This document shows, in pieces, positions 1 to 64,000 of a stretch of 64,000 bases of DNA. Made by a program: the position numbers and the translations under genes. Under the pieces are notes generated by a model. It was not told the origin of the DNA. It was given only the letters and a program-made list of their open reading frames with translations, and made no database searches. Numbering within the stretch: the first letter of the stretch is position 1; the number at the start of each line of letters is the position of its first letter. This DNA is from Candidatus Deferrimicrobiaceae bacterium (GTDB lineage Bacteria > Desulfobacterota > Deferrimicrobia > Deferrimicrobiales > Deferrimicrobiaceae): NCBI GenBank assembly GCA_036504035.1, contig DASXVV010000006.1:1-64000 (forward strand), written 5' to 3'.

Positions 1-180
1 CGAGAGGCCCGACGCGACCTGGCCTCCTGCCAGGCGTGCCACGCCGACGGAGACACCTGCCTCAAGTGCCACAGCTCCAGGACCGGGCTCAAGATCAACC
101 CGCATCCCGACAACTGGGGGTCCATCCAGGGCAAGCTGAACCGCGCCGCAGGCAAACGCACCTGCGTCAAGTGTCATTAA
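1..180 (+). CDS. multiheme c-type cytochrome, C-terminal fragment
   Basis: Open from the first base to a TAA at 178-180, giving the last 59 residues of a protein that begins outside the window. It holds three CXXCH haem-binding motifs (CQACH, CLKCH, CVKCH), the last one ending the protein. Such dense spacing is typical of periplasmic or outer-surface multihaem cytochromes. It ends 19 bases before the next cytochrome gene on the same strand, so the two are very likely co-transcribed and work in one electron-transfer chain. Total haem number and subcellular location cannot be judged from this fragment. Confidence 0.85.
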   Translation, partial: REARRDLASCQACHADGDTCLKCHSSRTGLKINPHPDNWGSIQGKLNRAAGKRTCVKCH

Positions 181-199
181 CCGAAGGAGGCCAAATTCC

Positions 200-2596
200 A
201 TGAACCGATATCGGATATCCGCCTTGTTCATGATGCTCGCCGCAACCGTGCTGCTGGCCGGTTGCTGGGGATCGAGCAAAAGCACATCGCTTGGCCTCAC
301 CGGCGCGCCGCAGCCAGGCCTGGTCGGCTCTGCGGTCTGCATCAACTGTCACACCACGACGTTGGCGACCGACCCCAGCGGACAACTCATCGTCGCCCGC
401 TGGCAGTCGACCACCCATACCACCGTTCAGGGCGTCGAATGCGAAGCGTGCCACGGCGGCGGGCAGGACCACTGGGGCGTGGGGCCGATCCCGTTCCCGA
501 TCCCGGGCGGCCCCCAGTGCCAGCGGTGCCACGGAAAGAGCGGCTTCGACAACACCGCCCACGCGAACCTGCACTTGGCCAGCGGCCCCTTCGGCCCCGA
601 CAAGTTCTTCTTCCAGGGCGATGCCGGGACGGGGCAGGCAAACAACCGGGGCGCCCTGGAATTCCGCCCCGACAACGTCACCCCGGTGACCAAGGCCCAA
701 CACATCGAGCAGTGCTCGGTCTGCCACAATCCGAACCAGCCATTCGTTTATAACGCGGGCGGCGTACTCGGCAAGCCCGATCCCAACAACATGCCGAATC
801 CTGCCCCCTCGTGCGCCGGCTGCCACGACGCGCACCACACGCAGGAGTTGACGACCATCCCGCAGCGCACAACCGCGGCCGGGGTTCCGGCCAAGGTCGG
901 AATCCAGGTGTTCCGGCCGTACCTGCTGGACAACGTCACGGGCGCGCAAACGGACTGCGCCGCTCTGGGCGCCTACGTCCGCGGCGCGTTGTACCAGCCG
1001 AATGGAGCGGTCACATCGACCGGCGCCGTAAACCTGGCGAACGTGTCCGGGACCAACAACGAGCTCAACTTCGAGCGGTTGTGCGAAGCCTGCCACACGG
1101 CCGGCAAGTATAAATACGCGCAGACGACCACCCACCAGAGCAACGTCTATCCCCAGTGGCTCCTGTCGGGCCACGCCGACCGCCAGGCCCCCGCCTTCGG
1201 CGAATTCGCGGCGAACCCGGCGGCCTACGGGCCGGCGCCGGGCTTCCCCGTCGGGGCGGGCTCGCACCAGTCGCTCTACCCGTACGATATCGGGATCGGC
1301 AGCACGACGGGCGGCGCCGGCGCAATCGCGGCGACGGCCGACAACACGCACAATGCCGCGGTTGCGGGATCCTCGGCCGGCAGCTTCAACGACAACTACC
1401 AGTGCTACAAGTGCCACAGCGGCATCGGTGCGACCGCCTACATGTCCGATTCACAGGGCAAGCCGGGCGCCGAGCTCATCTTCGGCGACGAGCCGATCAT
1501 GTGCTATACCTGCCACTCCCCGCACAGCCAGCCGACGGGCACGCAGTTCAACCTGCGCGTGCCGCGGGTGATGAGCAAGTACACCGGGAACACCCCGTCC
1601 AACAAGAGCCCCCGCGTGCCCTTCTCGTTCTCCGGCAACGTGTTCTTCGACAACACGCCGGTCCCCGGCGTCGCCGTCTCGAGCAACGCCACGGTCTGCA
1701 TCTTCTGCCACCAGGGCCGCGAATCGGGCTTCACGCTGTACAAGTCGAGGCTGTTCGACAACCTATACGTGGACAACAACAGCTTCCAGAATCCGCATTA
1801 CCTCGGCACCGGCGCCATGCTCTGGGCGAAAAACGGCTACGAGTTCATCGGTGCCGGCTTCGACAACGCCTACGGCTTCAACGCGGCGCACCAGGGGGCG
1901 AACTGCACCACCTGCCACATGGACAACGCGACCACGCCGGCGGCCAACGGCGGCCATACCTGGAAGCCGAACGTCGCCAGTTGCAACGCCACCGGATGCC
2001 ACGGCGCAGCCGGAATCGCACCGGCGATCGCGGTGGACAACGCCGATCCCCTCGCGCCCTTCCTGCCGCTCGTTGACAGCTATCGGGCCACCTTCGACAA
2101 CAACAACTACACCGGCGACGTCGGGGGAAACACCGTGTCGATCGCCGCATCGATCCAGACGCTCGCGCAGAAGCTGATCCTGCTGCTCGCCAGCCAGGCG
2201 ACGCCGATCTACTACGACGACATCGCCTATCCGTATTTCTTCACGACCCAAGACCCGGCCACCCACACGAACGCCAACGCGTTCAAGGCCTGGACCCCGG
2301 CCACGCTCAAGGCCGCTTTCAACCTGCAGTATGTGATCAAGGGGCTCCCGTCGGCCGGAGCCGGGACCAGCGTGGTCTATCTGATCGGCGGCGCGGCGCC
2401 GGCGAGCGTCAACGACGTCGGGCTCCCGAACACCTCGAGCGTTCTGGCGCCCAACGCCTCGGCGGCCGTCCACAACCACAAGTACACGATCCAGCTGCTG
2501 CAGGATTCCTACTTCGCGGTCGCCGGAGCGCGGATCACCGGCGCTTTCCGCCCCTCGACCAACCGCGCGGCGACGGTCTACGGCGCCAACCAGTAA
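200..2596 (+). CDS. multiheme c-type cytochrome lipoprotein (11 haem motifs)
   Basis: 798 residues. ATG at 200 follows an AAGGAGG ribosome site at 184-190. The N-terminus is a lipoprotein signal with lipobox LLAGC (Cys at residue 22). Ten CXXCH motifs follow (CINCH, CEACH, CQRCH, CSVCH, CAGCH, CEACH, CYKCH, CYTCH, CIFCH, CTTCH), then one CX4CH (CNATGCH), a spacing known in some multihaem cytochromes. About 200 C-terminal residues carry no haem motif, and HNHKYTIQLLQDS resembles the tail seen in Geobacter-type multihaem proteins. Role inferred: electron transfer across or outside the outer membrane. Substrate and partners are unknown. It is not clearly any of the named Omc cytochromes. Confidence 0.92.
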   Translation: MNRYRISALFMMLAATVLLAGCWGSSKSTSLGLTGAPQPGLVGSAVCINCHTTTLATDPSGQLIVARWQSTTHTTVQGVECEACHGGGQDHWGVGPIPFPIPGGPQCQRCHGKSGFDNTAHANLHLASGPFGPDKFFFQGDAGTGQANNRGALEFRPDNVTPVTKAQHIEQCSVCHNPNQPFVYNAGGVLGKPDPNNMPNPAPSCAGCHDAHHTQELTTIPQRTTAAGVPAKVGIQVFRPYLLDNVTGAQTDCAALGAYVRGALYQPNGAVTSTGAVNLANVSGTNNELNFERLCEACHTAGKYKYAQTTTHQSNVYPQWLLSGHADRQAPAFGEFAANPAAYGPAPGFPVGAGSHQSLYPYDIGIGSTTGGAGAIAATADNTHNAAVAGSSAGSFNDNYQCYKCHSGIGATAYMSDSQGKPGAELIFGDEPIMCYTCHSPHSQPTGTQFNLRVPRVMSKYTGNTPSNKSPRVPFSFSGNVFFDNTPVPGVAVSSNATVCIFCHQGRESGFTLYKSRLFDNLYVDNNSFQNPHYLGTGAMLWAKNGYEFIGAGFDNAYGFNAAHQGANCTTCHMDNATTPAANGGHTWKPNVASCNATGCHGAAGIAPAIAVDNADPLAPFLPLVDSYRATFDNNNYTGDVGGNTVSIAASIQTLAQKLILLLASQATPIYYDDIAYPYFFTTQDPATHTNANAFKAWTPATLKAAFNLQYVIKGLPSAGAGTSVVYLIGGAAPASVNDVGLPNTSSVLAPNASAAVHNHKYTIQLLQDSYFAVAGARITGAFRPSTNRAATVYGANQ

Positions 2597-2636
2597 CCCC
2601 CCCCCTGAACCCGCCAAAGGGGCGGGACGCGTAAAA

Positions 2637-2673
2637 AAACCGGGGGACGGGCATCACGCCCGTCCCCCGGTTT
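2637..2673. terminator. bidirectional rho-independent terminator
   Basis: A perfect 16-bp stem (arms 2637-2652 and 2658-2673) with a 5-base loop, and an A tract at 2633-2639 that gives a T tract for minus-strand transcription. It sits between the converging cytochrome gene (ends 2596) and the crotonase gene (ends 2725), so it can terminate both. Confidence 0.88.
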
Positions 2674-2724
2674 CCATTCCACCTTCACCTGACCGGGTAA
2701 CCGCCCCGAAAGCGCGGCCCGTGG

Positions 2725-3513
2725 CTATCGTCCGCGAAATTCGGGCTTCCGCTTCTCCTTGAACGCCGCCTTGCCCTCGGCGAGATCCGCGCTGTCCATG
2801 CACAGACGGATGAGCGCCTCGGCCTCCTCCGCCTCGTCGGGCGGCAGGCCGCGGAATTCCATGCACATCGCGAGGATCCGCTTGGTGCCGCGGATCGAAA
2901 GGGGTGCGTTCGCGGCGATCTCGCGCGCCACCTCCCCCACGACCTGGGACAGTTCCTCGGGCGGGCAGGTGCGGTTGACCAAGCCGATCTCCTTCGCACG
3001 GAGGCTGCCGATGCGGCGGGCGGTGTAGAAAAGCATCTTCGTCGCCGGGAGGCCGATCGCGTTCACGAAGCGCATGAGCCCCGCCGGGCGGTAGATGATG
3101 CCCAGTTTCGCGGGCGTCATCCCGAACGAGGCGTCCTCCGACGCGATCCGGAGATCGCAGGCGATCGCGAGCTCGAGACCGCCGCCGAAGGCAAAACCGT
3201 TGAGCATCGCGATGACCGGGGCGGGAAACGACTCGACCGTGCGGATCATGTCGTCGAACGGGTTGGATGAAAGAAGCACCTGCGCCTCTCCCGAACCGCC
3301 GGCGGGGATCTGGGTGATGTCGTAGCCGGCGCAGAACGCCTCGTCGCCCTCCCCGCGCAGGATGACGCACCGGACGTCTCTGGCCGGGAGATCGTCGAAG
3401 GCGCCCGACAGCTCCGCAAGCAACCTCGGGTTGAGCGCGTTCTTCTTCGACGGGTTCGACAGGGTGACGGTCGCGACCGGGCCGTCGAGCGTGACGGTGA
3501 CTTTCCCGCTCAT
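2725..3513 (-). CDS. crotonase-family protein, methylmalonyl-CoA decarboxylase-like
   Basis: 262 residues with the crotonase fold: CAGYDITQIPAGG near residues 61-73, the oxyanion-hole segment GFAFGGGLELA near 106-116, and SFGMTPAKLGIIYRPAG near 129-145. The last segment, and the tail EGKAAFKEKRKPEF, match E. coli methylmalonyl-CoA decarboxylase (YgfG/ScpB) better than enoyl-CoA hydratase; the acidic residue of hydratases in the second active-site segment is absent. Tyr141 sits where ScpB has its active-site Tyr, but the ScpB histidine (AGHDI) is Tyr64 here, so chemistry may differ. The start ATG overlaps the mrp stop codon (ATGA), indicating one transcript. A broader call of enoyl-CoA hydratase/isomerase family is certain. 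Confidence 0.8.
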   Translation of the reverse strand: MSGKVTVTLDGPVATVTLSNPSKKNALNPRLLAELSGAFDDLPARDVRCVILRGEGDEAFCAGYDITQIPAGGSGEAQVLLSSNPFDDMIRTVESFPAPVIAMLNGFAFGGGLELAIACDLRIASEDASFGMTPAKLGIIYRPAGLMRFVNAIGLPATKMLFYTARRIGSLRAKEIGLVNRTCPPEELSQVVGEVAREIAANAPLSIRGTKRILAMCMEFRGLPPDEAEEAEALIRLCMDSADLAEGKAAFKEKRKPEFRGR

Positions 3514-4394
3514 TCCGCCGTTCCCCCGCCGATCGCGTCGAGCGCGGCCATCGTCGCCGCAGCCGTCGTCGCCACCGTCTCGATCGCCTTGGTCACCGGC
3601 GAGTCCGGATGGGCCAGGACGATCGGGGTGCCGGCATCGGACGCCTCGCGCAGCTCAATCTGCAACGGCACCTCGCCGATGAAGCGGAGCCCCATCTCGA
3701 CGCACGCCTTCGCCGCGCCGCCGTGCCCGAAGATCTCGCTTCGCCCCGCGCAATGGGGGCAGATGAAATAGCTCATGTTCTCGACGACGCCGATGACGGG
3801 CACGCCGACCTTCTCGAACATCTTGACGGCCTTGCGCGCGTCGATCAGCGCGAGATCCTGCGGCGTGGTCACGATGATCGCGCCGGAGACGGGCGTCATC
3901 TGCACCAGCGAGATCTGCACGTCTCCCGTCCCCGGCGGCAGGTCGATGACGAGATAGTCGAGTTCCCCCCACTTCGCCCCGTGGATCAGCTGTTCGAGCG
4001 CCTTCATCAGCATCGGCCCGCGCCAGATGACCGGCGTGTCCTCCTCGAGCAGGAAGCCGACGGACAACAGCTTGATGCCGTCCTTCTCGACGGGGAGGAT
4101 CAGATCCCCTTCCGCCTCGAGCCGGTGCCCCTTCAACCCGAACAGCGTCGGCACCGACGGCCCGTAGATGTCGGCGTCGAGCAGGCCGACCCGCGCGCCC
4201 GATTTGTGCAGCGCCACCGCGAGGTTCGCGGCGATCGTCGACTTGCCCACACCGCCCTTGCCGGAGGCAACCGCCAAGAGGTTCCGCACGCCGGGAACCG
4301 TGCGGCGGTGGTCGGTCATCGCCTTGTGCTGCGGGGGTGCCGCGGCCTCGCCGCCCGTCTCCCCCTTCTTGTCCCTCTTTCCGAAAAAACCCAT
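3510..4394 (-). CDS. mrp: Mrp/ApbC family P-loop ATPase, Fe-S cluster carrier
   Basis: 294 residues. Walker A GKGGVGKS at 45-52 with the deviant-Walker lysine, a GLLDADIYGPSVP segment typical of Mrp/NBP35, and the CPHC pair (Cys212, Cys215) that binds a bridging [4Fe-4S] cluster in the family. Role by family: cytosolic carrier or scaffold delivering Fe-S clusters to apoproteins, fitting an organism rich in redox enzymes. The reading frame stays open far upstream, but ATG 4394 is preceded by AAGGAG and begins the natural protein. It lacks the N-terminal MIP18/DUF59 domain of some Mrp proteins. Followed by an overlapping crotonase gene. Confidence 0.92.
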   Translation of the reverse strand: MGFFGKRDKKGETGGEAAAPPQHKAMTDHRRTVPGVRNLLAVASGKGGVGKSTIAANLAVALHKSGARVGLLDADIYGPSVPTLFGLKGHRLEAEGDLILPVEKDGIKLLSVGFLLEEDTPVIWRGPMLMKALEQLIHGAKWGELDYLVIDLPPGTGDVQISLVQMTPVSGAIIVTTPQDLALIDARKAVKMFEKVGVPVIGVVENMSYFICPHCAGRSEIFGHGGAAKACVEMGLRFIGEVPLQIELREASDAGTPIVLAHPDSPVTKAIETVATTAAATMAALDAIGGGTAE

Positions 4395-4544
4395 CTCGCT
4401 CTCCTTTGCGGGTACTTCCCGCAGGATACCACCGCCCGGGAAAGCGGGACGCCCCCTGATTTTTTTCGGCCATTCTGCCGATACGGTGTTATGTATTTCA
4501 ATGTTTACCGCCGATCCGAACTTTCGAATATTGAGGAGATCCTC

Positions 4545-6089
4545 GTGACCAGGTCGCCGAAGAAGCAGGGAATCCGAAACCGTCTCGCCTTCCTGCTGGC
4601 AGCAGGGCTTGCACTCCAGGGATGCGTCCCATACACCAGCAACTACATGCCGGACCCACGAACCCGGAATACGACGACGGGGATCGACCGGGCCACGGCA
4701 AATGAGGGACCGGCCCACCTGACCCTTTTGACCCAGCCGGGCCCCGCCGATCCGTTCGTCCCGTTTTCCGCGAGGCTGAGCCGGACGCTCACCGGCCCCG
4801 AAGCGACGATCACGACCTTCCGCGAAAACAGCTACAAGTACCATTGGACGCCGTTCCTGATCCCGGTGGGACTGATCATCGTCCCGTCCGCCCCGTTCGC
4901 GTTCCTCGGCGGGATCCTTTCCGGCGACGGCGACAAGGCCGTCAAGCTGATCTTCGGGGGCGACCCCGATCCGTGCAGGCACGGCATGTTCGCGTTCGGA
5001 CTGCATGCGATCGTCGGCATCGATACAAGCTGCGCCGTCGTGGACAGCCGCACGGGCGAGGAAAAAACGCCGACCGGGAAGACCGTCACGCAGGAAGTTT
5101 CCCTGGGAGGCAAGCCGGTCGAGATCCGACTGGCGGCCCGGGGGGAAGCTCCGATTGTCCGGACGATCGTCACGGATCCCGAGGGCAACGCTTCCCTGGC
5201 GCTGAATCCGCTGTTCGTCAAATATCGGGACACCCCGACCGAACTCGAGGTGGTCCTCCGGGCCGCCGGCGAAGCAGGTTCTACCCAGACGATCCGGATC
5301 GACGATGCGACCTCCCGACGGATCTACCAGCCCGTCGCCGAGGAGCGGGAAGGCGATCGGACGCTGTCCGAGGGCAAGGGGCTGGTCGCGCTCGACCATT
5401 TCAGCCGGGCTCATGAGCTCTTGTCGTCCGCTCGCGGAAATGAGGAAAGCCGGGCTTTCGTCTGGCAGAAGATCGCCGCAACCTACCGCTCGTTGCCCGT
5501 GAAACCGCCGGTCCCTGAGGACGCGCGACGCCTGCTCGTCCAGGCCCAGACGCTTTCGAACAACAACGACGCCGCGGGCGGGATCGCGAAACTGAACGAA
5601 ATCCTCTGGAAGACGCCGTGGCTCCCCATCGCCTGGTACAACCTCGCGATGGCCGAATCGATGGAAAAACATTATCCGGCCGCCATTAACGCGATGAACG
5701 GCTACCTCAAGCTGACGCCCGAATCTCCGGATGCGCGCATGGCGAAAGACAAGATCTACGAATGGGAGACGATGAGCCCCGCTTCGGCCCAGCCGGGCGA
5801 AACATTCTCGGGAATCGGTCTCGAGCTCGGGAAGACGGACGGGCGCATCGTGGCGGCCCGCGTCATACCGGGGGGCCCTGCATCCGCGGTCGACATCCAG
5901 CCCGGGGACATCCTGGAGCAGATCGATCGCACGTCGACCGAAAACATGGAAGTGGCCGATGTCATCCGGCTGGTCCGGGGAAGCAACGGCACATCGGTTT
6001 CGCTTCAGATGCTGCGGCCCGGGAACGGCAAACGGATTCGGCACAACCTCAAGCGGGCCGTCATCTCGACCGGCGGAAGAAATCGATGA
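4545..6089 (+). CDS. lipoprotein of unrecognised family with TPR-like and C-terminal PDZ domains (paralogue 1)
   Basis: 514 residues. The frame is open upstream, but GTG 4545 preceded by GAGGAG (4533-4538) opens a signal peptide ending LALQGC, a plausible lipobox with an unusual Gln. Then come a shared CVPYTSNYxPDPRTR motif, a hydrophobic segment (WTPFLIPVGLIIVPSAPFAF, about residues 103-122), a conserved DPDPCRHGMFAF region, two cysteines, an EERxGDR motif and a TPR-like block around residues 315-410 (TPWLPIAWYNLAMAES). The last ~95 residues look like a PDZ domain (GIGLELGKTDGRIV, ASAVDIQPGDILEQI). First of three tandem paralogues; the next start overlaps its stop. Function unknown; envelope protein, possibly a scaffold or protein-quality factor. 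Confidence 0.85.
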   Translation: MTRSPKKQGIRNRLAFLLAAGLALQGCVPYTSNYMPDPRTRNTTTGIDRATANEGPAHLTLLTQPGPADPFVPFSARLSRTLTGPEATITTFRENSYKYHWTPFLIPVGLIIVPSAPFAFLGGILSGDGDKAVKLIFGGDPDPCRHGMFAFGLHAIVGIDTSCAVVDSRTGEEKTPTGKTVTQEVSLGGKPVEIRLAARGEAPIVRTIVTDPEGNASLALNPLFVKYRDTPTELEVVLRAAGEAGSTQTIRIDDATSRRIYQPVAEEREGDRTLSEGKGLVALDHFSRAHELLSSARGNEESRAFVWQKIAATYRSLPVKPPVPEDARRLLVQAQTLSNNNDAAGGIAKLNEILWKTPWLPIAWYNLAMAESMEKHYPAAINAMNGYLKLTPESPDARMAKDKIYEWETMSPASAQPGETFSGIGLELGKTDGRIVAARVIPGGPASAVDIQPGDILEQIDRTSTENMEVADVIRLVRGSNGTSVSLQMLRPGNGKRIRHNLKRAVISTGGRNR

Positions 6090-7408
6090 CCGGGAAGAAT
6101 GCAACGACACGGGCTGCCCGGAGCGGAGCCATCATCATCAGCGCGGTTTTCGCGCTCCAGGCGTGCGTCCCGTATACAAGCAACTACAAGCCCGACCCGA
6201 CGCGCACCGCCGTCGTCACCGGCATCGAACCATCGGCGGCCACCACGAAATCGACCGCGCTCGAATGGACCGGGATCCCGTCCGAATCGGCCCCCGACGC
6301 CCCGATCACGATCCGGGCGATCCAGAGACGGACCGGTCCGGCGATCGAGACAACCCGGCTGTTCGAACAGCAATATCAGAACTACTGGACGCCCGCGATC
6401 ATTCCGCTCGGCATCATCGGCGTCGCCATGGCGCCCGCCTTCCTCATCCTCAGCCCGATCATCGACTATGGCCCCGATCGGCCCGGTAAAATGACCGTGT
6501 TCGGCGGCTGGAGCGAAAAGCATTGCGACCCCAAGGGGCTGATGCTCGGCTATCTCATCTTTTCCGTCGGATATGTCCCGACCTGCCAGCCGCTGGGCGA
6601 TCCGCGCATCACGGAAAGCACCAGGCCCCTCGGGCGCGAGACCACCGAGTCGCTTCCCCTTCCCGGCGCCAGGCTGCGGATCGCGCTCGCCGAACAGGGA
6701 GGAGCGGTCGCGACGCCTGCGCTCACCCTCGAGACCGACGGGAACGGGCTGGCGACGGTCCCGCTCGGGCCGCTGTTCCTCTCGTTGCCCGACACGGTCC
6801 GGAACGTCGAGGCCGTCGCATCGGTCGAGGGCGCGCCGACCGTCGTCGCGCGAGCCCCGATTTCCGCGGGCGTCGTCCAGGCGCTCGCGGGCCCGGCCCG
6901 CGCCGAGCGCGACGGCGACCGGGCGGCGGCGGGGGGGAACGGCCTGATCGCGCTCGAGCATTACACCCGCGCCGCCACGATGGGCCGCGGAACCGCCGTC
7001 AACCGAGACTTGCGGAAAAAGATCGCCGCGACCTATCGCGCGCTTCCCGTGAAACCGCCCGTTTCCGAGGACACGCGTCGCCTGGTGGTCCAGGCCGAGA
7101 CGCTCGCGAAGGCCAACGATGCCGTCGGCGCCGCCGAAAAACTGTCCGCCGCGATCCGGACGGCGCCCTGGCTACCGGTCGCCCGGTACAACATGGCGAT
7201 GGTCCATGCGATGGCCGGCGACTACGACGCCGCGATCGACGCGATGAACGTCTACCTCGAGCTTGCCCCTGACGCCAAGGATGCCCGGCAGGCCAAGGAC
7301 AAGATCTACGAATGGGAAGCGCTGAAGCCGGCGACGCCGGCGCAGGACGCGGCGGATTCCGGCGGAAGGCTTCCCCCGAACAACCGACCCGGGAGAAACC
7401 GACGATGA
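6086..7408 (+). CDS. lipoprotein of unrecognised family, TPR-like (paralogue 2)
   Basis: 440 residues, ATG 6086 overlapping the previous stop codon (ATGA). Signal peptide ends FALQAC, followed by the family motif VPYTSNYKPDP. A hydrophobic stretch (IIPLGIIGVAMAPAFLIL) lies at the position of the equivalent segment in paralogue 1, followed by two spaced cysteines and the shared RAERDGDRA and ATYRALPVKPPVSEDTRRL motifs. The C-terminal ~100 residues form the TPR-like block (APWLPVARYNMAMVHAMAG) and end KIYEWEALKP. It lacks the PDZ domain and is the most diverged of the three in its middle third. Function unknown; outer-membrane lipoprotein is inferred. Confidence 0.82.
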   Translation: MTGKNATTRAARSGAIIISAVFALQACVPYTSNYKPDPTRTAVVTGIEPSAATTKSTALEWTGIPSESAPDAPITIRAIQRRTGPAIETTRLFEQQYQNYWTPAIIPLGIIGVAMAPAFLILSPIIDYGPDRPGKMTVFGGWSEKHCDPKGLMLGYLIFSVGYVPTCQPLGDPRITESTRPLGRETTESLPLPGARLRIALAEQGGAVATPALTLETDGNGLATVPLGPLFLSLPDTVRNVEAVASVEGAPTVVARAPISAGVVQALAGPARAERDGDRAAAGGNGLIALEHYTRAATMGRGTAVNRDLRKKIAATYRALPVKPPVSEDTRRLVVQAETLAKANDAVGAAEKLSAAIRTAPWLPVARYNMAMVHAMAGDYDAAIDAMNVYLELAPDAKDARQAKDKIYEWEALKPATPAQDAADSGGRLPPNNRPGRNRR

Positions 7409-8724
7409 CACTTCGTCCCATCGGGACCCGAGCCCGGCGGCTCGTGCCGCCCGCGCTCGTCCTTGCCGCCACGATCGCCCTTCAGGGATGCGTCTCCTAC
7501 ACGAGCAACTACAAGCCCGACCCGCGAACCAGGAAAACTGTGGTCGGGCTCGACCGGGACTCCGCCCAGGCGGGGCCGACGCGGCTTTCCGTCGAGACGA
7601 TGCCGACGGCCGGCGCCCCCTCCGCTCCGCTGGCGTTTCGCCTCGTCCGGACCATGACGGGCCCCGAGGCGAACATCGAGCGCATCACGGAAAACGCCTA
7701 CAAGCGGCAGTGGACACCCTTCATCATTCCCCTCGGAGCCTTATTCACCGCGATCTCCCCGGTGATCGTCACCTTCGCCGCTTTCTCGCCCGACGACAAG
7801 GTCCTCGGCAAGATCCTCGGCGTCGACGACCCCGACCCGTGCAAGCACGGCCTGTTCGCGTTCGCAACGATGGGGCTTGTCGGGATCATCGACAGCTGCG
7901 ACATCGTGGACAGCCGGACCGCCGAGGAGAAGGAACCGACGGGCAAGACAGTGTCCGAGGAAGCCGGAATCGCGAAGGCCGACCTCGAGGTCCGGCTCCA
8001 GGCCAAGGGAGAGGAACCCGTCGTCCGGACGCTGAAAACGGATGCGAACGGACGCGCCGCGCTGTCGGCCGCTCCGCTGTTCTGGTCGTTCCGCTCGGAT
8101 CCCGGGGGCGTGGATGTGGTCGTTCGCGCCGCGGGGAACGGCGGCATCGTCCAGGAATCCCGGCTCGATGCCGAAACCGCCCATCGCCTTTACCTGCCCG
8201 TTTCCGAGGAGCGCGCGGGAGACCGGGCGCTCGCCGACGGCAAGGGGTTGATCGCCCTCGAACAATTTTCTCGGGCCGCCGAATCCACGCTTGAATCCCC
8301 CGGCGACCCCGCGCTCCGGAAAAAGATCTTCGAGACGTACCGTGCGCTTCCCGTGAAGCCGCCCGTGCCCGAAGACACGCGCCGCCTCCTCGTCCAGGCG
8401 GAGGCCATGGCGCAGGCCAATGACTCCGGCCGGGCAATCACGATGCTCGAGGACGCGATCCGCAGGACGCCCTGGCTGCCGACCGCCCGCTACAATCTGG
8501 CGATGACTCATGTGATGAACCAGGACTACGGCACGGCGATCGAATCGATGAACGCCTACCTCGCGCTTGCGCCGGATGCTCCCGACGCCCGGAAAGCGCG
8601 CGACCTCGTCTACCAGTGGGAGGCCGTGCGGGACAAGGGCGGCGCAGCAAGCCCCGACCCGGAAAGTTCAGCCCCGGCACGGCCGGCTCCTCCCGGGAAG
8701 ACCGACCGGAAGGGACGCCGGTGA
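7405..8724 (+). CDS. lipoprotein of unrecognised family, TPR-like (paralogue 3)
   Basis: 439 residues, ATG 7405 overlapping the previous stop (ATGA). Signal peptide ends IALQGC and is followed by VSYTSNYKPDPRTRK. The middle closely follows paralogue 1: a WTPFIIPLGALFTAI hydrophobic segment, DDPDPCKHGLFAFATMGLVG, then DSCDIVDSRTAEEKEPTGKTV. The C-terminal TPR-like block (TPWLPTARYNLAMTHVMNQ) ends with a Pro/Lys-rich tail and no PDZ domain. The three genes are plainly products of tandem duplication and translationally coupled. No enzymatic motif is visible. Function unknown. Confidence 0.82.
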   Translation: MTLRPIGTRARRLVPPALVLAATIALQGCVSYTSNYKPDPRTRKTVVGLDRDSAQAGPTRLSVETMPTAGAPSAPLAFRLVRTMTGPEANIERITENAYKRQWTPFIIPLGALFTAISPVIVTFAAFSPDDKVLGKILGVDDPDPCKHGLFAFATMGLVGIIDSCDIVDSRTAEEKEPTGKTVSEEAGIAKADLEVRLQAKGEEPVVRTLKTDANGRAALSAAPLFWSFRSDPGGVDVVVRAAGNGGIVQESRLDAETAHRLYLPVSEERAGDRALADGKGLIALEQFSRAAESTLESPGDPALRKKIFETYRALPVKPPVPEDTRRLLVQAEAMAQANDSGRAITMLEDAIRRTPWLPTARYNLAMTHVMNQDYGTAIESMNAYLALAPDAPDARKARDLVYQWEAVRDKGGAASPDPESSAPARPAPPGKTDRKGRR

Positions 8725-8740
8725 TGGCGGAGGAAACCGA

Positions 8741-10054
8741 ATGACGCACAGTCCACTCTCGTCCCGGATTGCCGTACTGGCGGCGATCGCTTTTCTGACA
8801 GCCGTGCCGGCTGTTTTCGCGCCCTCCCGGGCCGATGCGGGCTGCACCGTGGTCTATTCCCAGGATTTCGCCAGCGTGATGCAGACCACGTTCCACCAGT
8901 CGTTCCCGACGCGCCAGCCGGCGCCTGCGAACATCACGACGCAGGCGCAATGCGAGTCGGCGCTTCGGTCAACCGATACCTGGCGGAACGATTTCCGCTT
9001 CCGGCAAACCCGGTGCGAATGCACCGATTCGCCTTCCGGAGGCGGCGGGGGCGGCTTCTCCATGCCGAGCGCGCCGTACGGGTCCCATGCGTTCGGACAG
9101 CAACTGGCGTTGGGGATCGTCCAGCAGGGGCTGGAATCGCTTCTCGCCCCGCCCAAGGGCCCGAGCCCGGAAGAGATCGCTCGGCAGCAGGCGGCCGAAG
9201 CCGAAGCACGCCGGATCGCCGACGAGGAAGCCCGGCGGAAGGCCGAGGAAGAGGCCCGGCGCCAGGCGATCGAGAAGGCCAGGCGGCTCGCAATCGCAGG
9301 GGGGATGAAGAATCCCGACGGGCAGGCGCTCGTCACCGCCTCCGTCTCCGGCCCCACATCGGGCTGGAAGGGCCTCGACGCCGACGACATGGCCTCGCCC
9401 TCGGCCGCATCGGCCATCGTGCCGGGAGCCGGCGGGAATGCGGGGAGCACCACGTTCGATCGTCTCCGATGCGCGCAGGCCTTCTCGAGCGCGGCCAGGG
9501 AGTACGCTTCGATGGTCGGTCCCGGGGCGGCCGAGAAGGCGCGCTTCTTCGCGCAGCAGTCCGAAAACGCGCTAGCGGGCAGACCGCTCGACGCCGAGTG
9601 CCCCGCCTTGGCGAGTCTCCCCGAAGTCCCGATGCCCACCGGCATCGAGATCGTCCACCTCGGCGAAGGGACCCGGGAGGAATTGATCCAGAAGGCGACC
9701 GTCGACCTGGCCGCACTCAACACGGTCCACGCGAAGAAGCAGGAGCTGACCGAACGGAAGGCCGCCCTCGAGGCCAAAAAGAAGGAAATCGAGGAAAAGG
9801 CCGCGAAGCCGCCCGAACCGCCCCCGGCCGACGCCCCCGCCCCCACCGCCGCCCCCGCCGACACCGACACCGACAAGCTGAAGGCCGAAGCCGAGGCGCT
9901 GCTCCGCGAATCCCAGGCCGAACTCGCCGAGATCGAGAAAAGCGAAAAATCGCTGGCGGACGAGGAGACGCGCCTCTCCGACAATCTGAAGCGGTATGAG
10001 ACCAAGGCCCGCGCGCTCGAGGCCGCCGCGGGGGGCGCACCACCGCCCAAGTGA
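8741..10054 (+). CDS. secreted coiled-coil protein of unknown function
   Basis: 437 residues. ATG 8741 follows GGAGGAA at 8729-8735; the frame extends upstream only as an overlap with the previous gene. A cleavable signal peptide ends near PSRADA. A Cys-containing N-terminal domain has a CECTDSP motif and a Gly-rich linker (residues ~95-103). A long alanine/glutamate/arginine-rich helix follows at about 147-185 (EEIARQQAAEAEARRIADEE), then a globular part with paired cysteines and a second coiled coil at the C-terminus interrupted by a Pro/Ala linker (PPEPPPADAPAP). It closes the operon of the three lipoproteins and probably acts with them in the periplasm. No known family recognised. Confidence 0.8.
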   Translation: MTHSPLSSRIAVLAAIAFLTAVPAVFAPSRADAGCTVVYSQDFASVMQTTFHQSFPTRQPAPANITTQAQCESALRSTDTWRNDFRFRQTRCECTDSPSGGGGGGFSMPSAPYGSHAFGQQLALGIVQQGLESLLAPPKGPSPEEIARQQAAEAEARRIADEEARRKAEEEARRQAIEKARRLAIAGGMKNPDGQALVTASVSGPTSGWKGLDADDMASPSAASAIVPGAGGNAGSTTFDRLRCAQAFSSAAREYASMVGPGAAEKARFFAQQSENALAGRPLDAECPALASLPEVPMPTGIEIVHLGEGTREELIQKATVDLAALNTVHAKKQELTERKAALEAKKKEIEEKAAKPPEPPPADAPAPTAAPADTDTDKLKAEAEALLRESQAELAEIEKSEKSLADEETRLSDNLKRYETKARALEAAAGGAPPPK

Positions 10055-10079
10055 CGCCCCCGCCCGCTTCCGGTATAGT
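10051..10079 (+). promoter_or_regulatory. candidate sigma-70 promoter of murJ, close to the start codon
   Basis: GTGACG (10051-10056), 17 bases, TATAGT (10074-10079). Transcription would begin near 10086, on the ATG repeats that open murJ, and no Shine-Dalgarno precedes them. A leaderless message is therefore plausible. Confidence 0.45.
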
Positions 10080-10084
10080 CGTCG

Positions 10085-11668
10085 ATGATGATGACTGACA
10101 CCACCGGAAGACAGATCCGCATCGCGTCGATCGTCATGATGGCGTCGGTGCTCCTGAGCCGGATCCTCGGCTACGCGCGCGACGCCGTCATCGCCTGGGG
10201 CCACGGCGCCACGGGCGCCACCGACGCCTACTTCGCCGCCTTCACGATCCCCGACTTCCTCAACTACCTGCTTGCCGGCGGTTCGCTGTCGATCACGTTC
10301 ATCCCGATCTATGCGCGCTACCTGGCCGAGGGCCGGGAGGACGAGGGGCGTCGCGTTTTCTCCACCGTCATCACGGCGATGGGCATCGTCATCGCGCTGT
10401 TCGTCATCGCCGGCGAGCTCTTCGCCGAGCGGCTGATCCCGCTCATCGCCCCCGGCTTTCCGCCCGCCCAGGTCGAGATTGCCGCCCGGCTCACGCGCAT
10501 CGTCCTGCCCGCCCAGACCTTCTTCTACTTCGGCGGGTTGCTGATGGCGGTCCAGTATGCGCACAAGCGGTTCCTGATCCCCGCGCTGGCGCCGCTCGTC
10601 TACAACGCGGGCATCATCGTCGGCGGCCTGACGCTCGGCGCCCGCTACGGCATGGACGGCTTCGCCTGGGGCGTGCTCGGCGGTTCATTCCTCGGCAATT
10701 TCGCGCTGCAGGCGTGGGGGGCGGCGCGCACGGGGCTGCGCTACTCGCCGCGGCTCGACCTGTCCGATCCCGGGCTGCGCGAGTTCGTGAAGCTGTCGAT
10801 CCCGATCATGCTCGGCTTCTCGCTCACGGTCGTCGACGAGTGGATGCTGCGCGTCTTCGGGTCGCTCCTCGTCGTCGGCACGATCACCTGGATCAACAAC
10901 GCGCGGCGGCTCATGCAGGTGCCGGTCGGCGTGCTCGGGCAGGCGTCCGGCGTCGCCTCCTACCCGTTCCTGTCGGCGCTGGCCGCCCGGGGCGAGACGG
11001 AAGAAATGTGGAAGACGCTCTCCTCGACGCTGCGATGGGTCTTCTTCGTCTCGTGCGCGCTCTCGGCGGCCACGTTCGTGCTTTCGAAGGAGGTGGTGCT
11101 GCTGGTGTTCCACCGCGGCGCGTTCGGGATCGCCGACACCGCGAACACGGCGCTCGCCCTGTCCGCGTTCGCCATCGGGATCCCGTTCTGGTGCGCCCAG
11201 TCGATCGTCGCGCGCGGATTCTTCGCGATGAAGGACACCTGGACGCCGACGATCGTCGGCACCGGCGCCCTGTTTCTCACGCTGCCGCTCTACTGGTTCT
11301 TCCGGAAATGGATGGGATTGTTCGGCCTGTCGCTCGCGAGCAGCGCGGGCATCGTGCTGTACGCCACGGTGCTGTACGGGAGGCTGATGCGGAAGACGGT
11401 GGGCGCGAAGGGGCTGGCCGACGCCGCCGAGTTCGGCCGCATCTTCCTCGCCTCCGCGGCGGTCGCCGTGCTGGGGAGCACCCTGTTGCCGGGTGCCGCG
11501 TGGTTGCCCGACTGGACAACCGTGACGGGCGCCCTGCTCCGGATCTCTGCGGTGGGCGTCCTGGTGGTCGTCGCCGTCTTCGCGGTGGCGTTCGCGCTGG
11601 GCAGCACGACCGTCCATGGCATCCACCGGCTGAAGGACCTCATACGCCCGCCGGCCACCGGGGCGTAA
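10085..11668 (+). CDS. murJ: lipid II flippase MurJ (MviN family)
   Basis: 527 residues, polytopic inner-membrane protein with about 14 hydrophobic segments. The N-terminus (ASVLLSRILGYARDAVIA, then GATDAYFAAFTIPDFLNYLL) is the MviN/MurJ signature, and the family arginines of the first helix are present. Role: moves undecaprenyl-linked lipid II across the inner membrane for peptidoglycan synthesis. Three ATG codons in frame (10085, 10088, 10091) compete as starts; none has a ribosome site, and a -10-like TATAGT lies just upstream. It converges on the DUF45 gene with nine bases between them. Confidence 0.93.
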   Translation: MMMTDTTGRQIRIASIVMMASVLLSRILGYARDAVIAWGHGATGATDAYFAAFTIPDFLNYLLAGGSLSITFIPIYARYLAEGREDEGRRVFSTVITAMGIVIALFVIAGELFAERLIPLIAPGFPPAQVEIAARLTRIVLPAQTFFYFGGLLMAVQYAHKRFLIPALAPLVYNAGIIVGGLTLGARYGMDGFAWGVLGGSFLGNFALQAWGAARTGLRYSPRLDLSDPGLREFVKLSIPIMLGFSLTVVDEWMLRVFGSLLVVGTITWINNARRLMQVPVGVLGQASGVASYPFLSALAARGETEEMWKTLSSTLRWVFFVSCALSAATFVLSKEVVLLVFHRGAFGIADTANTALALSAFAIGIPFWCAQSIVARGFFAMKDTWTPTIVGTGALFLTLPLYWFFRKWMGLFGLSLASSAGIVLYATVLYGRLMRKTVGAKGLADAAEFGRIFLASAAVAVLGSTLLPGAAWLPDWTTVTGALLRISAVGVLVVVAVFAVAFALGSTTVHGIHRLKDLIRPPATGA

Positions 11669-11677
11669 CGTGCCCGG

Positions 11678-12409
11678 TCACCCCGCGCCGGCGTTCAGCC
11701 GTTTCCGCCGCTCGGCATAGTCGGGCATGTAGCGGCCCACCATCCGCCAGAACTTCGGCCCGTGGCTCTTCACCTTGAAGTGGCACAGCTCGTGGACCAC
11801 GACGTAGTCGATGCAGTCGACCGGCGCCTGGACGAGCCAGAGGTTGAGGTTGATCCGCCCCTGCAACGAACAACTCCCCCAACGCGAGGTCATCTTCCGG
11901 ATGCGCAGCTCCGGGTACGAAATCCCCTCCCCCGCCAGCAACCGGTGACCGGCCGCCAACCGCTCCCCGAACACGACCTCGGCCTGTTCCCGATACCAAC
12001 GGTCGAGCTGGTGTCGCACGCGCTCGGGCGTCGGCGCCATCCGCGTCGTCACGCAGAGACAGCCGACCAGCAGCTCGACGGCGTCGGACCGGCCGTGCGC
12101 GGCCACCAGCCGGTATTCCTGGCCGAGATAGCGGTGCATTTCCCCGGAGTGGTAAGCGGGAGGGTCCTTTTTCGGAGGGCGTTGCTCGAAGTGGCGGCGC
12201 GCCTTCCCGATCCAGGCGGCGCGTGCGTGGACGAAGGTGCGGATGTTCGAGAGGGAGACGCGCAAAGGCGCGCGGACGACGACCGAGCGATCCGGGTGCA
12301 CGGTGATCCCGACGGTCCGGCGCTTGGTGCGGAAGATAACGTATGGCACTTCGTCGGCGTCGCAGACGATCGTGCCGCCGCCCGCCTCGAACTGGTCTGT
12401 TTTCGGCAT
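11678..12409 (-). CDS. YgjP-like (DUF45) zinc metallopeptidase
   Basis: 243 residues. The zinc motif HELCH is at 206-210, followed by the family segment KVKSHGPKFWRMVGRYMPDY; HEXXH plus the downstream HxPxFW pattern defines DUF45/YgjP, related to SprT and M48 peptidases. The N-terminal KRRTVGITVHPDRSVVVRAP and central MTSRWGSC segments are also typical. Start: ATG 12409 is the only usual start between the upstream stop and the conserved N-terminus; AAGGA lies directly against it, an unusually tight spacing, so coupling to the upstream gene is likely. Substrate is unknown. Confidence 0.85.
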   Translation of the reverse strand: MPKTDQFEAGGGTIVCDADEVPYVIFRTKRRTVGITVHPDRSVVVRAPLRVSLSNIRTFVHARAAWIGKARRHFEQRPPKKDPPAYHSGEMHRYLGQEYRLVAAHGRSDAVELLVGCLCVTTRMAPTPERVRHQLDRWYREQAEVVFGERLAAGHRLLAGEGISYPELRIRKMTSRWGSCSLQGRINLNLWLVQAPVDCIDYVVVHELCHFKVKSHGPKFWRMVGRYMPDYAERRKRLNAGAG

Positions 12410-12444
12410 TCCTTCTCGACCGCGCTTTTTTGTGGAAACGCCCG

Positions 12445-12861
12445 CTAGAGCGTGACGAAGGTCCGCCCGCCGCCCAGCGCCTCCGCGAGCGCGGCACGGT
12501 CGAGCACGTTGCGGCCGATGTTGCAGTCGCGTCGCCCGAAAAGCGACTTGGTGCCGCCGATGATCGGGACGTGCGCGAGCTCGATCCGACGGGTGCGCAG
12601 GAACATCAGCTTCTTGCCTAGTTGGCGACCCTTGAGCAGCATGAGCGCCAGCCACACCTTCTTCGCGCGGCCGCGGCAGACGACGCCGACGATCCGGACC
12701 GGATCGGTCGTGCCGCGCGCCACATGGCGGCGAACTTCCGACAAGGCCGCCGAGGTGGACCGGGCGACGACCACCACATAGCCGTTTGCATCGGCCAGGG
12801 CGGACGCCATCGCCAGCTCCTCCCTCGAAAGGCAGAACGGAAGGAGCAGGATCTTCTTCAA
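12445..12861 (-). CDS. conserved-looking hypothetical protein, cytosolic
   Basis: 138 residues beginning MKKILLLPFCLSREE, with no signal peptide or clear membrane helix. Features: a small beta-strand/Cys start (LLLPFC), GYVVVVARSTSAALSEVRRH, then VRIVGVVCRG, and a basic middle (GRQLGKKLMFLRTRR). The pattern LLLPFCL ... GVVC recalls the Cys-containing DUF116 domain, but that domain's CxxC cluster is absent, so I do not assign it. It is preceded eight bases upstream by the DUF1858 gene and followed by the DUF45 protease, suggesting one operon. Function unknown. Confidence 0.7.
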   Translation of the reverse strand: MKKILLLPFCLSREELAMASALADANGYVVVVARSTSAALSEVRRHVARGTTDPVRIVGVVCRGRAKKVWLALMLLKGRQLGKKLMFLRTRRIELAHVPIIGGTKSLFGRRDCNIGRNVLDRAALAEALGGGRTFVTL

Positions 12862-12868
12862 CCGGCCC

Positions 12869-13084
12869 CTACTTTGCGGAAAGCGCGGCGTTGAGCTCCC
12901 GAACGACCTGCTTCGGGTCGAGCCCCTTGTGCCAGGCGGTGTAGACGATCGTTTCCCTCTGGTTCGACTTGCATTGCAGGCAGGTCGGCCCGAACAGCAC
13001 GCTCACCTTGTCGCGCACCGCCGGGTATTTCTGCAGCACGTCGCCGACGAACATCTCGGCCTTGATCGGCCCTTCCTTCGCCAT
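12869..13084 (-). CDS. DUF1858 domain-containing small protein
   Basis: 71 residues made of a single DUF1858-like helical domain: an initial VGDVLQKYPAVRDKV helix, FGPTCLQCK carrying a CxxC, and a closing GLDPKQVVRELNAAL helix. In other proteins this domain precedes or accompanies redox or metal-binding modules such as the ScdA/RIC family N-terminus and hybrid-cluster proteins; a free-standing copy of this size is common in anaerobes. The precise job is unknown; the CxxC suggests metal or thiol chemistry. ATG 13084; the 84 bases upstream to the EF-G gene hold no other gene. Confidence 0.82.
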   Translation of the reverse strand: MAKEGPIKAEMFVGDVLQKYPAVRDKVSVLFGPTCLQCKSNQRETIVYTAWHKGLDPKQVVRELNAALSAK

Positions 13085-13168
13085 CTTTAGAAGCCCCCCC
13101 TTGCCCGCATCGAAGCGGAACGTCCATTATACCGCACCCATCTTTGCGGCCCCCGGCGATCGGCTGCC

Positions 13169-15193
13169 TTACGCCCGGTCGTAGTGCGAGAACGTCATGA
13201 CGAACGTGGCCCGACCCTGGGTCAGCGAGCGCAGCGCGGTCGCGTAGCCGAACATCTCGCGCAGCGGCACCTTGGCGGACAGGAGCGTCGCGTCGTCCCG
13301 GCGATCGACGAAGGACAGGTGCCCGTGCCGGGCATTGAGGTCGCCGATCACGCCCCCCGAAAATTCGTCGGGCACGGTGATCTCGACCGCCATCACCGGC
13401 TCGAGCAGGTAGGGCTTCCCCTTCCCGAACGCCTCGGAAAAAGCCATGACGGCCGCGACCTTGGCCGCCTGCGGCATCGGCGTGCCGGAGAAGAACTCGA
13501 CGCGGAGGACGTCGACCGAGACGTCGTCGACCGGGTAACCGGCGACGCCGGAATAGAGCCCCTCGCGAATTCCCGCCTCGACGGCCGCCGCCACCTCGGG
13601 CTGGATGCCTGCTAGCGCCGCCGGATCGCCCACCCGCACGCCGCTCCCCCGAATCGCCGGCGCGACCGACAGGGCGACCGCGACCCCGACCTGCCGCTCG
13701 GCGATCTCGCGCTCGAAGCGCGCCTCGGCCTCGGCGGGCTGGCCGACCGTCTCGCGACAAAGCACCTGCGGGTTGCCGGTACGCACCTCGAGCCCGTGCT
13801 CGCGCCGCAGCCGGTCGAGCAGCACGTCGAGATGCAGCTCGCCCATGCCGGAAAGGATCATCTGCCCGGTATCGGCGTCCTCGCGCGTCTCGACGGTCGG
13901 ATCCTCGTCGGCCATCTGCTCCAGCAGCTCCTTCAGCCGGTCCATCTCTCGCACCGTCTTCGGCTCGACCACGATCGAGACGACGGGCTTTCGGATGTCG
14001 ATCGATTCCAGCAGCAGCGGCGCGGAAGGATCGCACAGCGTGTCGCCCGTTCCCGCGTTGCGGATGCCGCGCGCGGCCACGATGTCGCCCGCGACCGCCT
14101 TCTCGATCCGCTCATTCTTGCCGGCGTGCATGCGGAACAGCCGGGACACCTTTTCCTCGGTGCCCGTCGCTGCGTTGCGCAGCGTGTCGCCCTCGGACAC
14201 TGTGCCGGAGTAGATGCGCAGGTAGACGGTACGGCGCCCCTCCTCCATCACGACCTTGAACACCAGCGCGGAAAAGGGGGCCGAAGCCGACGGCAGCCGC
14301 GTGACACGCTCGCCGCTACGCGGGTCGGTTCCCTCGACGGGCGGCGCGTCCTGCGGCGCGGGAAGATAGTGGACGACCCCGTCCATCGCGGGCTGGACGC
14401 CCCGGTTGCGGAGCGCGGAGCCGGCGAACACGGGGAAGATGCGCGACGCGAGCGTTCCCTTGCGTATGGCCTCCCGCAGCAATCCGGACGGAACGTCTTC
14501 CCCGGCCAGGAACTTCTCGGCCACGGCGTCGTCGAAATCGGCGGCGGCCTCGACCAGCGCCTCCCGGTAGGCGAACACCGCCTGCAGCTCCGAAACGGAG
14601 AGGGGCGACCGGACCACGCCTGCCCCCTGGCTCTTCTCGTCGAAGTCGACCCGTTCCATCGTGACGAGGTCGGCCACGGCGCGGAACGCATCGCCTTCGA
14701 AGATCGGCACCGTGAGGGGGACGCCGTGGGCCGACAGCTTTTCGGCCATCTGGGCGACCACCCGGTCGAAATCGGCCCCGGGCCGGTCGAGCTTGTTGAC
14801 GAAGGCCAGCCGCGGGACGCCGTGCCGGCTCGCCTGCCGCCAAACCACCTCGGACTGCGGCTCGACGCCGGCCACGCCGCAGAAGACGGCGATCGCCCCG
14901 TCGAGCACGCGAAGAGACCGCTCGACCTCGATCGTGAAGTCGACGTGCCCCGGCGTGTCGATCAGGTGGATGTCGGCGCCCAGCCAAGGGAAATGGGTGA
15001 CCGCGGCGACGATCGTGATGCCGCGCTCGCGCTCCTGCGGCAGGTAGTCCATCTGGGTGTCGCCGTCGTGCACCTCGCCCATCCGGTGCGTCACGCCCGC
15101 GTAGAAGAGCATCCGCTCGGTGAAGGTGGTCTTCCCGGCGTCGATGTGGGCGATGACGCCGATGTTGCGGACCTTCGAGGCCGCGGCGGCCAT
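13169..15193 (-). CDS. elongation factor G paralogue
   Basis: 674 residues, slightly shorter than canonical EF-G (about 690-705). GTPase motifs are complete: AHIDAGKTT (G1), RGITI (G2), DTPGHVDF (G3), NKLD (G4), followed by EF-G domains II-V (SGMGELHLDVLLDRL; C-terminal REMFGYATALRSLTQGRATF). It lies outside any str ribosomal operon, beside the U32 gene, so it is probably the second EF-G type (FusA2-like) found in many delta-type proteobacteria, whose exact job (ribosome recycling, stress or specialised elongation) varies. Start ATG 15193 is 4 bases after the U32 stop without a good ribosome site, implying translational coupling. Confidence 0.88.
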   Translation of the reverse strand: MAAAASKVRNIGVIAHIDAGKTTFTERMLFYAGVTHRMGEVHDGDTQMDYLPQERERGITIVAAVTHFPWLGADIHLIDTPGHVDFTIEVERSLRVLDGAIAVFCGVAGVEPQSEVVWRQASRHGVPRLAFVNKLDRPGADFDRVVAQMAEKLSAHGVPLTVPIFEGDAFRAVADLVTMERVDFDEKSQGAGVVRSPLSVSELQAVFAYREALVEAAADFDDAVAEKFLAGEDVPSGLLREAIRKGTLASRIFPVFAGSALRNRGVQPAMDGVVHYLPAPQDAPPVEGTDPRSGERVTRLPSASAPFSALVFKVVMEEGRRTVYLRIYSGTVSEGDTLRNAATGTEEKVSRLFRMHAGKNERIEKAVAGDIVAARGIRNAGTGDTLCDPSAPLLLESIDIRKPVVSIVVEPKTVREMDRLKELLEQMADEDPTVETREDADTGQMILSGMGELHLDVLLDRLRREHGLEVRTGNPQVLCRETVGQPAEAEARFEREIAERQVGVAVALSVAPAIRGSGVRVGDPAALAGIQPEVAAAVEAGIREGLYSGVAGYPVDDVSVDVLRVEFFSGTPMPQAAKVAAVMAFSEAFGKGKPYLLEPVMAVEITVPDEFSGGVIGDLNARHGHLSFVDRRDDATLLSAKVPLREMFGYATALRSLTQGRATFVMTFSHYDRA

Positions 15194-15197
15194 GGCG

Positions 15198-17687
15198 CTA
15201 GAAGTTGCTGTGGTGCAGGTTGAAGTGGCTGGTGCCGGGGATGTGCCGGTCGGCCTCGAGCGCCGCCATCACCTCGGGAATCCGGTCGTCGGGCGTGCCC
15301 GAGAAATCGACGAGGAAGTCGTCGATGCCCGCCCCCCGCAGCTCGTGCAGGATGCCGGAAGCCGAATAGGCCGCGACCGGCCGGACGGTCGAGCCGTGCT
15401 CGTCGGCCTCGATGACGAATCGCTCGTCGCGCGGGCTGACGACCTCGCCGCGCCGGACGCCGGACGCCGGGAGCGCCCGCGAGATCATGAGCGGCAGCGC
15501 GCCGTAGGCGACCGCGATGCCCAGCCCGTGCAGGTATTTTCCGACGGCGCGCAGCGACGTGAGCGTCGCCTCGACCGGCAGGATCATCCGCGACGCGCCA
15601 AGCCGGGAAAGGACCGAGAGCGCGGCGAGGTTGAAGCCGTAGAGGTAGTGGTCGCTGACCAGATGGAGCTGCCGCCGCTCGGCCCCCGGCGGGAAGAAGG
15701 CGAAGTAGCCGATGTCCGGCAGGATCCAGCGCGAATAGCCCTTCTTGAGCGCCTCGCGCACCGTCCGCCGCCAGAAGGCGGCGTCGGCTTCGAGCAGCGG
15801 CGCGGGCAGGCGGAAATAGCCCCGCTCGCGGAACCCCGCGCCAAGCCCCCCGGGCTCGCGCGCCACCGCCTTGGTGAACTCGACCACGGGCACGATCGAC
15901 GGCGCCTTGGGAATCATCGAAAGTTGGGAAGGCCTGCAGGCGACGTAGAAGACGGCGGGTGCCTCCTCCTTCCGGTTGCCGCCGACCCGCAGCGTCGGCA
16001 GGATCGACAGCCGCAGCTCCTTCCCCGCCAGATGGAAGTCCTTGTCGAACTGACGGGCCGCCTTGCCGAACAGCGCCTCGACATCGACCCAGGCGACCGA
16101 CGGGTTGTGCGACTCGACGCGGATCTCGCCCACGGGAAGGTCGGTGCGGCACACCGCGGCCAGGCGCCCGGACGCGTTGGGCGGCACCTGCACCTCGGCG
16201 CGGCCGCCGTGCCCGCCGACGCGGTAGGACATCTCACGCCGGAACCGACCGTAGGACGCCTCGACCGCGACGAAGCCGTCGCCAACGATCACGTTGAAAC
16301 GGATGCCGCCGGGCGGCAGCGCGTCCATCTCGCGCTTCGCCGCGCGCGCGAAATCGGCGCGCCCGGTGGTGCCGACCCGGAACACCAGGTCGCCCGCGGA
16401 GACCGCGAACGGCACCTTGACCCGAAAACCCCCGTCCCCCGGCTTGATGTGGAGCGCCGTGAATGCCCGGCCCGAGCCGTCGCTCATGAACTGGATGCGC
16501 AGCCGATCGCCCTGCTCGAAGGACGGCTCGGCCGCGACGAACGCCCACTCGTCCAGAATCTCGACGATCGGTCCCAGCGGGGTGCCGATGCTCCCCGTGC
16601 CGCCGCCCGATGCGATCTCGCCCGGCGCGGCGCCGCCGAGCAGGCCGGCCGTCTCCTCGCGTCCCATCGCCCCGGAGAGCAGCCGCTTCCCTTCCGCAAC
16701 CCCTTCTTCGGGACGGCCCGCCTTGATCAGGTCGAGCGCCTTGCGATAGGCGCCGACGACGGCCGATACGTATTCGGCGCTGCGCATCCGGCCCTCGATC
16801 TTGAACGAGGAGATGCCGAGCGTCGTCAGCTCGGGCAGCTGTTCGATGAGCGACAGGTCGCGCGTGGAAAACAGGGCGTCCTCCGCCCCCTCGTGCCCGT
16901 AGAGACGGCGGCACGGCTGCACGCAGGCGCCCCGGTTGCCGCTCTTCCCGCCGAGGAACGAGGAAAAGAAGCATTTGCCGGAGTAGCTGTAACACATCGA
17001 CCCGTGGATGAAGACCTCGACGCCGATCGGCGACTTGGCGGCGATCCGCTTGACCTCCGGCATGCGGAGGTGGCGCTCGAGGACGACGCGCGAGGCGCCG
17101 AGCCGGGCAAATTCCTCGGCCGCGTCGGCGGACGCGCAGCCGGCCTGGGTGCTGATGTGGACGGGCAGGTCGGGAAAGTGCTCGCGCAGGAGACGCACCA
17201 GCCCGAGGTCGGCCGCGATGACGGCGTCGGGGCCGAGCGGCGCAACTTGGTGCAGCAGCGCGATGGCGTCGGGCAGATCGGGCTCGGTCAACAGCGTGTT
17301 GATGGTGAGGTAGATGCGGACCTTGCGGCTGTGGGCGTGGGGAAGGATCCGGCAAAGGTCGGACAGCGTGATGTTTTCGGCGCGTTCGCGGGCATTGAAC
17401 TGCTGGAGCCCCAGGTAGACGGCGTCGGCGCCGGCGGCGACCGCCGCGAAATAGTTCTCTACGGAGCCGGCGGGCGCCAGCAATTCGGGGAACGCGGGCT
17501 TCGCCTCGGAAGGGGCGCGCCAGGAAACGGCCGGTTTCTTCGGTGATTTCGGAACTTCGGCGCGCCTTGCGGCGGCCGGCTTGCGAACGGGGTAACGGCC
17601 GGCGCTTTTCGCGGGGGCCGGGGGGGACGGGGGGGTAAAGGTGCCCTTCTTGCGCAGCACCACCTTCTTCGGACCTTCGGAATTCAC
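15198..17687 (-). CDS. peptidase U32 family protein, RlhA-like, with C-terminal DUF3656-type region
   Basis: 829 residues. After a basic, Pro/Ala-rich leader, the U32 TIM-barrel core starts at FPELLAPAGSVENYFAAVAAGADAVYLG. The signature EVFIHGSMCYSYSGKC and the following GNRGACVQPCRR supply the cysteines that ligate Fe-S in RlhA. Domain order (U32 core, FKIEGRMR segment, long C-terminal beta-rich region) matches RlhA/YdcP, which hydroxylates C2501 of 23S rRNA; this assignment is by family resemblance. GTG 17687 is chosen because AGAGG lies about 6 bases upstream; the frame remains open to 17750. Next gene downstream is the EF-G paralogue, so both products of this pair may concern the ribosome. 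Confidence 0.85.
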   Translation of the reverse strand: MNSEGPKKVVLRKKGTFTPPSPPAPAKSAGRYPVRKPAAARRAEVPKSPKKPAVSWRAPSEAKPAFPELLAPAGSVENYFAAVAAGADAVYLGLQQFNARERAENITLSDLCRILPHAHSRKVRIYLTINTLLTEPDLPDAIALLHQVAPLGPDAVIAADLGLVRLLREHFPDLPVHISTQAGCASADAAEEFARLGASRVVLERHLRMPEVKRIAAKSPIGVEVFIHGSMCYSYSGKCFFSSFLGGKSGNRGACVQPCRRLYGHEGAEDALFSTRDLSLIEQLPELTTLGISSFKIEGRMRSAEYVSAVVGAYRKALDLIKAGRPEEGVAEGKRLLSGAMGREETAGLLGGAAPGEIASGGGTGSIGTPLGPIVEILDEWAFVAAEPSFEQGDRLRIQFMSDGSGRAFTALHIKPGDGGFRVKVPFAVSAGDLVFRVGTTGRADFARAAKREMDALPPGGIRFNVIVGDGFVAVEASYGRFRREMSYRVGGHGGRAEVQVPPNASGRLAAVCRTDLPVGEIRVESHNPSVAWVDVEALFGKAARQFDKDFHLAGKELRLSILPTLRVGGNRKEEAPAVFYVACRPSQLSMIPKAPSIVPVVEFTKAVAREPGGLGAGFRERGYFRLPAPLLEADAAFWRRTVREALKKGYSRWILPDIGYFAFFPPGAERRQLHLVSDHYLYGFNLAALSVLSRLGASRMILPVEATLTSLRAVGKYLHGLGIAVAYGALPLMISRALPASGVRRGEVVSPRDERFVIEADEHGSTVRPVAAYSASGILHELRGAGIDDFLVDFSGTPDDRIPEVMAALEADRHIPGTSHFNLHHSNF

Positions 17688-17732
17688 GGATACCTCTCGA
17701 TAATCATCGGTTTTTCGGCAACTTGGTTTCGT

Positions 17733-17760
17733 TTGACATCTATCATACATCCGTTAGACT
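17733..17760 (+). promoter_or_regulatory. sigma-70 promoter for the lemA-M48 operon
   Basis: Perfect -35 TTGACA (17733-17738), 16-base spacer, -10 TAGACT (17755-17760). It lies 40 bases before the lemA start in the divergent gap with the U32 gene. A second possible -10 (TATCAT, 17741-17746) is too close to the -35 to be used with it. Confidence 0.6.
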
Positions 17761-17799
17761 GGCGGGTGAAACAGCGATTCCCCGAACGGAGGACGTAGC

Positions 17800-18348
17800 G
17801 TGTACTGGATGCCGTTGGTGCTGCTGGTCGTGTTCGTGCTCTGGTTCGCCGTCACCTATAATCGCCTCGTCTCCCTCCGCAATATCTTCAACAACGCCTG
17901 GCACCAGATCGACGTCCAGCTCAAGCGGCGCTACGACCTCATCCCCAACCTGGTCGAGGCGGTCCGCGGCTACCTGACCCACGAGCGGGAAACGCTCGAA
18001 CGGGTTATCGCGGCGCGCGGTGCGGCCGTCAACGCGCAGGGGGCGGCGGCGCAGGCCAAGGCCGAAAACGTGCTGACCGAGTCGCTCAAGAGCCTCTTCG
18101 CAGTCGTCGAGGGCTACCCGGACCTCAAGGCCAACCAGAACGTCATGGCATTGCAGGAAGAGCTGACCGCCACCGAGAACAAGATTTCCTTCGCGCGGCA
18201 GTTCTACAACGACTCGGTCATGGGGTACAACACCGCCATCCAGTCGATCCCCGCCAACGTCATCGCTTCGCTGTTCAACTTCGCTCCGGCCGAATACTTC
18301 CAGGCCGACGAGGCCGACCGGTCCGTCCCCAAGGTCGATCTCCGGTAG
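17800..18348 (+). CDS. lemA: LemA family membrane protein
   Basis: 182 residues. GTG 17800 follows GGAGGA (17788-17793). A single N-terminal membrane helix (WMPLVLLVVFVLWFAVTY) precedes the LemA helical domain with the family motif NIFNNAWHQIDVQLKRRYDLIPNLVE and the C-terminal RQFYNDSVMGYNTAIQSIPAN. LemA proteins commonly sit next to a membrane metalloprotease or a TPM-domain protein, as here. Molecular role is not settled for the family. Followed after 15 bases by the M48 protease gene. Confidence 0.92.
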   Translation: MYWMPLVLLVVFVLWFAVTYNRLVSLRNIFNNAWHQIDVQLKRRYDLIPNLVEAVRGYLTHERETLERVIAARGAAVNAQGAAAQAKAENVLTESLKSLFAVVEGYPDLKANQNVMALQEELTATENKISFARQFYNDSVMGYNTAIQSIPANVIASLFNFAPAEYFQADEADRSVPKVDLR

Positions 18349-18363
18349 TCCGGAGCCGCCCCC

Positions 18364-19494
18364 ATGCCCACGACGGAGCACACCTGCCCGAAATGCGGCG
18401 CGCCCAATCCGGCCGAGGCCGGCTGGTGCTACCTCTGCCAGGCGCGCTTTGACGGCGACCTCTCAGGCGACGCGCCCCCCCCGGCGCGCGAGGGGCAGCC
18501 CATCGAAGGATTGACCGACGCTGCCGAACCGCCGGCCGCCGTCCCGGTCTCCGAGTCCGCGTCGAAGCCGCCGTTCCGGATCGACCGCCCGATTTCATTC
18601 TACGAGGCCGCCTCCGAGAACGTGCTGCGATCGCAGTTCCTGTTCCTCGTTCTGTTCGGCCTCTTCTTCATCCTGGGGGGGGTGATCGGCCAGGCGTACG
18701 GCCGCTGGCAGGACGGCCTCGCCGTGGCGATGGTCGTCTACGTCATCCTCGCCGCGGTCGCCTGGTTCAACGGGTCGTCGATCGTCCTGTCGCTCCACGA
18801 CGCCCATCCCGCCGATCCGGTCAACGACCGGCAGCTCATCAACGTCGTCGAGGAGATGGCGATCGCCGCGGGGCTTCCGCCCCCCAAGGTCTTCGTGATG
18901 GAAACGCTCGGGATGAACGCCTTCGCCGCGGGGCGCAAGCCCGAGGAAGCGGTCGTCGCCGTGACGCGCGGGCTGATCGAGAAGGTCGATCGGGCGGAAC
19001 TGCAGGCCGTCGTCGCCCACGAGCTGGCGCACATCAAGGGGCGCGACACCCTTTACGGCATCTGCGCCGCCGTGCTGGTCGGCGCGGTTGCCCTGCTCTC
19101 CGACATGTTCCTGCGCGGCACCTGGTTTTCCGGCCGCCGCCGCGGCAGCGACGGGAGCCGCGGCAACCCGGTCTTCCTGCTGCTCGGCATCGCCCTGGCG
19201 CTGCTGGCGCCCCTGGCTGCGAAGATCCTCCAGATGAGCATCTCCCGCCAGCGCGAATACCATGCCGACGCCGGGGCCGCCGAATTCACGCGCAATCCGC
19301 TCGCGCTCGCGTCGGCGCTCGAAAAGATCGCCGACGGCGGCGCGCACGTGCCCGGCGAGAACCGCGGCACCCAGCACCTGTTCATCGTCAACCCGCTCCA
19401 GGCGTTCACCGATACCTCGTCCGCGCTCATGTCCACCCACCCGCCGACCGTCGAGCGCATCCGGCGGCTGCGGGCGATGGCCGGTGCTGGGTAA
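18364..19494 (+). CDS. M48 family membrane metalloprotease (HtpX-like) with N-terminal zinc ribbon
   Basis: 376 residues. The N-terminus carries a zinc ribbon (Cys8, Cys11, Cys22, Cys25), unusual for plain HtpX. Two hydrophobic segments follow (FLFLVLFGLFFILGG, then VYVILAAVAWF). The catalytic HEXXH is HELAH at 219-223 and the downstream REYHADAGAAEF provides the third zinc ligand. A further membrane segment pair (NPVFLLLGIALALLAPLAAKIL) lies between. Role by family: zinc-dependent proteolysis of membrane proteins at the cytoplasmic face. Pairs with lemA in one operon behind a strong promoter. Confidence 0.9.
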   Translation: MPTTEHTCPKCGAPNPAEAGWCYLCQARFDGDLSGDAPPPAREGQPIEGLTDAAEPPAAVPVSESASKPPFRIDRPISFYEAASENVLRSQFLFLVLFGLFFILGGVIGQAYGRWQDGLAVAMVVYVILAAVAWFNGSSIVLSLHDAHPADPVNDRQLINVVEEMAIAAGLPPPKVFVMETLGMNAFAAGRKPEEAVVAVTRGLIEKVDRAELQAVVAHELAHIKGRDTLYGICAAVLVGAVALLSDMFLRGTWFSGRRRGSDGSRGNPVFLLLGIALALLAPLAAKILQMSISRQREYHADAGAAEFTRNPLALASALEKIADGGAHVPGENRGTQHLFIVNPLQAFTDTSSALMSTHPPTVERIRRLRAMAGAG

Positions 19495-19580
19495 AGGGGG
19501 CTCGACGCAGGTTTCGTGTTAAACTGGGCTCGCGCAGCAAGGACGGCGCTTTCAATTTCCGCATACGGAGGTCTTAAACG

Positions 19581-20060
19581 ATGAAATTCACGGAAGACGC
19601 GCTCAAGTTCCTCAACCTGGGAATCGAGTCCGAGCTGGCCGCCTATGTCTTCTACAAGAAGGCCCTCAAGCTCATCACCGACCCGGCGCTCAAGGAGACC
19701 GTCGAGAAGCTGGCCGCCGACGAGAAGGGGCACTTCCTCTCGCTCGAAGACGAATACGACGAGAACGTCCGGTCCGAGTGCTGGGCGCCCTACCGCGACA
19801 TCATGGAGAAGCCCGGCCTGCCCGAGATCGACGAGATGCTCCAGGAAACCCATGTCTATCTGCTCGACCGGGTGAAGTCGATGAAAACCCGGAAAGAGTT
19901 CCTGGACATCGCGCTCATGCTGGAAAAAGAGGCACTGAAGCTGTTCACCGACGCGGCAGCCACCGTCACGAACCCCGAGTTCAAGAAGGTGTTCGAACAT
20001 CTCGCGTCTTTCGAGCAGGGGCATGTCCAGATCATCGAGCGGGAACTCGCGAACCTCTAG
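19581..20060 (+). CDS. ferritin-like / rubrerythrin-type diiron protein
   Basis: 159 residues, all-helical. Two ExxH iron motifs are visible (Glu48/His51 in DEKGH and Glu145/His148 in FEQGH) together with Glu18 and Glu115/Glu117, giving the four-helix diiron site of ferritin-like proteins. No C-terminal rubredoxin CxxC domain is present, so it is a ferritin-like protein rather than a full rubrerythrin. Likely role: peroxide reduction or iron handling in an anaerobe. ATG 19581 follows GGAGG at about 19568-19572. A strong terminator follows at 20116-20150. Confidence 0.87.
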   Translation: MKFTEDALKFLNLGIESELAAYVFYKKALKLITDPALKETVEKLAADEKGHFLSLEDEYDENVRSECWAPYRDIMEKPGLPEIDEMLQETHVYLLDRVKSMKTRKEFLDIALMLEKEALKLFTDAAATVTNPEFKKVFEHLASFEQGHVQIIERELANL

Positions 20061-20115
20061 GCCCGCCGATCGGAATCAAAGGCCCGCCGATATTTCGCCG
20101 GGCCGCCAACGAACA

Positions 20116-20150
20116 CGGGGAGGACCGCCGCAAGGCGACCTCCCCGTTTT
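20116..20150 (+). terminator. rho-independent terminator after the ferritin-like gene
   Basis: Outer stem CGGGGAGG (20116-20123) with CCTCCCCG (20139-20146), inner stem CGCC-GCAA-GGCG (20126-20137), followed by TTTT at 20147-20150. It lies in the 122-base gap between convergent genes. Confidence 0.82.
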
Positions 20151-20182
20151 GCGTCCGAAAACCTCTGCCCGGCACGCGCCGG

Positions 20183-20566
20183 TCAGCGCGGATCACGCTC
20201 CTTGCGGGCGCGGCGCTCGGCCTGGAGCCGGTCGAATTTCGCCTGCTGGTCGGGCCGTAGCAGCGCCCGCACCCGGGTCCGGGACCGGTCGATCGCCCCC
20301 TCGACCTGCTGCTGGAGCGGTTTCCGGATCTCGAGAATCTCCTTGTGCGTCTCGGCGACGATCGCGCGCACCATTTCGCGCTGGGCCGCGTCGAGGTCCA
20401 ACGAGCGGGTCAGCCGCCGGACGATCACGTCACCCGTCTCGTGCCCCCGGCCCGCAAGAAACGCCTCGAACCCGTGCCGCTCCGCATGATACACGGCGAA
20501 GCCGCCGGCCGCCGCGCCGAGCAGGAATACCATCAAAACCCCGAGAATTGCCTTGAACCGTTTCAT
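20183..20566 (-). CDS. membrane-anchored periplasmic metal sensor, CnrX/Spy/ZraP-like
   Basis: 127 residues: an N-terminal membrane anchor (FKAILGVLMVFLLGAAAGGFAV) then a helical hairpin domain of the Spy/CpxP/heavy-metal-resistance type (LTRSLDLDAAQREMVRAIV ... RVRALLRPDQQAKFDRLQAE). His27 and His31 form an HxxxH right after the anchor, the same arrangement as the first two metal ligands of CnrX; His42 and His74 are further candidate ligands. Genes upstream encode a one-helix protein and an ECF sigma factor, the same trio as cnrYXH. Predicted role: sense metal or envelope stress and control release of the sigma factor. Exact ligand unknown. Confidence 0.78.
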   Translation of the reverse strand: MKRFKAILGVLMVFLLGAAAGGFAVYHAERHGFEAFLAGRGHETGDVIVRRLTRSLDLDAAQREMVRAIVAETHKEILEIRKPLQQQVEGAIDRSRTRVRALLRPDQQAKFDRLQAERRARKERDPR

Positions 20567-20570
20567 GCCG

Positions 20571-20885
20571 TCACTCTCCCGTCAACGAATCGACCAGCGC
20601 AACCTGCTCGGGCCCGGAGAAGAGCAGGGCCGGATCGCCCATGCGGAATGGATCGTGATAAATGGTCCAGCCCCCCAGCAGCAGGGTGATCGCCAGGAAC
20701 AGGGGCATCAGCCGCCAGCCCCAGGCGTACCAAGGCTCGCGGCCGACGCTCCGCTCGCGGATCCGGGCCAGAAGCCGGGTTTCGAAGTTGCGCTCGACCA
20801 CGGCCGTATCGACCGGCGCTTCCCGCGCCAAGGCAAAAAGCCGGTCAAGCCGCGCATCCGTACAAACGTTCCGGTCATCCTTCAT
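20571..20885 (-). CDS. putative single-pass anti-sigma factor (CnrY-like position)
   Basis: 104 residues with an N-terminal ~52-residue charged cytoplasmic region, one membrane helix (WRLMPLFLAITLLLGGWTIY, about 57-76) and a short periplasmic tail. No zinc-binding HxxxCxxC anti-sigma motif is seen. Assignment rests on size, topology and location: its start overlaps the end of the ECF sigma gene by 11 bases and it precedes the CnrX-like sensor by 4 bases. Small one-helix proteins in this position (CnrY, many anti-ECF factors) hold the sigma factor at the membrane. Sequence similarity to CnrY was not established. Confidence 0.65.
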   Translation of the reverse strand: MKDDRNVCTDARLDRLFALAREAPVDTAVVERNFETRLLARIRERSVGREPWYAWGWRLMPLFLAITLLLGGWTIYHDPFRMGDPALLFSGPEQVALVDSLTGE

Positions 20886-21456
20886 CTTGCCCTCCGAGAA
20901 TCCTCTTCAATGCCTTCCGAGCCCGGAAGGCGCGCACCTTGACGCCCGTCTCGCTCCAGCCGGTCAGTGCGGCCACCTCCCGGATCGTCCGGTCCTCCAG
21001 CTCGAACAGCGTGATCACCAGCCGCTGATCGGGCTTGAGCTGCGCCATCGCGCCTTCGAGGATCAGCCGGGCCTGTTCCGCCGGACGGTCGGTCTCGGTG
21101 GACGGATCGACCGGGGGAAACGGCATCGCGTCGAGGGAGATGTTGCCCTCTTCCCGCCGCCGCTTCCGCAGGAAGTCGTAGCAGGCGTGGACCGCGATAC
21201 GGGAGAGCCAGTGGCCGAATGGCGCATCGCCCCGATAGGACGCCAGCGACTCGAAGGCCCGGATGAAGATCTCCTGGCCGAGGTCGTCGAGCTCGGCGTT
21301 GTTGCGCGCGAACCGCCAGGCGATACGGAGCACGTCGCGCCGGTGACGGACCACCAGCTCCGTGAATGCCCCTTCATCGCCCGCCTGGGCCGAACGGACG
21401 ATCGCAGTTTCGGATGGCTCTTCCATCCTTTCCATTATATGGGCGACTTCGGCCAT
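20875..21456 (-). CDS. ECF-type RNA polymerase sigma factor
   Basis: About 193 residues. Sigma-2 region: AFTELVVRHRRDVLRIAWRF and the DDLGQEIFIRAFESL segment; sigma-4 region: LKPDQRLVITLFELEDRT then a helix-turn-helix EVAALTGWSETGVKVRAFRARKAL. No sigma-3, so extracytoplasmic-function group. ATG 21456 is 8 bases after the outer-membrane factor stop; ATGs at 21435 and 21426 are alternatives and none has a clear ribosome site, so coupling to the pump genes is likely. With the two genes downstream it forms a sensor/anti-sigma/sigma set placed at the 3' end of the RND operon. Confidence 0.9.
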   Translation of the reverse strand: MAEVAHIMERMEEPSETAIVRSAQAGDEGAFTELVVRHRRDVLRIAWRFARNNAELDDLGQEIFIRAFESLASYRGDAPFGHWLSRIAVHACYDFLRKRRREEGNISLDAMPFPPVDPSTETDRPAEQARLILEGAMAQLKPDQRLVITLFELEDRTIREVAALTGWSETGVKVRAFRARKALKRILGGQDEG

Positions 21457-21463
21457 CGAAAGG

Positions 21464-22942
21464 TTACGGTGTCCCCGCCGGCGCATCTTTCAGGGAGGAC
21501 GCATTCCACCCGCCCCCCAGCGCCCGGATCAGCTGGACGCTCGCCACCATGCGGCGCCCCTGGATGTCGAGGGCCGTCCGCCGGTTCCCCAGCGCCGTCG
21601 CCTGCGCGATGATGACGTTGAGATAGCTGACCGTCCCCGCCTTGTACTGGTTGATCGCCATCTCGACGGACTGTTCCGCCGACCGGACCGCCAGATCCTG
21701 CGTCTTGGCCTCCGCCTCGAGGATGCGCAGCGCCGAAAGCGCGTCCTCGACCTCCTTGAATGCCGACAGGACGGTCTGGCGATACGCTGCCACCGTGCCG
21801 TCGTAGGCGGCGCGCGCCGATGCGGTCTGCGCCTTCCGCAAATCGCCGTTGAAGACCACCTCGGAGATCGACGGGCCGAGCGACCAGAAGCGGGCGGGCC
21901 AGGTCAGCCATTTGGCCAGGCTGAGCGCCTCGAGCCCCGTCCCGGCGCCCAGACGGACCGTGGGGTAGTAGGCCGCCTCGGCCACGCCGATCTGCGCGTT
22001 GGCGGCCGCCATCCGGCGCTCGTCCCCCGCGATATCCGGACGCCGTTCGAGCAGCGCGGACGGGAGGCCGGCCGGCACGGGCGGCGGCACCGCATCGAGC
22101 GGCGCATCGGCAAGGGAGACGACGGAGGGGGGCTTCCCCACAAGCAGTGCGATCGCATGTTCGAACTGGGCCCGGGCCACCCGCGTGTCGATCACCTGTG
22201 CCTGGATGGTCCTTAGCTGGGTGTCGGCCTGGAGCACCTCGGATTTGGCCGCGACGCCGGCCTCGTATCGATTCTGCGTCAACACGAGCGATTTCCGGTA
22301 CGCCTCGATCGTCTCGTCGAGGATCTTCTTCTGGGCGTCGAGCGCGCGCATCTGGAAATAGTCCTGCGCCAGCTCGGCGCGGGCCGACAGGGTGATCGCC
22401 TCCACATCGGCCCGGCTCGCCTGGACGCCCGCCGTTCCCGACTCGACGGCGCGCCGGATCTTCCCCCAAAGATCGGGTTCCCAAGATGCTGATATCGGCA
22501 GCAGGTAGTCGGTGGTGCGACTGCCCCCCCCCGCGACTTCCCGGGACCGTTGTCCCCCGGTGATCGAGGCGCCCGCCGTCACCGTCGGCATCTCGCCCGA
22601 CCGCGCGATCGTCACCAGCGTTTGCGCCTGCCGATAGCGCGCCTCGGCGGCCGCCACATCCTGGTTGGCGATAACGACCTGCGCCTCGAGCGCGTTCAGC
22701 CCGGGATCGCCGTAGATTTCCCACCAGGGGCCGCGAAGCACGTTGTCGCCGGGAGAGGCAAGCTTCCATTCGCCGGTATCCTTCCATGCATCCGGCGACT
22801 TGAAGGCAGAAGGCGTCGGCGCCTCGGGCCTCACGTAGTTCGGGCCGACTGTCGCGCACGCGGAAAGCAGCGCCAGCGCACCAGCCATCGCGAGCCGTTG
22901 CCGCCCCTTCGCCGCCCTCCCGCATTTATCCCCTCGAATCAT
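21464..22942 (-). CDS. outer-membrane efflux lipoprotein (TolC/OprM/NodT family)
   Basis: 492 residues. The signal peptide ends ALLSAC (lipobox), followed by the NodT-type ATVGPNYVRPEAPTP. Two repeats of the outer-membrane factor fold are visible, with long helices such as QIGVAEAAYYPTVRLGAGTG and AYRQTVLSAFKEVEDALSALR. Role: the outer-membrane exit duct for the RND pump encoded just upstream. ATG 22942 has AAGGGGGG about 8 bases upstream; ATG 22972 is an alternative that overlaps the permease stop (ATGA) and would lengthen the signal peptide by 10 residues. Confidence 0.9.
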   Translation of the reverse strand: MIRGDKCGRAAKGRQRLAMAGALALLSACATVGPNYVRPEAPTPSAFKSPDAWKDTGEWKLASPGDNVLRGPWWEIYGDPGLNALEAQVVIANQDVAAAEARYRQAQTLVTIARSGEMPTVTAGASITGGQRSREVAGGGSRTTDYLLPISASWEPDLWGKIRRAVESGTAGVQASRADVEAITLSARAELAQDYFQMRALDAQKKILDETIEAYRKSLVLTQNRYEAGVAAKSEVLQADTQLRTIQAQVIDTRVARAQFEHAIALLVGKPPSVVSLADAPLDAVPPPVPAGLPSALLERRPDIAGDERRMAAANAQIGVAEAAYYPTVRLGAGTGLEALSLAKWLTWPARFWSLGPSISEVVFNGDLRKAQTASARAAYDGTVAAYRQTVLSAFKEVEDALSALRILEAEAKTQDLAVRSAEQSVEMAINQYKAGTVSYLNVIIAQATALGNRRTALDIQGRRMVASVQLIRALGGGWNASSLKDAPAGTP

Positions 22943-22968
22943 GGAACGATCCCCCCTTGTTTTCCCGT

Positions 22969-25900
22969 TCATGAAGCGGCCGTCCGCGGTGCTCGCGGCC
23001 GGAACAGCCGCTCGGCGAGCCGGTTCCGCGCGGCCCCGGCCCAGAGCCGGAACCGGTCGAGATACAGGTAGATGACCGGCGTCGTATAAAGCGTGAGCAT
23101 CTGGCTGACCAGCAACCCGCCCACGATCGAGATGCCCAGGGGCCGCCGCATCTCCGAGCCGACGCCCATCCCGAACGCCAGCGGCAACGCGCCCAGGAGC
23201 GCCGCCATCGTCGTCATCATGATCGGACGGAAACGGAGCAGGCACGCCTCGTGGATCGCTTCCCGCGGCCCCTTTCCCTCCCTGCGTTCCGCCTCGAGGG
23301 CAAAATCGATCATCATGATCGCGTTTTTTTTCACGATGCCGATCAGCAGGATGACACCGATCAACGCCATCACGCTGAAATCGATCCCGCAGATCAGAAG
23401 TGCGAACACAGCGCCGACGCCTGCCGACGGAAGCGTCGACAGGATCGTCAACGGGTGAACGTAGCTCTCGTAGAGCACCCCAAGGACGATGTAGACCGTG
23501 ACCAGCGCGGCCAGGATGAGGTACGGCTCGTTCGCAAGCGACGCCTGGAATGCCTGTGCCGTCCCCGAGAAGCTGCCGCGGATGCCTGATGGAAGCCCCA
23601 TCCGGTGAGTCGTGTCCTCGATCGCGTTGACCGCGTCGCCGAGCGCCGTTCCCACCGGGAGATTGAACGAGATCGTCACCGCCGGGAACTGCCCCTGGTG
23701 GTTCACCGAGAGCGAAGTGGCGGTCGGCCCATAGCGCGCGAACGCGGCGAGCGGCACCGGCGTCCCGCTCGCGGCGCGGACCCGGAAGTCGTGAAGCACG
23801 TCGGGCCGCTGCCAATAGCTCGGCGCGGCTTCCATCACGACGTGATACTGGTTGAGCGGGGTGTAGTTGATCGACACCTGCCGCTGCCCGAAGGCATCGT
23901 AAAGCGCCTCGTCGATCTGCTGCGGGGAAACGCCCAGCCGGGACGCGGTGTCGCGGTCGATGGCGATCGTGGCCTGCAGCCCCTTGACCTGAAGGTCGCT
24001 GCTGACGTCGGCCAGCTCGGGAAGCTGCCGCAGCGCGGCCTCGACCCGCGGCGCCCACGCGGAGAGCGCCTTGAGGTCGTCTCCCTGGAGGGTGTACTGG
24101 TACTGCCCGCCTCCGAACCGGCCCCCGATCCGGAGGTCCTGCACCGACTGGAGCAGCGTCTGCGCGCCCGGGATGTGCGACAGCTTCTTCCGGAGGCGGG
24201 CGATCACCTCGTCGGCCGTGGCCGTGCGCTCGTCGGACGACTTCAGGCTGACGAACATGCGGGCGCTGTTCGCGGCGTTGCCGCCGGAACCGCCGGTGAA
24301 CCCGGTGACGGTGTCGACGGCGTTGTCTTTCCCGATGATGCCGACCACGGCGGTCAGCTTCTGTTTCATCGCCTGGAACGAGATGTCCTGCGCCGCCAGG
24401 ATGGTTCCCGTCAGCCGGCCGGTATCCTGTTGCGGGAAGAATCCCTTCGGGATCGCCCGGAACAGGAAGACATTGGTGGCGACCGCGCCCGCGACGAGCA
24501 GCATGGTGAAGCGGGGGTGTCGGAGCGCCCAGGAGAGCGTCGTGTCGTATGCCGCGCGCGTCCGGTCGAACAGCCGCTCGCTGAACCGGTAGATCCGGCC
24601 GTGGCGCACGGCATCGTCCTTCCGGAGCACCAGGGCGCACATCATGGGCGTCGTCGTCAGCGAGACGGCGAGAGACATGCCGATCGCCATGGATAGCGTC
24701 ACCGCGAATTCGCGGAACAGCCGCCCCACCATCCCCCCCATCAGCAGGATGGGGGTGAACACCGCCACCAGCGACAGACTCATGGACAAGACGGTGAAGG
24801 AGACCTGCTTCGCCCCCTCAAACGCCGCCTGCCGCGGCGCCATCCCTCCCTCGATATGGCGGGTGACGTTTTCGAGGACGACGATGGCATCGTCCACGAC
24901 GAAGCCGGTTGCGACCGTGAGCGCCATCAGCGACAGGTTGTCGAGGTTGTATCCGCAAAGATGCATCAACGCGAACGTCCCGATCAGCGACACCGCGACC
25001 GCGACCGCGGGAATGACGGTCGAGCGAAGGTTGCGCAGGAAGGCGAACACGACCAGGATCACGAGGACGAACGAAATGATGAGCGACCGCTCGACGTCCC
25101 GGAGCGAGCTCCGGATCGTCGGCGTCCGGTCCATGACCACGTCAAGCTTCACGGTCCCGGGAAGCGACGCTTCGAGCCGGGGCAACTCGGCGCGGACCCG
25201 GTCGACCGTCTCAATGATGTTCGCGCCCGGCGCCCGGAACAGGATCACCAGGACGGCCGGCTTCCCGTTGGCGAGCCCCGCCGACCGCAGATCCTCGACC
25301 GAGTCCTGGACGTCGGCCACGTCCTTGAGCTGGATGGCCCGCCCGCCCCGGTAAGAGACGATCAGCGGAAGATACTCGTCGGCGGTCCGGATCTGGTCGT
25401 TGGCCTGGATCTCCCAGCTCCGGGCGCCGTCGGAGAGCTGCCCCTTCGGCGTGTTCGCGTTGGCGGCCGCGATCGCCCGCCGGACGTCGGACAGGCCGAG
25501 GCCGTAATGGTCGAGCGCAGGGGGGTTGAGATCGACGCGCACGGCCGGCAGCGAGCTTCCGCCCACGATTACCTGCCCGACGCCCTCGAGCTGCGAAAGC
25601 TTCTGGGCGAGGATGGTGGATGCCGCATCGTACATTTTAGAGGTGCTCACATTGGGAGAGGTGAGCGAGAGGATCATGACGGGTGCGTCGGCCGGATTTA
25701 CCTTCCGGTAGTTCGGGTTGGCGGGGAGGTTGGCCGGCAGGTAGCCGCGGGCCGCGTTGATCGCGGCCTGGACGTCTCGGGCGGCGCCGTTGATGTTCCG
25801 GTCGAGGTCGAACTGCATCGTGATGTTCGTCGACCCGCGGTTGCTCGCAGACGTCATCTCGGTCACGCCGGCGATCCGGGAGAACTGCCGCTCGAGCGGG

Positions 25901-26094
25901 GCGGCCACCGACGTCGCCATCGTCTCGGGGTCCGCGCCGGGTAGCGAGGCGGAGACCGAGATCGTCGGATAGTCGACGGGCGGCAGCGCCGCGACGGGGA
26001 GCAGCCGGAAGGCGATCGCCCCGGCGAGCACCACGCCGATCGTGAGCAGCGTCGTCCCGACCGGACGCCGTATGAATACCGAGGAGATGCTCAT
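22969..26094 (-). CDS. RND multidrug efflux permease, MdtC-like
   Basis: 1041 residues with 12 expected membrane helices and two large periplasmic loops. Start [23 protein letters not shown] is typical of MdtB/MdtC. The proton-relay segment [20 protein letters not shown] is present with both aspartates, and [21 protein letters not shown] matches the HAE family. Role: proton-driven export of drugs or other amphiphiles, with its partner permease in a mixed trimer in MdtABC. Its ATG overlaps the upstream permease stop (ATGA). Substrates cannot be read from sequence. Confidence 0.9.
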
Positions 26095-29000
26095 GGCGCC
26101 ACCGGATCGGTTTCCGCAATCTCGCTCGCCGCGCTCCGTCCCGTGACGCGCCGCGCCAGCCGATCGAACGCCAGGTAGATGACCGGCGTCGTGTAGAGCG
26201 TGAGGAGTTGGCTGAGAATCAGCCCGCCCACGATCGCGATCCCCATCGGCCGGCGAAGCTCGGAACCCACGCCCGACCCCGCCGCCATCGGCAGCGCGCC
26301 CAGGAGCGCCGCCATCGTCGTCATCATGATCGGCCGGAAGCGCAGGAGGCACGCCTGGTAGATCGCCTCGTCGGGGGGCTTCCCCTCCTTGCGCTCGGCC
26401 TCGAGCGCGAAGTCGATCATCATGATCGCGTTTTTCTTGACGATGCCGATCAGCAGGATGAGGCCGATCAGCGCGATGACCGTGAACTCGATCCGGAACA
26501 GGAGCAGCGCCAGGATGGCGCCGACGCCGGCCGACGGAAGGGTGGACAGGATCGTGACCGGGTGGATATAGCTTTCGTAAAGGACGCCCAGGACGATGTA
26601 GACGGTGACCAGCGCCGCGAGGATCAGGATCGGCTCGTTGGCCAACGAATCGTGGAACGCCGCAGCGGTCCCCTGGAAACCGCCCCGGATGCTGGCCGGA
26701 ATGCCCAGCCCCGCCGTCGCCGCCGTGACCGCCTTCGACGCCGCGCCCAGCGACTCCCCCGGCGCCAGGTTGAACGAAAGCGTCGTCACGGGGAACTGGC
26801 CCTGCCGGCTCACCACGAGCGTGCCGGTCGTCTCCTCGATTCGCGCGATTGCGGAAAGCGGCACCTGCCCGCCGCCCGCGCTGCGGACCCGGATCGCGTC
26901 GAGCCCCGCCGGGCCGCGGCTGAAGTCGGGCTTGACCGCCAGGACGACCCGGTACTGGTTGAGCTGCGTGAAGATCGTCGAGACCTGCCGCTGGCCGAAC
27001 GCGTCGTAGAGCGCGTCATCGATCATCTGCGGGGTGATGCCCAGCCGGGACGCCGTCGCGCGGTCGATGACCAGCGACGCGCGAAGCCCCTGGTCCTGGA
27101 TGTCGGCGCTGACGTCGCGCAGTTCCGGCAGGGCGCGCAGACGTTCGACCAGGCGCGGCGTCCAGATGGCCAGCTCCTTCATGTCGGGGTCCTCGAGCGT
27201 GTACTGGTACTGGGTCCGGCTCACCCGGTCCTCGACGGAGAGGTCCTGCACCGGCTGGAGGTAAAGCATGATCCCGCCGAGCTTCACCAGCGCGGGCTGG
27301 AGCCGCCGGATGACGCCGGTCGCGTCCGCGTCGCGCTTGTCGAGCGGCTTGAGGTTGATGAGTACCCGTCCGCTGTTCAGCGTCGCGTTCGTGCCGTCGA
27401 CTCCGATGAACGACGACAGGCTCTCGACCGCCGGATCGGCGAGGATCACCCCGGCCAGCGCCTGCTGCCGACGGGCCATTTCCGTGAACGAGATGCTCTG
27501 GGGCGCCTCGGAGACGCCCAGGATGACACCCGTGTCCTGCACGGGGAAGAAGCCCTTCGGAACGAAGACATAAAGTGCGATGGTCAGGACGAGCGTCCCC
27601 GCCGCCACGAGCAGCGTCAGCCCCTGGTGCCGGAGCACCACCCGGAGCGTTCTGCCGTATCCGGCGACGACCCGGTCGTAAAACTTGAACTTGGAGACGG
27701 CCTCAGCATCTTTCGGGGGATGGTGCCTGAGCAGCTTCGCGCACATCATCGGCGTCAGCGTCAGCGAGACGACTGCCGAGATGAGGATGGTCACGCCCAG
27801 CGTCACGGCGAATTCGCGGAACAGCCGGCCGACGACGTCGCCCATGAACAGCAGCGGGATGAGCACCGCGATGAGCGAGACCGTCAGCGACAGGATCGTG
27901 AAACCGATCTGCGCGGAGCCCTTGAGCGCCGCCTGGAGTGGCGTTTCCCCTTCCTCGATATAGCGCGAGATGTTTTCGATCATGACGATCGCGTCGTCGA
28001 CCACGAACCCGGTCGAGATCGTCAGCGCCATCAGCGACAGGTTGTTGAGGCTGTAGCCGAGCAGGTACATCACGCCGAAGGTGCCGATGAGCGACAGCGG
28101 CACGGCGATGCTGGGGATGACCGTCGCCGGCAGGTTGCGCAGGAAGAGGAACATGACGAGGACGACCAGGAAGACCGCCAGCATCAGTTCTAGCTGGACG
28201 TCGTGGACGGAGGCCCGGATGGTCGTGGTCCGGTCGGTAAGCAGCGACACCTCGATGGACGCGGGCAGGGAGTTCTTGAGCTGCGGAAGCAGCGCCTTGA
28301 CGCGATCGACCACCGCGATGACATTGGCGCCCGGCTGACGCTGGATGTTGACGATCACCGCGGGCGTCTCGTTCATCCACGCCGCCTGGTTGACGTTCTC
28401 GGCGTCGTCGACCACGTCGGCGACGTCGGTCAGGCGGATCGGCGCGCCGTTCCGGTAGGCGATGATCAGCGGCCGGTATTCGCGGCTGGACAGCAGCTGG
28501 TCGTTGGCGCCGATGATGGCCGACTGCCGCGGCCCGTCGAACCCCCCCTTGGCCTGGTTGACGTTGGCGGTGCCGATCGACGCCCGAAGATCCTCGAGCG
28601 TCAGGCCGTATGAGGCCAGGGCGGTCGGATTGACGTGGATCCGGACGGCCGGACGCTGCCCGCCGCTGATGCGGACGAGCCCCACGCCGGGGAGCTGCGA
28701 GATCTTCTGGGCAAAGCGGGTGTCGGCGAGGTCCTCGACCTGCGGCAGCGTCAGCGTCTTCGAGGAGAGCGCCATCGTCAGGATGGGGGCGTCGGCCGGA
28801 TTCACCTTGCTGTAGACCGGCGGGTTGGGCAAGTCGCGCGGCAGGAAGTTGAAGCCCGCGTTGATCGCGGCCTGAACCTGCTGCTCGGCGACGTCGAGGT
28901 CGAGGTCGAGGCTGAACTGGAGCGTGATGACCGAGCATCCGCTGGAGCTGTTCGACGTCATCTGCTTGAGCCCCGGCATCTGGCCGAACTGCCGCTCGAG

Positions 29001-29198
29001 CGGCGCGGTGACGGAGGACGCCATGACGTCGGGACTTGCGCCGGGATAGAAGGTGGTCACCTGGATGGTGGGGTAGTCGACCTGAGGCAGCGCCGACACC
29101 GGCAGCAGTCGGTAGGCCACCCCCCCGGCCAGGAGGATCGCCGCCATCAGCAACGTGGTGGCGACCGGCCGGACGATAAACGGGCGGGAAAGGTTCAT
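26091..29198 (-). CDS. RND multidrug efflux permease, MdtB-like
   Basis: 1035 residues. Starts [20 protein letters not shown]; the periplasmic pore entry [20 protein letters not shown], the relay segment [19 protein letters not shown] and [21 protein letters not shown] are family hallmarks. It is a paralogue of the next permease, the usual two-permease arrangement of MdtABC. Its start overlaps the fusion-protein stop by 4 bases. HAE (drug) type rather than HME (metal) type is suggested by the DD pair in the fourth helix, although the adjacent CnrX-like sensor resembles those of metal pumps. Confidence 0.9.
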
Positions 29199-30493
29199 CG
29201 GCGTCCCTTTTTCGCGCCGCGCTCCTTCGCCGTTCCTCCCCCCGCGCCGAGGATGTCGACCTTGGCGCCGTCCCGGAGCCTGTCGGCCCCGTCGACGACG
29301 ACGCTCTCGCCGACCGCAAGCCCGGACGCGACGGAAGTGTCGTCCTCTTGCGACGGTCCGGGGACCACCGGCCTGGACGTGACGGTATTGTCCTGCTTCA
29401 CCACATAGACGAAGGCGCCTTGGGGGTTGCGCAGGATCGCCGCGGACGGGACCACGACGGTTCCCTTGCGGACCTCGAGGAGAAGGCGGGCGTTGACGAA
29501 CTGGTTGGGAAACAGCGCATTGCCCTGGTTCCCGAAGATCGCCTGGAGCTTGACGGTGCCGGTCGCCGGGTCGATCTGGTTGTCGATCATCTGGAGATAG
29601 CCGGTGGCCAGCAACTTCTTCCCCTCGCGGTCGTACGCCTCGACCTGCAGACGGCGGCCCCCTTTCATCCGGGGCAACAGCTGCGGAAGGGCGTCCTCGG
29701 GGATCGAGAAGATCACCTTGATCGGCTGGAGCTGGGTGATGACGACCAGCCCCCCGGGATCGCCGGCGTGGACGATGTTCCCCGCGTCCACGAGACGCAA
29801 TCCGAGCCGCCCGGGAATCGGGGCGGCGATCCGGGAATAGGACAGCTGGAGCTTCGCGTTGTCGACGACCCCCTGGTCGGACTTGACGACGCCTTCGTAC
29901 TGGCGCACCAGCGCCTCCTGCGTCTCGGGCTGCTGCCGGGCGATCGAATCCTGCTTGAGGAGGAGGCGATACCGGTCGAGGTCGAGCCGGGCGTTCTGGA
30001 GGAGTGCCTGGTCGCGGGCCAGTGCGCCCTCGGCCTGCGCGAGCTGCGCCTCGAAGGGCCGCGGATCGATCCGCGCCAGGAGCGTCCCCGGGGAAACGAC
30101 CTGGCCCTCCCGGAATAGCACCTCCAGCAGTTGCCCGTCGACCCGGCTCCGGACGGTGACCGTGTTGACCGGGACGACCGCCCCCAGGCCGTTTAAATAG
30201 ACCCCGACGTCGCCCTTTCGCGCGGCCGCCACGCTGACGGGGGCGCTCCGGGCAGCCGGGGCGGCGCCCGATTTCGGCAAGGCGGCTTTCCCCCGGTCGC
30301 TGCAGGTCAGGAAGATCGCGCCGGCTGCAACGACCACAGCGATCGCCGCAGCCGCGGTCAAAAGCCGCTTGCGGGCCAAGGGCGACGGGGATGCGGGGGA
30401 CGTGCCGGAAGTTTGCGCAGCGTGGAACCCGGGCGAGGTCGGCGCCGGAACGGTCTCGCGGGATGGCTTTCGGGACTTTTTCTTCCGTTGCAT
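29195..30493 (-). CDS. RND efflux periplasmic adaptor (membrane fusion protein), MdtA-like
   Basis: 432 residues. A basic N-terminal stretch and one membrane helix ([21 protein letters not shown]) precede the HlyD/RND adaptor domains: lipoyl half-motifs ([20 protein letters not shown] and [20 protein letters not shown]), an alpha-hairpin, then beta-barrel and membrane-proximal domain ([20 protein letters not shown]). Role: couples the permeases to the outer-membrane duct. ATG 30493 has AGGAA about 4 bases and GGAGG about 11 bases upstream; TTG 30511 is a possible alternative. First gene of a run of seven tightly spaced minus-strand genes ending at the CnrX-like sensor. Confidence 0.88.
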
Positions 30494-30519
30494 GGGGTTC
30501 CTGGCCTCCAAAGGGACGA

Positions 30520-30547
30520 GCCCGCCTCCTCCGGGAAGGAAGCGGGC
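30520..30547 (-). other. hairpin in the leader of the RND pump operon
   Basis: Six-base arms GCCCGC (30520-30525) and GCGGGC (30542-30547) enclose a purine-rich loop on the minus strand. It lies just after the predicted transcription start and before the adaptor gene. It could be a 5' stabilising element; no riboswitch class was recognised. Confidence 0.3.
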
Positions 30548-30549
30548 GA

Positions 30550-30576
30550 CCTGATATTTTGGCGACGAAGGGTTCC
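30550..30576 (-). promoter_or_regulatory. candidate ECF sigma-factor promoter for the RND pump operon
   Basis: On the minus strand: GGAACCC (30576-30570), 15-base spacer, TCAGG (30554-30550). This matches the general ECF pattern GGAAC..N15-16..TCnnA reasonably well and lies about 57 bases before the adaptor gene start. The sigma factor at 20875-21456, at the end of this same operon, is the obvious candidate user; this would be an autoregulatory loop. Confidence 0.5.
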
Positions 30577-30690
30577 GTCTCTTGAGTAGGTGCCTCCCGA
30601 GAGCAAAAGGTTACCGCCCTCCCCTGAAATAAACGGGGGGCACGGGAGATTTCTCTCCGGCAAGCCGATGGAAGATGCCGAGGAGGGGGA

Positions 30691-31431
30691 TCAGGGAGAT
30701 CGCCGCTTCGGCGCTTCCGGGGGCGCCCAGCGGATGACCGAACGGTCGAAGTCGATCTTGTAGTCGCGCCTTCCGAGAAAGTCCATGCCCAGCAGCCCGT
30801 CTTCCCCGGAATCGCGCCCCGTGCGGTTCATGACGATCGCCTCCACGTCGGCGGCGACCCAGGGGCCGACCTTGATCGTATCGAGCCGGACCAGGAGGGT
30901 CGCCACCCGGTGGCCGCCCGCCAGCTCGCTGACCACCCTTTCGGCGCGGTCCAGGTCGAGTTCGCCGACCGACTGGCGATACAGCAGCGTGTTTGTCGAA
31001 CCGGTATCCAGGACGAGCTGCACCGTGAGCGTCCTCCCCCCGTACCCGATCTCGACCGGGACCAGCACCTGGTTTCCCCGGATGGTCACGGGCGTCTCGA
31101 GCGATCGTTCCATGGCTTCGCGCGCCTTCCGCGCTTCTTCCGCAGTGCGCTGCGACGCCTGTTCGGCATCCTCGCGCATTCGCCTGGCCTTGAGCTCCGC
31201 CTTCTCGCCGGGCGGGAGAAGATCTTCCGGTTCGGCGTGTCGGGTGGCCTTGGTCCGGTACTCGGGGGGGACGAGCGACTCGTCGTCGACGAAATGGATC
31301 GTGCCGTTCCGGTCGACGTATTTGAAGTAACCGGACCAGGCGGGAGGGGGCGGGCAAGCGCAACACAGCAGGAGCAGGACCGCCGCAGCGGCCGGGACGC
31401 CCGTCGGCCCTTTGTGGAAAAGGGAGCCTAT
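30691..31431 (-). CDS. DUF4124 plus retropepsin-like aspartyl protease, secreted; unusual start
   Basis: About 246 residues if begun at ATA 31431. The frame shows a signal peptide with a run of Leu/Cys (VLLLLCCAC), then DUF4124 ([18 protein letters not shown]), a charged coiled-coil stretch ([20 protein letters not shown]), and a retropepsin-like domain with the catalytic motif LVLDTGST (Asp142) and [17 protein letters not shown]. No ATG, GTG or TTG exists in frame between a stop at 31579-31581 and ATG 31179, which would delete the signal peptide and DUF4124. ATA 31431 overlaps the upstream stop TAG and is preceded by GAGG at good spacing. Function: periplasmic proteolysis is inferred; substrate unknown. 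Confidence 0.7.
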
Positions 31432-31871
31432 CTGGAGATCCTCATCTCCGACTGCGCGATCGTCTTCGTCCGTTTCGATCCTGAGGCGGACTCGATCTCG
31501 AGCTCGACCTCGACCCCGAACTTCGACGGGTCGTACCCGGACTCGTCCGACACGGTGATCTCGGGAAGCATCGAGGAATTAAAGATGGCGTATTCCCGGT
31601 TGGGGCTGGAGCAGGACATCTCGTCTTCCACCCCGGGGAAGCCGCCGGCCTCGCATTCCCAGGTCCGGGGCCGGAACACGCTGACGACGGAGCCGCCCTT
31701 GACTCTGACCTTCACCACGGTGATCCCGTCGTTGGGCGCCATCGAAAAGGCGGGGAGGCGGAGGAGCATCCGCTTCCCCCCCGCCTTCCCGCCGGCGACC
31801 GCCCCCGAGGCGCAGGCAACCAGGACCGCAATCAAGATGACCGACAGCTTCCCGGCGCCTGCGAGGGACAT
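31428..31871 (-). CDS. secreted hypothetical protein
   Basis: 147 residues, ATG 31871 after AGGAGG. The signal peptide (LSVILIAVLVACASGAVAG) is followed by a small beta-rich domain with two cysteines (WECEAGGF, MSCSSP) and a C-terminal acidic strand region (VEVELEIES). No family recognised. It lies 10 bases after the FadL-like gene and overlaps the start of the aspartyl-protease frame, so the three probably share a transcript. Confidence 0.7.
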   Translation of the reverse strand: MSLAGAGKLSVILIAVLVACASGAVAGGKAGGKRMLLRLPAFSMAPNDGITVVKVRVKGGSVVSVFRPRTWECEAGGFPGVEDEMSCSSPNREYAIFNSSMLPEITVSDESGYDPSKFGVEVELEIESASGSKRTKTIAQSEMRISR

Positions 31872-31881
31872 CTTGCGCCTC

Positions 31882-33165
31882 CTAGAACCTGTAGCCGAGG
31901 TCGAGCGACACGAGGTGGGCGGTGCCCTTCCACATGCCGTTCATGCCGATCGGGTTCCCGTTCTCCTCGAGCCGGACATTGTTCAAGGTGCGGTTCTTCT
32001 TCTGCAGGTAGAAGTAGGAGGCATCGAGCGTGAGCGGGCCGATCTTGTAGCCGGCGCCGACCATGTAGTTGAGGCGGTTGGCGTCGGGCAGCTCGGCCCC
32101 TGTCGTCTCGAAGGGAGCGGGGGTCGGGTCGTAGGCGAAGCCCAGCCGAAGCGCGAGCGGGTCGGTCACCTTGTATTCGGTCCCGACGCGGACGGCGCAG
32201 ACGTCGTTCCACTGCTTGTTGCGCCCCGTGGGAGTCGAGCTCAGCTGCGGGACGGTACGGTTGACGACGTTGAGCTCCCGATACGCGCTCCAGAAGGTCC
32301 AGTCGAGGTCGGCCTCGACAGTCAACCGGTCGACCGGCCGGATCGCGATGCCGAGGGCGGCCGTGGCCGGCATCGAGATGACGGCGTCGGCCTTCGAACT
32401 GACGGGAAACGGGGTCAGGTTCTGCGACAGCGTCAGATCGGCATCCTTGGCCTTGAGATCGAACGGCGACCGGTAGCTGAAGCCCGCCTGCCAATACGGG
32501 GACGGCGTCAAGAGGATGCCGGCGTTGTAGCCCCACGCATCGCCGTCGCCCTTGAGCTTGGAGTAGGCCAGGTTGGTCCCCGTCCCGCCCACGGCGAACT
32601 TCTCGAGGTTCGCCCAGCCCATCATGTAATCGATGCCGACGCCGACCGACAGGGCGTCGCCGATCTTGAACGCGACCGTGGGATTGATGACGACCGTCTT
32701 CAGGTCGATCCGGGTGGCCTGATTGCGGAAGAAGCTCGTGCCCTTGTCCTTGTATTCCTGGCCGAGGCCGAACGGCGTGAAGACACCGATGCCCCAGGCG
32801 ACGGCGCTCCCCTTGGTCTTGTGCGTGGCATAGGCATTCGGGATGAAGAAGTCGAGCGTCTTCTGGGTCTCGGTGATCCCCGCACCGCCCGACAGCGGGG
32901 TCGTGCCGGCGAACTTTCCGCCGTTCTCCCGGACGGCGGTCACGCCCGCCATCGCGTTGTTGCCCTCGAGCTGGGTGATGCCCGCCGGATTGTAGTAGAT
33001 CGCGGAGGGATCGTCGGCCTGCGCCGTGAAGGCGAAGCCCATGCCCATCGCCTTGGCGCCCGCCTCGGGAAGCCGGAAGCCCGCGGCCATGGTCCCCGTC
33101 GCGGCGACCGAGGTCGTTAGCATTGCAGCCGCGATCGCGGCCAGCGTCGAATTCTTTTTCATCAT
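31882..33165 (-). CDS. FadL/OmpP1-type outer-membrane transporter
   Basis: 427 residues. The signal peptide is followed by the family start GFRLPEAGAKAMGMGFAFTA and DDPSAIYYNPAGITQLEG, which is the FadL/TodX N-terminal hatch region. The rest is a series of amphipathic strands ending in an aromatic residue (LVSLDLGYRF), as expected for a beta-barrel. Role: uptake of hydrophobic compounds across the outer membrane. ATG 33165 overlaps the GH57 stop (ATGA); ATG 33162 is 6 bases from an AAGGAGG and is equally possible. Confidence 0.88.
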   Translation of the reverse strand: MMKKNSTLAAIAAAMLTTSVAATGTMAAGFRLPEAGAKAMGMGFAFTAQADDPSAIYYNPAGITQLEGNNAMAGVTAVRENGGKFAGTTPLSGGAGITETQKTLDFFIPNAYATHKTKGSAVAWGIGVFTPFGLGQEYKDKGTSFFRNQATRIDLKTVVINPTVAFKIGDALSVGVGIDYMMGWANLEKFAVGGTGTNLAYSKLKGDGDAWGYNAGILLTPSPYWQAGFSYRSPFDLKAKDADLTLSQNLTPFPVSSKADAVISMPATAALGIAIRPVDRLTVEADLDWTFWSAYRELNVVNRTVPQLSSTPTGRNKQWNDVCAVRVGTEYKVTDPLALRLGFAYDPTPAPFETTGAELPDANRLNYMVGAGYKIGPLTLDASYFYLQKKNRTLNNVRLEENGNPIGMNGMWKGTAHLVSLDLGYRF

Positions 33166-35306
33166 CCCCCTCCTTGGATAAATGAGGCGACGTCCCACGT
33201 CACCGAGAACTGTGCGCTTTCCCCCGGGTGCAGGTGGATCGGGAAGAGAAGCCGCAGGCAAACCCCCTGGTGGATCTTTTCGGCGCCCGCCTCGGACAGC
33301 GAGGCCGTCTCGACGGGGTAGCGAACCAGCGTGAACGGGCGATCGGATTGCGCGCCCACCGAGATCTTCCGCCAGACGTCGAAGATCCGGAAGCCGTTCG
33401 ATTCGGGAGCGACCTCGCGGCCGGAAAGCGATACGTCGCCGTCGCCGCCTCCCGCGATCCAGCGGTCGTAGCCGCCCGACAGGAAGTTGAGGTTCCATTC
33501 GGTGGCGAAGGTTCCGGCCGACCGGCTCTTGCCGTGGTTGACAAGCCGGTAGCGAACGATGAACCGTTCGGCGCCGGCGGCGGCCTCGACCGACTTCTCG
33601 ACCGTCAACGATGCCTGGTCGCAGCACATCGGGACGTCCTGCGACACGAGGATCGTCCCGTCGTGCTCGGCCACGGCGATACCCGCCTCGCAGCCGGCGG
33701 TCGTGCAGAGCGGCGCCGCCCCGGCCAGGATCTCGGCCGGCGTCACACCCTCGCCGAAGAACGTCTCGCGCAGCGAGGCCCGCTGGCAGGGGTCGGTCTC
33801 GAGCGCATCGAGCACGCTGGGATCCTTGAGGACCAGGACGTCGTGGATGCTGGTCGATCCGTCGAAATGCCCCCCCGCCTGCCGGAACCGGGCGTGGTAC
33901 GCCTCCTCCCGGCGGGTGAGGACGTGCCCGAGCGCGATCCCGCGCCGGGGAAGGGAGATTTCGGTGATCGACCCGCCGTCGTGCGAGTGGAACAGCAGCG
34001 TCAGTTCCGGCGTCTTCAGCAGCAGTTCGGCGCCGTCGTCGGCATCGAGGTCGCCCCGGACCGCCTGCGTCCAGCCCCCCTCGCCGGAAAGGAGCCGGTC
34101 GGCCGCGCTCTCGGCGCGCAGCAGGTGCGTCCAGGCCGCCTCCCGGAGATGGTTGAGGTAGATGCCGCCGAAGACGCCGTGCCAGTAGACGTCGTTGCTC
34201 TGGGAGCAATAGAGGTCGTTGCGCATCGCCGCAGCGGCGGCCTCCCCGGCCCCCGCGCATGCCGCCTCGACCCGCGCGCTGACGCCCCACATCCGCTTGT
34301 GGAGCAGGTTGCTCTCCTCGTACTTGCGCAGGAAGTTGCGGAAGGTGCCGCCCTGGGCGAACGGCTTCAGCTCCGGGTGGTTCCCCTCGCGAAAGGACCG
34401 CAGCAGCTCGTCGAAGCGCGACGCCTGCTTCGGCGGAAGCGCCCATTCGCCCATCTCGACGTAGGAGCAGGTGGGCAGGTAGATGCGCCCGCGCACCGGC
34501 GCCTGGTCGACGTACTCGCCGAACGTCATCGTCGCCAGGCCGTCCTGCCGACGGGCCTCGATCCCTTCGAAGAAGCGCGACAGCCACCCTTCCTCGTAGA
34601 CGCTGTGGTGCGTCCCGGGCCACACGCCGAACTTCTCGCCGTCGTCGGCAAAGATCGCGGCGGGACACGGCACGTCGCGCGAAGTCATCCGGTCGACCGC
34701 GGCCAGCGACTCGTCGACGCTGCCGAACGGGATGAGATAGCGCAGCGCCTCGCTGCCCGGGAACACCTTGAGCGTGGCGCCGTCGGATTCGGTGAGCCAG
34801 ACGCCGTCGAGCTCCTCGGGCGAAAGCCCGGCGCGCAGGAAGTGGTAGTCGTCGAGCGGCAAATATTTCACGCCGGCGGCGGCGAGCGTGGGCACCAGCC
34901 CCGGTTCCCAGACGCGCTCGGCCAGCCAGATGCCGTCGGGACGCTTGCCGAACGTCCCCTCGAGGCGCGAAGCAAGCGCCTGAAGCTGCCCCTGCCGGTC
35001 GCGCTCGGGGAGCAGCGTCAGGATCGGCTCGTACATGCCGCCGCCGAGCAGCTCGACCTGCCCCGACGCGGCCATCGCGCGCAGCAGGTCGACGACGTCG
35101 GGCGCGTTCCGGATCAGCCAGTCGAGCAGGTAGCCGGTGTAGTGGAGCGTCGCCTTGACGCCGGGGTACCGGGACAGCGTCTGGAGGAACGGACGGTACG
35201 ACTTGTGCGTCGCCTCTTCAAGGACGGAATCGAAGTTGCCCACCGGCTGGTGGTTGTGGAAGCACAGGACGAGCGTGCGGCCGGATGAGCCGGAAGCTGC
35301 TGACAT
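33162..35306 (-). CDS. glycoside hydrolase family 57 protein (alpha-amylase / 4-alpha-glucanotransferase type)
   Basis: 714 residues. GH57 regions are clear: LCFHNHQPVGNFD (region 1), GGGMYEPIL (region 2), GIWLAERVWEPG with probable nucleophile Glu130, and FADDGEKFG with probable acid/base Asp221; the 91-residue spacing equals that of Thermococcus litoralis 4-alpha-glucanotransferase. The C-terminal half resembles the DUF1925/DUF1926 beta-sandwich regions of that group. Role: cytosolic alpha-glucan (glycogen or maltodextrin) remodelling. No signal peptide. Its ATG shares a base with the epimerase stop (TGATG). Confidence 0.9.
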   Translation of the reverse strand: MSAASGSSGRTLVLCFHNHQPVGNFDSVLEEATHKSYRPFLQTLSRYPGVKATLHYTGYLLDWLIRNAPDVVDLLRAMAASGQVELLGGGMYEPILTLLPERDRQGQLQALASRLEGTFGKRPDGIWLAERVWEPGLVPTLAAAGVKYLPLDDYHFLRAGLSPEELDGVWLTESDGATLKVFPGSEALRYLIPFGSVDESLAAVDRMTSRDVPCPAAIFADDGEKFGVWPGTHHSVYEEGWLSRFFEGIEARRQDGLATMTFGEYVDQAPVRGRIYLPTCSYVEMGEWALPPKQASRFDELLRSFREGNHPELKPFAQGGTFRNFLRKYEESNLLHKRMWGVSARVEAACAGAGEAAAAAMRNDLYCSQSNDVYWHGVFGGIYLNHLREAAWTHLLRAESAADRLLSGEGGWTQAVRGDLDADDGAELLLKTPELTLLFHSHDGGSITEISLPRRGIALGHVLTRREEAYHARFRQAGGHFDGSTSIHDVLVLKDPSVLDALETDPCQRASLRETFFGEGVTPAEILAGAAPLCTTAGCEAGIAVAEHDGTILVSQDVPMCCDQASLTVEKSVEAAAGAERFIVRYRLVNHGKSRSAGTFATEWNLNFLSGGYDRWIAGGGDGDVSLSGREVAPESNGFRIFDVWRKISVGAQSDRPFTLVRYPVETASLSEAGAEKIHQGVCLRLLFPIHLHPGESAQFSVTWDVASFIQGGG

Positions 35307-35719
35307 CAGTGGGAATCCTCGCCTTCCTGGGCGAATTCGGTGAGCACGCCGAAGGTCGATTTCGGATGGAGGAAGCCGATCTTCATGCCGTGCACGCCGT
35401 CGCGGGGCGTCTCGTCGATGAGGCGGGCGCCCTTGGCCTTCGCGTCGGCCAGCGCCTGCGCGGTGTCGGCGACGTCGAAGCAGAGGTGGTGGATCCCCTC
35501 GCCGTTCTTCTCGACGAACTTGCCGACCGGACCGTCGGGCGACGTGGACTCGATCACCTCGATCGTGCTTTCGCCGACGCGGAACACCGCCGCGCGGATC
35601 TTCTGCTCGGCGACTTCCTCGATGCCGACAAGCGCGAGCCCGAGAACATCCCGGTAATACGGGATCGCGGCGTCGAGGCTTTTCACCGCGACGCCGATAT
35701 GCGCAATCTTCCGGATCAT
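35306..35719 (-). CDS. mce: methylmalonyl-CoA epimerase
   Basis: 137 residues, ATG 35719 after GGAGG. Vicinal-oxygen-chelate fold: KIAHIGVAVKSLDAAIPYYRDVLG opens the first module with the metal-binding His, GIHHLCFDVAD opens the second, and GVLTEFAQ gives the C-terminal Glu ligand. Role: interconverts (R)- and (S)-methylmalonyl-CoA in propionate/succinate metabolism. No mutase or carboxyltransferase gene is adjacent. Short and typical in length for the family. Confidence 0.9.
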   Translation of the reverse strand: MIRKIAHIGVAVKSLDAAIPYYRDVLGLALVGIEEVAEQKIRAAVFRVGESTIEVIESTSPDGPVGKFVEKNGEGIHHLCFDVADTAQALADAKAKGARLIDETPRDGVHGMKIGFLHPKSTFGVLTEFAQEGEDSH

Positions 35720-35766
35720 GCGGCCTCCGTTCGATGAATCGCTAAGTTGCCGTTGCATAGTATCCG

Positions 35767-37392
35767 CTAATGACGGCCCCCTTCAACGAGCTTTTTGCGT
35801 AGCGAAACCGCGTCTTGCACGCCCGGGAAGGACGTCGAGGCCGCGAGTGCGCGCTCGACGGCGGCCAGCGCCTCCCGGGCCCGCCCATTGCGGTAGAGCG
35901 CTTCCGCATAGTGGTAGAGAATGGCGGGCTCGCCGGGCGACAGCCGGACTGCTTTTTCGAGCGGGGGAAGCGCCGCGGTCCGGTCTCCGCGTCGCAAGAG
36001 GATCCAGCCCAGCCGGTCGTGCGCCGTCGCGAAGCCGGGATTTGCGGAAACCGCGCGCCGGGCGGTCTCTATCGCTTCGCCGTGCCGGCCCGCCTCGTCC
36101 TGCAGCTCGGCCAGGTCGGAGAGCGCCGCCGGGTCGGTGGGGTGGCGCGCCACGAACGCCCGGTAGAGCGCAATCGCTTCGCTCCCTTTCCCCCGGTCGC
36201 GCAGGAGGACGGCATTCATCGCGACGCTGTCGGCGTCGTCGGGCCGCAGCCGGAGGAGGCGCCGGGCAGCCTCCTCGGCGCCGGCCGCGTCTCCCGATCG
36301 GCGGCAGGCGACCGCCAGGGCGCGCGCCACCGAGGCGTCGTCGGGCGCCAGCGCCTGCGCCTTGCGGAACTGCGCCGCCGCCTCGGCGGGGTGGTCCTGG
36401 AGGCCCAGCACGACGCCGAGCCGGAAATGGGCGGAGGCGCTGCCGGGCACGCGCGCCACGAGGTCGCGCAACACCTTCTCGGCCCCCCGGGGCTGGCCCG
36501 CCTCCTCATAAGCCGCGGCCAGCGCGCCGGCCAGCTCGGGATCGGCCGGCGTGTTGCGGCGGAGCGCCTCGAGCGCCGCGATCGCCGCCGGGTAGTCCTT
36601 CATCGCGAGGGAAACATCGGCCAGCCGCCGCCGGATCGCGACGGGGTCGCCGCCGGCGCTTTCGGCCTGCCGGTAGTGGCTCTGGGCACGCGCGAATTTT
36701 CCGGCGGCCGCCAGCGACTCGGCGAGCTGGAAGTGGGCGGAGGAATCGCCCGGGAAAGCGCGCGCCGCCTTTTCGAGCGTCCCGATGGATTCGTCGTATC
36801 GGCCCAGCGCCCGCAGCGCGGAGCCGGCCGCCAGCGCGCCCCGCAGCGAGGCCGGTTCGAGGGCCTGCACGATCCGGAACTGCGCGAGCGCCCGGTCGGC
36901 CTTCCCGGTGGCGAGCCATGAGGCGCCGTAGACGAGGTGGGCCGTGGCGTCGCGGTCGGCGTCGGCGACCCGGCCCTCAAGTAGCCGGAGCGCCCGGTCG
37001 GAGTGGCCGGCCAGGTTGTAGAGCGATGCCAGGTTGATGCGCAGACGGTCGAAGCCAGGGGGGGGATTCCGGAATCCCTTCTCGTAGGCCTCGATGGCCC
37101 GCGCGGGGATTCCTTCCTTTTCGTAGAGGAGGCCGAGCTGGAGTTGCGCGCGGGCGTCGCCCGGCCTGGCCGCAACCGCTTTTTCGAACGCCGCGCGCGC
37201 TTCGGCCAAACGGCCTGCGGCCAGGAGCGCCTCGGCCCGGGTGCGCCAGTCGACGGCCTGGGCCTTGGCCTTGCCGCCGGCCTTCGGGCGTGCCAGGGCG
37301 TCCGGGCCGCCGGAAATGCCCAGCCCGAGCGCCAGGATCAGGACGAGCGGGAAGCGGAAGCTATTTCCCGAGAACCGGGGAGAGGAGATCAT
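35767..37392 (-). CDS. secreted tetratricopeptide-repeat protein
   Basis: 541 residues. Signal peptide (FPLVLILALGLGISGG ... DALA), then about twelve TPR units covering nearly the whole protein, e.g. AEARAAFEKAVAARPGDARA, DESIGTLEKAARAFPGDSSA, GEAIETARRAVSANPGFATA. No catalytic domain. Periplasmic or outer-membrane-associated assembly scaffold inferred. The start overlaps the last 32 bases of the PiT gene and has no strong ribosome site, implying coupling. Confidence 0.85.
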   Translation of the reverse strand: MISSPRFSGNSFRFPLVLILALGLGISGGPDALARPKAGGKAKAQAVDWRTRAEALLAAGRLAEARAAFEKAVAARPGDARAQLQLGLLYEKEGIPARAIEAYEKGFRNPPPGFDRLRINLASLYNLAGHSDRALRLLEGRVADADRDATAHLVYGASWLATGKADRALAQFRIVQALEPASLRGALAAGSALRALGRYDESIGTLEKAARAFPGDSSAHFQLAESLAAAGKFARAQSHYRQAESAGGDPVAIRRRLADVSLAMKDYPAAIAALEALRRNTPADPELAGALAAAYEEAGQPRGAEKVLRDLVARVPGSASAHFRLGVVLGLQDHPAEAAAQFRKAQALAPDDASVARALAVACRRSGDAAGAEEAARRLLRLRPDDADSVAMNAVLLRDRGKGSEAIALYRAFVARHPTDPAALSDLAELQDEAGRHGEAIETARRAVSANPGFATAHDRLGWILLRRGDRTAALPPLEKAVRLSPGEPAILYHYAEALYRNGRAREALAAVERALAASTSFPGVQDAVSLRKKLVEGGRH

Positions 37393-38422
37393 AGGCGACG
37401 TACCCCGCCACCGCCGAAGCGGGGATGGTCAGCACCCATGCCCACACGATGCGGATGCCCACCTGCCAGTTGACCTTGCGCCGCCCCTGGGAGAGGCCGA
37501 CGCCGAGGATCGCCGAGGTAATGACATGGGTGGTGCTGATCGGGATGCCCATTGCCGAGGCGGTGAGGATGACGGCGGCCGAGGAGGTTTCGGCGCAGAA
37601 GCCGTGGACCGGCTGCAGCTTGACGAAGTCGGTGCCGACCGTCTTGATGATGCGCCATCCGCCCAGCGCGGTGCCCGCCGCCATGGAGAGGGCGCAACAG
37701 ACGATGACCCACAGGGGGGGAATGCCGATCGCGGCCGAGCTCGAGATGAACGACGGAAGGTGGATGGGGTGCCCCGTGGCTGCGAGCCCCATGTAGGAAG
37801 CGATCGCCATGGTGATGACGCCCATCGATTTCTGGGCGTCGTTGGAGCCGTGCGAGAACGCCATGAACGCCGCGGAGAGGATCTGCAGCTTCTTGAATTT
37901 CCGGTTCAGCGGCGACGGGTGGCTCTTCCGGAAGAGCCAGAAGATGCCCAGCATGAGCAGGAACGCGACGAACGTGCCGAGCAGCGGCGAGATGACGATG
38001 GCCAGCAGCGTCTTGTAGATGCCGCCGCCCCATCCCCACTTGAGCGCGTCGAATCCCTTGCCGGCTCCGACCGCGCCGATGAGGCCGCCGATGATCGCGT
38101 GGGACGACGACGACGGGATGCCGAAGTGCCAGGTGATCAGGTCCCAGAAGATGGCGCCGAAGAGCGCGGAGATGATGACGACCTGGGTGATCGCCCACGG
38201 CTCGACGATGCCGGTGCCGATCGTCTTGGCCACGGTGGTCGAGATCAGCGCCCCGACGAAGTTGAGCCCCGCCGCCATGAGGATGGCGTTGCGGATGGAA
38301 AGCGCCCGCGTCGAGATGCAGGTGGCGATGGCGTTGGCGGTGTCGTGGAAGCCGTTGATGAAGTCGAACGCGAGCGCGGAGACGATGACCAGGATCAGGA
38401 GGTTGAAGGAAACGTCATGCAT
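37361..38422 (-). CDS. pit: PiT family inorganic phosphate transporter
   Basis: 353 residues, polytopic. The duplicated PiT signature is present: FDFINGFHDTANAIATCISTRALS near the N-terminus and FMAFSHGSNDAQKSMGVITMA in the second half, with GIPSSSSHAIIGGLIGA and GIPISTTHVITSAILG. Role: metal-phosphate symport driven by proton or sodium gradient. Overlaps the DUF47 gene by 8 bases. In an arsenic-exposed host PiT is also a likely arsenate entry route (family knowledge, not shown here). Confidence 0.93.
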   Translation of the reverse strand: MHDVSFNLLILVIVSALAFDFINGFHDTANAIATCISTRALSIRNAILMAAGLNFVGALISTTVAKTIGTGIVEPWAITQVVIISALFGAIFWDLITWHFGIPSSSSHAIIGGLIGAVGAGKGFDALKWGWGGGIYKTLLAIVISPLLGTFVAFLLMLGIFWLFRKSHPSPLNRKFKKLQILSAAFMAFSHGSNDAQKSMGVITMAIASYMGLAATGHPIHLPSFISSSAAIGIPPLWVIVCCALSMAAGTALGGWRIIKTVGTDFVKLQPVHGFCAETSSAAVILTASAMGIPISTTHVITSAILGVGLSQGRRKVNWQVGIRIVWAWVLTIPASAVAGYVAYDLLSPVLGK

Positions 38423-39032
38423 TCTTCATTGCCACGCTTTCGAGCACGTTGGCGGCGTCTTCGCACCGGTCGGTGGCCGTCTCGAGCGTCTCGTAGATCT
38501 CCTTCCACTTGAGGATCGTGATCGGGTCCTTCTCGTGCTCGAACAGGTGCGCGATGGCGTCGCGGCAGACCCGGTCGGCCTCGTTCTCGAGCGAGTTGAC
38601 CTCGACGCAATGGTCGTGGATGCCGACCATCTGCTTGGACAACAGGCCGATCGCCCGGTTCAGCTCGCGCGTGGACTTGAGGATGAGGAAGCCCAGCTCC
38701 TTGGCCTCGGGCGTGCTCTCGGTCACCTTGTAGAGGATGATGCGGGTGGCTGCGCCGTGGATCAGGTCGATGACGTCGTCGAGCGAGGAGGCCAAAGCCA
38801 GGATGTCCTCGCGCTCGATGGGCGTGATGAAGGTGGTGTTGAGCTTCTTGATGATGTCGTGGGTATAGGTGTCGCCCTTGTGCTCGATCTCTTCGATCTG
38901 GCGCGCCTTTTCCTTGACGTCCTCGAAATTGTCGAGCATGTCCTTGAGCATGGCCGCGCCGTCGTGGATGTTCTGGCCGGCCTTCTCGAACAGGACGAAG
39001 AATTCCTGGTCCTTTGGGAGAATACGAAACAT
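38415..39032 (-). CDS. DUF47 family protein (PhoU-like, Pit accessory)
   Basis: 205 residues, helical, starting MFRILPKDQEFFVLFEKAGQ with the family motifs IEEIEHKGDTYTHDI and SLENEADRVCRDAI, whose E(x)3D clusters bind metals in PhoU-like proteins. Gene order DUF47-pit is widely conserved and the protein is thought to regulate the transporter. ATG 39032 has AGGAG 8 bases upstream and lies 4 bases after the flavoprotein stop. Confidence 0.9.
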   Translation of the reverse strand: MFRILPKDQEFFVLFEKAGQNIHDGAAMLKDMLDNFEDVKEKARQIEEIEHKGDTYTHDIIKKLNTTFITPIEREDILALASSLDDVIDLIHGAATRIILYKVTESTPEAKELGFLILKSTRELNRAIGLLSKQMVGIHDHCVEVNSLENEADRVCRDAIAHLFEHEKDPITILKWKEIYETLETATDRCEDAANVLESVAMKNA

Positions 39033-39036
39033 GGGT

Positions 39037-40065
39037 TCAGCTCCTGGAATCGAAGGATTTCGCGGTTTCGGCGAGCGCCCGTTCGGCGCCCTCGACCAGC
39101 TCGTCGATGATTTCCTGCACAGGTTGCACTTTCTTGACGAAGGCGACGCTCTGGCCCGCCATGAGAGACCCGTGCTCGATGTCGCCGTTGACGACTGCGC
39201 GGCGCAGCGCGCCGACCCAGAACTCCTCGAGCTTGACCTGCGCCTCTTCCTTCGGCATCTCGCCCGACTTGACCTTGGTGATCAGCTCGAGCTGGAGATG
39301 GTTGAAGTCGCGCGTTCCCTCGTTGAGGATGGCGCGCACGGGGATGGTGGGAAGGGACGGGTCGAACTGGGCGGTGGGCATCGCGTCGCGCGCCGCGGCG
39401 CGGACGTAGGCCTCCTTGAAGCGCGGGTGGGCGATGCACTCCTCGGCCGCCACGAAGCGGGTGCCGAGCTGCGCGCCGGCAGCCCCCATGAGCAGGTAGT
39501 TGGCGATCATCTCGCCGGTGCCGATGCCGCCCGCCACGAAGACGGGCACGTCGGGCATGTTGAGAAGGATGTCCTGCACCAGGACGGACGTGGCGACGGG
39601 GCCGATGTGGCCGCCCGCCTCGTTCCCCTCGATGACCAGCGCGTCGGCGCCCTGCTTGACGAGCCGCTTGGCCAGCGCGAGCACCGGGGCGAACGCGATG
39701 ACCTTGCAACCGGCTTCTTTCGCCCTGGCGATGTCCTTGCCCGAGGGGATGCTGCCCGCGAAGACGACGAACGGCACCTTCGCGGCGCAGACGATGTCGA
39801 TATGGGCCTGATAGGACGGCGCCACCGTGATGAGGTTGACGCCGAACGGGAACTTCGTCTTTTCGCGCGTGAGGGCGATTTCCTTCTCGAGCAGCTCGGG
39901 CGGCATGTTGCCTGCCGCCAGCACGCCGAAGCCGCCGGCGTTGGAAATGGCGGAAACGAGACTGGACTCGGATACCCAGGTCATTCCCCCGCACAGGATC
40001 GCGTAGCGCACCCCGAGGAAGTCGGTCCCGCGCTTCCAGGCCTTGGGCAGATAGGTCAACTCCAT
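39037..40065 (-). CDS. nitronate monooxygenase / FabK-like FMN flavoprotein
   Basis: 342 residues, TIM barrel. FMN-binding and active-site motifs: SNAGGFGVLAAGNMPP, GVNLITVAP, GADALVIEGNEAGGHIG with the family His, and FVAGGIGTGEMIANYLLMGAAGAQLGTRF. The family includes nitronate monooxygenase (2-nitropropane dioxygenase) and enoyl-ACP reductase II (FabK); sequence alone does not separate them, and no fatty-acid genes are adjacent. ATG 40065 chosen for GGAGAGG 5 bases upstream; GTG 40071 is the alternative. Confidence 0.87.
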   Translation of the reverse strand: MELTYLPKAWKRGTDFLGVRYAILCGGMTWVSESSLVSAISNAGGFGVLAAGNMPPELLEKEIALTREKTKFPFGVNLITVAPSYQAHIDIVCAAKVPFVVFAGSIPSGKDIARAKEAGCKVIAFAPVLALAKRLVKQGADALVIEGNEAGGHIGPVATSVLVQDILLNMPDVPVFVAGGIGTGEMIANYLLMGAAGAQLGTRFVAAEECIAHPRFKEAYVRAAARDAMPTAQFDPSLPTIPVRAILNEGTRDFNHLQLELITKVKSGEMPKEEAQVKLEEFWVGALRRAVVNGDIEHGSLMAGQSVAFVKKVQPVQEIIDELVEGAERALAETAKSFDSRS

Positions 40066-40103
40066 GCACACCTCTCCCGCATCGTGTTCACATTAACCTG
40101 ATA

Positions 40104-40109
40104 TTTATA
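40104..40109 (-). promoter_or_regulatory. extended -10 promoter of the flavoprotein-DUF47-pit operon
   Basis: Minus-strand TGCTATAAA, i.e. a TGn extension before TATAAA (40109-40104), 39 bases before the flavoprotein ATG. No convincing -35. Confidence 0.45.
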
Positions 40110-40167
40110 GCACACGTGCGCGCCGAATCGGCCATCCAAAAGGAAGTGGCGGCCTTCCGGACCCGTC

Positions 40168-40176
40168 TGATATATT
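40168..40176 (+). promoter_or_regulatory. extended -10 promoter of the reductase gene, leaderless position
   Basis: TGATATATT: TG extension plus TATATT (40171-40176). Transcription would start near 40183, at the ATG 40184. No Shine-Dalgarno is present between. Confidence 0.4.
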
Positions 40177-40183
40177 GGCGGCC

Positions 40184-41155
40184 ATGGTCCGCCAAAGCGA
40201 GTTATACGACATCACGGTGGTGGGGGCGGGACCGGTCGGCCTCTACGCCGCCTACTACTCCGGGCTCCGCGAGTGCAAGACCAGGCTCATCGAGATGTAC
40301 CCGCAGGTCGGGGGCCGCCTCATCTCGATGTACCCCGAAAAGGAGATCTTCGACGTCGCCGGCCACCTCCGGATCGTCGCCGCCGACCTCATTTCCGAAC
40401 TGACCGCCCAGGCGATGCAGTACGGGCCCACCGTCGTGCTCGACGAGCGGGTCTGCGGCCTGCGCGTCCTCGACGAGCGGCTCATCGAGCTCACCACCCA
40501 GGAAGGCGCGACCCACTACACGCAGGCGGTGGTGCTGACCGTCGGCGCCGGCGCGGCGCTCCCCCGCAAGCTCGACGTCCCCAACCTGATCTCCCTCGAG
40601 GGCAACGGCATCCACTATTACCTGCCGGCCTTCGAGCCGCTGCGGGGGCACCGGGTGCTCATCGTCGGCGGAGGGAACAGCGCTGTCGACTGGGCGATGG
40701 CGCTCGTGAACGTCGCCTCAGAGGTCACCCTGCTCAACCGCTCCTACACCTGGACCGCCCACGAGGCGATGGTCGAGAAGCTGCTCTCGTCGCGGGTCCG
40801 GGTCCGATACCCCTACTACGGTCTCAAGGCGGTGCTCGGGGACGACCGCGTCACCGGCGCCGTCATCTGGAACGAAAAAAGCGGCCTCGAGGAAACGATC
40901 GAGGTCGACGATATCGTCCTGTCGATCGGGATGCTCGCCAACATCGAGCCGTTCCGCCAGTGGGGCCTCGACATCGAGGGGGGCGGGATCAAGGTCAACA
41001 CCGACATGTCGACCAACCTGCCCGGGATCTTCGCCGCCGGCGACATCGTCTCATACCATGGCAAGGTCCAGCTCATCGCCGCAGGCGCGGGCGAAGCCGC
41101 CACCGCCATCCACAGCGCCAAGGAATACATCCTCGAGGGCGTGTTGGGCCGCTAG
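40184..41155 (+). CDS. ferredoxin/flavodoxin-NADP+ reductase, thioredoxin-reductase-like type
   Basis: 323 residues. N-terminal FAD motif ITVVGAGPVGLYAAYYSGLR, NAD(P)H motif VLIVGGGNSAVDWAMALVN and FAD-closing GIFAAGDIVSYHGKVQLIAAGAGEAATA. The CxxC of true thioredoxin reductases is missing, which identifies the YumC/type-2 ferredoxin-NADP reductase group. Role: electron transfer between NADPH and ferredoxin. ATG 40184 is preferred over TTG 40175; neither has a ribosome site and an extended -10 sits immediately before, so a leaderless message is likely. Diverges from the flavoprotein operon. Confidence 0.9.
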   Translation: MVRQSELYDITVVGAGPVGLYAAYYSGLRECKTRLIEMYPQVGGRLISMYPEKEIFDVAGHLRIVAADLISELTAQAMQYGPTVVLDERVCGLRVLDERLIELTTQEGATHYTQAVVLTVGAGAALPRKLDVPNLISLEGNGIHYYLPAFEPLRGHRVLIVGGGNSAVDWAMALVNVASEVTLLNRSYTWTAHEAMVEKLLSSRVRVRYPYYGLKAVLGDDRVTGAVIWNEKSGLEETIEVDDIVLSIGMLANIEPFRQWGLDIEGGGIKVNTDMSTNLPGIFAAGDIVSYHGKVQLIAAGAGEAATAIHSAKEYILEGVLGR

Positions 41156-41189
41156 CGATCCCGCTTCCTACCCAATCGACAATCCACCC

Positions 41190-42095
41190 ATGATCCACGT
41201 CATCTACAACCCCGTCGCGGGGCCGAAATCGGTTCGGAAGATCGACCGGGTCCGCGGCTTTCTCTCCCGGTCGGGCGAGCCGTTCGTCGTCCTCGAGACG
41301 ACGGGACCCGGCGACGCAACGCATTTCGCGCAGGAAGCGGCTTCCACCGGGGCAAAGGCGGTCGTCGCGGTCGGGGGCGACGGCACGATCAACGAGGTCG
41401 CCAACGGACTCGCCGGCAGCCCCGTGCCGCTGCTGATCCTCGCCCACGGGACGGGGAACGTCTTCGCGAAGGAGCTTTCGCTCCCGGCCGGCGTCGAGGC
41501 GACGCTCGCCCTGCTGAAATCGGGGCGCACGATCACCATTCCGCTCGCGAAGGCCGAAGGGCGCTACTTCGCCATCGTCGCCTCTGCCGGCTTCGACGCC
41601 GAAGTGGTCGAGCGCATGCGGTCGAGCCACAAGAACCGGCTCGGCATCGCCGCCTACGTATTGATGGGCATGCGCCACTTCTTCCGGTCGCAGCCGTCGC
41701 TCTGGCTCGAGTTCCCCGGGCGGGAGCGGATCGAGGCGCAGGCGGTCATCCTGTGCCGGGGGCGCATGTATGGAGGCGGGGTGGTCATGGCGCCGGACGC
41801 CGACCTGGAAAGCGAAGACCTGCATGTGATCATCCTGAAGAAGAAGGGGCGGCGGGCGCTGCTCTTCTTCGTCCTGAACGTGCTCCGCGGTAAGCACCTG
41901 GCCTCGAAAAACGTGACGCACCGCGTCACGCGGTCGCTCTGGGTGCGCAGCACGATCCCGTCGGCCGCCCAGATCGACGGCGAATACCTGGGACCGCTGC
42001 CGGCCCGCTTCGAGATGACGGACAAGACGCTGACGCTGTTCGTCCCGGATCATCCCCCGTTCCCCACTGAATTTCTTCCCCCAACCTGCCGATAA
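41190..42095 (+). CDS. diacylglycerol kinase-like / YegS-family lipid kinase
   Basis: 301 residues. Family motifs: IYNPVAGPKS at the N-terminus, VAVGGDGTINEVANGL (GGDGT nucleotide-binding loop), ILAHGTGNVFAKEL, and the C-terminal DGEYLGPLPARFEM. Role by family: phosphorylates a diacylglycerol or related lipid at the inner membrane. Starts 34 bases after the reductase; no strong ribosome site was seen. The exact lipid is undetermined. Confidence 0.88.
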   Translation: MIHVIYNPVAGPKSVRKIDRVRGFLSRSGEPFVVLETTGPGDATHFAQEAASTGAKAVVAVGGDGTINEVANGLAGSPVPLLILAHGTGNVFAKELSLPAGVEATLALLKSGRTITIPLAKAEGRYFAIVASAGFDAEVVERMRSSHKNRLGIAAYVLMGMRHFFRSQPSLWLEFPGRERIEAQAVILCRGRMYGGGVVMAPDADLESEDLHVIILKKKGRRALLFFVLNVLRGKHLASKNVTHRVTRSLWVRSTIPSAAQIDGEYLGPLPARFEMTDKTLTLFVPDHPPFPTEFLPPTCR

Positions 42096-42103
42096 CAACG
42101 CAG

Positions 42104-42132
42104 GGAAAAGTTTTCGCATATGCGCTTTCCCG
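42104..42132. promoter_or_regulatory. palindromic element upstream of the PstS-like gene
   Basis: GGGAAAAG...CTTTCCC arms flank a perfect 10-bp palindrome CGCATATGCG (42116-42125), ending about 11 bases before the AGGAGG ribosome site. Could be an operator or a leader hairpin; there is no T tract, so a terminator is less likely. Confidence 0.35.
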
Positions 42133-42153
42133 TAATAATTTCAGGAGGGTAAG

Positions 42154-42939
42154 ATGAAGAACAGATCGTTCCGCGTTCCCGCGCCCGCCGTCGCATGCCT
42201 TTATGTCATGATCGCCCTCGCATCGATCGCCACCCGGGGCGTCGCAGCCGAGATCAAGATCGGCGGCGGCGGCGCCGCAATGAGCACCGTTTTTGCCCCC
42301 GTCGCGGAACCGTTCGAAAAGGCGACAGGAATCCACCTCGTCGTCCTCCAGAGCACGCCGAAGGACGGTCTCGTCTCGCTGCTCAAGGGCGAGACGCAGG
42401 CGGCCGCCGCCGCGGTGCCGATCGAGAGCATGGTCAAGGGGGCCGAGGCCGACGGCCAGAAGGTCGATACGGCAACGCTCAAGTCGAATCCGGTCGCCAC
42501 TAACCGGACCATCCTCCTCGTCCACAAGGACAACCCGGTCGGCAAGCTGAACAAGGAGCAGATCAAGGGCATCTTCACCGGGAAGATCGTCAACTGGAAA
42601 GAGGTCGGGGGCAAGGATCTGGCGATCATTGTCGTCTGGGGCAAGAACACGCCCGGCCAGAACGCCCAGCTCGTCAAGACCATGCTCGACGGCGCGACGG
42701 TGACCAAGGAAGTGCTCGAGAGCGGCAATTACGCCAAGGTGCGCAGCGACGTGGCGGCCAATGCCGAGGCGGTCGGAATCGACCCGCTGGGCATGGTCGA
42801 CGGAACCGTCAAGGCGGTCGAGACCGAACCGGCCATGACCAGCCCGATCATCGTCGTCACCAAGGGAGATCCTTCTCCCGAGGTTCAGAAATTGATCGAC
42901 TTCGTCAAGGGCGACGGCGCGAAATACGTCCGCAAGTAG
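42154..42939 (+). CDS. PstS-like phosphate/oxyanion-binding periplasmic protein
   Basis: 261 residues, ATG 42154 after AGGAGG (42143-42148). Signal peptide to about residue 32 (GVAAEIKIGGGG). The body follows the PstS-like/SBP class II pattern: GGGGAAMSTVFAPVAEPFEKATG, LKSNPVATNRTILLVHKDNPV, GIFTGKIVNWKEVGG, NAEAVGIDPLGMVDGTVKAV. It is smaller than E. coli PstS and no pstC, pstA or pstB gene is nearby. The chemoreceptor gene starts 30 bases downstream, suggesting this is the ligand-binding half of a taxis or sensing pair. Ligand (phosphate, arsenate, other) unproven. Confidence 0.85.
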   Translation: MKNRSFRVPAPAVACLYVMIALASIATRGVAAEIKIGGGGAAMSTVFAPVAEPFEKATGIHLVVLQSTPKDGLVSLLKGETQAAAAAVPIESMVKGAEADGQKVDTATLKSNPVATNRTILLVHKDNPVGKLNKEQIKGIFTGKIVNWKEVGGKDLAIIVVWGKNTPGQNAQLVKTMLDGATVTKEVLESGNYAKVRSDVAANAEAVGIDPLGMVDGTVKAVETEPAMTSPIIVVTKGDPSPEVQKLIDFVKGDGAKYVRK

Positions 42940-42969
42940 ACCGGACTGCGCGCCAATATCGGAGTCGGC

Positions 42970-45279
42970 ATGAAAATCCGCACCAAGCTTTTCCTCAACA
43001 TCGGCGTCACGGCGGTGGGCATCGCGATCATCGCAGGCGTGGGGTACCTGGGCATGCAATTCGTCCAGGGGAAGCTGTCGCAGCTGGTCGAGCGCTCAAC
43101 GCCCTACCAGCTCAAGACGATCGAACTTCAGCGCGCACTCCAGGAGCAGACCGCAAACCTGCTCAAGGTGTCCGCCGCCTCGTCGCAGGCCGAATTTTCC
43201 GCGGCGAAAATCGATGCCGTGAATACGCACGAGGAGATAAGGCGAATCGACGGGGAGCTTGCGGCGCTCAAAACCGACGGGGGACATTCGTCGGGCGTGG
43301 GGGAGCTTGAGACGCTGACGGGGGAACTGGTCAAGACCACCGCCGACCGGCTTGCGGCGGAGGAAGGCGCCCGGGCGGCCGGGGCGCTGATGTCCGCACG
43401 CATGTCCGGAATTTCGTCGAAACTCGGCATCCTGGCAAGGCAGAGCCGGACCATCCAGAAGACGGGCACCGCGCATCTGTCCAAGGCAAAGGACAGCGCC
43501 AAGTCCGCGACAAGGCGGCTTCGCAGCGTCCAGGCAATGATGGACGCCCTGAAGGACGCCGACTACGCCTTCGCCGATATCCGTCGGGCCGACAGCAAGC
43601 GTCCGGCATTGATCGCGAAGGGAAAGTTTGCCGGCGCCATCGAACGGTTCCGCACCAGCGAGCTGACATCGGACGCGACGCCCGCCATCCGGGAAATGTT
43701 TGAAACAATCGATGCACAGGACAAGGCGGTCATGGGCTCGGGCGGGCTGCTCGAGCGGAAGAACGCGCTGCTGTCGGGCGGCAGCGACGCCGCGAAGAGG
43801 CAGTTCGATGAGGACGCGGACAAGGTCCGCCAGAAGATCAACGACGTCTCGCTCCGCGTCGACCAGGAAGTTGCGCTCACCGCCGATCGGTTCGCAGTCG
43901 AGAACCGGTCGCTCGACGACTCGCTCGCTGTTTCGAATGCGGCGGTCGACACGTTTGGCTTGGCCGGGGATCTGCTTTCGACCGGGCTTACGATCCGCAA
44001 CCTCGTCGCCGGTTGCTCCACCGCGGCGACAGACAACGAACTGAAATATATCGACGGCCGTCTCAAAGAACAGTTCGCCGCCGCGACGACGCTATCGAAG
44101 TCGCTTGCCGCGCGCCTCGGCAAAGAACAAGCGGACGAGTTGAAATCCGTCAGGGCAGTCGATGCCGAATTCGGAGAAATTCGCCGGCAGCTATGGGAGG
44201 GCGATGGCGCAATTCCGAAACTGGCGCGCAAGATCTCGGTGACGGCCCGGGCCGCCGCCCTGAACGAAAAGTTGAAATCGCTGGTCGCGGCGCAGCGGGA
44301 AGCGGGCCAGAAAGGGGTCGTCGCGGCGCGTTCGGAGCAGGAGCAGGCCATCATCACCATCAACCGGGTCGTGCGATCGGGAAAGGCGACGCTCGTCGCC
44401 ATCGGATTGATCGTATTCGTCGCCGGCACGCTTTTCAGCCTCCTCGTGGCCCGTGCGGTCATGAACCCTATCCAGGAGCTGGCCGACCTGGCCGAACGGT
44501 TCGGCGGGGGAGACTTCAGCGCCCGGCTCGACGATCGGCGCAACGACGAATTCGGCCTTCTCGCCGTGCACTTCAACCAAGCGTCCGGCATGCTGGGGGA
44601 AATGACCTCGCAAATCGGGTGCGCATCGCAAACCCTGGCCGGCGGTTCCGAGCGGCTTTCCGCCACGGCCGACGACCTGACGCGCGGAGCGGCCGACATT
44701 TCCGCTTCAACCCGTACCAACGCCGGGAATGCGACCGAAGCCGATCGCCTGATGGGCGACGCCCGCAAGCTCATCCAGTCGTCGAACGGGTTGATGGTCG
44801 AACTGACGGCATCTATGGAAACCATTCAGCAGGCCAGCGAACAGGCGCAGGAGATCATCAAGACGATCAATTCGGTCGCATCGCGCACCAATCTGCTGGC
44901 GCTGAACGCCGCAGTCGAGGCGGCACACGCGGGAACGGCAGGCGAAGGCTTTGCCGTGGTGGCGGAGGAGGTCAAGCGGCTCGCGGCGCAGGCGGGAGAA
45001 GCGGCAAAAAACACCGACACGCTCATCCGCGACATCGTCCGGAAGGTGCACAACGGCGGAGATCTCGTTCAGCAGGCTGCGGGCGCCTTCGGCCAAGTCG
45101 ATCAGATCTCCGGCAAGATCGGGCAGATCGTCGGCGAAATCGCTGGGGCCTCGCGCGAACAGGCCGCCGGAATCGAAAAGATGCACTCGGCCGTCGAAGG
45201 GCTGGACCGGATCGCCCAGGAAAATGCCGCGGGTGCCGAGGAGCTGGCGGCAAGCGTCGCCCTGTTCCGGACGGAGTAG
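42970..45279 (+). CDS. methyl-accepting chemotaxis protein with large periplasmic helical domain
   Basis: 769 residues, ATG 42970 after GGAG. First membrane helix ~7-27, periplasmic region of ~440 residues rich in predicted helices, second helix ~473-495 (VAIGLIVFVAGTLFSLLVA), HAMP (MNPIQELADLAERFGGGDF) and signalling domain with hairpin tip SRTNLLALNAAVEAAHAG near residue 637. The tip reads RTNLL where most receptors have QTNLL. The sensory region is long (two helical-bundle repeats possible). It follows a PstS-like gene and converges on the cupin gene, with a hairpin across its stop codon. Confidence 0.9.
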   Translation: MKIRTKLFLNIGVTAVGIAIIAGVGYLGMQFVQGKLSQLVERSTPYQLKTIELQRALQEQTANLLKVSAASSQAEFSAAKIDAVNTHEEIRRIDGELAALKTDGGHSSGVGELETLTGELVKTTADRLAAEEGARAAGALMSARMSGISSKLGILARQSRTIQKTGTAHLSKAKDSAKSATRRLRSVQAMMDALKDADYAFADIRRADSKRPALIAKGKFAGAIERFRTSELTSDATPAIREMFETIDAQDKAVMGSGGLLERKNALLSGGSDAAKRQFDEDADKVRQKINDVSLRVDQEVALTADRFAVENRSLDDSLAVSNAAVDTFGLAGDLLSTGLTIRNLVAGCSTAATDNELKYIDGRLKEQFAAATTLSKSLAARLGKEQADELKSVRAVDAEFGEIRRQLWEGDGAIPKLARKISVTARAAALNEKLKSLVAAQREAGQKGVVAARSEQEQAIITINRVVRSGKATLVAIGLIVFVAGTLFSLLVARAVMNPIQELADLAERFGGGDFSARLDDRRNDEFGLLAVHFNQASGMLGEMTSQIGCASQTLAGGSERLSATADDLTRGAADISASTRTNAGNATEADRLMGDARKLIQSSNGLMVELTASMETIQQASEQAQEIIKTINSVASRTNLLALNAAVEAAHAGTAGEGFAVVAEEVKRLAAQAGEAAKNTDTLIRDIVRKVHNGGDLVQQAAGAFGQVDQISGKIGQIVGEIAGASREQAAGIEKMHSAVEGLDRIAQENAAGAEELAASVALFRTE

Positions 45280-45294
45280 CGCGCTTCCGTCCGG
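45267..45294. terminator. hairpin terminator-like element across the chemoreceptor stop codon
   Basis: Perfect 9-bp arms CCGGACGGA (45267-45275) and TCCGTCCGG (45286-45294) separated by 10 bases, between convergent genes. There is no T tract, so intrinsic termination is uncertain. Confidence 0.5.
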
Positions 45295-45300
45295 GAGAAA

Positions 45301-45603
45301 TCACCCCGCGCTGACGGAGACGAACGCCAGTTGCGTTCCGGCCCGCATCCCGTGCGCCTCCCCGGCCGGGGCGAATACCACGCTGCCCTTCTCCACAGGA
45401 TGGGCGTCTTTTTCGGTCAGGAACCACCCTTCCCCCTCGACGACGGTCCAGACATGATCCCCGGCATGGACGTGCGGGTGAATCTCCTGGCCCGCCTCCA
45501 GGCACCACAGCGCCGTCTTGCAATGGGTTCCTTCGGCGACCGGGTGACGAACGGGACCTGTCGGATCGAACCTCGTCAATTCTCCAACCTGTCGAATCAG
45601 CAT
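45301..45603 (-). CDS. small cupin-domain protein
   Basis: 100 residues, ATG 45603 after AAGGAGG. A single cupin barrel: EIHPHVHAGDHVWTVVEGEGWFL holds the G(X)5HXH-type metal motif and PVEKGSVVFAPAGEAHGMRA the second motif. It is the last gene of the ArsP-like unit (29-base gap), so a role in arsenical sensing, binding or detoxification is possible but not shown. No enzymatic subclass recognised. Confidence 0.82.
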   Translation of the reverse strand: MLIRQVGELTRFDPTGPVRHPVAEGTHCKTALWCLEAGQEIHPHVHAGDHVWTVVEGEGWFLTEKDAHPVEKGSVVFAPAGEAHGMRAGTQLAFVSVSAG

Positions 45604-45632
45604 GCCTTCCTCCTTCGATGGCTTCGAACCGG

Positions 45633-46679
45633 CTACAGCAGAAAGTTGAACAGGTAACCTACCACCAGAATACCGGTCCCCACCACCCCGATGAAAGTTG
45701 CGATCAGCGTCGGCTTCAGAACCTTTCGCAGGATAATCATCTCGGGAAGCGACAGCGCGATGACCGCCATCATGAAGGCGAGCACGGTGCCGAGCGCGGC
45801 GCCCTTGCCCAGGAGCGCCTGGACGACAGGGATGATGCCCGCCGCGTTCGAATACATCGGGACGCCGATGAGGACCGCCAGCGGCACGGACCACCAGGCC
45901 TCGCGCCCCATGATCGACGCCATGAAGTTCTCGGGCACGTAGCCGTGGATGCCGGCGCCGACGGCGATGCCCAATATCACCCAGGGCCACACCTTGCCGA
46001 CGATCTCCCGCTCCGCGTCGAGCCCGCCCCGCACCCGCTCCCGCCAGGTCATCTCGTCGTCGTCCCCATCCTCGCCCGAGGCTCCGCCTACCTTGTAAAT
46101 CCAGTCCTCGACGTGCCGCTCCATCTTCAATCGGCCGATCGTCCACCCGGCGACCATCGCGATGAGCAGTCCGGTGCCCAAGTAGAGGGCGGCGACCTTC
46201 CAGCCGAACAGGCCGAAGAGCAGCACCAGCGCGACCTCGTTGACCATCGGGGTGGAGATCAGGAAGGAAAAGGTGACGCCCAGCGGGACGCCCGCCGTGA
46301 CGAAGCCGATAAAAAGCGGCACGGCCGAGCAGGAGCAGAAGGGCGTGACGATCCCGAGCAGCGCGGCGGCGACGTTCCCGAACGTCTCCCGCCGGCCGGA
46401 CAGGATCCGGCGGGCGCGCTCCGGGGTGAAGAACGTCCGGACGACGCCGACGCCGAAAACGACCAGCGCGAGCAGCATCAGCACCTTGGGCGTATCATAG
46501 AGGAAGAAATCGACCGACGAGGCGAGTCGCGACCCGGGCTCGAGCGCCAGCAGTTTGTATGTGATCGCCTTCGACAGGAGCGCGAGCCGCCTGTAGACCA
46601 TCCACCAGAGGATGAGCGACAGCACGCCGACGGAAAACAGCTCGGGGAATCCGACGGTCGATCCCTTTTCGTTTTGCAT
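45633..46679 (-). CDS. arsP: ArsP-like permease (DUF318/UPF0718)
   Basis: 348 residues with about eight to ten membrane helices. The family motif TPFCSCSAVPLFIGFV carries Cys115 and Cys117, and LISTPMVNEVALVLLFGLFG and GVPMYSNAAGIIPVV are also typical of DUF318 permeases. ArsP of this family exports trivalent organoarsenicals (e.g. methyl- and phenyl-arsenite); the general permease family is certain, the substrate is inferred from the surrounding ars genes. ATG 46679 has GGGAGGG 6 bases upstream. It diverges from acr3 across a candidate ArsR operator. Confidence 0.82.
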   Translation of the reverse strand: MQNEKGSTVGFPELFSVGVLSLILWWMVYRRLALLSKAITYKLLALEPGSRLASSVDFFLYDTPKVLMLLALVVFGVGVVRTFFTPERARRILSGRRETFGNVAAALLGIVTPFCSCSAVPLFIGFVTAGVPLGVTFSFLISTPMVNEVALVLLFGLFGWKVAALYLGTGLLIAMVAGWTIGRLKMERHVEDWIYKVGGASGEDGDDDEMTWRERVRGGLDAEREIVGKVWPWVILGIAVGAGIHGYVPENFMASIMGREAWWSVPLAVLIGVPMYSNAAGIIPVVQALLGKGAALGTVLAFMMAVIALSLPEMIILRKVLKPTLIATFIGVVGTGILVVGYLFNFLL

Positions 46680-46742
46680 CGCATGCCCTCCCCATCCAAT
46701 GGCGCTCAAATGGCGCACCGGGGTTCAGGCTACCTTTTCATA

Positions 46743-46765
46743 TCGTCATATGTCAATATGACATG
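46743..46765. promoter_or_regulatory. candidate ArsR operator in the arsP-acr3 divergent promoter
   Basis: Contains a perfect 7-bp inverted repeat GTCATAT-GTCA-ATATGAC (46745-46762). The 23 bases match the site before arsR (50800-50822) at 18 positions. On the minus strand it includes TTGACA (46756-46751), which could be the -35 of arsP with a TAGCCT -10 18 bases further on, so repressor binding would occlude that promoter. Confidence 0.65.
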
Positions 46766-46807
46766 GATACGAAAGCCGCATCGTGAACGGAAACGGAGGC
46801 ACGACGC

Positions 46808-47881
46808 ATGTCCGAAGGCATCTCGGGAAAACTTTCCTTCCTCGACCGCTGGCTCACGTTCTGGATCTTCGCCGCCATGGCGCTGGGCGTGGGGCTCGGC
46901 TATTCCATACCGGGCATGGAGGACTTCGTCAACGGGTTCCAGGTCGGCACGACCAACCTCCCCATCGCAGCCGGGCTGATCCTCATGATGTACCCCCCTT
47001 TCGCCAAGGTGAAGTACGAGGACATGCCCGAGGTCTTCCGGAACAAGAAGATCCTGGGGCTTTCTCTGGTGCAGAACTGGCTGGTCGGTCCGGTGCTGAT
47101 GTTCGTCCTCGCCGCGCTTCTGCTGCCCGACAAGCCGGACTACCTGGTGGGATTGATCTTGATCGGCCTGGCGCGCTGCATCGCCATGGTCATCGTCTGG
47201 AACGAGCTGGCCAAGGGGAACACCGAATATGCCGCGGGGCTGGTCGCCTTCAACAGCATCTTCCAGGTGCTCTTCTACAGCGTCTACGCCTGGTTCTTCA
47301 TCACGATCCTCCCGCCGCTGGCGGGTTTGCGGGGCGTCGAAGTGAATATCGGGATCGGGCAGATCGCGAAGAGCGTGTTCATCTACCTCGGTATCCCCTG
47401 CATCGCCGGTGCCCTGACCCGCCTGATCGGGGTGAAGGTCATGGGCAAGGAACGCTATCACCGGGAAGTGGTGCCCAGAATCAGCCCGCTGACGCTGGTC
47501 GCCCTGCTGTTCACGATCGTGGCCATGTTCAGCCTCAAGGGAAAACTGATCGTGCAACTGCCCATGGACGTGGTGCGGATCGCGATCCCGCTTTGCATCT
47601 ATTTCATCGTAATGTTCCTCGTCTCCTTCTGGATGGGAAAAAGGATGGGGGCCGACTACGGCAAGACGGCCACGCTGGCCTTCACCGCCGCCAGCAACAA
47701 TTTCGAGTTGGCCATCGCCGTGGCGGTGGCGGTCTTCGGCATCAACTCGGGGGCAGCTTTTGCGGCCGTCATCGGACCACTGGTCGAGGTGCCGGTGATG
47801 ATCGGGCTCGTGAATGTGGCATTCTGGTTACAAAGACGCTGGTTCGCGCCGGCGGGATCCTCCGCATGCGCAAGCCGATGA
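46808..47881 (+). CDS. acr3: ACR3-family arsenite efflux transporter
   Basis: 357 residues, about ten membrane helices. The signature [18 protein letters not shown] carries the essential Cys (Cys124 here) of ACR3 permeases; [20 protein letters not shown] and [20 protein letters not shown] are also family-typical. Role: proton-coupled export of arsenite (some members antimonite). GGAGG about 8 bases before ATG 46808. First gene of a plus-strand unit with a Cys-rich membrane protein and a CcdA-like protein, under the shared operator. Confidence 0.94.
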
Positions 47882-47897
47882 TCGAAAGGAGAAAAGC

Positions 47898-48179
47898 ATG
47901 ACCATGGAACAAGAAGAGAAAGGGACTACCTCCCCGGGCACGGTCGAGGCGGACTCGACGGAAAGCACGCAGGACTGCGGGCCGGGTTGCTGCTGCGGGG
48001 CACCGGGTGGGAAAGGCCACAGGACCCTCAAGATCGCCGTCTGCATCGCGGTGATCGCGGCGGTCGCCGCAATCCTGTTCTACAAGACGACCAGCGCCCG
48101 TCCCAAGGCGGGAAGCGGCCTGTGCTGCCCCGCGTCCGGCGGCAACTGCGAAACGAGCAACCCCGCCCCCCGCAAGTGA
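47898..48179 (+). CDS. small cysteine-rich single-pass membrane protein in the ars unit
   Basis: 93 residues, ATG 47898 after AGGAG (ATG 47904 also possible). The N-terminal region holds CGPGCCCG (Cys27, 31, 32, 33); one membrane helix follows (LKIAVCIAVIAAVAAILFY, about 44-62), then a tail with CC (76-77) and Cys84: eight cysteines in 93 residues. No known family recognised. Position between acr3 and a CcdA-like protein suggests a trivalent-arsenic or thiol-redox role. The motif CGPGC recurs at the C-terminus of the ArsR protein of this locus. Not ArsD: too short, with a membrane helix and none of the ArsD fold visible. Confidence 0.75.
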   Translation: MTMEQEEKGTTSPGTVEADSTESTQDCGPGCCCGAPGGKGHRTLKIAVCIAVIAAVAAILFYKTTSARPKAGSGLCCPASGGNCETSNPAPRK

Positions 48180-48183
48180 GGGG

Positions 48184-48885
48184 ATGACCGTGGTCGGTCA
48201 TTTCGTTTCCCTGCTGCAGGGTTCGGCCGGCCGGCCGGTCGGGTTTTTCTTCGCCCTGGTCCTGGGCACGGTGAGCGCCGCCGCCAGCGCCTGCTGCACG
48301 CTGCCTGCGATGGGCATCCTCATCGGCTACTCCGGGGCGCGGCAAGAGAAGGACCGCCGGACTGCGGCCATCTCCGCCCTCTCCTTCATGGCGGGAACCA
48401 TCCTGTCGCTGATGATCATCGGCGCCCTGGCCGGCCTGTTCGGACAGGTCGCGCAAAACTCCCTCGGGGGCTACTGGAAGCCGTTCGCCGGCATCGTTGC
48501 CATCGTCTTCGGTCTCGCGACGCTGAAGCTGCTCCCCTTCGACCTCTCGCCGGCATTCCTCGGAAATTCAGCGAAGGGGTCCGGAAAGCTGGGAACGGCG
48601 ACGGGGGGGCTGCTATTGGGAGGAGGGCTGGCTGCCTGCTCCCTGCCCTGCAACCCCGGCATCTTCATCGTGATCGGGGCGGCGGTCCTGCAGGGGCAGG
48701 TTCTGTGGGGCGCGCTGATGCTCGCCATGTTCGCGGTCGGATTCAGTCTCCCGATGGGTGCAGTATTGCTCGGTGTCTCCCTCGGCAAGACGGCGCTGCC
48801 GGACCGGAACGCGGAAACGGCAATCCGCCGGATTTCCGGGGGCATCCTCCTGGCGGCGGGATTCTATCTGCTGGCATCTTCCTGA
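48184..48885 (+). CDS. CcdA/DsbD-like membrane thiol-disulfide transporter
   Basis: 233 residues, six predicted membrane helices. Two cysteine sites sit in the two halves as in CcdA: SAAASACCTLPAMGILIG and AACSLPCNPGIFIVIGAA, each a Cys-Pro-containing membrane turn, with extra cysteines (CC; CSLPC). Role by family: carry reducing equivalents from cytoplasmic thioredoxin across the inner membrane. It starts 4 bases after the Cys-rich membrane protein, so the pair may form a redox relay for arsenic handling (inference). Confidence 0.82.
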   Translation: MTVVGHFVSLLQGSAGRPVGFFFALVLGTVSAAASACCTLPAMGILIGYSGARQEKDRRTAAISALSFMAGTILSLMIIGALAGLFGQVAQNSLGGYWKPFAGIVAIVFGLATLKLLPFDLSPAFLGNSAKGSGKLGTATGGLLLGGGLAACSLPCNPGIFIVIGAAVLQGQVLWGALMLAMFAVGFSLPMGAVLLGVSLGKTALPDRNAETAIRRISGGILLAAGFYLLASS

Positions 48886-48902
48886 ACAAATTCGAACCGG
48901 AT

Positions 48903-49598
48903 TCAGAACAGCTCGAACGTGTAGCGCAACGTGAAAAAGACGCCCGCGGCGATGAAGACGGCGCCGGTAACCTTGCGCGCCACGCCTTCGGCCCTCCCGA
49001 CCTTGTCGAAGAGCGACCCGACCGACTTCGCGCCCATCGCGATGAGCAACGCGAACAGCGCCGCCGGGGCGCCTGTGCCCACGCCATAAAGCAGCGGGAA
49101 GAGCACCGGTGCGTTGTGCGTGACTGCCAGCGGAACCAGGCTGCCCAGGAACAGGGCACCCGAGATCGGGCAGAAGGAGAGCGCGAACAGCGCCCCCAGC
49201 AGGAACGCACCCGGCACGCCCCCCTGCGCCGCCCATTCCTTGAGGCGCGCGCCCCGCGCGCTGCCCGAGCCGGCCTCGAACGCCAGCAGCCCGAGCAGCA
49301 GCATCCCGACGAGGATGAGAATCGGTCCCAGGATCGCGTTCATCCAGCGTTGCAGGAACGTGGAAAGCGACGGGGCCGAAAGCAGTCCTCCGGCGAGAAG
49401 CACGCCGAGCGCGACGTAGGTCGCCACCCGACCGGCGACGTAGGCGAGCCCCGCGAGCGTGACCCGCAACGGGTGGGAATATTGACGCCCGATGAAGGAG
49501 ACGGCGGCGATATTGGTGGTCAGCGGACAGGGGCTGATGGCGGTCAGGACCCCCAGCCACAACGCCGTTCCCGCGCCAAGGGCATAGCCGTCCATCAT
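48903..49598 (-). CDS. arsG: ArsG-like CcdA-family permease
   Basis: 231 residues, six predicted helices. The cysteine-proline sites AISPCPLTTNIAAVSFIG and SFCPISGALFLGSLVPLAV mark the DsbD/CcdA superfamily subgroup annotated as ArsG, which in Shewanella arsEFG is reported to export trivalent aromatic arsenicals. Assignment is supported by the gene order with ArsF- and ArsE-like genes; substrate was not tested here. ATG 49598 overlaps the ArsF stop (ATGA). Last gene of a four-gene minus-strand unit converging on the CcdA-like gene. Confidence 0.78.
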   Translation of the reverse strand: MMDGYALGAGTALWLGVLTAISPCPLTTNIAAVSFIGRQYSHPLRVTLAGLAYVAGRVATYVALGVLLAGGLLSAPSLSTFLQRWMNAILGPILILVGMLLLGLLAFEAGSGSARGARLKEWAAQGGVPGAFLLGALFALSFCPISGALFLGSLVPLAVTHNAPVLFPLLYGVGTGAPAALFALLIAMGAKSVGSLFDKVGRAEGVARKVTGAVFIAAGVFFTLRYTFELF

Positions 49599-50086
49599 TT
49601 TCCTGCGCCGGCGAGGAAGCCGGAAACGTTTTCGCGGATGTATTTCGAGAACGCCGGCGCGTCGTCGAGCAAGGTCCAGACCTGATCGAGATTCTTCCAG
49701 CGGCCGCCCGCGCCGGCGCGGCCGTCGACCAAGACGACCGCGGAGCCGGTCAGGGCGTAGTCCTTGACGTAGTGCGCATTGCCCGGCTGGTCGACGTCGA
49801 TCACGACCTGGGCAATCCGCCCCGCCGAAAGATCGGCGGCGAATGCTTCCTCGATGGTCTTATTCGAAAGCGCCTCGATCCTGTTGCAGGAGACGCAGCG
49901 GACGCGGCCGTGGAAATAATAGACGACGACCCGGTTCGCGATCGTCGCGCCGGCAGCCGCCTTGTTTCCGGCGGAAACGGGCGCATCGGGCGGGGCGGCC
50001 TTGCGGGACGCCCGGACGCCGACCCATGCGATTCCTGCGGCGACGAAGAGAAGCAGCAGCACGGTCAGGGCTTTCCTCGGGTTCAT
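49595..50086 (-). CDS. arsF: ArsF-like membrane-anchored thioredoxin-fold protein
   Basis: 163 residues. N-terminal anchor (ALTVLLLLFVAAGIAWVGV), then a thioredoxin-like domain: VVVYYFHGRVRCVSCNRIEAL with redox pair Cys64/Cys67, and GSAVVLVDGRAGAGG further on. Members of this group are annotated as the ArsF subunit linked to reduction of nitrophenyl arsenicals. Lies 4 bases after the small redox protein gene and overlaps arsG. ATG 50086 chosen because it begins directly before the anchor. Confidence 0.77.
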   Translation of the reverse strand: MNPRKALTVLLLLFVAAGIAWVGVRASRKAAPPDAPVSAGNKAAAGATIANRVVVYYFHGRVRCVSCNRIEALSNKTIEEAFAADLSAGRIAQVVIDVDQPGNAHYVKDYALTGSAVVLVDGRAGAGGRWKNLDQVWTLLDDAPAFSKYIRENVSGFLAGAGK

Positions 50087-50090
50087 GGCG

Positions 50091-50327
50091 TCAGCCCGCC
50101 AGGATGGCGGCCAGCTCTGCCGCATCCGGAATGCGCCCGGACACCTTGATCACGCCGTCGACGGACAGCGCGGGCGTCAGCATCACGCCGGCCTTGACGA
50201 TTTCTGCGATGTCGGTGACCTTGTCGAGCGTATAGGGGATGCTTCCCTGCTTCGCGGCGGACTCTGCCGCTTCCGCGAGTTTCTTGCACTTTGGGCATCC
50301 GGTTCCGTAGACGAGCAGTTTCTTCAT
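50091..50327 (-). CDS. small thioredoxin-fold redox protein (TIGR00412-like; ArsE-like position)
   Basis: 78 residues, the size and pattern of redox-active disulfide protein 2: MKKLLVYGTGCPKCKKLAE with Cys11/Cys14 and a cis-proline site VMLTPALSVDG. Cytosolic. AAGGAG 8 bases before ATG 50327. In arsEFG-type loci the partner ArsE is a small thioredoxin-like protein, so this is the best candidate for that role. Confidence 0.8.
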   Translation of the reverse strand: MKKLLVYGTGCPKCKKLAEAAESAAKQGSIPYTLDKVTDIAEIVKAGVMLTPALSVDGVIKVSGRIPDAAELAAILAG

Positions 50328-50737
50328 TTCCGCTTCTCCTTGATGCCCATCCGGGCGAGCTGGTCGCGTATTTCCTTGTAGGGCAGCGGGCCGACCTTGC
50401 GGAATGCCTCCTTGCCCGTCGCGTCGAAGAATACCAGCAGCGGGATCATCTCGACCTGGTACCGTTCGACCAGCGCGCCCTCGAGATTCACGTGGACCCA
50501 CCGGACGGCAACCCGGTCGCCGTAGGCCGCCTCGACCTCCTTCAGCGTTGCCGTCTGTTGCTTGCACTGCCTGCAGAAGCCCAGGCCGAAGTCGGCGACG
50601 ACCGGCTTGTGATCTTCGCGGGCGATGGCCGCGGGGTCCCTTCTTTCGGTCTCGGCCGAAAAGGATCCGGTGACCGAAGCCGCGACAAGGATGAAGGGCA
50701 AAAGAAGCAGGAACGCCCAGCGTCGTAAAAAGACCAA
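50324..50737 (-). CDS. secreted thioredoxin-like protein
   Basis: 137 residues from TTG 50737 (a GGGGGG stretch lies about 8 bases upstream). Signal peptide or anchor FLLLLPFILVAASVTGSFSA, then a thioredoxin domain with FCRQCK (Cys55/Cys58) and cis-proline MIPLLVFFDATGKE. Periplasmic thiol oxidoreductase inferred. Head of the ArsEFG-like unit; its end overlaps the next start by 4 bases. The active site has Arg-Gln between the cysteines rather than the thioredoxin GP. Confidence 0.8.
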   Translation of the reverse strand: MVFLRRWAFLLLLPFILVAASVTGSFSAETERRDPAAIAREDHKPVVADFGLGFCRQCKQQTATLKEVEAAYGDRVAVRWVHVNLEGALVERYQVEMIPLLVFFDATGKEAFRKVGPLPYKEIRDQLARMGIKEKRK

Positions 50738-50799
50738 ATGATATCCCCCCGTGACCTCAGGCTACGGCCATGGTCCTTCATAGCCGGGCCGATGTCAAT

Positions 50800-50822
50800 T
50801 CGTCATTTGGCGATACGACGTG
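50800..50822. promoter_or_regulatory. candidate ArsR operator before arsR and the ArsEFG-like unit
   Basis: Eighteen of 23 bases equal the site between arsP and acr3; shared core TCGTCATWTGNC then RATAYGACRTG. It lies 71 bases before arsR and 63 bases before the secreted thioredoxin on the other strand, a position that would control both directions. Confidence 0.6.
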
Positions 50823-50892
50823 AGCAGCGCTTGTCGCCCATGGCCGTCCGGGTTATCGTAATGGAAGAGACGGATTCCGCGAGGAGTGGACC

Positions 50893-51309
50893 ATGAGCTT
50901 GCGCGCATATGAAACGGCCATGAAGGCCGCCGCCGACCCGACCCGCGTCCGCATCCTGAAGATGCTCGAGGACGGGGAGATGTGCGTCTGCCAGATCATC
51001 GCCGTCCTGTCCTTGAGCCAGTCGACCGTGTCGAAGCACCTCTTCCTCCTGCGGGCGGCAGGCTTCGTCCGCGACCGGAAGGACAAGAAGTGGATCTATT
51101 ACACGCTCGACCGGGAGCAGGAGAATCCGTTCGCGGCCAAGGTGCTCAAGTCGCTCCGGAAATGGCTGGACGATGATCCCGTCATCGCCGCCGACCGGAA
51201 GCGCATGGCGCTCGCAAGGGAACTCGGGCCCGAAGGGGTGATCGCCGGGCAGATGAAAATCGGCCCGTGCGGCCCCGGGTGCGCTCCGGGCAAACGGAAA
51301 CCCAAATAA
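50893..51309 (+). CDS. arsR: ArsR-family transcriptional repressor
   Basis: 138 residues, ATG 50893 after GAGGAG. Winged helix-turn-helix: AAADPTRVRILKMLEDGEMCVCQI with metal-binding Cys31/Cys33, recognition helix LSQSTVSKHLFLLRAAGFV, wing DRKDKKWIYYTL. The CVC pair matches arsenite-sensing ArsR. A C-terminal extension adds CGPGC (Cys126, Cys130), possible further ligands. Predicted to repress its own gene and the three other ars units through the repeated operator, releasing DNA on binding As(III). Confidence 0.92.
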   Translation: MSLRAYETAMKAAADPTRVRILKMLEDGEMCVCQIIAVLSLSQSTVSKHLFLLRAAGFVRDRKDKKWIYYTLDREQENPFAAKVLKSLRKWLDDDPVIAADRKRMALARELGPEGVIAGQMKIGPCGPGCAPGKRKPK

Positions 51310-51328
51310 CGCCGGGAACGGATACCCT

Positions 51329-51493
51329 TCACGCGGGGTAGACGTCCGACTCCTCGCACGCCCGGCAGTAGCCGGCCTGGCCCTCGATCGCCGTTTCGGC
51401 GTCGTATTCGATCGGGATTCCACACCCGCAGCAAAGGCCCGTCGGTAACTCGTCCGTTTCCTCGTACAGGATGCTCAGGTCGATCGCTTCCAT
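51329..51493 (-). CDS. 54-residue zinc-ribbon protein
   Basis: Encodes 54 residues from ATG 51493 with GGGAGG 7 bases upstream. Sequence features: acidic N-terminus (ILYEETDELPTG), LCCGCG and YCRACE giving two C-x2-C knuckles (plus one extra Cys), typical of a zinc ribbon or rubredoxin-like knuckle. No family assigned. It lies between convergent arsR and the methylglyoxal synthase gene, probably with the latter on one transcript. Too short for most gene callers; the good ribosome site and Cys pattern support it. Confidence 0.68.
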   Translation of the reverse strand: MEAIDLSILYEETDELPTGLCCGCGIPIEYDAETAIEGQAGYCRACEESDVYPA

Positions 51494-51547
51494 GGCATGG
51501 CCTCCCGTCTCTCTTCGATGCCGCGCAGAAGGGCATCGTTCCGGAAG

Positions 51548-51946
51548 CTACGCGTGGCCCTCATGGGCGCGCCGCCCATTGAACAGCGGCGACGAGATGA
51601 GGAAATCGGCGGTGCGCCGGTTGCAGGCGGAGGGCAGGTTGTGCAGCACCGCCAGCCGAAGCAGCGCCTTCACGTCCACGTCGTGCGGCTGCGGCGCCAG
51701 CGGGTCCCACAGGAAGACCAGGAAGTCGACCTTGTGCTCGGCGATCATCGCACCGACCTGCGCGTCGCCCCCTTCCGGCCCGTGCATCAGCAGGTTCACG
51801 GGGAGCCCGACTTCCCGGATAATCTCCTCGCCTGTCGATTTCGTGGCCCAAAGCTCACGCGTCGAGAGCGGTTTCCGGTTGTACTCCACCCACTCGATCA
51901 TGTCTTTCTTCTTCGCGTCGTGCGCAATCAGGACGATCCGTTGCAT
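51548..51946 (-). CDS. mgsA: methylglyoxal synthase
   Basis: 132 residues, ATG 51946 after GGGAGG. Family landmarks: VLIAHDAKK, phosphate-binding ATKSTGEEI (E. coli has GTTGN), GPEGGDAQVGAMI with catalytic Asp61, FLWDPLAPQPHDVDVK with His88 and Asp91, and NRRTADFLISSPLFN. Converts dihydroxyacetone phosphate to methylglyoxal plus phosphate in the cytosol, a bypass active when phosphate is scarce. It diverges from the PhoB-like regulator gene, which fits a link to phosphate limitation. Confidence 0.93.
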   Translation of the reverse strand: MQRIVLIAHDAKKKDMIEWVEYNRKPLSTRELWATKSTGEEIIREVGLPVNLLMHGPEGGDAQVGAMIAEHKVDFLVFLWDPLAPQPHDVDVKALLRLAVLHNLPSACNRRTADFLISSPLFNGRRAHEGHA

Positions 51947-51988
51947 GGCGCCTCCCTTGGTCTGCCGCGATCCGGGCACGGAATCGAT

Positions 51989-52014
51989 TATCGCGCGATA
52001 TTTATGAATATAAT
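51989..52014 (+). promoter_or_regulatory. promoter with palindrome before the response-regulator gene
   Basis: A perfect -10 TATAAT (52009-52014) lies 29 bases before the TTG start. Upstream is a 12-bp perfect palindrome TATCGCGCGATA (51989-52000) at the -35 position, a candidate operator shared with the divergent methylglyoxal synthase gene. No recognisable pho box was found. Confidence 0.45.
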
Positions 52015-52042
52015 GTGTGAACCGCTGCCGTCGGAGGAACCG

Positions 52043-52735
52043 TTGGCCAAGACCGTCCTCATCATCGAGGATGAACAGGAGATCCGGGACCTCCTCGCGC
52101 ACTACCTGCGCAAGGAAGGGTTCCTGCCCATCGTCGCCCCGGACGGGGAGACGGGGCTCGCGCTCGTCCGCTCGGAGCGCCCCGACATGATCCTCCTCGA
52201 TATCATGCTGCCGAAGATGGACGGCCTCGAGCTGCTCCGGATCGTCCGCGCCGATCCCGCCGTCGCCCGCACGCCGCTGCTCATGCTCACCGCCAAGGGC
52301 GACGAGACCGACCGGGTCGTCGGCCTCGAGCTGGGCGCCGACGACTACATCCTCAAACCGTTCAGCCCGCGCGAGGTGGTCGCGCGCATCAAGGCGATCT
52401 TTCGCCGGAGCGGCGGGCCGCCGCCCGATCTGCTGGCCGACAAGGTCTACGCCTACCGCGGTCTCCGGATGGACCTGGCGCGCCACGAGGTCCGGGACGA
52501 CGGCCTTCCTGTCTCCCTCACCACCAAGGAATTCCGCATCCTCGAGGCGCTGCTCGGCGCCGTCGGGCGCGTGCTGTCGCGCGAAGCGATCCTGCAAAAA
52601 GTCTGGGGAGGAGACACCTACGTCACCGACCGGACCGTCGACGTCCATGTGGCCAAGCTCCGCCAGAAGATCCCCCTGCTCGTGAAAGCCATCGAGACCG
52701 TCAAGGACGTGGGCTACAAGCTGAGGGAGGACTGA
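52043..52735 (+). CDS. OmpR/PhoB-family response regulator
   Basis: 230 residues from TTG 52043, chosen because GGAGGA lies 5 bases upstream and VLIIEDEQ begins right after. Receiver domain with phosphorylation site Asp53 (MILLDIMLPKMDG), Lys in DDYILKPFSPRE; winged-helix output domain with EFRILEALLGAVGRVLSREAILQKVWGGDTYVTDRTVDVHVAKLRQ. Similar to PhoB in layout; with the PhoR-like kinase 7 bases downstream it probably handles phosphate limitation, but a different signal is possible. Confidence 0.9.
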   Translation: MAKTVLIIEDEQEIRDLLAHYLRKEGFLPIVAPDGETGLALVRSERPDMILLDIMLPKMDGLELLRIVRADPAVARTPLLMLTAKGDETDRVVGLELGADDYILKPFSPREVVARIKAIFRRSGGPPPDLLADKVYAYRGLRMDLARHEVRDDGLPVSLTTKEFRILEALLGAVGRVLSREAILQKVWGGDTYVTDRTVDVHVAKLRQKIPLLVKAIETVKDVGYKLRED

Positions 52736-52742
52736 TCCCGAC

Positions 52743-54527
52743 GTGCCGCGACGCTCCTCGCTCGCCTTCAAGTTCTTCCTGACCTATTTCGTCATCACGG
52801 CCGCCGCCCTCGGCATCGCCGGCACGGCCGGCTACCTCCAGTTCCGCAGGTTCGCCCTTGAGGAAACCGACCGGCAGCTTTTGCGCCAGGCCCGGGTGCT
52901 TTCCGAATCGGTGCGTCCGATGATCGAGTCGGTCCCCGCCGATCCGGCCCGGATCGCCGCCGAGGTGGACCGGCTGGGGCGGGGGCTCGATCTCCGGATG
53001 ACGGTCGTCCGCCCCGACGGCGTGGTGATCGCCGATTCCGCCATCGGCGCCGCCGGCGTCCCCGACATGGAGAACCACGGGGACCGCGAGGAGATCCGCG
53101 AGGCGCTTTCGGGGACGGTCGGCTACGCCTCCCGCCGAAGCATCACGGAGAAGACCGACGAGCACTACGCGGCGGTTTCCATCCGGGCCGCCGGGAAGAT
53201 CGTCGGGGTCGCCCGGGTCTCCCTGCGTCTCGCCGGCATGGAGACGGGACTCGCCCACATCCGCAACTACACGCTGGCGACCGGCTTCGCCGCCCTGCTG
53301 GTCATGCTGGCGGGCACCGCGGTGCGGGCCCGGCAGGTCACCGGCCCCCTCGACACGATGCGCGCGGCCGTCGGCGCGTTCGCAGGAGGAAATCTGGCGC
53401 AACGCGTGTCGGTCGATACGGGCGACGAGCTCGAGGAGATGGCCGACGGACTCAACGCCATGGCCGACCGGCTCGAGCAGACGATCCTGCAGCTCGACGC
53501 GGGGAAGGCCCGCCTGGCGACGCTGCTGGAAAACCTCTCCGAAGGCGTCCTCGTCATCGGGCAAGACCGATCGGTCCGGATGGTCAACCGGGAGGCGATC
53601 GCCCTGCTCGGGATCACGGGAGAAGTCGCGGGCCACCCGTATACCGATATCATCCGAAGCCCCGAGCTGCTTTCGTGCCTCGACGCGCTGCAACGCGGCA
53701 CCGCATTGCATGCCCGGGACATCACGCTCGCCTCCCGGGACGGCAAGGCACGCACGCTCCGGGTAACCGGCACCTCCGTCTCCTACCGGGACGACGAGAT
53801 CCGGGACCTGCTGCTGACGCTGCGCGACATCACCGAGGAAAAACGGCTGGCACAGATCAAGAGCGAGTTCGTCTCGAACGCCTCGCACGAGCTGCGGACG
53901 CCGCTCACCAACATCCGGGGCTACCTGGAGGCGGTTCAGGACGCCCTGCGGGAGGGGCAGCCGGTGAATACTTCCTTCCTCGACACCGCCCACGCGAACG
54001 CCCTGCGGATGGAACTGCTCGTCGGCGACCTGCTCGAGCTGTCGCGGGCCGAATCGGGCAGCATCCCGCTGATGATCGAGGAGCTGCCGATCGTGGCATT
54101 CCTCGAGAGCGTGGTCGCCCCGATGCGCCCGGCGATCGATCGGGCGGGGGTCACCCTGGTCGTCTCCGGCGCCGACGCCCCGCTCCGGGCCGATTTCCGG
54201 AAATTGTCCGTGGCGCTGTCCAACCTGCTCGAGAACGCCGTCAAGTACGGCCGGCCCGAGGGGACAATCTCGTTGAGCGGAGAGCTCTCGGGGCATGAGT
54301 GCCTGTTCGAGGTCGCCGACGACGGGCCCGGCATCGCCCCCGAGCATCTCCCGCGCATCTTCGAGCGGTTCTACCGGGTCGAGAAGGGGCGTTCTCGCCA
54401 GTTGGGGGGCACGGGCCTCGGGCTCTCGATCGTGAAGCACATCGTCGAATCGCACGGGGGCGCCGTCTCGGTCGAGAGCCAGGTCGGGGTCGGCACGCGC
54501 TTCCGGATCCGGATTCCGGCGGGATGA
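52743..54527 (+). CDS. PhoR-like sensor histidine kinase
   Basis: 594 residues from GTG 52743. Membrane helix ~10-30, periplasmic sensor ~31-178, second helix ~180-200, HAMP ~200-250, PAS ~255-365, HisKA with H-box SNASHELRTPLTNIRGY (His382) and HATPase with NLLENAVKYG, DDGPGIAPEHLPRIFERFYRV and GTGLGLSIVKHIVESHGG. The layout TM-sensor-TM-HAMP-PAS-kinase is that of PhoR in Gram-positives and many deltaproteobacteria. Cognate partner is the adjacent response regulator. Confidence 0.9.
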   Translation: MPRRSSLAFKFFLTYFVITAAALGIAGTAGYLQFRRFALEETDRQLLRQARVLSESVRPMIESVPADPARIAAEVDRLGRGLDLRMTVVRPDGVVIADSAIGAAGVPDMENHGDREEIREALSGTVGYASRRSITEKTDEHYAAVSIRAAGKIVGVARVSLRLAGMETGLAHIRNYTLATGFAALLVMLAGTAVRARQVTGPLDTMRAAVGAFAGGNLAQRVSVDTGDELEEMADGLNAMADRLEQTILQLDAGKARLATLLENLSEGVLVIGQDRSVRMVNREAIALLGITGEVAGHPYTDIIRSPELLSCLDALQRGTALHARDITLASRDGKARTLRVTGTSVSYRDDEIRDLLLTLRDITEEKRLAQIKSEFVSNASHELRTPLTNIRGYLEAVQDALREGQPVNTSFLDTAHANALRMELLVGDLLELSRAESGSIPLMIEELPIVAFLESVVAPMRPAIDRAGVTLVVSGADAPLRADFRKLSVALSNLLENAVKYGRPEGTISLSGELSGHECLFEVADDGPGIAPEHLPRIFERFYRVEKGRSRQLGGTGLGLSIVKHIVESHGGAVSVESQVGVGTRFRIRIPAG

Positions 54528-54557
54528 CCCGGGCCGAGAGAAAGTCCCCGTTTACGA

Positions 54558-54585
54558 TAAAGAAATTTCCCCCTCATGCCGATAG
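54558..54585 (+). promoter_or_regulatory. sigma-28 (FliA)-like promoter before the chemosensory operon
   Basis: TAAAGAAA (54558-54565), 12 bases, GCCGATAG (54578-54585), close to the sigma-28 consensus TAAAGTTT-N11-GCCGATAA with one extra spacer base. Transcription would start about 54592, one base before the cheW ATG at 54593. No Shine-Dalgarno lies between. Confidence 0.5.
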
Positions 54586-54592
54586 AGACTAG

Positions 54593-55054
54593 ATGGAGCC
54601 CCTTTTCCTGTTCTCCATCGAAGGCCGGCGTTTTGCGCTCGAGCTCCCGTGCGTCGAGCGGGTCGTCCAGGCCGTTGCGGTCACGCCGCTGTCCGACGGA
54701 CCCGAGGCCGTCCTGGGCGTCGTCAACGTCCACGGGACGATCATCCCCGTCGTCGACCTGCGCCGGCGGCTCGGAATCCCTCCCCGGACGGTCCGGCTCG
54801 ACGACGGCATGGTCATCGCGCACACCGCCCGACGCTCCCTCGCCTTTTTCGTCGACACGGCCTTCGGCGTGGTCGAGAGCCCCGAAGGCGGCTACGTCAT
54901 CGGGAACGACGTCGTTCCCGGCCTCGAATTCGTGCAGGGCGTGGTGCAGATCGGCGACGATCTGGTGCTGATCCACGACCTCGACCGGGTGCTGTCGATC
55001 GACGAGCAGGACCAGCTCGACCGCGCCCTGGGGGATTCCTCCGATGCCGGGTGA
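54593..55054 (+). CDS. cheW: CheW-like adaptor protein
   Basis: 153 residues: LFLFSIEGRRFALELPCVERVVQ (first CheW strands), VLGVVNVHGTIIPVVDLRRRLGI (central CheW motif), FFVDTAFGVVESPE. Links chemoreceptors to the CheA kinase. The ATG has no ribosome site and follows a sigma-28-like promoter directly. It overlaps the cheR start by 11 bases. A second cheW lies downstream, so the system may use two adaptors. Confidence 0.9.
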   Translation: MEPLFLFSIEGRRFALELPCVERVVQAVAVTPLSDGPEAVLGVVNVHGTIIPVVDLRRRLGIPPRTVRLDDGMVIAHTARRSLAFFVDTAFGVVESPEGGYVIGNDVVPGLEFVQGVVQIGDDLVLIHDLDRVLSIDEQDQLDRALGDSSDAG

Positions 55055-56438
55055 CCTGTCCGCCACGCTGCTGGAGGGCGTCAGCCGGGCCATCGAACGG
55101 CGATCCGGGCTCGCGTTCCCCCCCGACAAATGGCCCGATCTGCGCAAGGGGCTCGCCGAGGCATCCGACACGCTGGGTCTTGCCGGCGCGCGCGAGCTGG
55201 CCGAGCGCTTCCTTTCACCTTCCGCCCCTTCCGACTGGACGACCGTGCTGCTCGACCACCTCACCATCGGCGAGACCTATTTCTTCCGGGAACCGGATAT
55301 GCTCGACGGGATCGAGAAGCAGGTTATCCCCCAGCTCCTCCGGGAGCGGCGGGGCGGCTCCCGGAAGATCCGGGTCTGGAGCGCCGGCTGCTCGACGGGC
55401 GAGGAAGCGTACACGCTGGCGATGCTGCTGATCCGTTCGATCGCCGACATCGAGGCGTGGGATGTCTCGGTGCTGGCGACCGACCTCAACACCGAGTCGC
55501 TTCTGAAGGCGCAGAGCGGGGTTTACACCGCCTGGTCCTTCCGGGGCACCCCCGCATGGGTCAAAAACGGCTTCTTCCGCCCGGCCGGCGAGGGGGCCTG
55601 GTCCGTCGTGCCGGAGGTGCGCCGCCTCGTCCGCTTCGAACGACTCAACCTGGGCACCGAACCCTATCCCGCTTCTTGGAACGGCACCGACAACATCGAC
55701 CTCGTGTTCTGCCGGAACGTCCTGATGTATTTTTCCCCCGAGCGCATCGAGCACGTCCTCAGCGGCCTCCTGGCCTCGCTCGTGCCCGGCGGTTTTTTCG
55801 TCGTCAGCGCCAACGAGCTCTCCCTGGCGCAATTCGAGGGGTTCGAGCGGATCGAACACGGCAAGGCGTTTTACTTCCGGAAACCTCTTTCCGGGAAACC
55901 GGCGGCTTCCAGGCCCCGGTCGGCCCCGCCGCCGACCGGACGGCCGCCGGCCAACGCCTTGCGCGCTCCGCGCCCTAAAGCCGAAGCCCTCCGCATCCCG
56001 GTGTCCCCGGTCCCGCCGCTGGCCGATCCCCTGTCCGCCGCGCGCCGGAGCGCCGACGCGGGCCGATTCGATGAAGCGGCGATCCATTGCCGCGCGGCGC
56101 TCGAAGCCGACCCGATGAATCCCGCGGCGTATTATCTTTACGGCGTCATCCTGCAGGAAAAAGGAGACCCGACGGCGGCGGCCCGCGAGTTCCGGCGCGC
56201 GATCTACCTCGACTCCGACTTCGTCGCGCCCCACATCTCGCTCGGGCACCTCTTGCACGGCTCCGGCCACCGGCCCGAAGCTTCGCGGTATTTTTCGAAC
56301 GCACTCGCGATCCTCGCCCGATACCCGGCCGACGAGATCCTCCGCGAATCCGGCGGCACGACCGTCGGGGGACTCGCGGCCATGATCCGATCCATCGCGC
56401 CGGAGGCGTCTCCCGGGCGCGGGGAAGGTGAGGAATGA
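55044..56438 (+). CDS. cheR: CheR receptor methyltransferase with C-terminal TPR
   Basis: 464 residues. The CheR N-terminal helical domain precedes the SAM-binding core VWSAGCSTGEEAYTLAM, then IDLVFCRNVLMYFSPERI and the closing FFVVSANELSL strand. A proline/arginine linker (~280-330) leads to TPR-like repeats (FDEAAIHCRAALEADPMNP). Methylates glutamates of chemoreceptors; TPR extensions occur in CheR of alternative chemosensory systems. Overlaps the preceding cheW by 11 bases and the following cheW by 4. Confidence 0.92.
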   Translation: MPGDLSATLLEGVSRAIERRSGLAFPPDKWPDLRKGLAEASDTLGLAGARELAERFLSPSAPSDWTTVLLDHLTIGETYFFREPDMLDGIEKQVIPQLLRERRGGSRKIRVWSAGCSTGEEAYTLAMLLIRSIADIEAWDVSVLATDLNTESLLKAQSGVYTAWSFRGTPAWVKNGFFRPAGEGAWSVVPEVRRLVRFERLNLGTEPYPASWNGTDNIDLVFCRNVLMYFSPERIEHVLSGLLASLVPGGFFVVSANELSLAQFEGFERIEHGKAFYFRKPLSGKPAASRPRSAPPPTGRPPANALRAPRPKAEALRIPVSPVPPLADPLSAARRSADAGRFDEAAIHCRAALEADPMNPAAYYLYGVILQEKGDPTAAAREFRRAIYLDSDFVAPHISLGHLLHGSGHRPEASRYFSNALAILARYPADEILRESGGTTVGGLAAMIRSIAPEASPGRGEGEE

Positions 56439-57001
56439 CCGAGAAACCCGGTTATCGGCGTCGGGCGACCGACGCGATCGGATTGACCCGCCAGCAATTG
56501 CTCGATAAACGGGCGCGCCGGCTCGCCGAACCGCCCGTCGATGCGCGGCCCCTCCAGGGGATGATCGAGGTCGTCGAGTTCCGGCTGGACGCCGAGCGAT
56601 ACGCGGTCGAAACGTCCCGCGTCCGGGAGGTGTTCCAGGCCAGGGCGCTGACCTCGGTCCCGGGCACGCCCCCGTTCGTGGTCGGCATCATCAACGTGCG
56701 CGGGAAGATCATCTCGGTCGTCGACATCCGCGGCTTCTTCGGCCTCCCCGGGCGGGAGGCGGCGGAGGAATTCCGGGTGCTGATCCTCCACGCTTCCGAC
56801 ATGGAATTCGCGCTGCTGGCCGACGAGATCGCAGGCGTCTCCCGCATCGCCTCCGCCGACCTGCAGGCCACATTGCCGACGCTCAGCGGCGTGCGCGCCG
56901 AATATCTCAAGGGGATCACCGCCGACCGGCTGGCCGTGCTCGACGCCGACCGGATGCTGGCCGACCCGGGCCTCATGGTCCACGACGACTTCACCGGATG
57001 A
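56435..57001 (+). CDS. second CheW-like adaptor protein with N-terminal extension
   Basis: 188 residues. A ~40-residue polar extension ([15 protein letters not shown]) precedes the CheW domain: [61 protein letters not shown]. Start overlaps the cheR stop (ATGA). Extended CheW proteins like this are common in alternative cellular function systems; the pair of CheWs could bring two receptor types to one kinase. Confidence 0.9.
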
Positions 57002-57035
57002 CATCGAAACGAACGCCTCAGGAGGGCGAACATTC

Positions 57036-58781
57036 ATGAACATAGATTTCAGGTTCAACATCGGGGTCAAGCTCGCGGCCGGGTTCATCTTCGCCAACCT
57101 GCTGATCATGGCGCTGAGCGTCGATCCCTACATCAGCATCCACCGGCTGATCCTGAAGGCCGGGGAGATCGATGCGACCTCCCGCGACCGGCTGTTCGTC
57201 GCGTCGGTCGTCGCCGACCTCGACGAAGCGTCCGCGAACGCCGACGGCTACCTGGCCACCGGCGAGCGTCAGTTCCTCGACGCCGGTACGGCCGCGTCGG
57301 GAAGGGTCTCCGAACGCCTTCGCGAATCCGGGACCGCGATCCGGAACGCCGAGGCCCGGCAGCTCTTCGCCAAGATGAGCGACCTGATCGCCAAGCGGCT
57401 GGCGCAGATCGGCGACGACGTCGGCGCCCGGCGCGCGGCGGTCGACCGGGGGAAGGCGCAGCCCGAGGGGCGCAAGGCCGAGATCCTGCTCGGAGGCGAG
57501 ATCCGCAGATTATCGGCCGAGATCGGCCGCGTCCTGCAGAAGAGCGCGGAAGAACAGCTTTACGCCCACCACCAGCTGGCCGACAGCACCAAGACGACCC
57601 TCGTCATCGCCTGCCTGATCTGCTCCGTCCTGTTCACCGTCGTCAGCCTCTCGCTCACGCACCACATCGCGAAACCGCTGCGCGACATCACCAAGACCGC
57701 CGAGCGGATCTCCGACGGCGATCTCACGATCGCGGTCAGTAAATACAACCGGGAAGACGAGGTGGGCACGCTCGCCAAGGCGTTCGAGAAGATGACCGCC
57801 TATCTTGAGGAAATGTCGCTCGTCGCCGGGAACATCGCCACGAACAACCTGACGGTCCGCGTGTTCCCCCGCTCCGACCGCGACATGCTCGGGAACGCCT
57901 TCCTCACGATGCTAGAGAACCTGCGGCGGATGATCTCCGACCTGACCGACGCGGCCGACGTCATGGCGTCTTCCTCCAACGAGATCCTCGCGCTCACCAC
58001 GCAGCTCGCCGCAAGCTCCTCCGAGACGGCCACCGCGGTCAGCGAGACCTCGACCACCATCTCCGAGGTCAAGCAGACCGTGCGGCTGGTCAGCCAGAAG
58101 GCCGATTACGTCTCCGAGAGCGCCCAGAACGCCGCGGCCGTCTCCCAGAACGGACGGGCGGCGGTGAACGAGTCCGTCATCCGGATGAACCAGATCCGCG
58201 AGCAGATGGAATCGATCGCCGACAGCATCGTCAAGCTCTCCGAGCAGAGCCAGACGATCGGCGCCATCATCGCCAGCGTCAACGACATCGCCAACCAGTC
58301 GAACCTGCTCGCGGTCAACGCCTCCATCGAGGCCGCCAAGGCGGGCGAGCAGGGGAAGGGCTTCGCGGTCGTGGCCCAGGAGGTGCGCAACCTGGCGGAA
58401 CAGTCCAAGGAGGCGACCTCCCAGGTGCGCGCGATCCTCAACGACATCCAGAAGGCGATCTCGGGGGCGGTCATGGCGACCGAGCAGGGCAGCAAGGCGG
58501 TCGACGCCGGGGTGATGCAGTCCCACCAGGCCGGCGACTCGATCAAGACGATGTCCGAGGCCGTATCCGAATCCGCGCTCGCCACGACGCAAATCGTGGC
58601 GTCGACGAACGAGCAGGTCGTCGGGATCGACCAGGTCGCGCTGGCGATGGACAACATCAAGCGCGCCAGCGAGCAGATCGCCGCCAGCATCCGGCATGCC
58701 GAAAGTTCCTCGATGAATTTGCATGAGCTTGGCATCCGGCTCAAGCAGGTCATCGGGCGATTCAAAATCCAGGGAGAATGA
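57036..58781 (+). CDS. methyl-accepting chemotaxis protein
   Basis: 581 residues. AGGAGG 9 bases before ATG 57036. Membrane helix ~12-30, a periplasmic region of ~155 residues, second helix ~187-208, HAMP with a second HAMP-like stretch, and signalling domain with the conserved tip [18 protein letters not shown] (~419-436). Glu/Gln-rich heptads include likely methylation sites. It is coded within the che operon, hence its principal receptor. Periplasmic sensor not recognised. Confidence 0.93.
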
Positions 58782-58788
58782 CGCGCGC

Positions 58789-61116
58789 GTGAGCACCCGG
58801 GAAGAAGAGTTCCTCCAGCGGCTGCTGGCCACCTTCCGGATCGAGGCGGAGGAGCACACCTCCGCCATGAGCGCCGGCCTGATGGAACTCGAGCAGTCGC
58901 CACCCGTCCCGCGGCGGCGCGAGCTCGTCGAGATGGTCTATCGGGAGGCGCACAGTCTCAAGGGCGCCGCGCGCTCGGTCAACCTGACCGAGATCGAGCT
59001 CATGTGCCAGTCGATGGAAGGGCTGCTCGCGGTCGTCAAGCGCGAGGAGGTGACGTTGTCGCCCGCCCTGTGCGACCTCCTCCTCGAATCGCTCGACACG
59101 GTCAACGGGCTGCTGCAGGGAAGCGGCGAGGAGGGGCCGGCCGAACGGCAGAAGCGGCTCGCCCTCCGCGACCGGCTCGGGGCGGCTTCGCGCGGGGAAA
59201 CCGGCGCATCTCCGCCCGTTCCGTCCGCAGATACGCCGTCAGGTCCCCTCCAGGAACCCGCACGGGCGCCCCGCCGCCGATCCGAAGACCGGCTTCCGCC
59301 TCCCGCGGCAGCACCGGCCGCAGGCCCGGTGGTCCCCGGCGCCGACACGATCCGGATCCCCAAGCACAAGCTCGATGCGCTGCTGCTGCAGGTCGAGGAG
59401 CTTATAGCGCTCAAACTGATCTCACAGCGGCACGTGGCCGAATTGCGCCAACTGCGCGACGAGGTCGGCCGGTGGTCCGATGGCTGGCAACGCGTCCTCC
59501 CGGTCCTGCGGAAGATGGCCGCCACCGACGGAGGGGGCGAAGAAGCCGCCCCCGACGAAGACCGCGATGCACGCCTGCTTCGCGCCTTCCTCGAAAACCA
59601 TGCATCGGCGGTGAAAGATATCCCGGGGCGCCTGACGCTCATGAAGAAGGGATTCGGCGACGACGTCCGCACCGTGGCCTCGATGGTCGATTCCTTGTTC
59701 GAGGACGTCAAGGACGTCCTCATGTTTCCCTGCGCTTCGCTCCTCGACCTGTTTCCCAAGGTGGTGCGCGACCTGGCCCGCGAGCAGGGAAAGGACATCG
59801 ATTTCCGGATCAGCGGCGGAACCATCGAGGTCGACAACCGGATCCTGCAGGAGGTCAAGGACCCGCTGCTGCACATCATCCGGAACTGCGTCGACCACGG
59901 GATCGAGTCGCCCAAGGAGCGGGAGCGCAAGCGCAAGTCGCCCCGCGGCAAACTTTCGATCTCGGTGTCGCGGACCGACGGCGGCAAGATCGAGATCCTG
60001 ACGTTCGACGACGGCGGCGGGATCGATCCCGAGCGGGTCCGGAATTCAGCCGTCGCCAAGGGGATCATTACAGCCGAGGAATCCTCACGGATGACGACGG
60101 ACGAGTCGGTGGGCCTCATCTTCCGCTCCGGCTTTTCGACGGCGTCCAAGATCACCACCCTTTCCGGCCGGGGGCTTGGGCTCGCGATCGTCCGCGAGAA
60201 GATCGACAAGCTCGGGGGCACGGTCGAGGTCGAGACCCACAGCGACTCGGGCACCACCTTCCGGATCCTCATCCCGATGACGATGGCCACCTTCCGCGGT
60301 ACGCTCGTGCGGGTGGGCACGCGCATCTTCGCGATCCCGACGACCAACGTGGGGCGCGCCCTGAGCCTCCCGTCCGAGCGCGTGAAGCGGGTCGAGAATG
60401 TCGAGACCATCGAGCTCCATGGGAAGCCCGCTTCGCTCGTGCGACTGGGCGCCATCCTCGGCGTGCCCGAGGAGCCGGGCAGCGACGAGGCGAGGACGGT
60501 CCAGTTGCTCGTGCTGGGAACCGGGAACGCCCGCATCGCGTTCAAGGTCGACGAGGTGCTGAGCGAGGAGGAGATCATCCTCAAGAGCCTCGGGAAGCAA
60601 CTGTCCCGCGTCCGGAACGTCTCCGGAGCGACGGTGCTCGCCTCCGGGCGGGTCGTCCTGGTGCTCAACGTCTCCGACCTGCTCAAATCCGCCGTGCTCC
60701 TCGCAGGGCGGATCGACCAGGTTCCCTCGGCGCCAGCGACCCGAACCCGAAAACGGAAGTCCGTCCTGGTCGTCGAGGACTCCATTACCGCCCGGACGCT
60801 GCTCAAGAACATCCTCGAATCGGCCGGGTACGCCGTCGTCACCGCGATCGACGGAATCGACGGGTTCACGGCGCTCCAGTCCAGGAGCTTCGACCTGGTC
60901 GTATCCGACGTCCAGATGCCGCGCATGGACGGGCTCGAGCTTACCGGGAAGATCCGCGCCAGGAAGGAATTCGCAGACCTGCCGGTCATTCTCGTGACCG
61001 GCCTCGAATCGGCCGACGACCGCAAAAAAGGGGTCGAAGCCGGCGCCAACGCATATATAGTGAAGAGCAGTTTCGACCAGGGCGACCTGCTGTCCGCGAT
61101 AAGGAGAATGGCTTAA
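58789..61116 (+). CDS. cheA: CheA histidine kinase with C-terminal receiver domain
   Basis: 775 residues from GTG 58789 (the frame is open upstream within the mcp 3' end). HPt domain with phosphorylatable His55 (YREAHSLKGAARSV), a proline-rich linker, a dimerisation helix, the kinase domain (IIRNCVDHGIESP; DDGGGIDPERV; GRGLGLAIVREKIDKLGG), a CheW-like P5 domain, and a receiver with Asp707 (DLVVSDVQMPRMDG). The CheY-binding P2 domain is absent or short. Fusion of CheA and REC is typical of alternative chemosensory systems such as FrzE or type-IV-pilus systems, where the receiver may act as phosphate sink. Confidence 0.92.
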   Translation: MSTREEEFLQRLLATFRIEAEEHTSAMSAGLMELEQSPPVPRRRELVEMVYREAHSLKGAARSVNLTEIELMCQSMEGLLAVVKREEVTLSPALCDLLLESLDTVNGLLQGSGEEGPAERQKRLALRDRLGAASRGETGASPPVPSADTPSGPLQEPARAPRRRSEDRLPPPAAAPAAGPVVPGADTIRIPKHKLDALLLQVEELIALKLISQRHVAELRQLRDEVGRWSDGWQRVLPVLRKMAATDGGGEEAAPDEDRDARLLRAFLENHASAVKDIPGRLTLMKKGFGDDVRTVASMVDSLFEDVKDVLMFPCASLLDLFPKVVRDLAREQGKDIDFRISGGTIEVDNRILQEVKDPLLHIIRNCVDHGIESPKERERKRKSPRGKLSISVSRTDGGKIEILTFDDGGGIDPERVRNSAVAKGIITAEESSRMTTDESVGLIFRSGFSTASKITTLSGRGLGLAIVREKIDKLGGTVEVETHSDSGTTFRILIPMTMATFRGTLVRVGTRIFAIPTTNVGRALSLPSERVKRVENVETIELHGKPASLVRLGAILGVPEEPGSDEARTVQLLVLGTGNARIAFKVDEVLSEEEIILKSLGKQLSRVRNVSGATVLASGRVVLVLNVSDLLKSAVLLAGRIDQVPSAPATRTRKRKSVLVVEDSITARTLLKNILESAGYAVVTAIDGIDGFTALQSRSFDLVVSDVQMPRMDGLELTGKIRARKEFADLPVILVTGLESADDRKKGVEAGANAYIVKSSFDQGDLLSAIRRMA

Positions 61117-61119
61117 ACG

Positions 61120-62211
61120 ATGATCGACGTCCTGATCGTGGAGGATTCCCCCTCCGCCGCGCAACTCATCAGCTACATCCTCACGACCGACCCCGAGATC
61201 CGGATCGCCGGGATCGCATCCAACGGCGCCGAGGCGATCAAGAAGCTGGCCACCCTGTCCGTCGACGTCGTTACGATGGACATCAACCTTCCGGGCGGGA
61301 TGAACGGCTTCGAGACGACCCGGCGCATCATGGAGACCCGACCGCTTCCGATCGCCATCATCAGCTCGCTCGTCGTGCCCTCCTCCGGGAATTCGAACCC
61401 GTTCCGGATGATGGTCGAGGGCGCGCTGGCGGTGCTCGCCAAGCCCCCGGGACCGGGGCACCCCGACTACGAGCGGCGGTCGAAAGAGCTGATCCGCACC
61501 GTGCGCGCCATCGCCGAGGTCAAGGTCGTCCGCCGGCACACGGGCTCCGCGCGTCCCGCCGCCCCCTCCACCGAATCCTCCGCACGGGCGGGCATCGTCG
61601 TCCCGCAACGGACCCGCCCCCCGCGGATAGCCCAGGGCACGGGACGCTACCGGATCGTGGCGATCGGCGCGTCGACCGGCGGACCCGCCGTGGTCGAATC
61701 GATCCTGGCGGGGCTCGGGCCCGATTTCCCGTTGCCGATCCTGCTCGTCCAGCACATCTCGGCCGGCTTCACCGAAGGGTATGCCGCCTGGCTGCGCAAG
61801 TCGACGGGGATGCCGACCCGCATGGCGCGGCACGGGGAGCTGCCCGAGGCGGGCATGGTCTACGTCGCCCCCGACGACCAGCACATGGGCGTTTCGACGA
61901 CCGGGACCATCGTCCTCGACGGTACGCGGGAGGCGATCCACGGGCTGCGCCCTGCGGTAGCCCACCTTTTCGAATCGGTCGCCCGGGTCCACGGCGACCA
62001 TGCCATCGGCGTGATCCTGACCGGAATGGGCGCGGACGGCGCGCGCGAGCTTGGGCTGATCCGGGAAGCGGGTGGCGTCACCATCGCCCAGGAGCGCGGC
62101 AGCTGCGTCGTGCCGGGCATGCCGGGCGAAGCGATCCGGATGGGGTCGTCGACCTTCGAGCTCACGCCCGAGGCGATTCCGAGAAAGCTTTCCGCGCTGG
62201 CGGCCGAATGA
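61120..62211 (+). CDS. cheB: CheB receptor methylesterase
   Basis: 363 residues. Receiver with Asp54 (VVTMDINLPGGMNGF) joined by a basic/proline linker to the methylesterase domain: active Ser185 in IGASTGGPAVVE, QHISAGFTEGY with the catalytic His, and LTGMGADGARE with the catalytic Asp. Removes methyl groups from receptors when phosphorylated by CheA. Three bases after the CheA gene, overlapping the next. Confidence 0.93.
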   Translation: MIDVLIVEDSPSAAQLISYILTTDPEIRIAGIASNGAEAIKKLATLSVDVVTMDINLPGGMNGFETTRRIMETRPLPIAIISSLVVPSSGNSNPFRMMVEGALAVLAKPPGPGHPDYERRSKELIRTVRAIAEVKVVRRHTGSARPAAPSTESSARAGIVVPQRTRPPRIAQGTGRYRIVAIGASTGGPAVVESILAGLGPDFPLPILLVQHISAGFTEGYAAWLRKSTGMPTRMARHGELPEAGMVYVAPDDQHMGVSTTGTIVLDGTREAIHGLRPAVAHLFESVARVHGDHAIGVILTGMGADGARELGLIREAGGVTIAQERGSCVVPGMPGEAIRMGSSTFELTPEAIPRKLSALAAE

Positions 62212-62876
62212 CGACGCCCCCGGTCGATATCCTGCTCGTCGAGGACAGCCGGACGCAGGCCGCCCTGATCCGGCACGCGCTCGAGGAGGCCGGATACGGC
62301 GTCCGGAACGCCCTCGACGGGAACCGTGCGCTTGCACTCATCCGGGAATCGGCGCCGACGCTCGTCGTCAGCGACATCATGATGCCCGGCCTCGACGGCC
62401 ACGGCCTGTGCCGCGTCCTGAAGGCCGATCCCGCGACGGCCGGGATTCCCGTCATCCTCCTGACGACGCTTTCCGAGCCGGGCGACATCGCACGCGGCAT
62501 CGAGTCCGGCGCCGACAGCTTTCTCTGCAAGCCGTTTTCCCCCGAAGTGTTGCTGGAACGCATCGACGAATTTCTGCAAAATGGGGAGTTGTCGAGAAGC
62601 CGGATATTCGACCTGCTGGTGTCCGCCATCGACGAGGGGCGCAGGAAACACGAAGCGCTCGCGCGAAGTTACGGAGAGTTGTTGAAAAGCCGGGTGTCCC
62701 GGAAGTCGCTCGACGAGACCATCCGGATCTGCGCACGTTGCAAGAAGGTGCAGGACGACCGCGGAGATTGGGTTCCGGTCGAAGAGTATTTCCGGCGGGT
62801 GGCCGGGCTCTCCTTCACCCACGAGTTCTGCGCCGAATGCGGCGACGGCCTGCTGCGGAAGCAGTCCATCCCGTAA
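62208..62876 (+). CDS. response regulator with C-terminal zinc-ribbon-like domain
   Basis: 222 residues, ATG 62208 overlapping the cheB stop. Receiver with phosphorylation site Asp56 (LVVSDIMMPGLDG) and Lys in SFLCKPFSPE. A helical linker follows, then ICARCKKVQDDRGDWVPVEEYF and HEFCAECGDGL, two C-x2-C pairs as in the short Cys domains found at the C-terminus of many PAS and receiver proteins. No DNA-binding domain. Output presumably protein-protein; exact role unknown. Confidence 0.85.
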   Translation: MTTPPVDILLVEDSRTQAALIRHALEEAGYGVRNALDGNRALALIRESAPTLVVSDIMMPGLDGHGLCRVLKADPATAGIPVILLTTLSEPGDIARGIESGADSFLCKPFSPEVLLERIDEFLQNGELSRSRIFDLLVSAIDEGRRKHEALARSYGELLKSRVSRKSLDETIRICARCKKVQDDRGDWVPVEEYFRRVAGLSFTHEFCAECGDGLLRKQSIP

Positions 62877-62926
62877 CGTTGCCGAACGACGACCCGGGCG
62901 CCCGGGAAGAAAGGCACTCGAACGCG

Positions 62927-64000
62927 ATGACACCGGAACCGGAACAGGACGCACCCGCGACGATCCTCATCGTCGAGGACAGCCCGACGCAGGCCGAGCA
63001 ACTCCAGTTCCTGCTCTTCAAGCACGGGTTCCAGACCGACGTCGCCCTGAACGGACGCATCGCGATCGAAGCGATCCGGCTGCGCAAGCCCGACATCGTC
63101 ATCAGCGACATCGTCATGCCCGAGATGGACGGCTACGAACTGTGCGCAGCAATCCGGAGCGATTCCGGCCTCGACAGCATCCGCATCGTGCTGCTGACGT
63201 CGCTATCCGAGACCGACGAGGTGCTCCGGGCGCTCGAGAGCGGCGCCGACTATTTCATCACCAAGCCCTACGACGAACGATTCCTCGTCGAACGGATCCA
63301 GGGTATCCTGGCCCGGCGCAAGTCGTCCGACGATAACCCCGACAGCAACGAGATCGTCTACAACCACAAGCGTTATGCGATCCACACCGAGCGGCGCCGG
63401 ATCCTCGACCTGTTGCTGGCGACCTACGAGTCCACCATCAAGAAGAACGGGGAGCTGCGCCGGGCGCACGACGAGCTTCGGAACATGAACGACAAGCTCG
63501 AGCGCGCCGTGACCGAGCGGACCAAGGCGCTCGAATCCGAGACCTATCAGCGGCAGCGCGTCGAGGCGGTGCTCGAGAACCTCCGGCGCGCCGAAGAGGC
63601 GCTGGTCGAGCGTCACCGTGCGCTCTCGGTGCTCTACAAGATCACCACCGTGATCAGCGTCGCCCGCGACCCGCGCGAGATGTGCGTCGGCGTGTTGGAA
63701 GCCATTTCCGAGCTGAAGCTGTTCGGCTTCGAGACGCGCGGCCGGATCTTCAACGTCGAGAACGGACGATTCACGGACTGCTTCCCGCTCAAGGCCGAAG
63801 ACAACCCTCCCCCTCCCAGCCTCGCGGCGTGCGAGGAATGCCTCTGCGGTCTTGCAGCGCGCACCGGCGAGATCATCCTCTCCCGAGGTCCCGGGGAAGT
63901 CCCCCTCCATTCCGTCACCTGCGAATGCGATACGCACGGCCACGTCATCGTACCGCTCAAGACGCAGTCGGGCACCGTCGGCGTCCTTTGCCTTTGCGTC
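62927..64000 (+). CDS. response regulator-GAF protein, 5' part (continues beyond window)
   Basis: Open from ATG 62927 to the end (358 codons), cut off by the window edge. Receiver at residues ~13-130 with Asp61 (IVISDIVMPEMDG), then a coiled coil (ELRRAHDELRNMNDKLERAV, ERTKALESETYQRQRVEAVL), then a GAF-like domain (KITTVISVARDPREMCVGVL; CEECLCGLAARTGEIILSRG; TCECDTHGHVIVPLK) rich in cysteines. Such proteins usually end in a histidine kinase or diguanylate cyclase, which would lie outside. The cysteines in the GAF part might bind a cofactor or metal. Confidence 0.82.
   Translation, partial: MTPEPEQDAPATILIVEDSPTQAEQLQFLLFKHGFQTDVALNGRIAIEAIRLRKPDIVISDIVMPEMDGYELCAAIRSDSGLDSIRIVLLTSLSETDEVLRALESGADYFITKPYDERFLVERIQGILARRKSSDDNPDSNEIVYNHKRYAIHTERRRILDLLLATYESTIKKNGELRRAHDELRNMNDKLERAVTERTKALESETYQRQRVEAVLENLRRAEEALVERHRALSVLYKITTVISVARDPREMCVGVLEAISELKLFGFETRGRIFNVENGRFTDCFPLKAEDNPPPPSLAACEECLCGLAARTGEIILSRGPGEVPLHSVTCECDTHGHVIVPLKTQSGTVGVLCLCV

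Follow-up and report, generated by a model that had tools for sequence, protein, structure and literature searches.

CpxP dampens CpxA in E. coli, and the cradles of Spy-family proteins, such as that of E. coli Spy, bind amphipathic partners. Another envelope-stress regulator of this organism, BaeR of the two-component system BaeSR, has sites both before spy and before the mdt-bae operon (PMC2731931); the regulon of this system comprises spy, mdtABC, and acrD. In Stenotrophomonas maltophilia, sigma-E induces the drug-type RND pump SmeIJK after membrane damage (PMC4229105). In the CnrYXH system, encoded on plasmid pMOL28 of Cupriavidus metallidurans, the ECF sigma factor CnrH, the short anti-sigma factor CnrY with a single transmembrane (TM) helix, and the anchored sensor CnrX of the LTXXQ/Metal_resist superfamily are linked to an RND pump of the metal type (HME) (PMC7689651; PMC4598750).

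The window, i.e., the whole stretch of 64,000 nucleotides that was analysed, carries an operon on its minus strand that runs from a periplasmic adaptor via two permeases and an outer-membrane factor (OMF) to an ECF sigma factor, a one-TM protein, and an anchored protein:

29195..30496, minus strand: periplasmic adaptor, MdtA-like, first gene of the pump operon (ATG at about 30493; HlyD_3 and HlyD_D23)
26091..29198, minus strand: RND permease, MdtB-like (HAE1; NCBIfam MdtB/MuxB 1581.6 bits, cut-off 1584; RND_permease_2 above cut-off)
22969..~26094, minus strand: RND permease, MdtC-like (HAE1; NCBIfam MdtC the best match, 1467 bits; RND_permease_2 above cut-off)
21464..~22900, minus strand: OMF, NodT family/OEP (TIGR01845 415 bits, cut-off 210)
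20875..21456, minus strand: ECF sigma factor (Pfam Sigma70_r2 5.6e-18, r4_2 4.4e-14)
20571..20885, minus strand: anti-sigma candidate, 104 aa (two helices predicted in the cytoplasmic N-terminal part, followed by TM helix 52-77 and a short tail in the periplasm)
20183..20566, minus strand: membrane-anchored sensor candidate of the Spy/CpxP/CnrX superfamily, 127 aa (N-terminal TM helix and LTXXQ-type helical domain)

The first-pass annotation had placed a sigma factor, a one-helix protein, and a Spy/CnrX-like anchor directly behind the OMF of a drug-type RND operon. This was borne out: 7 bases separate the OMF stop from the sigma ATG at 21456, the sigma and anti-sigma genes overlap by 11 bases, and the gap between the anti-sigma and sensor genes is 4 bases. 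The pump was also rightly called HAE/MdtABC-like rather than HME, as both permeases pass RND_permease_2 and reach 371 and 353 bits with the NCBIfam CusA/CzcA metal model, of which the cut-off is 701. The presence of two different permeases, one MdtB-like and one MdtC-like, within a single operon marks an MdtABC-type HAE1 pump. MdtB of the window is 68-84 % identical to MdtB of related pumps in the phylum, and the adaptor shares 56-64 % identity with those of MdtABC pumps from Desulfuromonadales. Judged by these matches, the pump is of the drug-type HAE/MdtB-MdtC class and not of the metal-type HME class. On the plus strand (window 17800-20060), genes for LemA, an M48 peptidase, and a rubrerythrin/ferritin-like protein converge with the module.

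The sigma factor carries sigma regions 2 and 4 only, which confirms the ECF identity given to it at first pass. Alignment with relatives moves its true start from 21456 to, probably, 21435 or 21426. In a sigma tree with long branches and an unsure deep order, its family is monophyletic (support 100/99) and the CnrH group is separate (100/99), which places the window sigma outside the CnrH clade. The one-helix protein gave no match in Pfam, NCBIfam, or PDB sequence searches; its FExRxxARI and WR motifs are kept across 80 homologues. A single-chain AlphaFold prediction has helices at 4-22, 27-48, and 52-77, and the two short cytoplasmic helices in this model would be compatible with the CnrY type. 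The size and topology of the protein equal those of CnrY, and hhalign against a single CnrY sequence gave 0.3 %. It is taken here as the putative anti-sigma factor.

The anchored protein scored below threshold with the Pfam models LTXXQ (22.1 bits, cut-off 24.3) and Metal_resist (16.5 bits, cut-off 29.2), and 21 of 28 members of its family match PF07813 at E<=0.01. Comparison by hhalign yielded 95.7 % with E. coli Spy and 97.1 % with a nine-sequence CnrX family profile, in agreement with the Spy/CnrX-like identity proposed for it earlier. A single CnrX sequence gave 1.2 %; the family profile is the fairer comparison, and the superfamily link is therefore retained, while the metal ligands alone are rejected (see below). 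A PDB sequence search with the protein returned nothing beyond weak Spy matches, and Foldseek gave no useful match for the AlphaFold model of either the sensor or the anti-sigma candidate. The sensor model consists of four helices, and the two LTxxQ-like motifs together with an all-helical periplasmic domain put the protein in the Spy/CpxP/CnrX (LTXXQ) superfamily. Five residues are invariant in all 80 homologues, G17 and G21 in the TM helix and Q62, L103, and Q107; they make up a GxxxG packing face in that helix and two LTxxQ motifs.

A search of relatives of the genome and of public genomes yielded 81 distinct loci, the window included, from organisms named as Deltaproteobacteria, Geobacter/Desulfuromonadales, Nitrospirae, and Verrucomicrobia. 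The order sigma, one-helix protein, anchored Spy-like protein is kept in 80 of them (Desulfobacterota, Nitrospirota, and Verrucomicrobiota). This recurrence puts the arrangement beyond chance, and the three genes form a self-contained and widespread module. In 30 loci there is also a gene for a soluble Spy-family protein nearby, usually directly upstream of sigma; the protein gave 98.6 % with E. coli Spy in a profile comparison, and the members tested pass the Pfam LTXXQ cut-off. In same-genus relatives this spy gene lies between the OMF and sigma genes. It is missing from the window operon, which has either lost it or never had it. No account of a sigma/anti-sigma/Spy-sensor module was found in the literature searched, to which the large ECF reclassification papers did not belong, and the module may already have an ECF group number.

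Two further kinds of gene were met in the loci. Small secreted proteins rich in Gly, Tyr, and Trp are encoded near the module or below module-type promoters (L035:2488-2904, L198, L024 near 8970, and L056:11899-12240); several of them end in a YWYYC...YYPY..C pattern, two that were tested had no Pfam match, and they are possibly a new envelope protein of the regulon. On two sphingomonad plasmids (L139 and L140), a CnrX-type "periplasmic heavy metal sensor" and a sigma gene stand directly before a copper-resistance multicopper oxidase; these represent a CnrX/CnrH relative tied to copper and not to an RND pump.

In 25 of 79 loci, the pair GTAAC-N17-CGTC was present ahead of the gene with which the module begins; in shuffled sequences, any pair of the same shape reached at most 5 (4-5). 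The aligned sites read yGTAACCTTT-N11-nnCGTCT, which is the classical layout of an ECF promoter. When a position weight matrix (PWM) was run over all loci, 60 sites scored 19 or higher in 1.17 Mb (shuffles, 0-2), and 47 of these immediately precede a spy, sigma, anti-sigma, or sensor gene. An AAC-type -35 and a CGTC-type -10 element thus precede the module's own operon, with a weaker -10 in the window, and the module is predicted to have a strong autoregulatory promoter. The PWM scan placed two predicted promoters in the window:

30588..30615, minus strand: predicted ECF promoter of the pump operon, GGTAACCTTT-N11-GGCACCT
21441..21468, minus strand: predicted ECF promoter at the OMF/sigma junction, CGTAACCTTT-N11-GTCGCCC

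Against an expectation of 0.01, the window has two copies of GTAACCTTT: the one at 30614 precedes the adaptor gene, and the one at 21467 lies where OMF and sigma adjoin. In same-genus relatives, a site of the junction type stands before the soluble spy gene. Both window -10 elements are off consensus: CGCC is found in G000, G018, G019, and G015, and CACC at the pump. This loosening, which appears to be a clade trait, explains why the window sites score below consensus sites (13.0 and 11.0, where most training sites reach 19-29). The contigs of G018 and G019 end inside pump genes. Spacing plus the loosened -10 (CNYC) match exactly twice in the 3.17-Mb genome to which the window belongs, before the pump and before sigma, and three times in about 43 Mb from 19 genomes of the family that lack the module. 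A further PWM match in the window, at 27795 on the minus strand, was rejected as a promoter because it falls inside the coding region of mdtB and is found in further mdtB genes as well; the homologous matches in L013 and L182 are explained by a conserved protein stretch. In five Verrucomicrobia loci (L062, L070, L076, L082, and L093), a match is located between sigma and anti-sigma, directly before the latter, which suggests separate control of the brake. At the end of contig C74 of G015 (L115), a near-perfect module promoter and a ribosome-binding site are followed by the start of an ORF that is cut by the contig end and possibly encodes a soluble Spy protein.

Related pumps from the rest of the phylum serve as a natural control. 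Beyond the genus, not one of the 20 closest pumps adjoins the module, and 19 of their genomes do not have it anywhere, so that the idea of a pump subfamily tied to the module was abandoned. The exception is the Geobacter MAG G172, which carries the module on another contig and is the only one of the 20 with a good promoter match directly before the MdtABC adaptor; no such site was seen upstream of the pump in the 19 genomes without the module. The 4.5 Mb of G172 contain just two copies of the pattern, one ahead of spy-sigma-anti-sensor and one ahead of mdtABC, where the adaptor starts 99 nt below the site. A control with the reversed pattern also yielded two matches, and the pattern had been loosened only after the sites had been seen; the weight of this result therefore rests on where the sites are and not on their number. 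As a sequence prediction, G172 thus has a site for one regulator before both spy and mdtA, the arrangement known from BaeSR; the window operon is without a soluble spy.

The module lies beside an MdtABC pump in 6 of the 81 loci. In L048 (Desulfuromonadales) the order is reversed relative to the window (spy-sigma-anti-sensor-MFP-MdtB-MdtC-OMF), L023 likewise has the pump after the module, and the pump of L035 comes after a spy gene that possesses a promoter of its own. L050 differs in that the module is followed by a MacA-like adaptor. In the sigma tree, the pump-linked loci L048, L023, and L035 branch outside the window clade, at no fewer than two positions. These reversed orders and scattered positions indicate that a drug-type tripartite pump has joined the switch more than once. 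The prediction that the sigma factor drives the MdtABC pump is unusually well supported.

The reading that is preferred, with a probability of roughly 0.65, is that the trio is a Spy-type envelope-stress sigma switch driving the MdtABC pump. The one-helix protein would hold the ECF sigma factor at the inner membrane, and the anchored Spy-like protein would pack onto it via the GxxxG face of its TM helix, so that the brake stays closed. Unfolded periplasmic protein or membrane-active amphiphiles would engage the Spy-like domain and lead to release of sigma. The freed sigma factor would transcribe from yGTAACCTTT-N11-nnCGTCT promoters, with the -10 loosened to CGCC or CACC in the window clade. 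Such promoters are seen as sequence before the MdtABC-OMF operon and before sigma itself, binding and transcription being predicted. The targets would be the operon of the module, Spy chaperones in the relatives, and the MdtABC pump. As the same promoter stands before the soluble Spy-like chaperone in relatives, the response would couple a periplasmic chaperone with efflux, as does BaeSR. Since the CnrX metal-binding residues are missing, the sensor would more likely read envelope damage than metal. Speaking against the reading are the off-consensus -10 elements of both window sites, the small share of module loci that adjoin an MdtABC pump (6 of 81), the lack of the module in 19 of the 20 genomes with the closest pumps, the match of the sensor to the CnrX family profile, which is as good as that to Spy, the uninformative Foldseek searches, and the missing soluble spy gene of the window. 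A bolder version is put forward tentatively, at a little under even odds: the anchored Spy domain would be the direct sensor through which an ECF anti-sigma factor registers amphiphiles or misfolded protein in the periplasm, and a sigma family spread over three phyla would have repeatedly recruited MdtABC pumps, giving a convergent, proteolysis-free counterpart of BaeSR and Cpx.

The alternative that survives best, unlikely as it is, has the sensor read the substrates of the pump (bile-like amphiphiles, flavonoids, or drugs) and not misfolded protein, which would make the module a local drug-resistance regulator. The affinity of Spy-family cradles for amphipathic partners and the operon linkage to a multidrug-type pump in three lineages would fit such a role; the module is, however, far more widespread than the pump and accompanies Spy chaperones.

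Less probable still is a true CnrYXH-type metal switch, in which the anchor would bind Co, Ni, Cu, or Zn and free the sigma factor, and the pump would export metal chelates or repair metal damage. The three-part logic equals that of CnrYXH and the sensor belongs to the CnrX superfamily. The window protein does have H27, H31, and H74, so that the HxxxH motif noted at first pass is real; it is not a conserved feature, being found in the juxtamembrane segment of only 3 of 80 sensors and absent from the two same-genus relatives, and at H27/H31 in the juxtamembrane stretch it is about 20 residues off the position of CnrX H42/H46. The CnrX ligands H42, H46, H119, and M123 are kept in nine of nine CnrX relatives. 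Together with E63, they map to sensor columns 49, 53, ~95, 99, and 70, respectively, which in the 80 sensors are hydrophobic or variable, with almost no ligand residues. In addition, the linked pump is HAE and not HME, and no metal efflux or metal chaperone genes were recognised among the motif-bearing genes inspected. The metal-sensor claim is thus not supported for the family. Several Desulfuromonadales sensors have His pairs of their own, so that metal binding is possible in particular lineages.

It is just as improbable that the module serves general envelope stress of the Spy kind and is only a neighbour of the pump, which would then be controlled by another regulator and co-expressed, if at all, by read-through. 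The scarcity of pumps near the majority of module loci, and of modules near the majority of related pumps, would fit this. Against it, the promoter match stands before the adaptor in the window and again in G172, where pump and module are unlinked, each time as one of two per genome, and there are three separate pump-linked lineages with differing gene order.

If the envelope-stress reading is correct, the automatic label "periplasmic heavy metal sensor" on such proteins gives way to an envelope-stress circuit that can be tested and whose promoters are named. The pairing of spy with mdtABC, known under BaeSR in E. coli, would then seem to have arisen independently with a sigma factor in control, a point of relevance to why environmental bacteria that meet few drugs carry MdtABC pumps.

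In conclusion, the module is like CnrYXH in layout and is not a member of that system. An ECF sigma factor, a short one-TM protein that is the anti-sigma factor there and a candidate for it here, and an anchored sensor of the same superfamily, linked to an RND pump, are common to both. Of the earlier description as CnrYXH-like, the architecture and, on promoter evidence, a sigma factor driving the pump have stood; metal sensing has not. The window family lacks conserved metal ligands, its anti-sigma candidate has no detectable similarity to the single CnrY sequence compared, and its sigma factor belongs to another clade than CnrH. Sigma, anti-sigma, and sensor follow the pump in the window, whereas the order is Y-X-H ahead of the pump in CnrYXH; the pump is HAE instead of HME, and relatives of the window have a soluble Spy gene. 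With SmeIJK the locus would share ECF sigma control of a drug-type RND pump, which is exerted there by the general sigma-E system and not by a dedicated module in the pump operon. With Cpx it would have in common that a Spy-family protein feeds into an envelope-stress regulator; the target of CpxP, itself a soluble protein, is a kinase, whereas the Spy domain of the module is membrane-anchored and accompanies an anti-sigma candidate. With BaeSR, finally, it would share a single envelope-stress regulator over a Spy chaperone and an MdtABC pump (PMC2731931), that regulator being a two-component system without an anchored Spy-like sensor in E. coli and a predicted ECF sigma/anti-sigma pair here.
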